Source: a virus | Length of the DNA: 22,549 nucleotides | IMG/VR virus record: IMGVR_UViG_3300008448_000719 | Location: 1-22,549 of that record | Strand: one strand, 5' to 3' | Notes under the pieces: model-generated | What the model saw: the letters and a program-made list of their open reading frames with translations, nothing else | What the model was told of the DNA's origin: nothing | Database searches by the model: none | Program-made: the position numbers and the translations under genes | Shown: positions 1-22,549 of the stretch, piece after piece | Position numbering within the stretch: the stretch's first letter is position 1 | Layout of the letters: each line of letters opens with the position of its first letter

Positions 1-35
1 GGATCTGTTTGTCCGTGGGCTTCATTATTTGACAT
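1..35 (-). CDS. N-terminus of a gene cut by the window edge
   Basis: An ATG at 35-33 opens a frame that reads MSNNEAHGQTD and runs off the window at base 1. It starts nine bases after the stop codon of the 57-aa gene before it. There is no Shine-Dalgarno sequence. A CATAAATA octamer at 48-41 would, by T4 late-promoter geometry, put a transcript start close to this ATG, so a nearly leaderless message is possible. A second ATG at 24-22 in another frame cannot be excluded. Too little is present to suggest a function. Confidence 0.35.
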   Translation of the reverse strand, partial: MSNNEAHGQTD

Positions 36-40
36 ACAAT

Positions 41-48
41 TATTTATG
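41..48 (-). promoter_or_regulatory. Weak candidate late promoter CATAAATA
   Basis: The minus strand reads CATAAATA, one base from the T4 late-promoter octamer TATAAATA. It overlaps the stop codon of the 57-aa gene and precedes the partial gene starting at 35. It is listed mainly because the ATAAATA core recurs between genes in this window. On its own it could be chance in AT-rich sequence. Confidence 0.25.
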
Positions 49-217
49 CTGATTTAGAAAAACCCACCTCAAATAGGTTTGAATCTGGTAAACTGTCTAC
101 AAACCGTTGCAAGGATTGTGTTTGAATTGGATCCTCAGAGAGGTTAGATTCCAGGACCTCTCTTATGAGTTGGCATTGGAATTCTATTAGGGCCAATTGT
201 GTCGAAATTTCTGTCAT
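44..217 (-). CDS. Small hypothetical protein, 57 aa, possibly from a leaderless message
   Basis: The ATG at 217-215 opens a 57-codon frame ending in TAA at 46-44. The product starts MTEISTQLALIEFQ, is acidic and looks mostly helical. I recognise no family. There is no Shine-Dalgarno sequence upstream. Instead a sigma70-like promoter (TTGACA, 18-base spacer, TATATT) ends five bases before the ATG, so transcription would begin at or next to the start codon. The gene follows the 69-aa gene after a 31-base gap and precedes the partial gene at 35. The good promoter placement and filled gap favour a real gene, but the short length leaves doubt. Confidence 0.5.
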   Translation of the reverse strand: MTEISTQLALIEFQCQLIREVLESNLSEDPIQTQSLQRFVDSLPDSNLFEVGFSKSA

Positions 218-222
218 GTTTT

Positions 223-252
223 AATATACTTTATATCAGGGTATTCTGTCAA
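223..252 (-). promoter_or_regulatory. Sigma70-like promoter next to a start codon
   Basis: On the minus strand, TTGACA (252-247) is separated by 18 bases from TATATT (228-223). The -35 is a perfect consensus and the -10 matches five of six positions. The predicted start, about seven bases after the -10, falls at the ATG of the 57-aa gene. The -35 overlaps the stop codon of the 69-aa gene. This resembles a bacterial housekeeping promoter rather than the ATAAATA sites seen elsewhere in the window. Confidence 0.5.
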
Positions 253-458
253 CTTTTAAATCGACTTTTAACTTTTCTTGTGTATATTCGTTCTACAGGA
301 ACCGCAAGTCTTATTAATTCTTCAGCATCTGCTTTACTAAGCCATTGTATTTGAGTATTGCATTTTGCACAGTGTAAACTAGCATAGTGATCTCCCGAAT
401 CAACATTTATTCTAACTGTGATTGGGTGTCGGTCGTGACTGGTTCTTTTCAGTATCAT
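249..458 (-). CDS. Small CxxC protein, 69 aa, hypothetical
   Basis: The product has one CxxC pair in the stretch LHCAKCNTQIQWLS (around residues 29-42), preceded by a histidine, then an acidic helix and a basic C-terminus (KVKSRFKS). The H-x-L-x-C-x-x-C spacing followed by WLS resembles short zinc-binding proteins common in phage genomes, but with only two cysteines zinc binding is not assured. The start codon overlaps the previous stop as ATGA (458-455), so translation is probably coupled. The basic tail would fit nucleic-acid binding; that is inference. I do not recognise a named family. Confidence 0.7.
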   Translation of the reverse strand: MILKRTSHDRHPITVRINVDSGDHYASLHCAKCNTQIQWLSKADAEELIRLAVPVERIYTRKVKSRFKS

Positions 459-658
459 TTGCCTAATCCGTCGAGAAATTCTCTTAGTCTTGTAGAGTCA
501 GGCTTAGACTGCTTTGCAGGTTGCTGGGGTTGTTCCGGTTTTAATTGATTAACTTTTTCATAGTTGTCGTTGAATCTTTCCATTTGTTCAACCAACTGCT
601 TTAGTTGCCAACTGATTGAACTTAATTGTGCTGTGGTGTTGTCATATTCTTTATTCAT
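455..658 (-). CDS. Small coiled-coil protein, 67 aa, hypothetical
   Basis: The ATG at 658 has a clear Shine-Dalgarno sequence (AGGAG, about seven bases upstream). The N-terminal 40 residues look helical and heptad-like (STAQ/LSSISWQLKQLVEQMERF region). A Pro/Gln-rich linker (QPQQPAKQSKP) follows, then a short C-terminal helix (RLREFLDGLGK). The gene ends in an ATGA overlap with the 69-aa gene, so the two are likely made together. A helix, linker and short helix suggest an adaptor or oligomerising protein. I do not recognise the family. Confidence 0.7.
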   Translation of the reverse strand: MNKEYDNTTAQLSSISWQLKQLVEQMERFNDNYEKVNQLKPEQPQQPAKQSKPDSTRLREFLDGLGK

Positions 659-694
659 TGTTTTTCTCCTATTTTGCGGCTCAGGTCTTGTCAG

Positions 695-754
695 TCTCTT
701 GGATCTCTCTTGGCGTTACGAAACTACTATAATACTTTAAGTAAAATCGTAACG
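695..754 (-). promoter_or_regulatory. Inverted repeat and direct repeats upstream of the small-gene cluster
   Basis: The 101-base gap between the helicase-like gene and the 67-aa gene holds an 8-bp perfect inverted repeat, CGTTACGA (714-721) with TCGTAACG (747-754), around a 25-base AT-rich core. The core contains TATTATAGT on the minus strand, a plausible -10, but I see no good -35. Nearer the gene, CCAAGAGA occurs twice on the minus strand (713-706 and 702-695), 11 bases apart. This could be an operator-promoter for the small genes, or an RNA hairpin after the helicase-like gene. The call is tentative. Confidence 0.35.
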
Positions 755-759
755 GTCTA

Positions 760-2088
760 TTAGGTATTAGTTTGGGCTTTTTTTCTAAGTCGATATAGTC
801 TTTGTCTTTCTGCAGAGGTGAGTGGTTTCTTTTTGACTCTCGAGTCCTCCACTGGTATATTGGTGAATACTGTTGATCTATGAAGATTGAACAAATCCAT
901 TACTTCAAGAATCATTGTAGTGTCAAGAGCAAATATATTAACTGGTAGAGTATTAGAGGGATCTCTAAGGGCAGATCTCATAATCAATTGATAGGCAGTA
1001 TATCCACTAAATGCAAAAGCAAATCGACGGCAATCTTCTCGATCATCAAAGCCGCATCTTTGCCATAGAAAGTTTTTATAAACAGCATTAGGTTGAATTG
1101 CACTCATAAACGCATAATCTGTTCTATCCTTATAAGCATTAATTCCATGAGCATTGTGTGATAATTTGTCACCGTGAACAAACGCTGTTGTGCTATCATT
1201 GTTGCTGTTATAAATTAATCTACCAGATCTGTGTTGTTCACAGTAATCTCTAAATATACCTTCAATATCGGGATTAGCAGTTTTACAACCTTTGCTCCAA
1301 CTGAATTCTTCTGTTGGTATATGCCAATTAACCAGGACATCATGTGTTTGAAATTCATATTCAATTTCGTATGGGATCGCATTACGTTGCATCCAATAGC
1401 CCATAAAAGTTTTTTCAAATGCAGCAGCAGCAATCCAAACACTGCTCCAATTGTCTAAAATAGATTCAGACAATTCAAGACCGATTGTGCTGGTTTCGCT
1501 GGCACCAGTCATTAAATTATTACCAATTTCCCAAGTTGCCCATAAACGCCAATTAGGATTGGCAATCTTACGCCAACGTTCATTGTCAATAATATCAGGA
1601 GGAGTGCTTTCAACAACAGTTAATTCATAGAATTCTTGGAAGGTTGTTTTGGGTCTTGATTTTGGAACCAACGCTGGATTGAGCCAAGCAAATATTTCAC
1701 AAAAGTCAACCCATACTCTACCAGCACTGTCATAGGTTTTAAATGTAATCATACTGTATGGATCAAAGGCTTCGTCGATGATCAAATCGGTATTTGTTTT
1801 TTCAAAGTAATCAGTTGGAACCTGTAAGAATCCTTGATGTGTAAGACAAACTACAGGTGTATCAGCAAGTTGATATTGCTGTAATATTTTTTCTTTGTTA
1901 TCATCTCTATTGATAATTGTAATCTCATCCCAAGAGAAATGTTCTGCATATTCTTTTTGAAGATTAATGCTAGGAACAACTATCAGTGTTCTAATTCCTG
2001 ATTGAATATTGTTACGGATACGTGGAATGATTGTGTTGCGTGTTTTACCCACACCGCAACCGCGAGAATCTACTTTAATATAAGACAT
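760..2088 (-). CDS. Putative SF2 (DEAD-like) helicase or NTPase, 442 aa
   Basis: The N-terminus carries a Walker A motif (GCGVGKT, residues 10-16), a Ia-like segment (TLIVVPS), and a Walker B/DEAD-type box (DLIIDEAF, DEAF at 105-108). Near residues 365-378, AYQLIMRSALRD has the Q-x3-R-x3-R spacing of SF2 motif VI, preceded by YAFMSAIQP, which resembles motif V. This order fits a superfamily 2 helicase that unwinds or translocates on nucleic acid using ATP. The C-terminus is basic (ERQRLYRLRKKAQ) and may bind DNA or RNA. The gene lies outside the structural block and has its own terminator, late-type promoter and structured leader. The proximal AAAGGAG is seven bases before the ATG. I am sure of the NTPase motifs, less so of helicase activity. 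Confidence 0.65.
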   Translation of the reverse strand: MSYIKVDSRGCGVGKTRNTIIPRIRNNIQSGIRTLIVVPSINLQKEYAEHFSWDEITIINRDDNKEKILQQYQLADTPVVCLTHQGFLQVPTDYFEKTNTDLIIDEAFDPYSMITFKTYDSAGRVWVDFCEIFAWLNPALVPKSRPKTTFQEFYELTVVESTPPDIIDNERWRKIANPNWRLWATWEIGNNLMTGASETSTIGLELSESILDNWSSVWIAAAAFEKTFMGYWMQRNAIPYEIEYEFQTHDVLVNWHIPTEEFSWSKGCKTANPDIEGIFRDYCEQHRSGRLIYNSNNDSTTAFVHGDKLSHNAHGINAYKDRTDYAFMSAIQPNAVYKNFLWQRCGFDDREDCRRFAFAFSGYTAYQLIMRSALRDPSNTLPVNIFALDTTMILEVMDLFNLHRSTVFTNIPVEDSRVKKKPLTSAERQRLYRLRKKAQTNT

Positions 2089-2200
2089 TGTTTAACTCCT
2101 TTGTTCGACTCCTTAAACTCCTTATAGTTTTAAAAGTAGCAGTGGCCCTAAGGAGTTGAAATGGCCCAACAGTGGATCAGACTGTTGTTTTAACTGCTAC
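2089..2200 (-). promoter_or_regulatory. Structured leader with three SD sequences and an internal anti-SD
   Basis: The leader of the helicase-like gene begins at G2200 if the promoter works as in T4. It opens with GTAGCAGT (2200-2193), which pairs with ACTGCTAC (2143-2136), eight base pairs. Inside is a 7-bp hairpin, CAACAGT (2187-2181) with ACTGTTG (2173-2167), and a possible GGCC/GGCC stem (2166-2163 with 2147-2144). The loop of the latter holds AACTCCTTA (2157-2149). This is complementary to TAAGGAGTT (2124-2116), TAAGGAGT (2115-2108) and the start-proximal AAGGAGTT (2101-2094). Pairing from the enclosed loop to any of these makes a pseudoknot that hides a ribosome site. Function is inferred. 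Confidence 0.6.
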
Positions 2201-2213
2201 AATAGTATTTATA
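2201..2213 (-). promoter_or_regulatory. T4-type late promoter
   Basis: The minus strand reads TATAAATACTATT, containing the full TATAAATA octamer (2213-2206) that defines T4 late promoters. With T4 spacing (octamer at -13 to -6) the start falls on G2200, the first base of the leader's 5' stem. A strong terminator ends just upstream at 2246, as expected where a new transcription unit begins. T4 late promoters need the phage sigma factor gp55 and sliding clamp; no such gene is in this window. Confidence 0.65.
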
Positions 2214-2245
2214 CATTATATAATAAACCGGGGTCAAATGTCAAT

Positions 2246-2272
2246 AAAAAAATAGAGTCCCGAAGAACTCTA
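2246..2272 (-). terminator. Rho-independent terminator with UUCG loop
   Basis: On the minus strand TAGAGTTC (2272-2265), loop TTCG, GGACTCTA (2260-2253) forms an 8-bp stem with one G-U pair, closed by the stable C(UUCG)G tetraloop. Seven Ts follow at 2252-2246. It ends the late unit, and probably the candidate RNA, ahead of the helicase-like gene. Confidence 0.85.
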
Positions 2273-2367
2273 GTTTGAAGATTTATAATTGTTGAGAAGC
2301 CAGGTCATAGGAGTTGACGGAAACGGGTTATGACAGCAACAAGATCCACCGCCACCTGGCTTCTCAA
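2246..2367 (-). ncRNA. Candidate structured RNA or 3' UTR element, about 120 nt
   Basis: A perfect 14-bp inverted repeat, TTGAGAAGCCAGGT at 2292-2305 and its complement at 2354-2367, encloses 48 bases. A second 6-bp pair (2304-2309 with 2329-2334) stacks directly on it. The element starts one base after the stop codon of the four-cysteine gene and is followed by the UUCG terminator, so an RNA of about 120 nt with two hairpin domains would result. GATAAATA at 2377-2370 could be its own late promoter. It could equally be a 3' end protecting the long late mRNA, or a DNA site. No tRNA or known ribozyme core was found. Confidence 0.45.
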
Positions 2368-2368
2368 A

Positions 2369-2668
2369 TTATTTATCGGATCGCAAATAAACCCTACGAG
2401 AAATGGTAATTATTTCACCTGGGGTTAAACGTTCAAACTCACCGGTCTTGGGATTTTTATAACGTCTGCAAGTAATGCATTGAGTTCTCCAAAACACAAA
2501 AGGGCTTTGGCACAAGGTTGATTCCACACGTCTATCGCCTACTGTTCTATCACAGTCTTCACAGGGTCTGACCACAGGCTCAATGCGTTCAATTCCTGGT
2601 GCATCAGGTCTTTCGTGTGGGCTTTTTTTAAATTTTAATCTCGATAGTATTGGTTCAGGTATTTGCAT
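2369..2668 (-). CDS. Four-cysteine (zinc-ribbon-like) protein, 99 aa
   Basis: Two CxxC knuckles, CEDC (about residue 36) and CITC (about residue 64), are separated by 24 residues including WRTQ, a spacing typical of zinc ribbons. The second knuckle is followed by RRYKNPKTGEF. I recall similar short proteins in marine phages but no assigned function. The ATG at 2668 has no Shine-Dalgarno sequence. The upstream 12 bases are alternating TA, and a weak promoter-like pair (TTGGCA at 2701-2696, TATATA about 17 bases on) lies in the preceding gene, so its expression mode is unclear. The stop codon lies two bases from the inverted repeat of the candidate RNA. Confidence 0.7.
   Translation of the reverse strand: MQIPEPILSRLKFKKSPHERPDAPGIERIEPVVRPCEDCDRTVGDRRVESTLCQSPFVFWRTQCITCRRYKNPKTGEFERLTPGEIITISRRVYLRSDK
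2370..2377 (-). promoter_or_regulatory. Possible late promoter GATAAATA for the candidate RNA
   Basis: GATAAATA on the minus strand differs at one position from TATAAATA and overlaps the last codons and stop of the four-cysteine gene. T4 spacing gives a start at A2364, within the first strand of the 14-bp inverted repeat. Because the sequence also encodes Asp-Lys-stop, the match may be chance. Confidence 0.3.
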
Positions 2669-2680
2669 ACATTATATATA

Positions 2681-2917
2681 TCAGCCAAGATAAATTGCCA
2701 ACGCAACTGAAAAAGCACCAGCACTGATGGTAGCAGCCGCTCCAATGATAGCCTTAATCAGACTGGTATTGTTGCTTTTCAGTTGCTCGTGTATTTCGTC
2801 AACTTTCTCTTCAACTGCTCGCAATCTATCATTCAATTGACTGAATCTCAATGCACACATTCCAACATGGGCTTCCAAGTTGGTTTTTTCTATTTCTGTT
2901 GTTTGGAAATTGTCCAT
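2681..2917 (-). CDS. Coiled-coil protein with C-terminal membrane segment, 78 aa
   Basis: Residues about 8-50 are strongly heptad-like (LNDRLRAVEEKVDEIHEQLK). Residues about 55-77 are a hydrophobic segment rich in Ala, Ile and Gly (IIGAAATISAGAFSVALAIY) that would span a membrane, leaving almost no tail. This architecture, a cytoplasmic coiled coil with one C-terminal membrane helix, is that of XhlA-like haemolysin/holin accessory proteins. It also resembles small proteins often found near fibre genes in marine phages. A role in lysis or membrane attachment is possible but unproven, and no endolysin is next to it. It starts three bases after the preceding stop, with only a weak ribosome site. 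Confidence 0.65.
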   Translation of the reverse strand: MDNFQTTEIEKTNLEAHVGMCALRFSQLNDRLRAVEEKVDEIHEQLKSNNTSLIKAIIGAAATISAGAFSVALAIYLG

Positions 2918-2920
2918 GTT

Positions 2921-3253
2921 TTATGCCTGTCTGTTTTCTACATTAACTCTGAATGCTCTGCGATCAATGATTCCATCTGCGGTTGTGACCTTTGCAGTTA
3001 CAATATAAACTTTGTCTGCTTGACCGCCCGATAATTCTACATAGGTTAGAGTATCAGTAAACCCTGAACTTTCAATCTCAATTGGAGTTGGGTCATTGCG
3101 TCTTGCAGCAACTTCATATTCTACTGCATCAATAGTGTCAGAACCTTCCAGCCATGAACTCCAATCAAATGTGTAGGTCAGTTGTGCTTCGGGATCTTTT
3201 GAGATTTCCAATCCATAGTTTGTTTGGTTAAATCCACCTCTGTTAATAGCCAT
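2921..3253 (-). CDS. Small virion structural protein, fibre/tail adaptor-like, 110 aa
   Basis: The segment DPEAQLTYTFDWSSWLEGSD matches a phage family with the signature DP-x-A-x-L-x-Y-x-FDW-x-x-WL. The rest is a beta-rich, Ig-like fold with VELSGGQADKVYIVTAKVTT, where family members carry WLSGGTAG-x-x-Y. Members I recall are short virion proteins beside tail fibre genes, sometimes named fibre-tail adaptors. The gene follows the 838-aa fibre and may attach or cap it; that is inference from position. A good Shine-Dalgarno sequence (AAGGAA) lies within the end of the preceding gene, which stops three bases before this ATG, so translation is probably coupled. Confidence 0.75.
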   Translation of the reverse strand: MAINRGGFNQTNYGLEISKDPEAQLTYTFDWSSWLEGSDTIDAVEYEVAARRNDPTPIEIESSGFTDTLTYVELSGGQADKVYIVTAKVTTADGIIDRRAFRVNVENRQA

Positions 3254-3256
3254 TTT

Positions 3257-5773
3257 TTATGTTCCTTGTATACTATGTGTTCTTGTTTCTTGGCGAATCT
3301 CATATTCGCGAATTTCTCTTGCAATAGTTGCGTTTCTACTTTCAGCAGGTATGCGATAAACGTATACATCAAGTCTAACTTCTCTACCAACTGCTAGAAC
3401 TGCACTTACAGCAGGCAAGTTGGCAGTTGCTGAGACACGTTTACCAGCATTGATGTTTAACTGAGCAGCACTGCTGATTGCACTTGATCCAGGTCTGATT
3501 CTACCAAGGGCAGCAACAACACTGGCAGTAGCAGCCATTGAACTATTGGCTCTAGCAGTAACTTTACCAGCCGCAGCAAGTGTAGCAGTTGAACTGGCTG
3601 CAACCACAGCCCTTTTAATCACGTCAGCATCTATTGTTAAGTTGACAGTGGATTCAAAGGTTCCTTCAGCAACAACACCAACAACAGCATCTATGCTTAT
3701 TTGAGATTCCGCAGCAACATCTGATGAGACAACGACTGTTTTAACAGCGGTAATTGACGCTGATGCAGCACTATCTATTGCAACTACTGATCCAGTTAGA
3801 ACATTACCAGAAACTGTTAAATTAGCAGCAACCGCAGCATCAATTAAGAAATCACCAATTTTAGCAGCCGCAGTTAATTGAGCAGCAACACTTTCAAATG
3901 CAGACGAGTTATCTCTGGTTCTACTGTTATCTATAGCAATAGTGAATTCGCTAGCGGCTGAACCTGCTGCCTCAACTGCCTTAATTGCTACAGAATTCTG
4001 TGTAAATTCCGCAGCAAGATCAGCAGCACCCGGTTTATTAGTTGCACCTGTTGCATTGCTGGTGAATGCTACGACAAGATCAGCAACAAAGGAGATAGTT
4101 CCTTGGTTTTCAGTAACCATTGTGAACTGATCAGCAATGTCGGCACCGGCCTCTACAGATTTAACTGCATCAGTGCTTTGAGCAAATTCACTGGCAATTG
4201 ATGACGAATATTCTTTGAATAAGTCTGGGGTAATAGCAAAGTTGGCAGTGACCGCAGCATCAATTAAGAAATCACCTATTTTAGCAACCGCAGTTAACTG
4301 ACTTGCAACACTCTCAAATTCAGCAGCGGCAGGTTGTATTTTTCCAACTATAGTTGATAAAGTTGATTCAGCAACAATGTCAGCAAAACCACTTTGAATT
4401 GTTGTAGCAGCAACAGTTTGTGCAAAACTAGAACTTAGATTTGCTGTAAATTGTTGAATACCAACATCGTCATCTCTAAGATTGTTTTCATAATGTAAAA
4501 GGAGTTTTGTATTGGTATCATTAACAAATGAAGTTGTTGGAACAGTTATAGTAGTTTTACTAAAATCATAACCGTAGGTAACTAAAGCATCTACACCACT
4601 AACAATTCTTGTATCATCTAAAAGAAAACTATCTGAATTGCCGTCTGTGGTTGGTGTCCATTGTCCAATGGTTAATCTTAAAGGATCGTTGGTTGTAAAA
4701 ATTTGGAAATTTTCTGATAATGAAGATCTTTGAGTTCCGTTAACATAGATCTTCATACCAGAACCGGGTTTCCATGTAACCAACAAGTGTTGCCATGAGT
4801 TATCTGTTAAGGTATATGTTGATGGAGTTGCAAGTTTGTTAACACCATTTGCATCATCAGCAAATAAGAATAAATCGTTAGAGTTTGCTTCAGAAAGCGT
4901 TATAACTTGAGAATTTGCATCAGTATTACCTACAGTGTCTATTCTAAAAATATCAAAGTTTTGTGTAGAAGCAAGTGGATAAATCCAAGTTTCAAAAAAC
5001 CAATCTTCGCTGTTGTTTGGAGCAATTGTATTTTCATGATAGACTATTTTAAGATCACTCAATCCATCGAGATTTACAGCATAATTTCCAAATTTTTCAA
5101 AAGTATTAAAAGTTACATCGCTATAATAAGGAACAAGTGGACGTTGGCCAGATATTGATTCCTGTCCTCTTAATCGATATTCGATGCCTTCAGCAGCGAC
5201 GGTTGCAGTAGCAGACAATGCTGCTGATGCTGAAATATATGTTATTGATTCGGCGTCACAAGAAAGTGCAGCAACAGATTCTAAACTGGCTGCACTTTCA
5301 AATGTAACATTGGTTCCAATATCGCCAATCGCATTGTTATTTCCAACAGTGAATTCTGCAGAGATAGCAGAACTGTTGTCACGGAAACGATCAGCAGCGT
5401 TATTTAGGTTAGCAAAGAATTCCAGCAATCCACCCGGATCAACTGTTTTAACAGCAGTGGATTCAAGATCGAATGCAACATCAAGAGCAGCAGTGTGGTT
5501 CTTGAATACTTCCACAGTTAAGGTTGGCGTAAATGCAGCAGCGAATTCAGCAGCCGCTTGGATTATCTTTGTAGCAGTGATTGCAACAGTAGCAGCGGCA
5601 CTGAGAGCAGCAGCAACTTCAACTACAACACCACCTGGTATTTCTGTAGCGTCACATACTACAGTAAATGCTGAACTAGGTGCCGACTCTGCTTCGGCGA
5701 CATAAACGAAATAGTCTTCCGGATCAAAGTATCCAAGTTCTACAAATAAACCGTCTGTGGTTGCTCTTGTCAT
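3257..5773 (-). CDS. Large alanine-rich tail fibre with a LamG-like domain, 838 aa
   Basis: Residues about 215-400 form a LamG/concanavalin-like domain: GNYAVNLDG, WFFETWIYPL, WQHLLVTWKPGSGMKIYVNG and a closing LDDTRIVSG are typical of its strands. Both flanks are Ala/Val/Thr-rich repeats of low complexity (AAEF, SAAT, FESVA blocks). One is duplicated nearly exactly: QLTA-x-AKIGDFLIDAAV near residues 490 and 630. The C-terminus changes to a polar stretch with RNATIAREIREYEIRQ and TRTHSIQGT. The likely role is a tail fibre or spike, with the LamG domain binding carbohydrate on the host. The start is set by TAAGGA seven bases before the ATG, overlapping the previous stop. Confidence 0.75.
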   Translation of the reverse strand: MTRATTDGLFVELGYFDPEDYFVYVAEAESAPSSAFTVVCDATEIPGGVVVEVAAALSAAATVAITATKIIQAAAEFAAAFTPTLTVEVFKNHTAALDVAFDLESTAVKTVDPGGLLEFFANLNNAADRFRDNSSAISAEFTVGNNNAIGDIGTNVTFESAASLESVAALSCDAESITYISASAALSATATVAAEGIEYRLRGQESISGQRPLVPYYSDVTFNTFEKFGNYAVNLDGLSDLKIVYHENTIAPNNSEDWFFETWIYPLASTQNFDIFRIDTVGNTDANSQVITLSEANSNDLFLFADDANGVNKLATPSTYTLTDNSWQHLLVTWKPGSGMKIYVNGTQRSSLSENFQIFTTNDPLRLTIGQWTPTTDGNSDSFLLDDTRIVSGVDALVTYGYDFSKTTITVPTTSFVNDTNTKLLLHYENNLRDDDVGIQQFTANLSSSFAQTVAATTIQSGFADIVAESTLSTIVGKIQPAAAEFESVASQLTAVAKIGDFLIDAAVTANFAITPDLFKEYSSSIASEFAQSTDAVKSVEAGADIADQFTMVTENQGTISFVADLVVAFTSNATGATNKPGAADLAAEFTQNSVAIKAVEAAGSAASEFTIAIDNSRTRDNSSAFESVAAQLTAAAKIGDFLIDAAVAANLTVSGNVLTGSVVAIDSAASASITAVKTVVVSSDVAAESQISIDAVVGVVAEGTFESTVNLTIDADVIKRAVVAASSTATLAAAGKVTARANSSMAATASVVAALGRIRPGSSAISSAAQLNINAGKRVSATANLPAVSAVLAVGREVRLDVYVYRIPAESRNATIAREIREYEIRQETRTHSIQGT
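3831..3900 (-). repeat. Direct repeat copy 2 in the alanine-rich fibre gene
   Basis: This 70-base segment matches 4251-4320 with few differences. The first 26 plus-strand bases (ACCGCAGCATCAATTAAGAA then ATCACC) are identical. The offset is exactly 420 bases, or 140 codons, so the frame is kept. Confidence 0.85.
4251..4320 (-). repeat. Direct repeat copy 1 in the alanine-rich fibre gene
   Basis: Partner of the segment at 3831-3900. The flanking protein segments (AAEFTQNSVAIKAVEA and ASEFAQSTDAVKSVEA) are also alike, suggesting duplication of a whole module of about 140 residues rather than of this stretch only. Confidence 0.85.
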
Positions 5774-5783
5774 AGTTTATTCC

Positions 5784-7025
5784 TTAAGTATATGTAAATC
5801 CATAAGCGGTTAGTGTCGAACCTGTTAATGCTAATAATAGAAGACTATTATAAGTTCCATCTTTTTGACCAAGTGCAGCAGTAGTAGTAGCATTACTATG
5901 ACTAACAGTTTGTGCTGAACTCACTTGTAAATCGCTGAGTCCGTTCATTAAAATTCTATGAATATAGATAGTTGATGCGGTATGGTAGACTAAAAATTGA
6001 CCATTACCATGATATGATTCATTAGCAATATATGGCTTTGATGCTCCGGTTGGAAGTTGAATTGTGTAAATAGATCCTAATGAACAACTGGTATTTCCAC
6101 TATCTGGTTGGTAAGGTCTTAAATCAAGTTTGTAAGTAGCAGTATCATAATAACCTACTACTCCTATCCAATTGTTTTCATCTACACCGCTGTTGATCAA
6201 TCTACCTTCATATGCCAATGAATTGGTAATTTCAGTATATCCAAATATATTATTAACTACCTGAATGCTACCATTTTTGTAGATTACTAGAACATCTTTA
6301 TTAGTTGAACTTTGATCAGCACCGTATACCGAACTAATTGCACTAGTATCATCTAGCACAGTAGTAGTCATGTTATGCTGTGTTAATCTAACATTTGCAG
6401 TTGCAGTTGCATCTGCTGGAAAAGTAAAATAGTTATCGTTATCACCGGTTTGACCAAATACTTCAACATATGTGTTGGAATTAACAGTGTCATCTTGCCA
6501 AAGATAAAGACTGTTGGCATCACTTGTAGATCCTAACAAAACTTTATTTGATAAAGTTCCTGTTCTTGTTCCATTAGCAATACTTGTTGAAGTTACGTTT
6601 ATAGATCTATATCTAACTCCACTTCCGCCGTCAGCAACAAATACTCCACGACCGTTCCAGTTACCACTGATGTTATCGCCCCAGTTGGCAAGATCTGCCT
6701 TGCCATTTACTGTCATAGATGTTAGTGTTATTTCAGCACCAACAGTTGGATTGCTTGAAGTTCCGCCAGCACGAACGTTTCTCATTCTCCAATTGCTTGC
6801 TGTCCAATATGCTACACCAAATGGTTCTGGATTAAACTCAGACTTGCCAAAAGAAACTAAACTTGGATAAAATGTTCCAACAGTGCTTGAAACAGTAGCA
6901 GAACCTCTTGCAGTATATGTGTAACTTGACACAGACGAAGGTTCTATACCTTGTCCAGGAGTAGGTCCCGAATCAACTACTATTCGTTTGGTTAAACCAT
7001 TTAATCTAAAACTGCCTAGTGGCAT
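5784..7025 (-). CDS. Putative tail fibre or receptor-binding protein, 413 aa
   Basis: The product begins MPLGSFRLNGLTKRIVV and is beta-rich throughout, with many Thr, Ser, Asn and Gly. Several segments of the type YxEVFGxTGDNDN, KDVLVIYKNGSIQVV and NWIGVVGYYD look like blades or strands of a repeated sheet fold, possibly a beta-propeller. I recognise no catalytic motif. The gene sits between two fibre genes. The start at 7025 overlaps the previous stop as TAATG and has AAGGA nine bases upstream; an upstream TTG at 7055 lacks a ribosome site. Function as receptor-binding protein is inferred from position and composition. Confidence 0.65.
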   Translation of the reverse strand: MPLGSFRLNGLTKRIVVDSGPTPGQGIEPSSVSSYTYTARGSATVSSTVGTFYPSLVSFGKSEFNPEPFGVAYWTASNWRMRNVRAGGTSSNPTVGAEITLTSMTVNGKADLANWGDNISGNWNGRGVFVADGGSGVRYRSINVTSTSIANGTRTGTLSNKVLLGSTSDANSLYLWQDDTVNSNTYVEVFGQTGDNDNYFTFPADATATANVRLTQHNMTTTVLDDTSAISSVYGADQSSTNKDVLVIYKNGSIQVVNNIFGYTEITNSLAYEGRLINSGVDENNWIGVVGYYDTATYKLDLRPYQPDSGNTSCSLGSIYTIQLPTGASKPYIANESYHGNGQFLVYHTASTIYIHRILMNGLSDLQVSSAQTVSHSNATTTAALGQKDGTYNSLLLLALTGSTLTAYGFTYT

Positions 7026-8365
7026 TACTTGAAGTCCTTTGCTAAACTTGCCCAATAATTTGTGCCATCATAGAACACACTAATAATGTCAGTGGTGTTT
7101 GTAGTCGAAATAGTTTTATCTCCAGCAGTAAATTTCATAGTTGAAGTTAGTGTTCTACTGGTGCCATTTGTGTTAACAATTAGTGTTAGACTTTGACCAG
7201 CAATAGGGTTTGAAAAAGCACTGAATGTTAAGTTGCCATTTAGAGTAATTGTTTGAACGTTGCCATTTGCAACATCAGGTGTAATGGTTCCACTTGTGGT
7301 TCCAAGGCTGTGAATCTTTTCATGATATTCAATATTGTTCAGCATGGTCATGCCAGTGCCATTTGGAGCAAGAACAATATTGCCATTTGATACGCTAACA
7401 ATACTGTTGCCATTCACATCTAAATTGCCACCCAATTGCGGAGTGGTGTCTGCAACAACATTGCTAATACCAGCGGCAGGTGCATCCGCAAAACTTAAAT
7501 TACCAGCACCATCTGTGACTATTACTTGACCAGCAGTGCCATCTGCGTTTGGATAAGCAATACCATCAATTGTGGTTGCACCATTTGATGTTAGTTCAAT
7601 TCCGCCGGCTGCAAACATTTGAAGATAAGCACCAAGACCCGATCCAGCATCAGTGGTGATAGCCAAGTCAATACCGGTGTCAGTGGCAATAACACCATTG
7701 CCATCTGTAGCACCGTGTCTGATAAGAACAGCACCATCGTATCCATTGGCAGCATCGCCACCTAGTTCAACAACACCTGCACCATTAGGAGCAAGAACAA
7801 TATTGCCATCAGTTGTGCTGGTAGTAATAATATTACCCTGAACATCAAGATTGCCATCTAAAATAATTTGGCCAACGCCATTTGGTAATAATGTGATATT
7901 ACCATTGGTTGAATCATTGGTAATATTTCCACTCTTTACAACGAGATCACCGGCGGCCTTTACTTCAAGATGACCATTAACTGAAGTATTGCCTTCGATA
8001 TAAGTTCCGCCGCCAGTGTTGGGTTGTAATACAATCCATTGACTTGTTCCAGTTGATGATATAACTGCGTCATTATATGCGTTTGTTTCGAATTTGAATC
8101 CTGTGGTGCCACTATCAGTAATATTAACTTCTAATGGATTTTTTATTTTTATTGCACCAGTTCCATTGGCTTCTACAACAATATTGCCATTGGTAACTGT
8201 AGTTGTTATCTTATTATTGTTAACGTCGAGATCGCCACCTAGTTGTGGAGCAGCGTCATCTGCAACTGCTTCTATTTTACTTTCGTTTAAATTTGTAAAG
8301 TTAGCATCGCCTTCAACAAACGTTAAGGCTGATCCTTTACCTGCTCTTGTAACTATAGTGGCCAT
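7025..8365 (-). CDS. Tail fibre protein with repeated beta-solenoid-like blocks, 446 aa
   Basis: The N-terminus (MATIVTRAGKGSALT, then GDANFTNLNE) is the usual start of many marine phage fibre proteins. Two copies of a PQLGGxLDVN block follow (near residues 41 and 310), with four or five copies of NGNIVLAPNGTG-like blocks (near 60, 155, 190, 330), which suggest a repetitive beta-solenoid or trimeric shaft. The C-terminal 80 residues (NGNLTFSAFSNPIAGQSLTL, then FYDGTNYWAS) match a common fibre-tip domain. The ATG at 8365 has AGGAG six bases upstream. An in-frame TTG directly before it is not needed. It is coupled to the next gene by TAATG. Confidence 0.8.
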   Translation of the reverse strand: MATIVTRAGKGSALTFVEGDANFTNLNESKIEAVADDAAPQLGGDLDVNNNKITTTVTNGNIVVEANGTGAIKIKNPLEVNITDSGTTGFKFETNAYNDAVISSTGTSQWIVLQPNTGGGTYIEGNTSVNGHLEVKAAGDLVVKSGNITNDSTNGNITLLPNGVGQIILDGNLDVQGNIITTSTTDGNIVLAPNGAGVVELGGDAANGYDGAVLIRHGATDGNGVIATDTGIDLAITTDAGSGLGAYLQMFAAGGIELTSNGATTIDGIAYPNADGTAGQVIVTDGAGNLSFADAPAAGISNVVADTTPQLGGNLDVNGNSIVSVSNGNIVLAPNGTGMTMLNNIEYHEKIHSLGTTSGTITPDVANGNVQTITLNGNLTFSAFSNPIAGQSLTLIVNTNGTSRTLTSTMKFTAGDKTISTTNTTDIISVFYDGTNYWASLAKDFK

Positions 8366-8389
8366 CAATCTCTCCTGTTTAAGTTATTT

Positions 8390-8408
8390 GGGGGGCTCTT
8401 CACCCCCC
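8390..8408 (-). other. G6/C6 hairpin between genes
   Basis: Six Gs (8390-8395) and six Cs (8403-8408) enclose seven bases, 17 bases after the stop of the 130-aa gene and about 18 before the AGGAG of the fibre gene. Neither strand has the run of Ts expected of a terminator. It may protect or process mRNA, or set relative expression of the two genes. Confidence 0.6.
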
Positions 8409-8424
8409 TTATAGTTTCCGTCTA

Positions 8425-8817
8425 TTAGGCTAGGCTAATAGTTAGGTTGCCACTTGAAACTTGGAAAGTATCGCCGCTTTCAATTGTTTTGCTGGTTGTA
8501 ACAGCACCCCAGAACAGAACGTTGCCTGAAGTAGAAGCATCCATCACTGCTACGTGAGTGATTGTGCCCCAGTTAGCAGTTGCAGCGTCAAAGGTTACAG
8601 TTGCGTTGGTTGCACTTGCACCGCTTGAAGCAGCAGCAAAAGTCACTGCCTTACGGCCATATGAACCGCCTGATATTTCAGCACTTGGGCTGTTTGATTC
8701 AAGACCAGTTGACGCAGTAAACAGTGCCAAATAACGAGTGCTTGGCTGGCTGTATGCTGTTGCTGTTAGAACGTGGTCCAATAGTTTGTTTTCTAGATAA
8801 TCGCTTGCTGCGGACAT
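8425..8817 (-). CDS. Virion structural protein (tail-fibre-associated family), 130 aa
   Basis: The product starts MSAASDYLENKLLDHVL, continues with RYLALFTAS and EISGGSYGRKAVTFAAAS, and ends with SGDTFQVSSGNLTISL. This pattern is widespread in phages as a small tail or fibre-associated protein of about 130 residues, which fits the length here. The start at 8817 is set by AGGAG seven bases upstream; an in-frame TTG at 8859 lies inside the leader hairpin and lacks a ribosome site. It is the first gene after the late-type promoter at 8884-8896, and may head a unit of fibre genes. High expression would fit a structural protein. Confidence 0.8.
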   Translation of the reverse strand: MSAASDYLENKLLDHVLTATAYSQPSTRYLALFTASTGLESNSPSAEISGGSYGRKAVTFAAASSGASATNATVTFDAATANWGTITHVAVMDASTSGNVLFWGAVTTSKTIESGDTFQVSSGNLTISLA

Positions 8818-8833
8818 TTTGTTTCTCCTGTAA

Positions 8834-8861
8834 AGTTGTCTATTTGTTAAAACAGACAACT
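8834..8861 (-). promoter_or_regulatory. 12-bp hairpin with UAAC loop just before the ribosome site
   Basis: On the minus strand AGTTGTCTGTTT (8861-8850) pairs with AAATAGACAACT (8845-8834), twelve pairs with one G-U, around loop TAAC. It lies about four bases before AGGAG (8829-8825). UAAC belongs to the UMAC tetraloops, known to fold like GNRA loops. There is no T-run, so it is not a terminator. A 5' leader stabiliser or RNA-protein site is likely. Confidence 0.65.
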
Positions 8862-8883
8862 CTGTTGCCTGTTGAATGTCTTG

Positions 8884-8896
8884 CGTAGTATTTATT
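8884..8896 (-). promoter_or_regulatory. T4-like late promoter for the fibre genes
   Basis: AATAAATACTACG on the minus strand shares the core ATAAATACTA with the site at 2201-2213, and seven of eight octamer positions with TATAAATA. It lies in a gene-free gap of 117 bases and precedes a hairpin leader and the 130-aa gene. Confidence 0.55.
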
Positions 8897-8904
8897 CAAA
8901 ACCT

Positions 8905-8932
8905 AAAAAATCGTTAAAAAAAGGTGAAAAAA
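8905..8932. promoter_or_regulatory. Phased A-tracts upstream of the promoter
   Basis: Three A-tracts of 6, 7 and 6 bases (8905-8910, 8916-8922, 8927-8932) have centres 11.5 and 10.5 bases apart, close to one helical turn. Such phasing bends DNA. They lie directly upstream of the late-type promoter, where bent or UP-element-like DNA could help polymerase bind. Confidence 0.6.
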
Positions 8933-8934
8933 GT

Positions 8935-9120
8935 TTATCTTTGTATTGGCGGTGGCACAGGCTTTGGATCTGGCACCACTTCAAGAGTATCCAAGTCTAC
9001 TCGATACTGTGAGAACTTCCAGCCCTCTGGCATTTCTATATATGGGCCAGCGTCTACCCATATTGAACCACGACTGTGTCCTGTGAATTCACCTGTTGTA
9101 GGATTGTAATAATATTTCAT
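8935..9120 (-). CDS. Small hypothetical protein, 61 aa
   Basis: The product starts MKYYYNPTTGEFTGHSRGS, has IEMPEGWKF in the middle and a proline-rich end (PDPKPVPPPIQR). The YNPTTGEF opening, resembling short repeats in fibre proteins, and an aromatic, beta-like pattern suggest a small virion protein, but I do not recognise a family. AAGGA is seven bases before the ATG at 9120. A longer reading from 9192 overlaps the hub gene and lacks a ribosome site. The gene ends immediately before the phased A-tracts. Confidence 0.65.
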   Translation of the reverse strand: MKYYYNPTTGEFTGHSRGSIWVDAGPYIEMPEGWKFSQYRVDLDTLEVVPDPKPVPPPIQR

Positions 9121-9130
9121 CTGTAGATCC

Positions 9131-10408
9131 TTATTCAAATATAACCACTGATAAGATAGCACCATCTGCATTGCCATCGCCATCAGCATCAACGTTTAGA
9201 CTTGCAATAGCATAACCAGTAGGAGTAATAAGATTACCACCTTCTTGATCAAGGTCATATGTAGGCACTGCTGAAACAGTCAGTCTATAAAGTCCAATTG
9301 GAGTATTGCTGATGTTTAAAACAGTTGTGTAGGTTTGCCAGTCCAAGAAACGAGTTTGCAGTGGTGTCCAACTGCTTCCGCCATTGCTGCTATATTCAAA
9401 AACTATTTGGCAAGGAATACCTGCATTGATGCTTCTGCTAACAGTGGATCCATTAATAACTGTATCATAATTAAAAATACCAGTTGGTCCTTCAAATGTT
9501 ACCTGCATTAATTTACTTGGATTACCAGTTATACCAAATTGTGTTCCAAATGAACTTCCTGGGCCACTGGTGAATACACCTTGAATTACCGACGGAGTCC
9601 AGCCAGTTGTTGCAGTTTGTAGAATTGGAATACCTGCGTCAGCAATAATGGTTTTGCCTTCTTCAGTTTCGATAGCAGCACTGACATTTTCAGCAGTGTT
9701 CACAGCATTTACTTCAGCAACACCAGTGCTTTGATAATAGGATGTAAATCCATTTTCTCTTGTTCTAATAAATCTATTGAGGTCGGAATAATCATAAACA
9801 TCAGCATCGTATTCCAAGCAGGTGTAACTCAATAGAATGTTGCCTTGGTCGTCATCGTCTTCTGATATTGAAATGATTCTAAATGGCTTAGCATCCCAAT
9901 CAAATATACTGTTGGTAACTGAAACAATATCACCAGCACTTAGACCATAACTGGAAAAGTCTGTTTGAAATTCAATTGCTTTGCTAACACGACTTTGTTT
10001 TAATTCAGTTAGGGCAATCTGTTCTGCTTGAACAGGATTGCTGATCAAGTCTGTGTCAATGGTCAACACATTTTGAGGTTCCCAAAAATTTCTATTCTCT
10101 GGTGGTATCTCAATGCGAATTGTATCTCTTTGGTCATTGAGATCTCGGTGGGGGAAAGATATTTCTACAACATTGTAGAGTTCTTGAAATCCTGTTTCTG
10201 TTAAACTGATTGATCCAACGATGTTATCATCATTGAAGTCAAATACAGGATCACCGGGTCCGTTGATAACAATTTCATATCTACCAGTCTGAACATTGAA
10301 TGTTACGAAAGCACTGGCACTTGCAGCAATTTCTTCTATGTTTTGCCAAACTGTTTTTGAGGTATCTACTACCCCGTTGATTCTAAACTGTGGTTGTGAT
10401 GATGACAT
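9131..10408 (-). CDS. C-terminal half of a tail-tip hub protein (lambda J-like), 425 aa
   Basis: The start, QFRINGVVDTSKTVWQNIEE, followed by FNVQTGRYEIVING, LYNVVEISFPHRD, LTIDTDLISNPVQAEQIALT and FSSYGLSAGDIVSVTN, is the familiar middle-to-C-terminal part of phage J-like central tail proteins (Phage-tail_3 type). These form the hub that closes the tail tube and carries receptor-binding parts. The N-terminal half is encoded separately at 14409-13603, with a 3.2-kb adhesin gene between. The C-terminal 200 residues look like fibronectin-like or sheet domains (TFEGPTGIFNY, TPIGLYRLTVSA). AAGGA is nine bases before the ATG. The two halves presumably reassemble in the virion; that is inference. 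Confidence 0.75.
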   Translation of the reverse strand: MSSSQPQFRINGVVDTSKTVWQNIEEIAASASAFVTFNVQTGRYEIVINGPGDPVFDFNDDNIVGSISLTETGFQELYNVVEISFPHRDLNDQRDTIRIEIPPENRNFWEPQNVLTIDTDLISNPVQAEQIALTELKQSRVSKAIEFQTDFSSYGLSAGDIVSVTNSIFDWDAKPFRIISISEDDDDQGNILLSYTCLEYDADVYDYSDLNRFIRTRENGFTSYYQSTGVAEVNAVNTAENVSAAIETEEGKTIIADAGIPILQTATTGWTPSVIQGVFTSGPGSSFGTQFGITGNPSKLMQVTFEGPTGIFNYDTVINGSTVSRSINAGIPCQIVFEYSSNGGSSWTPLQTRFLDWQTYTTVLNISNTPIGLYRLTVSAVPTYDLDQEGGNLITPTGYAIASLNVDADGDGNADGAILSVVIFE

Positions 10409-10420
10409 CTATTTCAATCC

Positions 10421-13400
10421 TTATTTTGGTGTAACAGTTATAAAAATGCCGCCGGGTTGCGGTTCATAATTTGGTCCAGCAGCACTGAATCCTTTACCTC
10501 CACGACCAGCGTTGCTCGAAATGCTGGAGCCTTCTGGGCCACCACCTGCACCACCGCGACCTAAGTTTCCTCCAGCCACAGTAAAGGTAGCAGCACCGCC
10601 ATCACCGCCACGCCATGTTCCACTTAACAAATAAGGTTCTCCACCGGTGCCGCTGTCACCACCACCACCGCCTCCAACATTGTTATTTGGATTAACTGAT
10701 CCATAATCGTCTCCGAGATTTCCACTGCCGCTGGTTCCTCCAACACCATAACCAACGTCTTGAACAGGTGCTGTTGCACCACCGCCGCCTGCAACAGTAA
10801 TACCATCAAATGTAGTTGAACCTCCTGCAGTTCCATTTCGATTTGCGTATATGTTATATCCATTTACTCCGGCGGCTCCAACAGTGCCAGTATAGGTTTT
10901 ATTAATCAGCGTCTGATCGGCTAGATGTTCAACTTTGCCACCACCGCCACCATGACCTGACTGAGTTTCTCCAAGGAATGTATCCACTGGAGTCCACGAT
11001 GGTTCACCAGCAATTATATTTGCATGAATGAATATTGTATTCACATCCACTGGATCAGCAAATGTGTATTCACTGGTAGGAGCAGTAAAACCGCTGGAAT
11101 TTAAATATGGATCAATGCTTATTCTAAATTCATCCATGTAACCTTTATAAAAATTAGTTCCGTTGACATTTGCACCAATTGACAATGATGCTGCAATACT
11201 AGTGATGCTGACATTGATATCTGTAGCACTTATTATTTCATCAACTCGTGTTCCATTTATGAATAAGATTGCTCTACGATTACTGATAGTGTTGTCTTCT
11301 TGATGTTGATAAGCAATATGAGTCCATGTTCCTGCAGTAATAGCAGATGATGCTAAATTATAGGTTCCACCTGTATTTCCTGTGGCTGTAACTTTAATTA
11401 ATGCCCCATCTTGGAAAATTTTAATACTGCTACTGTTGGAAGTTGATTTAAATTCAACTAAAGTCTTGTTTCCAACAACATCGTCAGGTCTAATCCAAAA
11501 ATCAAATGACTTGTCATTCACCAATCCTAAATTAAGATCGGGTGTTTGGCTTGAAAGTTGATCATTGGTTCCATCAAAATAAATGCTGGCATTGCCAAAT
11601 TTCTTTTCAGTGGTTGATAAACCTACTCCGCCATTTAATGTAAATGTTATTGGATTGGTAATATATGATCCTCGGCGATAACTACCGCCACCACCACCAC
11701 CAACAATAGCATAATTTAGTTTTCCATATTCTAAATCAGAAGGTGTTGGTGTCCAACTAAATGCACCTGGACTCTGCAATGAAACTGTCGATCCTGAATA
11801 AGTTCCGGCACCGGTGCGTGTAATTGCAAACGATCCACTCTGTCCTGCTACTCCATCCTTGGTTGAAGTAAATGAAACAGTGATATTGCCTGTGTGGTTA
11901 TACGGTGGATAATAATCAATATCTGTCATTAGATCTTCAAGAGTGCTGTAGGTTCCTGAAAATGTTAAAGGATTATCGTATTCACTGGTATTCTTATTAT
12001 AAAATTTACCTTGGCTAGCAGTTAATGTTATTGACAAGTTTGTGTAATCAGGATCATTTGGAGTAAAAGCAAACTGTCTAGTGTTGGATGCTTTTGAATC
12101 TCCAAAGATGCTGTTGGTGGTATTGCTGAGATAAATTCTTCCTAACCAAGTAGGAATTGGCGGAGCACTGTCTTCTGGCCAACTTTCTACATACAAGAAG
12201 TCTGGAACATAATTGATGCTATGAGAAACGTTGTAGTAATAACCATTTACACCGAAAGTAGCAATGTATTGAATAGTAAAATCACTGGATCTTGTGGTTT
12301 TACTTTTTACTGCTAATGTATCAAGGTGACTGTTGATTTGTGCCACACTACCAACAATTTCCATTATACGATAACCATTGCCTGATGTAGGGCTTGAAAC
12401 TGTAACAGTTCCGCTACTGCCCTGGGTTGTGATGGTTTGAATTGCTTGATCAGGATCATATATAACAACAGTGAAATTTCCATCAATAGAGTTGTTAACA
12501 GTTAGACTTGGAGCACTAACAAAGAACTCTTTGTTAACATAGAATTCATCATCAGCACCTGGAGCACTTAATAACACTGCATCAAGAACTGCATCTGTGA
12601 TAACAACACTGGCAACAACACCAGGTGCCGCAGACTGATTTCTAATTCTACTGTTAATTGTAGTCATAGTGGCATTAGCAGAAATAGCAGCCGCAGCAAG
12701 TTTCAACTTCATACCATCTGCACTCACTGTTGCAGTTGATGCCACAAATGCTATCAATTGATTGTTAACTATTTGTTGGACTTGTATATCAACTGTGTCA
12801 TTTAAACTGTTTGACAAGTTAAACACAAAAGTAAAGTCTGGGTTGAATTCACTGAAGGTTACACTGATGTTTGACAGGTGACTGTTGACCTGTGTTTTGT
12901 TACCAGTGATGGTAATAACCTTTGTGGTTGCATTAAAAGCAAATGACCCACCTATGCCAGTGGAAGTGGCAGTGGTTATAGGAGCAGTTGAACTTGGAGT
13001 AATAGTTAGTGTCCAAACTGGATTGAATGTGCTGGTATCAGCATCAATTGCCACAGTGGAAATTGTTTGTGTGGATCTTGGAGTATAAACAAATGGTGCT
13101 GGAGCAGACAGATATTCAATAGCATTAACAGTGGTGTTCACTGACCAGGCAACCGATTGTTCATCTTCAAACTGGTCAAAATATTCAATGGTTGCAGTGT
13201 AAACAAAAGTTCCACTGTATCTAAATGGCAATTGAATAGTTGCTGAAACAGCAGTTATCCAATCAGCAACACTGTGCAGAGGACCGATTCTAAAAGCACT
13301 ATATGAATCAAGTTCAACGAACATATGCTCAGGAAAATCTGTATCATCAATGCTTATAGTGTCGATGGTTGTTGAATCATCCGATTCAATGTCAGTGAAA

Positions 13401-13606
13401 TCCAATGTAAGATAAACTTCAGCGGCTGCATAATCAATGATGTCAGTTATTTCAATGCCACGTGGCAAGGTATGTGTTTGGTTTTCATTGATCAACAATG
13501 TTTGGTTTGTTGGTGTGGCTCTATCAAATAGAACTCCTACAGGTCTTTCATCGGTGTATTCAACCTCTTGATCACTGTATCCATTTAATTCTTCTAAACT
13601 TTTCAT
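10421..13606 (-). CDS. Large adhesin with Ig-like, glycine-rich and LamG domains, 1061 aa
   Basis: The first 22 residues (SLEELNGYSDQEVEYTD) look like the missing linker of the J-like hub. Residues about 40-620 are sheet domains of Ig/cadherin type. A glycine-rich adhesin domain begins at LNYAIVGGGGGGSY (about 632), is interrupted by a LamG domain at about 655-845 (FGNASIYFDG, FDFWIRPDD, WTHIAYQHQ, YMDEFRIS), and resumes at GHGGGGGKVEHL (about 885) to the end. Glycine-rich domains of this kind sit at phage adhesin tips and LamG domains bind sugars, so host recognition is likely. The ATG overlaps the previous stop as ATGA and has no good Shine-Dalgarno sequence, so it is probably translated by coupling. 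Confidence 0.75.
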   Translation of the reverse strand: MKSLEELNGYSDQEVEYTDERPVGVLFDRATPTNQTLLINENQTHTLPRGIEITDIIDYAAAEVYLTLDFTDIESDDSTTIDTISIDDTDFPEHMFVELDSYSAFRIGPLHSVADWITAVSATIQLPFRYSGTFVYTATIEYFDQFEDEQSVAWSVNTTVNAIEYLSAPAPFVYTPRSTQTISTVAIDADTSTFNPVWTLTITPSSTAPITTATSTGIGGSFAFNATTKVITITGNKTQVNSHLSNISVTFSEFNPDFTFVFNLSNSLNDTVDIQVQQIVNNQLIAFVASTATVSADGMKLKLAAAAISANATMTTINSRIRNQSAAPGVVASVVITDAVLDAVLLSAPGADDEFYVNKEFFVSAPSLTVNNSIDGNFTVVIYDPDQAIQTITTQGSSGTVTVSSPTSGNGYRIMEIVGSVAQINSHLDTLAVKSKTTRSSDFTIQYIATFGVNGYYYNVSHSINYVPDFLYVESWPEDSAPPIPTWLGRIYLSNTTNSIFGDSKASNTRQFAFTPNDPDYTNLSITLTASQGKFYNKNTSEYDNPLTFSGTYSTLEDLMTDIDYYPPYNHTGNITVSFTSTKDGVAGQSGSFAITRTGAGTYSGSTVSLQSPGAFSWTPTPSDLEYGKLNYAIVGGGGGGSYRRGSYITNPITFTLNGGVGLSTTEKKFGNASIYFDGTNDQLSSQTPDLNLGLVNDKSFDFWIRPDDVVGNKTLVEFKSTSNSSSIKIFQDGALIKVTATGNTGGTYNLASSAITAGTWTHIAYQHQEDNTISNRRAILFINGTRVDEIISATDINVSITSIAASLSIGANVNGTNFYKGYMDEFRISIDPYLNSSGFTAPTSEYTFADPVDVNTIFIHANIIAGEPSWTPVDTFLGETQSGHGGGGGKVEHLADQTLINKTYTGTVGAAGVNGYNIYANRNGTAGGSTTFDGITVAGGGGATAPVQDVGYGVGGTSGSGNLGDDYGSVNPNNNVGGGGGGDSGTGGEPYLLSGTWRGGDGGAATFTVAGGNLGRGGAGGGPEGSSISSNAGRGGKGFSAAGPNYEPQPGGIFITVTPK

Positions 13607-14409
13607 TGTATGTAAATGTCCCCTTGTGGAATAGCAGCACCATATATGGTATTTGTCATGTAGTCATAAAGAACATCACCGGGTTTGCTCAAAGTGTTTT
13701 CTAATTCAAACACAAAGTTAGGAATGCCACTTAATCCGATATTGGGATTGTAAGCAATTTGACAGAAAGCAAATACCAAGCCTGCCATAAAATGATTGTC
13801 AGTCCATCCAGGAAAGTTTACTCTTGCATCAGCAATTGTAGCATTGGTATAACCTGAGGGCACTGTAAATTTACTGCTATTGCCATTGTAGCAGAATACT
13901 GCAACCTTGTTGGCCAGTCTAGTATCTACTGCACCATTGGTGTCTGTGGTGCTGGCAACAAAGATACCAGCAGTGGGTCCTGAAGTAGCAAAGTTTAATT
14001 TAAATCCATCCATGTAGATATTTTTAAAACTTATTACACTGGGGGTTCCGTTGATTAGGTTTCCTGTTTGTTCACAAAGCACAAAGCAAACTGACAATAC
14101 AGTATTGTTTTCAGTTAATGCAACATCAATGATCTTTCCACTGAGATATGCTCGGCCATACACAACTGGTATTTTGGTTTCCGTATCAGGATCCAACTGC
14201 AATCTAACACCCGGATCCACTTTAGGTTGTTCTGGTGCTGAACTGCCTCCGGCGTTGTTGTTGTCACGTTGTATGCTCTTGGTTAATTTATTTAAGGCAT
14301 AACCAGCCACAACAGTTTGCAATAAAGTTTTGCCAAGACTGTTGCCACCGCCGGTTTTGGATTTAAACAATCCTCCAAGGAAATCAAATACGCCGCTTAA
14401 GAAACTCAT
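13603..14409 (-). CDS. N-terminal half of a tail-tip hub protein (lambda J-like), 268 aa
   Basis: A glycine-rich hydrophobic N-terminus (FLSGVFDFLGGLF) precedes the segment IPVVYGRAYLSGKIIDVAL, followed by SVCFVLCEQTGNLING, the hallmark of the N-terminal part of J-like proteins. The end (GDVLYDYMTNTIYGAAIPQG) matches the 'P-x-D-V-L-x-D-Y-x-T-N' region, after which typical family members continue directly into the part encoded here at 10408-9131. At 268 residues it is only part of a normal hub. The stop codon overlaps the next ATG (ATGA). The start overlaps the preceding gene's stop as ATGA too. Confidence 0.75.
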   Translation of the reverse strand: MSFLSGVFDFLGGLFKSKTGGGNSLGKTLLQTVVAGYALNKLTKSIQRDNNNAGGSSAPEQPKVDPGVRLQLDPDTETKIPVVYGRAYLSGKIIDVALTENNTVLSVCFVLCEQTGNLINGTPSVISFKNIYMDGFKLNFATSGPTAGIFVASTTDTNGAVDTRLANKVAVFCYNGNSSKFTVPSGYTNATIADARVNFPGWTDNHFMAGLVFAFCQIAYNPNIGLSGIPNFVFELENTLSKPGDVLYDYMTNTIYGAAIPQGDIYIQ

Positions 14410-15014
14410 TTAGGGGCTCCAAACACAAAGTTACTCTGTTGTAGAGTTGGTATACGATCAAAGGAAACATCTTGATTGTTGGTTAAAAACTTTTGATCAA
14501 TTGGGTTGGTTCTGCGTCCATTGACAAATCGATTGCGAACAGTGACCAAACTACTGCACTCTAGGTTGATGGTAAATGTTCCTTCAAGATCAAGGTTGTT
14601 GAGTTCTTCATTGATGTTGTAGGTATCTACTCTACCAAAGAATCTTCCAACAACGTTGGTGCCGTCAATTAAGTCTGGATCACCATCTAATGGATTATAC
14701 AGTCCTCTGTATACTCGAACAAAACTGCCTTTGATATCACTGTTGATGATTTCTCTAACACGATCATCTGGAATACCTGAGATAGTAACAGTAACACTGT
14801 CACCGGATCCACGGATCTCACTGCGGCTGGTTGTAATGCCTACAAAGTTACCCAAGGGCAAATAATCATAACCATCGTATTCAATAATTCTATAATCATC
14901 ACTGAATGTTAATTCTACAGGCTCTGGTGTGTCTTCTAGATTCACTCGATAGTTTGCAACTGATATTCTACAAAGTAAACTGGTTTGAATTGAATTTTCA
15001 CTTATATCGACCAA
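14406..15014 (-). CDS. Minor tail protein (DUF2163-like), 202 aa, TTG start
   Basis: The segments VELTFSDDYRIIEYDGYDY, LGNFVGITTSRSEIRGSGD and VTISGIPDD are typical of tail-tip assembly proteins that precede J-like hubs in lambda-like and GTA-like clusters (DUF2163 or lambda L-like position). The C-terminal part (LECSSLVTVRNRFVNGRRT, then DQKF) fits that family too. It probably helps join the distal tail to the hub. The start is a TTG at 15014-15012, because AGGAGG (15027-15022) lies exactly seven bases upstream inside the preceding gene; a farther TTG at 15050 has no ribosome site. It overlaps the previous gene by 13 bases in another frame. Confidence 0.7.
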   Translation of the reverse strand: MVDISENSIQTSLLCRISVANYRVNLEDTPEPVELTFSDDYRIIEYDGYDYLPLGNFVGITTSRSEIRGSGDSVTVTISGIPDDRVREIINSDIKGSFVRVYRGLYNPLDGDPDLIDGTNVVGRFFGRVDTYNINEELNNLDLEGTFTINLECSSLVTVRNRFVNGRRTNPIDQKFLTNNQDVSFDRIPTLQQSNFVFGAPK

Positions 15015-15634
15015 GTTACTGCCTCCTGGAATACAAAGTCTCCACTCCAACCAATTTGATCTCTAGCAATGAAACTCCACTGTGGAAATTCAATCATTTG
15101 AAGACTAAAGATACAGTTTTCACCAATTCTAGCAGTTACCACACCTGAAGTAGGATCCAATATTGGTCTATGTAGTGTGATGGTGTTTTGATTGTATGCT
15201 ACATCTTCAGTGATAACGTAAACTGGGCCTGGATAGGTAAGTTGTATTAGATCACCTTTTCTAAATCTGTATCCTGAGGCCAAAGTTGGAGCACTGGCAA
15301 TTGTAACAGTATTTGTTCGTGGTGATGGAATTGTTACTGTTACTGTTCCACTGATATTGGCAAAATCACCTTGGTAAGCAAACATCCAATCGTATCCACT
15401 ATTGTTAAACTGTATATCTTCGGCGACAAATCTGTCACTCTTTTCTATTGCAGTTATATATGGACGATAGTCAGTCCAACGTGGTCCATCTGGTAATCTA
15501 ACTGTGAAACGCCATAGACTGTTTCCACGGCTTACAGTTCTAACAAGGCCGCTTCTTGTTAAGGTTGATGCAACCACTGGGCGACGACTCACTCCCATGG
15601 TTTCTGCGTTGTCAATTACGAATTGAAATGACAT
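15002..15634 (-). CDS. Minor/distal tail protein, 210 aa
   Basis: The gene follows the tape measure, the place of distal tail or lambda M-like proteins. The product begins MSFQFVIDNAETMGVSRRPV and contains LWRFTVRLPDGPRWTDYRPY, a pattern I associate with distal minor tail proteins. Its central part (TVTIPSPRTNTVTIASA, GYRFRKGDLIQL) has the 'kGD-x-I-Q' turn seen in such proteins. It would form a ring at the tail end. The ATG overlaps the tape-measure stop as TAATG, so translation is coupled, and its own 3' end carries the AGGAGG for the next gene. Confidence 0.75.
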   Translation of the reverse strand: MSFQFVIDNAETMGVSRRPVVASTLTRSGLVRTVSRGNSLWRFTVRLPDGPRWTDYRPYITAIEKSDRFVAEDIQFNNSGYDWMFAYQGDFANISGTVTVTIPSPRTNTVTIASAPTLASGYRFRKGDLIQLTYPGPVYVITEDVAYNQNTITLHRPILDPTSGVVTARIGENCIFSLQMIEFPQWSFIARDQIGWSGDFVFQEAVTWSI

Positions 15635-18339
15635 TATCTTCTACTCCCTGGAATTGTTCTAGCACCTTGTTGTGCCACTGCGTGAATAAATGCTGGATCT
15701 CTTGCAACCAATTGACGGAAACTAGCAGCATCCACAGCATTGATATTATATGTTACTTGAGTTGAACCAATTGGTGTTACGTTTGCTGGACCTGATACAT
15801 ATTCTGGACCTGATTCACCTACAATACCAAAGCGTCCTGGAGGAATCATACCACCAGTTGCAAAGAAGCCACCGAATAGATCTCCTAGGAAGCCACCGCC
15901 ACTGCTTTGCCCTTGATTGCCATATCCTTGATTACCACCTGGCATTGCTCCACCAAACAATCCAGCAATCAATTTCTGAACATTGGCACGAAGAATGGTT
16001 TCAGCAATATCAGCAACAAAACTTTTCCATTCAAACTTACCGGTCTTGGCAAATCCTACAATAGCATCTTCCATGCCTCTAGTGGTTTGTTGGAAAACCT
16101 TTTGTGCTGTCTTTGCAGCATTGCCAGCATCATCTGCATATTCTTCAAAGGCCTTTTGCCAACCGTAACTGAATGTTCTTTGTTGGTTGTAGATTTCTTC
16201 AGCAAGTTCTGATCTTGATTGAATTGATTCCTTCATTGCACGATCAATTTCTTTGATGGCTTGTATCTGTTGTTGACTGTTAACACCATCTGGGAATTGT
16301 TCAGCAATACGCTTTTTAGCACTTTCAGCAAGTCTTTGTTCTTCAAGTTCAATGCCGCGTAGTTCTCTACGAAGTCCGGTTAATCCTTGTAGTTCTGCTT
16401 GATCTTTTTCTCTTTGCAGTCTATCACCAGCCGATGATTTGAAATCGTCAACAGTATCGGCTAGACGCTTTTGTTGGTCAGCAACTGATCTAGTTGTTTC
16501 TCCCATTGCTCGCATATAAGCATCATATTCTTGAATACTCATTGTGCCAGCATCTAGTTGTGCTTTTAGATCTGTTAGAGCCTGTTGTTTGAATCCATCC
16601 ATGGCCAGTGTTTCTTCAACAGTGCTTTGTAGATTCTTTAGATAGTCACCATAAGCAAGAGTGCTATAGCCTGCTTCATTTAAACTCATGCCAAGAGCAT
16701 CAAGTCCAGCCTTGAACTGTTCAATGGATATTGCACCCGAGTCAAACTGTGATTTTAGTTCTGCAAATGCTTCTACACTGTATTGTTGATCAAGTGTGGT
16801 CTGAGCAATTGTTTCTTGTAAATTTTTCCAGTAATCGGCATAGGTCTGTGTTTGTTCAGCAGCAATACCCAAGGATGAATTAACAGTTTCCAATGCAACA
16901 TTATAAACTTCTTGACTGATAGCACCGTTTTTTAATGCAAGATCGAGATCTTCAAGAGCATACTTTGCCAATTCAGTTCTTTGGACTGCTTCTTCACTGT
17001 TGGCAATAAGATCAGCAAAGTAATTTCCTAGTGTCATTCCCTCGGTTTGTTGTCTTACTTTTTCAATTTCTATACCAAGAGCAGCATGGCGTTCTTCAGC
17101 CGCAGCAATTTCAGCATTGAGGTTAACATATTGTTCAGCACCAGTTCCAAGAGCAGCATTAAGAGCATCAATGTCTTCTTTTACTTGTTCTTGTTGAGCA
17201 ATCAATCCATCTAGTTTACTAGTGCTCTCAGCGTTGGCATTTGCATATTCTTTTGTTCTAGCAATTACTTCTTCTAATGGTCCAAGTGCAGCCTTTCTTG
17301 CTTCTGCTTCGGCAGCAGCGGCTTCGGCTGCCTTTTTACTTTCTTCTTGTAATAGTTTTAATTCTGCAATTGCGGCTCTTAGAGCATCTAGTCTAACTTG
17401 ATCTTCTTCGAATACCATATTGCCAGTGAATAGATTCATCAAGCCTTGGAAGTTTTCAAGATCGTAGTTTAATTCTTTTAAGGCAGCACTGTAACTATAG
17501 GTTCCGTCACGGGCTTTTTCTAAAATAGTAACGCTGTCTTCATCAAAAATTGCTGGTGTGGTTCCAGCAATTTCTTGTAGGGTTCTTGTAAGACCTTCTA
17601 AAGATCCTGCATAGGCATCTGTTAAACCAGTTACGTCAGATAGTTCAGCAGCGGCATCAACGAAGGCTGTGGAAAGTGCCGTTTCAAGTTCAGCAATAGT
17701 AGGTTGCATTGCTTCAAAACTGGCTTGTAGACTGGTGCTGGCGTTCAACATTTTCAAGAACACTGGAGCAGTTAATTCACCTGAACTGGCCATTGCTTTT
17801 AGTTCTGCTGAAGTCATGCCAGCATCACTGGCAACCTTTGCCATACTTGTGCCCATTGCTTCCATCAATGAACGGAATTCATCACCTTGTAGTGTTCCAC
17901 TGGCCATTGCTTGACCAAATTGGTAGATAGCAGCATCAGCAGTAGCAGCATCAGCACCAGCAGCCTTTAGAGCAATTTGGAAGTTGGTTAAACTTTCTAC
18001 AACGCCTTCTTGTGTTAGACCAAGACTTGAACTTGACGCTTGCAGTTTTGAGAAAAGGTCAACAGTAGCACCAAACTCGGTTCTGTTGGCCGCAGCAACA
18101 CCTCTAAGAGTTTCAAATGTCTTCGCAAGGTCTTGTTGAGCAATACCAGCAGCCAACAGTTTGTTTTCATATTGTGTAATTTGATTACTAGCATCAATTA
18201 AAGTCTTGCCAAAGTTAACCACTGCTCCAACGCTCAAGGCAGCAGTTAATCCACCCAATGCACCTTTAAGTCCAGTAAGTGCTGTGGTAGCACCTTTGGT
18301 ATCTATATCTAAAACATAACGGTCTCTAATTGTTGCCAT
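15634..18339 (-). CDS. Tail tape measure protein, 901 aa
   Basis: Residues about 48-200 match the tape-measure N-terminal domain (GFTQEGV-like LGLTQEGVVESLTNFQIAL, then DEFRSLMEAMGTSMAKVASD). Helical coiled-coil sequence follows. Three tandem repeats of about 66 residues lie near 452-635 (LKNGAISQEVY, FDSGAISIEQF, LDAGTMSIQEY; two share DYxKNLQxT). The lambda-type C-terminal domain is at about 725-795 (FEEYADDAGNAAKTAQKVFQ), and the end is Gly-rich with ATGGMIPPGRFGIVGESGPE, common in tape measures. This protein sets tail length and is ejected with the DNA. At about 1.5 angstroms per residue, a rule of thumb, the tail would be near 135 nm. AGGA is seven bases before the ATG. Confidence 0.95.
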   Translation of the reverse strand: MATIRDRYVLDIDTKGATTALTGLKGALGGLTAALSVGAVVNFGKTLIDASNQITQYENKLLAAGIAQQDLAKTFETLRGVAAANRTEFGATVDLFSKLQASSSSLGLTQEGVVESLTNFQIALKAAGADAATADAAIYQFGQAMASGTLQGDEFRSLMEAMGTSMAKVASDAGMTSAELKAMASSGELTAPVFLKMLNASTSLQASFEAMQPTIAELETALSTAFVDAAAELSDVTGLTDAYAGSLEGLTRTLQEIAGTTPAIFDEDSVTILEKARDGTYSYSAALKELNYDLENFQGLMNLFTGNMVFEEDQVRLDALRAAIAELKLLQEESKKAAEAAAAEAEARKAALGPLEEVIARTKEYANANAESTSKLDGLIAQQEQVKEDIDALNAALGTGAEQYVNLNAEIAAAEERHAALGIEIEKVRQQTEGMTLGNYFADLIANSEEAVQRTELAKYALEDLDLALKNGAISQEVYNVALETVNSSLGIAAEQTQTYADYWKNLQETIAQTTLDQQYSVEAFAELKSQFDSGAISIEQFKAGLDALGMSLNEAGYSTLAYGDYLKNLQSTVEETLAMDGFKQQALTDLKAQLDAGTMSIQEYDAYMRAMGETTRSVADQQKRLADTVDDFKSSAGDRLQREKDQAELQGLTGLRRELRGIELEEQRLAESAKKRIAEQFPDGVNSQQQIQAIKEIDRAMKESIQSRSELAEEIYNQQRTFSYGWQKAFEEYADDAGNAAKTAQKVFQQTTRGMEDAIVGFAKTGKFEWKSFVADIAETILRANVQKLIAGLFGGAMPGGNQGYGNQGQSSGGGFLGDLFGGFFATGGMIPPGRFGIVGESGPEYVSGPANVTPIGSTQVTYNINAVDAASFRQLVARDPAFIHAVAQQGARTIPGSRR

Positions 18340-18343
18340 TTTA

Positions 18344-18637
18344 TTATCCTAATATTTTTCTTACCAAACGCCGAATATGAGCAATGGTAGGTTTGGTCAT
18401 GCCCTCAGGTGCTTGACGACTGTAACCCTCATTCAATCTATTTGCATATGGATAATCACCTGTTATGGTTCCGCCAGTTTCGGTCGAATCATAATCAGTA
18501 TTTTTCCTTGCATTACCAGATTTTATTGGAGTTGTTTTTCGAAAGAATTGGTATGCGTCAGGTGGAACAGAGCCAAGCCTTTTTAGTTTTGCTTGTATAT
18601 CTGGCGATATTCTATTACTTGTCTGACGCAATGCCAT
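18344..18637 (-). CDS. HK97 gp10-like tail protein, 97 aa
   Basis: The segments TTPIKSGNARKNT, GDYPYANRLNEGYSRQAP and MTKPTIAHI match the HK97-gp10-like family, whose members complete the tail or head-tail joint. The pattern 'G-x-YPYAxRL-x-x-GYSxQAPxGM' is diagnostic to me. Its position between chaperone and tape measure is less usual, since family members more often precede the major tail protein. The ATG has AAGGAA nine bases upstream, inside the end of the G-T frame, which stops immediately before (TAA then ATG). It was probably once part of a connector block. Confidence 0.75.
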   Translation of the reverse strand: MALRQTSNRISPDIQAKLKRLGSVPPDAYQFFRKTTPIKSGNARKNTDYDSTETGGTITGDYPYANRLNEGYSRQAPEGMTKPTIAHIRRLVRKILG

Positions 18638-19191
18638 TTACTTGTTCCTTACCGTGTTGAGCATTGATTGCATTTCTTCCGCTGTTAAGTCGTTTGAAAT
18701 TTTACCTTCGCTCTTGTCCTTGTGTTTTCGATTCAACCAGTTTTCATAAGCAATAGCCATTTGTGCTATTTGCAAATCAATACTACTCCCAGACTCGACG
18801 ATTTCACTGGGTAATTTGCCATAACGTTTTGCAACAAAATCCAGTGTAAGCCACGCATTTATGCTTGGCGTTATTTTTCTAAAGTCTGGGTTTGCAGGTT
18901 TCCCAACTGCTTGATGACCTCCGTAACAATACTCATTAATAGATCGCTGGGTAGGATTTCACCTGCCTCAACAATCGGTGTTCCATCTTCGTCGTAGATC
19001 ATGTCTTTCACAACCCGGCTCATGGTTATAAAATCCTGTTCTTCAACGTTCATTAATTTAAAATAGGTGTCGATCTCATAACGATCATACATCCAAAATT
19101 CAACTGGTTCGCCATACTTTTTAACAATCTTTTCGTTGTCAACTGTGGCCCGTATCAATTGTGGTTTCTTTGAAAGTGCTTTAAGTTTCAT
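18638..19191 (-). CDS. Tail assembly chaperone G-T, -1 frameshift fusion, 184 aa
   Basis: Ribosomes that slip back one base at GGGAAAC (18904-18898) continue past the G stop into a frame that is open to TAA at 18640-18638. The fusion is 98 residues of G plus 86 more, beginning PANPDFRKITPSINAWL and including VAKRYGKLPSEI and AIAYENWLNR. This is the lambda G/G-T arrangement, in which G-T links the tape measure to the tail tube protein. The order here (major tail protein, chaperones, tape measure) fits. Without frameshifting, 230 bases between the G stop and the next gene would be uncovered. The T part has no start codon or ribosome site of its own at its 5' end. Confidence 0.85.
18850..18869 (-). 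other. Possible frameshift-stimulating hairpin
   Basis: On the minus strand GCCAAGCA, loop TAAA, TGCGTGGC forms two short stems around an A-G mismatch, starting 28 bases after the slippery site. That is farther than most stimulators, and lambda G-T needs none, so its role is uncertain. Confidence 0.3.
18871..19191 (-). CDS. Tail assembly chaperone G, 106 aa
   Basis: This is the unshifted product of the chaperone gene. It begins MKLKALSKKPQLIRATVDN, contains VEFWMYDRYEIDTYFKLM and ends QLGNLQTQTLEK. Size, acidic helical character and position between the major tail protein and the tape measure fit a lambda G-like chaperone, which coats the tape measure before tube assembly and is absent from the virion. 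The ATG lies three bases after the stop of the 58-aa gene, whose end (AAAAAGGATTAAAAG) includes an AGGA ribosome site. Confidence 0.8.
   Translation of the reverse strand: MKLKALSKKPQLIRATVDNEKIVKKYGEPVEFWMYDRYEIDTYFKLMNVEEQDFITMSRVVKDMIYDEDGTPIVEAGEILPSDLLMSIVTEVIKQLGNLQTQTLEK
18898..18904 (-). other. Slippery heptamer GGGAAAC, -1 frameshift site
   Basis: In the G frame the codons read TTG GGA AAC, giving the X XXY YYZ arrangement G GGA AAC. The lambda G-T site is GGGAAAG, one base different. Slippage on this heptamer leads directly into the open T frame. Confidence 0.9.
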
Positions 19192-19194
19192 CTT

Positions 19195-19371
19195 TTAATC
19201 CTTTTTTCTATCGATCAACTTGTGTGCCAACATGAGAATAAATTGTATTCTCTTTTGGACTTTTTCAATATCGGCTCTAGCATCCTTGGTTTCCGCTGTT
19301 GCCTTAGCAGCCTCTGCTACTATACTTTGATAAATCTCTTCATCTGTCTTTGAATCTATTAAATCAGTCAT
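19195..19371 (-). CDS. Small helical protein, 58 aa, hypothetical
   Basis: The ATG at 19371 opens a 58-codon frame ending at 19195, with AGGA seven bases upstream. The product starts MTDLIDSKTDEEIYQS, is almost wholly helical with an Ala-rich middle (AAKATAETKDARADI), and ends basic (KLIDRKKD). It lies between the major tail protein and the chaperones and stops three bases before the chaperone ATG, so the two are translated together. It is the first gene after a strong terminator. Position suggests a role in tail assembly; I do not recognise the family. Confidence 0.7.
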   Translation of the reverse strand: MTDLIDSKTDEEIYQSIVAEAAKATAETKDARADIEKVQKRIQFILMLAHKLIDRKKD

Positions 19372-19392
19372 CTTTAAATCCTGTCGTTAATA

Positions 19393-19400
19393 TATTTAGC
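19393..19400 (-). promoter_or_regulatory. Weak candidate late promoter GCTAAATA
   Basis: GCTAAATA keeps six of eight positions of TATAAATA and lies eight bases after the terminator, 22 bases before the ATG of the 58-aa gene. A promoter is expected here for the chaperone and tape-measure unit, but the match is poor and read-through could serve instead. Confidence 0.3.
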
Positions 19401-19407
19401 GGGATAT

Positions 19408-19436
19408 AAAAAAAGGCTGCCGAAACAGCCTTTTTT
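19408..19436 (-). terminator. Rho-independent terminator after the major tail protein gene
   Basis: GGCTG/CAGCC plus a U-G pair closes a TTCG loop. On the minus strand it is preceded by six As and followed by seven Ts (19414-19408), so it should work in both directions. It would lower transcription beyond the abundant tail tube protein, adjusting dose of the downstream assembly genes. Confidence 0.9.
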
Positions 19437-19460
19437 CATTCGCCTTAAGCCCTCACGCCC

Positions 19461-19937
19461 TTATGCGACTGTGTAGTCACCTGTTACAGTGATAGTGATT
19501 GGTGATACCCAAACTGGTGCGTCAGCACTAACAGTTGGAGCAAGACCAGTTACATAGCCCACGCCTGAGATTGTTTTACCGGTAGCAGCGGCCGAAGTGT
19601 CGCCTAGGTAAAGTTCAAACTCAACTAAAGTCTTGTCTGTTGAAAGACCAAAGATACCTTCTTTTTCAGCAGTGCCAGCAGTAGCCGAACTCTTTCCGAA
19701 GAAAGCATCTTGATCAAGAACAAGGTTCATTGATAGTGAGTTGGTTGCAGTAGTTGCAATTTGTAGTTTAGAACCCGAGTCTAATTGGGTCCAAGTAAAA
19801 ACGTCATTCGCAGCATTTACAGTAACATCTTGTAGTGCTGGAACAGTGTAACCTGTGTCTGAACCGTTTGAAGCAATGCTTAATTTAAGAGTTGCTTGAA
19901 CGCCTGAAACACCTGGTGCTGGATAAATGTATGCCAT
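19461..19937 (-). CDS. Major tail (tube) protein, 158 aa
   Basis: The product starts MAYIYPAPGVSGVQATLKL, is beta-rich and low in Cys and Met, and has segments FTWTQLDSGSKLQIATTA and EFELYLGDTSAAATGK typical of tail tube proteins. It ends PITITVTGDYTVA. Such proteins stack as hexamers to form the tube. Position supports this: after the tail completion protein and before the chaperones and tape measure. A Shine-Dalgarno sequence (AAGGAAC) precedes the ATG, and the gene is followed by a strong terminator, as expected for a highly made protein. Confidence 0.8.
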   Translation of the reverse strand: MAYIYPAPGVSGVQATLKLSIASNGSDTGYTVPALQDVTVNAANDVFTWTQLDSGSKLQIATTATNSLSMNLVLDQDAFFGKSSATAGTAEKEGIFGLSTDKTLVEFELYLGDTSAAATGKTISGVGYVTGLAPTVSADAPVWVSPITITVTGDYTVA

Positions 19938-19951
19938 TGTGTTTTGTTCCT

Positions 19952-20344
19952 TTATCTAATTTTGGTATACGAGTAATCTATTTGAGTCACAAGTAAGTCA
20001 TTTTCTACACTAGTAGATACTGTTGCCTCGCGGCTGTTGTATCCTTGTGTAACATTGATATCCTTTGCGAATATCAACTGACCTACCAATGAATCATAGT
20101 TATTGGGTAATAGTTTAGCATCGTTGCTGAAGTAAACAGTTACTGATGTTGTATATGTATGGATATCCAATCCTCCCAAAGTTGAGATTAGTGGAGTCTC
20201 CGCATATTGATTTACATCTACATAAATCCTTTTGGGATTCTTAAGATATAATGGAGTGCCTGATTCTACTCTTGGAACTTCATCACTTACAGTGTAAGAA
20301 CCTAAGTTTAAAGCACGAATGTAATCAAGCACTTCCTGTCTCAT
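19952..20344 (-). CDS. Tail completion/terminator-like protein, 130 aa
   Basis: The order head-tail connector, this gene, major tail protein is that of tail terminators (lambda U-like) or head closure proteins. The product starts MRQEVLDYIRALNLGSYTVS, contains YVDVNQYAETPLISTLGG and DIHTYTTSVTVYFSND, an alternating alpha/beta pattern of the kind seen in tail terminators. I see no motif that settles the family. The ATG overlaps the preceding stop as ATGA, so translation is coupled. A role in capping the tube or fixing it to the head is inferred from order. Confidence 0.6.
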   Translation of the reverse strand: MRQEVLDYIRALNLGSYTVSDEVPRVESGTPLYLKNPKRIYVDVNQYAETPLISTLGGLDIHTYTTSVTVYFSNDAKLLPNNYDSLVGQLIFAKDINVTQGYNSREATVSTSVENDLLVTQIDYSYTKIR

Positions 20345-20853
20345 CTGACCCTCTTAAGGTTGATATTTCCTGGTTGTTTCTCTGCACTAGAAATAGTTCC
20401 ATTGCCCGAAAAGTCATACCAATCACCAGCAGTCAGTAATTCTATAAGAAGACTTTCTGCTTTATTAGTGTAGTATCCCATCTTTTCTACTTCAGCGTTT
20501 CTTTCTTCGCCAAAGTCTGCAATCAATGGTAGGATATACTCACTCATTGCAGTGTAAACACATAGGTCAGCAAAATCATTCTGTCTAGCAGCAATCTTGT
20601 CTGGATCCAATGCTGGGATATCAGCAACTGTGTTGATGGGTGTGCCACTTACATCTCTACGGATATAATAACTCACCCACCAATCACTTGCACGAATCTT
20701 TGCGAGTATTCGCTCAGTTGCTCTAATTAAAAGAGGTTCGACAACATCATCAGTAAGGCTTTCATTGTTATCAAACAGGCGTTGATCTCTCGCAGCCAAG
20801 TCTGAATACTCTGCAAAACTAATTACGGTATTATTTTCAATTATGAAAGCCAT
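20341..20853 (-). CDS. Head-tail connector protein, 170 aa
   Basis: The gene lies just after the capsid gene, the usual place of the connector adaptor (HK97 gp6-like). The product is mostly helical: EYSDLAARDQRLFDNNESLT, VVEPLLIRATERILAKIRAS, and a later helix FADLCVYTAMSEYILPLIAD. Long helices surrounding a short loop are typical of these ring-forming adaptors, which bind under the portal. The ATG has GGAG/GAGG upstream. The portal, protease and terminase genes would lie upstream, outside the window. Family placement rests on order and helix pattern rather than a clear motif. Confidence 0.65.
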   Translation of the reverse strand: MAFIIENNTVISFAEYSDLAARDQRLFDNNESLTDDVVEPLLIRATERILAKIRASDWWVSYYIRRDVSGTPINTVADIPALDPDKIAARQNDFADLCVYTAMSEYILPLIADFGEERNAEVEKMGYYTNKAESLLIELLTAGDWYDFSGNGTISSAEKQPGNINLKRVR

Positions 20854-20870
20854 ACTGTTACCTCTCCGGA

Positions 20871-21725
20871 TTAGTCGCTAGCACTACCTACGATTTTTAC
20901 ACCGTGGCTGTTGATAAGGATGTTCTGACCTGAAACAGCAGTCATCATAACGTCAGTGCTGCGTTCTGCGGCTTGACGCTGTGTTTCCATGCTGATTCCA
21001 CCACGCATTGCGTGACCCAGTGCTGAAGCAGCAAACACTGCACCAACCATGTTCAATTCGCTGTCAGCATCGGTATCAAGATCGCTCTTTACTAGGCTTG
21101 ATTCGAAGATCGAGCATCCGCCTAAGGTGCCAATGAAGCCACGCTCTAGAACAGCAGAACCCAGTGCAGCAGCAGTTGCTACTGTTCCACCAGCGTTGTA
21201 AAGTGCTTTCTTAAGTTGTAGTGCTTGACGAGGACCAACAACTGCGAACAGTGGGCCAGTTACCTTAGCAGCACGTAGAGTTGCAACTGCTTCGAACACG
21301 TTGTCTACGCTGATTGCCGAATCTTGTGTTCCAACGCTTGCTGAGAAACTGTTGAACAGAGCGAACACGTCTGTGTCCATCTTTTCAGCAATTGCACGAC
21401 CTGCTTGACCACCAAGGTCAGCAATAACGTCACGCTGTGCTGAATCACGTAGGAAGTCTGTTACTTTGAAGTAGGTTCCGATTTCACTTAGAGTGATATC
21501 AACTGAACTTGTGCCAGTATCAGCAGCACTTGGTGCAGTTCCTTCAGTTAGAGCCACAGCACTTACGCTTGCGTAAACTGGAACTTGAAGAACTTTACCA
21601 GCGTTTGCTGGGAAGTCGAAAGTAGTTACTAATTGACGAGCAATTGACTGCTCGTATGCTTGGAATTGTGCTTCAGCAAGAAGGGCTGTAAACAATTCAC
21701 TGTTGATTGAAGTAGTATTAGCCAT
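20871..21725 (-). CDS. Major capsid protein (HK97-fold type), 284 aa
   Basis: The product begins MANTTSINSELFTALLAEA and has the features of phage coat proteins: a helical N-terminus, GKVLQVPVYASVSAVALTEG (N-arm to spine transition), EIGTYFKVTDFLRDSA, then AIAEKMDTDVFALF, the long spine-like helix. The C-terminal ISMETQRQAAERSTDVMMTA matches the region of coat proteins that carries the P-loop-like turn. Codon use looks more GC-rich and regular than in neighbours, as usual for a highly expressed protein. AGGAG lies nine bases before the ATG. It is preceded by a scaffold-like gene. No separate decoration protein is evident. Confidence 0.9.
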   Translation of the reverse strand: MANTTSINSELFTALLAEAQFQAYEQSIARQLVTTFDFPANAGKVLQVPVYASVSAVALTEGTAPSAADTGTSSVDITLSEIGTYFKVTDFLRDSAQRDVIADLGGQAGRAIAEKMDTDVFALFNSFSASVGTQDSAISVDNVFEAVATLRAAKVTGPLFAVVGPRQALQLKKALYNAGGTVATAAALGSAVLERGFIGTLGGCSIFESSLVKSDLDTDADSELNMVGAVFAASALGHAMRGGISMETQRQAAERSTDVMMTAVSGQNILINSHGVKIVGSASD

Positions 21726-21752
21726 TTATTAAGTCTCCTGGATTATAAGGCA

Positions 21753-22421
21753 TTAAACGAGGCCGTTTGCCTTGGCCTCTTTGTATCGTTGTCTATGGGC
21801 AGGATTCTTCATATCCAAACTTGCAAGATCAAATTCAACCTTGACAGTATTTCCAGCATTTGACTTGGTATTTGTTGTTGAACTACCAGGCATTACAAAA
21901 TGTGGATTTGTGTCTAAAAATTCTTTTACTAAATCATCAACTCCTAATGGAGTTCCTGCATCGGAATAACGAACCACGCCCTTTGAGTCTACCACTTCAA
22001 CTTCGCCTTCGACGCCAAGTCTTACATTAGTAGCCAACAAACTCTTAACCTGCTCAGGATTAACTGAACGGTATTTGCTTGCTGCATTTAACAAAGGTGT
22101 ATTCACTCGGTATTCCTTAATGATTTGATCTCTTTTTTGGATTTCCGCATCCTTTTTAGCAGCGAAATCTTGTAGAACTTTATCAAACTCACCACGCTTT
22201 ACGGCTTCTTCTTGTTTCTGCTTTTCTGCGTTGGTTTTTAATTGCTTGAGTTCGTTCAAATCCCCTAATTCACTAAACTGCTTTTCATATTTGGTTCTCA
22301 TACGAGCCATCATAGCATCTAGTTCTTTTTGGGTATAAGTTTTCTCTGCCGTTGCCTGATTATCAGTTTGAAGGTCTGTTGCATCAGTTGCATCACCTGT
22401 AGCCAATGAATTGTCTGTCAT
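21753..22421 (-). CDS. Capsid scaffold-like protein, 222 aa
   Basis: The product is highly charged and helical: EKTYTQKELDAMMARMRTKY is a common opening of phage scaffold/minor structural proteins, followed by coiled coil (LKQLKTNAEKQKQEEAVKRG) and a C-terminal segment (LDMKNPAHRQRYKEAKANG) that may bind coat protein. The YTxxELDxxxA-x-x-R signature and the place just before the capsid gene support this call. Scaffolds shape the procapsid and are removed before packaging. The ATG at 22421 has GGGAG ten bases upstream. No protease domain is visible in this protein. Confidence 0.8.
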   Translation of the reverse strand: MTDNSLATGDATDATDLQTDNQATAEKTYTQKELDAMMARMRTKYEKQFSELGDLNELKQLKTNAEKQKQEEAVKRGEFDKVLQDFAAKKDAEIQKRDQIIKEYRVNTPLLNAASKYRSVNPEQVKSLLATNVRLGVEGEVEVVDSKGVVRYSDAGTPLGVDDLVKEFLDTNPHFVMPGSSTTNTKSNAGNTVKVEFDLASLDMKNPAHRQRYKEAKANGLV

Positions 22422-22491
22422 TGTGGCATCACTCCCTTTATGGATTATATAGTTTATTTACCAATAATGTATAAAACACCGTCGATAATGA
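22422..22491 (-). promoter_or_regulatory. AT-rich gap with candidate promoter elements before the capsid genes
   Basis: This 70-base gap holds GGTAAATA (22462-22455), six of eight positions of TATAAATA, and TATAAT (22449-22444), a perfect sigma70 -10 without a clear -35. Either could start transcription of the capsid genes. I see no hairpin terminator. Confidence 0.35.
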
Positions 22492-22536
22492 TTACTTTCC
22501 GTAACCTTTGCCTTTACGTTTAGTTGTTTTTTTCAT
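22492..22536 (-). CDS. Tiny basic peptide (14 aa) or C-terminus of a longer protein
   Basis: ATG at 22536 with AAAGGA seven bases upstream opens a 14-codon frame, MKKTTKRKGKGYGK, ending at 22492. Eight of fourteen residues are Lys or Arg. The ribosome site and spacing are good. However, the frame stays open upstream to the window edge, so this may be the last part of a longer gene. If real, a short basic peptide at the head of the capsid genes could bind nucleic acid. Confidence 0.4.
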   Translation of the reverse strand: MKKTTKRKGKGYGK

Positions 22537-22549
22537 TGTTGTTTCCTTT

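Follow-up and report, generated by a model that had tools for sequence, protein, structure and literature searches.

A late-promoter RNA domain ahead of a phage helicase-like gene is probably a divergent copy of a late structured RNA

A 22,549-nucleotide stretch of viral DNA (IMG/VR record IMGVR_UViG_3300008448_000719; hereafter, the window) carries, ahead of a helicase-like gene, a leader in which a folded domain with an anti-Shine-Dalgarno (anti-SD)-like loop precedes three Shine-Dalgarno (SD) sequences. Did this leader evolve as a switch for the gene that it precedes, or was the domain acquired from elsewhere? The sequence-only reading proposed a switch in which the loop AACUCCUUA forms a pseudoknot with the AAGGAGU repeats and hides the helicase ribosome-binding site until a protein, a ligand, or temperature opens it. 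When the window is read, all features of this leader fall on the minus strand:

2215-2244, minus strand: perfect sigma-70 promoter TTGACA-N18-TATAAT (12/12), overlapping the late-type promoter; not kept in the related contig L045
2206-2213, minus strand: late-type promoter TATAAATA of element B, read from sequence; the motif is mostly intergenic in related contigs and is kept in L045
2136-2200, minus strand: element B, comprising P1 of 8 bp (2200-2193/2143-2136), hairpin P2 (2187-2167), and P3 with a 15-nt loop (2166-2144)
2149-2157, minus strand: anti-SD-like loop AACTCCTTA, with TCAACTCCT in common with element A and the ACUCC motif of the family described below
2117-2123, minus strand: AAGGAGT copy 1, within a 9-nt complement of the AACTCCTTA loop
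2108-2114, minus strand: AAGGAGT copy 2, read from sequence
2095-2101, minus strand: AAGGAGT copy 3, the functional SD, 7 nt ahead of the ATG at 2088
760-2088, minus strand: helicase-like gene (phrog_2467, weak DEAD-box match); accessory, missing from L045 and the related contigs searched

P1 of element B forms through pairing of GTAGCAGT (2200-2193) with ACTGCTAC (2143-2136), and the 8-bp stem described earlier as starting at G2200 is present. P1 encloses a 7-bp hairpin, CAACAGT/ACTGTTG (2187-2181/2173-2167), and a GGCC/GGCC helix (2166-2163/2147-2144) that closes the 15-nt loop containing AACTCCTTA. The fold of this 65-nt domain beats 99.2% of dinucleotide shuffles (z -3.1), which agrees with the folded domain that had been proposed; the nested fold of the entire leader is not significant against shuffles (z -1.6, 6.8%). 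On the opposite, plus strand of element B, positions 2149-2190 read TAAGGAGTTGAA-ATG GCC CAA CAG TGG ATC AGA CTG TTG TTT TAA, a 10-codon open reading frame (ORF) with a good SD.

Five nucleotides separate TATAAATA (2213-2206) from GTAGCAGT. The T4 late promoter TATAAATA is gp55-dependent and placed at -13 to -6 (PMC1524935), and because this rule was applied here, +1 falls exactly at G2200. In a set of 25 contigs, made up of the window and 24 related phages, ATAAATA is intergenic at 108 of 131 sites, with 19 expected, and is depleted overall (131 versus 181 in shuffles). Control heptamers are less intergenically skewed, and the most skewed of them, TAAATAA, overlaps the motif. This distribution supports a T4-like late promoter ahead of the leader, as the sequence-only reading had it. 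The 8-nt motif, its -13/-6 distance to the stem base G2200, and the strong intergenic enrichment all resemble T4 late promoters (PMC1524935), whereas this phage is not T4-like: its capsid is of the HTVC112P type, and the nearest isolates by capsid, at 39-40% identity, infect Pelagibacter. The overlapping sigma-70 promoter had been left out of the earlier reading.

The three AAGGAGT copies that had been reported ahead of the ATG of the helicase-like gene (2088-2086) were found at 2123-2117, 2114-2108, and 2101-2095, and the reported complementarity to the loop is perfect over 8-9 nt for all of them. The predicted energies of the loop/SD duplexes range from -10.6 to -13.0 kcal/mol, a pseudoknot penalty not being included in these values. 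Among 396 SD-bearing ORFs of the 25 contigs, just 4 have an SD complement of at least 8 nt within 110 nt upstream; thus, such complementarity is uncommon. On modeled energies, the loop could therefore pair in cis with the SDs of the helicase gene, and since such pairing is energetically plausible and the complementarity uncommon, it may have some effect on the helicase in this genome. Copies 1 and 2 are too distant from the ATG at 2088 to serve it. The copies cannot be counted as independent, since copies 2 and 3 belong to a 13-nt tandem repeat of 85% identity. Repeated SDs also occur separately in an unrelated phage (L172, 9489-9521), where five tandem AAGGAGTTA-like repeats stand immediately before a gene start.

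As one of three possible triggers, the sequence-only reading had named binding of the downstream protein to its own leader, as in T4 gene 32. In the T4 operator, a pseudoknot nucleates binding of gp32 and the region of the ribosome-binding site consists of unstructured UUAAA repeats (PMC535899). The two leaders are alike in that each belongs to a phage and places a 5′ pseudoknot-type structure upstream of the ribosome-binding site of a replication-type gene (PMC535899). They differ in that the loop here would pair with the SDs, in that the domain of element B occurs without the helicase gene in L045, and in the protein itself, which is DEAD-helicase-like (phrog_2467) rather than a single-strand binding protein of the kind that regulates itself in T4. 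The helicase homologue search returned two weak phage hits and no homologue in the viral or genome contigs searched or in 21 related records, which leaves no second helicase leader for a covariation comparison. The leader DNA itself gave only short chance matches in phage records.

Another comparison comes from L045, a near-identical phage and the one other contig retrieved with a pattern from the loop region of element B. The alignment shows TGTATAAATACTATTGTAGCAG...CTGCTACTTTT to be identical; L045 carries TGTATAAATA...CTACTTTT as in the window, and nothing matches beyond CTACTTTT. The promoter and the 69-nt stem domain are unchanged, but both flanks differ. To the left, L045 has a 9-nt deletion in the spacer to TTGACA, substitutions, and a -10 element changed from TATAAT to TATCAT. 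The right flank is unrelated: it has neither the helicase nor any of the three SDs, and convergent genes face the element, one ORF ending inside element B. The unit kept intact is therefore the promoter plus the stem domain, not the stem domain plus the SDs. A switch acting in cis predicts that anti-SD and SDs are kept together with compensatory changes; in L045 the anti-SD stands without SDs, which argues against the proposed helicase switch. L045 is the sole independent context of element B that was found and is a close relative whose identity partly reflects recent ancestry, so it amounts to one strong comparison rather than many. A second pattern from the element B loop matched mostly the antisense of ordinary gene starts, and a bacterial MAG contig (L173) that matched a 26-base pattern was set aside because it has neither late promoter nor P1.

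Directly upstream of the leader, the window holds a second element and a terminator that the sequence-only reading had passed over:

2370-2377, minus strand: late-type promoter GATAAATA of element A, from sequence and family comparison
2292-2367, minus strand: element A RNA, with P1 of 14 bp (2367-2354/2305-2292) and a fold z of -4.1; its position after the late operon is conserved
2253-2272, minus strand: intrinsic terminator after element A, from terminator prediction

The late operon of related phages provides the context for element A. A conserved late protein (2921-3253 in the window) was used to gather 52 loci; in the region downstream of this gene, next to the late operon, most of these loci have NATAAATA followed by a long P1 starting at or near +1. 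The RNAs display the loops GCUGUCA and UAAUGCCAUU (or UUACUGCCAUUA), ACUCC(GUU) precedes the 3′ arm of P1, and a terminator often follows (11 of 25 loci by a strict rule, against 2% of random stretches, with several more just outside the rule). About 30 or more related contigs, some of which may be fragments or chimeras, carry one RNA of this kind following the late operon. Seed-and-search modeling was used because MAFFT alone misaligned P1 across members, and covariance models were built from 3 and then 11 members. The 3-member model (R1) found members outside its seed at E-values of 1.7e-11 to 2e-4. In the 11-member alignment, 16 of 18 pairs show compensatory changes, and 95% of cells pair, against 67% when shuffled and 34-51% when slid; building this alignment to fit the structure favors the pairing score, yet the margin is large. 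We relied on A9 alone because A11 probably places the group-1 members in the wrong register at P1. Rfam 15 returned nothing at gathering score for the window or seven further loci, in keeping with the earlier remark that the leader matches no known riboswitch class, and lax searches gave sub-threshold hits only, mostly to a terminator hairpin. By its covariation, the family qualifies as a conserved structured RNA absent from Rfam 15.

Element A was not included in the 11-member model and is its best hit in the whole 22.5-kb window, at 18.3 bits and a rough E-value of 0.023. It shows the position after the late operon, NATAAATA, P1, ACUCC, the GCUGUCA loop, and the terminator that characterize the family, and contains GCTGTCA at 2337-2331 and AACTCC at 2315-2310. 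The UAAUGCCAUU hairpin loop was not found in element A, whose predicted fold shows the GCUGUCA hairpin alone. Judged by these sequence features, element A is the orthologue of the late RNA family.

Several other putative late-type transcripts can be read from the sequences of these phages. L055 encodes on the minus strand (about 4700-4654), opposite to the usual one, a minimal late RNA of 47 nt with GATAAATA, P1, the loop UAAUGCCAUU, UUCCU, and a terminator. Predicted transcripts from late-type promoters at L046 (about 6525-6555), L023 (10857), and L030 (5652) start with GTAGGCAGTAAC, which is complementary to the GUUACUGCC loop, or else with the hairpin GTAGTTACTGACATTACTAC, which occurs directly after the major capsid gene. 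Just past that gene in L010, L014, and L016, the promoter of element B recurs, with TATAAATACTATT and then a short hairpin AGCAG..CTGCT. In L061, L046, L058, and similar loci, a hairpin with the loop UUCUGACA lies downstream of P1 and could pair with the GCUGUCA loop in a possible kissing interaction; several members have this UGUCA/UGACA loop-loop pairing, and L063 lacks it.

Does element B belong to this family? It has the NATAAATA promoter, a P1 that begins at +1 or close to it, the (G)TAGCAG 5′ end, and ACUCC upstream of the 3′ arm of P1, and it shares the 9-mer TCAACTCCT with element A. A stem of at least 8 bp starting 2-7 nt downstream is found at 23 of 130 ATAAATA sites, namely 19 family members, elements A and B, and 2 others. 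TAGCAG occurs within the first 15 nt in 8 of the 21 members listed, counting A and B, and at 2 of 110 other sites. The promoter and 5′ end of element B, searched against 2.9 million viral contigs, returned L146, which appears to be a further member and carries a terminator of its own. Other results count against kinship. The family model built without element B scores it at 10.5 bits (E=2.5), among chance hits and not significant. The GCUGUCA loop is missing from element B, only GCCAUU of the UAAUGCCAUU loop is present, and no terminator lies within 150 nt in the window or in L045. A stem with CTCC/TTCC, as in element B, arises in 1.5% of shuffles. Taking both sides together, we consider it fairly likely that element B is related to the late RNA family.

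These findings bear on how the leader is to be explained. The cis switch gains from the perfect match of the loop to all three SDs at favorable predicted energies, from the rarity of such upstream complementarity, and from an 11-nt linker and 15-nt loop that should be sterically workable. Against it stand the unchanged domain in L045 without SDs or helicase, the status of CUCC as a motif of the RNA family found next to the late operon, the inability of SD copies 1 and 2 to serve the ATG at 2088 and the tandem repeat holding copies 2 and 3, the absence of a homologous leader for covariation from the viral and genome contigs and the 21 related records, and the insignificant nested fold of the full leader. 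We therefore regard a switch of this kind as unlikely. That element B is an ordinary 5′-terminal structure, an mRNA stabilizer or spacer with no regulatory role and a coincidental anti-SD match, agrees with the finding that a stem closes at such a distance in about 5% of shuffles; against it, the fold of the domain is better than that of 99.2% of shuffles, and just 2 ATAAATA sites outside the family elements have such a stem, so these promoters do not generally come with one. This explanation seems rather improbable.

The plus strand could instead be the functional one, with the hairpin CAACAGT..ACTGTTG followed by TTTT (2167-2187) terminating convergent transcription and 2149-2190 encoding, behind its SD, the 10-codon ORF MAQQWIRLLF. 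A terminator-like call on the plus strand and the convergent ORF that ends inside element B in L045 fit this arrangement, but no plus-strand gene runs into element B in the window, and the promoter position and the family terminators all indicate the minus strand, making it very improbable. A broader proposal is that HTVC112P-related aquatic phages encode a late anti-initiation small RNA that acts in trans, with two copies here, one of them captured as a helicase leader and acting in cis as well. The order UGCCAUU...ACUCC in the family is the antisense of SD...AAUGGCA, which makes a trans-acting anti-initiation role our leading guess, from sequence, for the family. Within the same contig set, sequences that complement the UGCCAUU loop perfectly are mainly the element itself and scattered 9-10-mers, and no gene target is shared among the matches listed; the duplexes that A and B would form with all gene starts have energies within background. 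The first downstream genes often begin with AAUGGCA, but the variable base of the loop does not change consistently with the target, so we claim no target. The full proposal, with both copies and action in cis, is doubtful. C-rich anti-SD loops are known in bacterial trans-acting small RNAs such as the AbcR type of alphaproteobacteria. The phage RNAs resemble these in being short, structured, and endowed with an exposed CUCC; they differ in being phage-encoded, in their T4-type late promoter, in the additional invariant loops GCUGUCA and UAAUGCCAUU, and in having no Rfam match.

The explanation that we favor, as somewhat better than an even bet, is that element B is a divergent second copy of the late structured RNA. 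It shares the promoter, spacing, 5′ end, P1, and TCAACTCCT with the family RNA, and is therefore probably such a copy. Element B would consist of a late promoter and a P1-closed domain of 65-69 nt, copied from the RNA whose orthologue, element A, sits 90 nt upstream, the two sharing common descent; it would behave as a portable late-promoter/RNA module, transcribed late in infection. Because the accessory helicase-like gene lies directly downstream, element B would also form its 5′ leader. The CUCC segment would be an inherited family motif, not one made for the three helicase SDs. Indeed, the sequence-only reading took the anti-SD to be a control on the helicase, whereas CUCC is kept at the matching place in RNAs that adjoin late operons and do not precede a helicase gene. 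This segment may pair with SDs in trans, and as a by-product also in cis, and so dampen translation initiation.

The analysis points to a conserved family of structured RNAs that Rfam 15 does not include. It lies next to the late operon in uncultivated phages from lakes and the sea, which are not T4-like, and is driven by late promoters of the T4 type. For its three invariant loops, pairing is predicted with SDs and with AUGGC start sites. Element B suggests that an anti-SD adjoining a ribosome-binding site may come by inheritance instead of arising there as a local switch.

Follow-up and report, generated by a model that had tools for sequence, protein, structure and literature searches.

Phage tail hubs, which close the tip of the tail, consist of one or two chains in most descriptions. 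In the window that we analysed, a 22.5-kb IMG/VR fragment (22,549 nucleotides in full), two genes resembling the halves of one lambda J-like hub gene lie on either side of a gene for a large adhesin. The original prediction, made from the sequence alone, was that the adhesin may have inserted into the hub gene and captured the linker between its halves. This arrangement raises two questions: (i) whether the flanking proteins, here called hubN and hubC, are parts of a single hub whose linker is now carried by the adhesin; and (ii) whether the layout is peculiar to the window or is kept among its relatives, and how it may have come about. The gene arrangement, its conservation, and the homology of the hub halves and of the linker are shown below.

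Results

Layout of the tail module

The minus strand of the window carries a siphophage-like tail module in the order tape measure, distal tail protein, 214-aa tail protein, the hubN/adhesin/hubC trio, and more fibre-like genes (Table 1). The three ORFs are as originally described, and so is the overlap between the first two of them: the TGA of hubN shares ATGA with the ATG of the adhesin, in the -1 frame. The adhesin stop is a TAA, followed by an AAGGA motif, and hubC opens with its own ATG. The 425-aa protein had been said to start at QFRINGVVDTS, which held only in part, as hubC begins six residues before QFRINGV. A separately assembled contig, L005, carries a hubN that is 100% alike, an adhesin that is 99.7% alike over 920 residues, and the same first junction. 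The first junction is therefore unlikely to be an assembly error. The L005 contig stops short of the second junction, between the adhesin and hubC. The 214-aa protein upstream of hubN had no match to solved structures by sequence; it could be a separate, gpL-like hub domain I, a suggestion for which its position is the sole basis.

Table 1. Positions of the features discussed, numbered from the first letter of the window
Feature	Position	Strand	Evidence
hubN (268 aa), N-terminal hub half, lambda-J/T5-pb3 type	13603..14409	-	ORF; profile alignments
Adhesin with linker at its N-terminus, 1061 aa	10421..13606	-	ORF
hubC, C-terminal hub half, 425 aa	9131..10408	-	PF13550; phrog_31; T5-type hub; P19250A J
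ATGA shared by the hubN stop and the adhesin start (-1 frame)	13603..13606	-	Sequence
AAGGA Shine-Dalgarno-like site and gap ahead of hubC	10409..10422	-	Sequence
Captured hub linker, adhesin residues 3-20 (SLEELNGYSDQEVEYTDE)	13547..13600	-	Linker HMM; window score; predicted helix
Upstream tail protein, 214 aa	14406..15050	-	phrog_2048 tail protein, E 2.6e-18
Distal tail protein	15002..15634	-	phrog_1302, E 4e-8
Two predicted cadherin/Ig-like beads of the adhesin stalk, residues ~24-161 and 172-281	12764..13537	-	AlphaFold2, Foldseek
Laminin_G_3 lectin-like domain, residues 679-829	11120..11572	-	PF13385, E 1.9e-15, above cut-off
Possible glycine-rich tip-like domain, residues 881-1050	10457..10966	-	PF21722, E 0.0018, below cut-off

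hubN and hubC are two halves of one hub

We compared both proteins with J of P19250A, an uninterrupted hub. By hhalign, the hubN profile aligned to residues 45-246 (E 8e-30) and hubC to residues 272-496 (E 1e-24), so that the two halves are collinear on this protein with ~25 residues between them. hubC also matched residues 523-720 of the T5-type hub pb3 (E 1e-15), phrog_31, annotated as "central tail fiber J" (E 5e-23), and PF13550 (Phage-tail_3; E 1.2e-7; 32.2 bits against a cut-off of 23). Searches of Pfam and PHROGs with hubN gave no match, and hubN alone matched T5 pb3 261-479 only weakly (HMMER, E 0.024); a profile that combines uninterrupted with split relatives covers pb3 262-719 with an E of 2e-21. 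As a test of the fold, made on an uninterrupted relative of 508 aa (L128) and not on the split chains themselves, we obtained an AlphaFold2 model with a pLDDT of 85. The model matched T5 pb3 (E 6e-23, TM 0.63), with the hubs of lambda (gpJ), GTA, JBD30, and Chi ranking lower among its structural matches.

hubN and hubC are thus two halves of one lambda-J/T5-pb3-type hub, as had been proposed, by homology and by order; that they assemble into a complex is inferred. The proposal would have been refuted had the halves belonged to different families, and both matched the same two proteins, pb3 and P19250A J. Hub domains II to IV are not on one chain in the window, being spread over hubN, the linker borne by the adhesin, and hubC.

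The adhesin begins with the missing hub linker

In uninterrupted hubs, about 24-30 residues lie between the two halves, for example TSLTALNTYSNQTITYTLYSGGTS in P19250A and TADFTALNTYSAQGVAYDDQGTGAETLADR in L128. The adhesin of the window starts with MKSLEELNGYSDQEVEYTDE, and the residues that separate the hub halves in P19250A reappear as the adhesin start, SLEELNGYSDQEVEYTD. Scored against uninterrupted linkers, the N-terminus was the top window of the whole protein (31.0, with the runner-up at 13.9), and none of 20,000 shuffles equalled it. We also built a linker HMM from 51 sequences, all taken from uninterrupted or two-gene hubs, with no adhesins included. It matched residues 3-20 of the window adhesin with an E of 2e-4; at 17 bits, this match is short and modest taken alone. 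Across 77 adhesins, the same HMM gave a match in 59, and in 56 this match was N-terminal. The remaining 18 gave no match to the HMM, yet in the alignment nearly all adhesins show an LN...D.R pattern. The linker is the best-conserved stretch of the adhesin (L7 99%, N8 97%, R21 95%, L4 91%, and D19 90%). hubN and hubC of three-gene phages are without it, and uninterrupted and two-gene hubs have it.

In the L128 model, the linker region forms a helix (255-265) and then the strands of a beta-hairpin (269-273 and 277-281), with the insertion point in the turn ahead of strand 277-281. A helix is predicted by AlphaFold2 at adhesin residues 4-11; it corresponds to helix 255-265 of L128, and the linker strand to 269-273. 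We read the L128 model as predicting that the linker adjoins or lies within hub domain II.

The first ~20 residues of the adhesin are homologous to the missing hub linker. This part of the original prediction, which would have failed had the adhesin N-terminus not aligned to J-like linkers, held by both the window score and the HMM and is refined to residues 3-20. We also considered homology beyond residue 20, to a "DR" motif (VLFDR versus TLADR), and rejected it: for the window adhesin the HMM match ends at residue 20, and the best match extends to the end of the model in none of the adhesins.

The three-gene layout is conserved among uncultured relatives

Relatives were gathered by scans with hub and capsid queries, and all fetched loci were classified by HMM. 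Counting hubs as distinct when they differ by >3% over a stretch of hubN gave 135. Of these, 83 have three genes (hubN, linker-adhesin, and hubC), 39 are uninterrupted, and 12 are two-gene forms (hubN and linker-hubC) with the same split point and no adhesin. In the last, L211, a single reading frame encodes hubN and the adhesin as a fusion. Two irregular loci, L173 and L180, are among those counted as three-gene. A look for an uninterrupted hub in close relatives had been proposed as a check, and uninterrupted hubs do occur among relatives. The view of the window as a one-off insertion failed, as the arrangement is conserved in at least 83 distinct hubs (the window and 82 other uncultured lineages).

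hubN is conserved in every three-gene relative, and the gene boundaries are also conserved. Of 78 three-gene loci, 76 have the hubN stop overlapping the adhesin start by 4, 1, or 8 nt, in differing forms (ATGA, TAATG, or 8 nt). An SD-like motif lies ahead of hubC in all 75 testable three-gene relatives, with a median gap of 9 nt, and the hub halves of three-gene loci are 1.3-4.1 kb apart. The two-gene relatives have the first break alone, without an adhesin; in L131 and L089 the second gene starts with MKTLAQLN.YS...YTD...LANRYQING right at the ATGA overlap. Among cultured phages, we found no split form in 50,697 phage records. A search for the host through prophages returned no more than a distant SAR92 match and an orphan hubC, the latter on a contig from a Thiovulum MAG.

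The adhesin has a conserved base and a variable end

The AlphaFold2 model of adhesin residues 1-290 (mean pLDDT 92) shows the N-terminal helix followed by two beta-sandwich beads. In Foldseek, the two-bead model matched cadherin/Ig-like tandem domains, with a low TM over both domains. The N-terminal ~165 aa are homologous across three-gene relatives and the C-terminus varies: PF21722 is found (E<=0.01) in 28 of 60 adhesins of the three-gene type, FG-GAP ends in 14 of 60, and lectin-type (PF13385) C-termini also occur. No case of the adhesin N-domain outside a hub locus was found among the fetched loci; two apparent cases (L126 and L054) proved to be truncated contigs. From domain type and variability alone we infer that the adhesin binds a host receptor.

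Adhesins are exchanged just after the linker in one clade

For pairs of phages with like hubs, mean identity was 0.71 for hubN, 0.73 for hubC, and 0.64 for the linker; within the adhesin it was 0.51 for residues 23-165, 0.36 for the middle, and 0.23 for the last 250 residues. The adhesins thus have the conserved attachment end and variable binding end of receptor-binding proteins. In four near-identical phages (L161, L158, L170, and L188), DNA identity is ~0.9 throughout hubN and as far as adhesin nt 60, mostly 0.4-0.7 beyond it, and about 0.8-1.0 from the start of hubC. The edge of the exchange, at codon 20, is where linker homology was independently found to end with protein profiles. In this clade of four, the adhesin was swapped after the linker and the hub was retained; that this holds generally is not shown. 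Over 24 disjoint pairs, the first 60 nt were better conserved than the next 60 nt in 17 (Wilcoxon p 0.005). Identity also declines generally along the adhesin gene, and this explains part of the pairwise linker trend.

The order of events is inferred only

The hub gene has two separate breaks, one before the linker (the stop/start overlap) and one after it (the adhesin). Since 12 relatives have the first break only, insertion of the adhesin need not have split the hub gene. In a hub-core tree built without linker or adhesin, the two-gene forms group with close uninterrupted forms. One clade for the three-gene hubs was not rejected (p-AU 0.52; 92 rows, without L288), nor was a clade of three-gene hubs, the fused form, and L288 in a larger set (p-AU 0.625; 132 rows), and the likelihood of the constrained one-clade tree was equal to or above that of the free tree. 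The tree is compatible with the adhesin having been inserted once and later lost once, in L288, and this history remains possible. The hub tree favours neither split-then-insert nor insert-then-lose. The proposal that the adhesin inserted into the hub gene and captured its linker therefore held in part: linker capture is supported, and insertion as the cause of the split is not settled.

Discussion

A hub of separate chains with a swappable adhesin

The reading that we consider likely (a probability of roughly 0.78) is a trimeric hub of separate chains, in which the adhesin is anchored by a captured hub helix and strand and the receptor-binding parts can be swapped. hubN and hubC would each supply half of the hub fold, and the missing linker (the helix and the first strand of the beta-hairpin) would come from the adhesin N-terminus. 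During assembly of the tip, the linker carried by the adhesin would take up its former position between hubN and hubC. The first 20 residues would thereby dock the adhesin laterally on the hub. Three adhesins would project from there, with cadherin-like beads carrying the lectin or glycine-rich receptor-binding end outward. The overlapping stop and start codons would couple translation of the adhesin to that of hubN; with this coupling, and with hubC having its own ribosome-binding site, we infer that the three chains are made together. As the linker stays with the hub while the remaining adhesin is exchanged, the locus may be seen as a socket for adhesin swapping.

The assembled complex, the docking of the linker, translational coupling, and receptor binding are inferred; they lack support from any observed virion, protein, or complex, and our models are of single chains. 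The three-chain assembly, foreshadowed by the original prediction as a two-chain hub with an adhesin in between, thus remains an inference.

A bolder reading, for and against which we see similar weight, is that, in a widespread group of uncultured phages, the hub is permanently multi-chain and one of its loops is a socket. Each adhesin would plug in by a hub helix and strand of its own, an element that is also the marker for the site of adhesin exchange, perhaps with a direct action on the gate. When T5 and lambda bind their receptors, the tube is opened by a rotation of hub domains II and III (PMC10038345, PMC11101478). With its anchor near domain II, an adhesin could conceivably help to drive tail opening; this is speculation.

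Alternative explanations

The strongest rival holds that the linker is kept only for the sake of DNA or translation (as homology for exchange, or as part of a coupled start), that the hub folds without it, and that the adhesin docks elsewhere on the tail. In its favor, linker DNA is conserved like the hub, exchange begins just after the linker, and the overlapping start and stop are conserved. Against it, the L..LN, YTD, R protein pattern is retained across deeply diverged lineages and fits the helix-strand of uninterrupted hubs, and in two-gene relatives, which have no adhesin, hubC bears these same residues. DNA homology alone would not require residue conservation, and we therefore regard this rival as unlikely.

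A second possibility is that the adhesin is an unrelated gene lying between hub genes and that its N-terminal likeness to the linker is coincidental. The linker is short and its profile match modest. However, the N-terminus is the top-scoring window, with no shuffle as high; a profile built without adhesin linkers finds its match at the N-terminus of most adhesins; and the linker is missing from hubN and hubC of the very phages whose adhesins carry it, while being present in uninterrupted and two-gene hubs. We consider coincidence very unlikely.

There is equally little room for a sequencing error, frameshift, or read-through that hides a single hub chain or a hubN-adhesin fusion. The first junction is merely a -1 frame change, and L211 does have hubN and adhesin in one frame. 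However, L005, assembled separately, is identical at this junction, the 83 hubs share the layout with varying overlaps and with SD motifs at start sites, and the hub halves lie kilobases apart; so far as sequence evidence goes, we rejected assembly error or frameshift on the strength of L005 and the 83 hubs.

Finally, an intein or self-splicing intron that carries the adhesin and rejoins the hub halves would fit one precise insertion site in a conserved gene, as is often seen with such elements, but it is all but excluded: we rejected it on the absence of any intein or endonuclease domain in Pfam and of intron RNA in Rfam, and hubC has its own start with an SD motif, the adhesin has a stop, and two-gene relatives lack any insert.

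Comparison with known hubs

Lambda gpL/gpJ and RcGTA gp13/gp15 (PMC10721106) belong to the same hub family and also have the four hub domains on more than one chain, with domain I separate. Their break lies between domain I and the domain II insertion, whereas the window has an extra break after hubN and its linker has moved to a third, adhesin-bearing chain. T5 pb3 (PMC10038345), the closest solved fold and a sequence match for both window halves, is a single chain with all hub domains, and in T5 a separate central fibre bears the receptor-binding protein at its end. The closest cultured relative is P19250A, a Methylophilaceae phage (KX815270); its host specificity protein J, to which both hub halves and the linker align, is unlike the window in being one uninterrupted gene of 1099 aa. 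In "evolved" Dit/Tal hubs (PMC7291167), adhesive domains likewise occupy a loop, either in the tail hub or in the distal tail protein. There, however, carbohydrate-binding modules are in-frame within one chain, whereas in the window one chain stops with the adhesin and the rest of the hub follows as a separate chain. An in-frame insertion of the evolved Tal type is not what we find: the ORFs, starts, and stops are separate, and L211 is the sole hubN-adhesin fusion. We found no description, in the open-access literature searched, of a break within the fold with transfer of the linker to an adhesin. The family is that of J/pb3 hubs; the architecture is a variant that is new so far as these searches go.

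Implications

A hub cut inside its fold has been retained across at least 83 phage lineages. As uninterrupted, two-gene, three-gene, and fused forms all occur naturally, one can directly test how a split essential protein and a receptor-binding socket have evolved. Annotation pipelines will tend to miss such hubs and to label the key adhesin "hypothetical". The arrangement points to a natural route by which phages of environmental bacteria may swap their host-binding parts.

Variant layouts of the split hub

In the two-gene hubs (L088, L089, L131, L227-L230, L236, L239, L244, L251 and L288), the N- and C-terminal halves (hubN and hubC) have no adhesin between them, and the break is a start/stop overlap immediately ahead of the linker. 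This form could be a stepping stone or a scar. Locus L211 shows a joining of the opposite kind, with the hubN side fused and hubC apart in its own ORF.

Two three-gene loci have an irregular layout. In L173, the ORF following hubN encodes just 141 aa, and ~3 kb then separates it from hubC; in L180, an additional ~1.2 kb separates the adhesin from the match to hubC, and the start chosen for that match lies internally.

The orphan hubC of L223 has bacterial-looking neighbours and may reflect a chimeric contig or cargo. The tape measure gene (1-2531) of L005, a separately assembled contig, is in two reading frames around position 1686 relative to the window, possibly through an assembly indel.

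Other fibre-like genes

For the gene that matches PF23140, relatives also occur in L006 and L022. The 838-aa repetitive protein is probably a second fibre or adhesin.

Coordinates of hub variants and fibre-like genes
Location	Strand	Feature
L211:3939-5258		hubN, linker and short adhesin in a single ORF, 439 aa
L223:3669-4688		Orphan hubC ORF, no hubN; Thiovulum MAG contig
Window 3257-5773	(-)	Repetitive protein, 838 aa, with a further Laminin_G_3 domain
Window 8425-8859	(-)	Gene closely matching PF23140 (podophage GP4 fibre I gp80)
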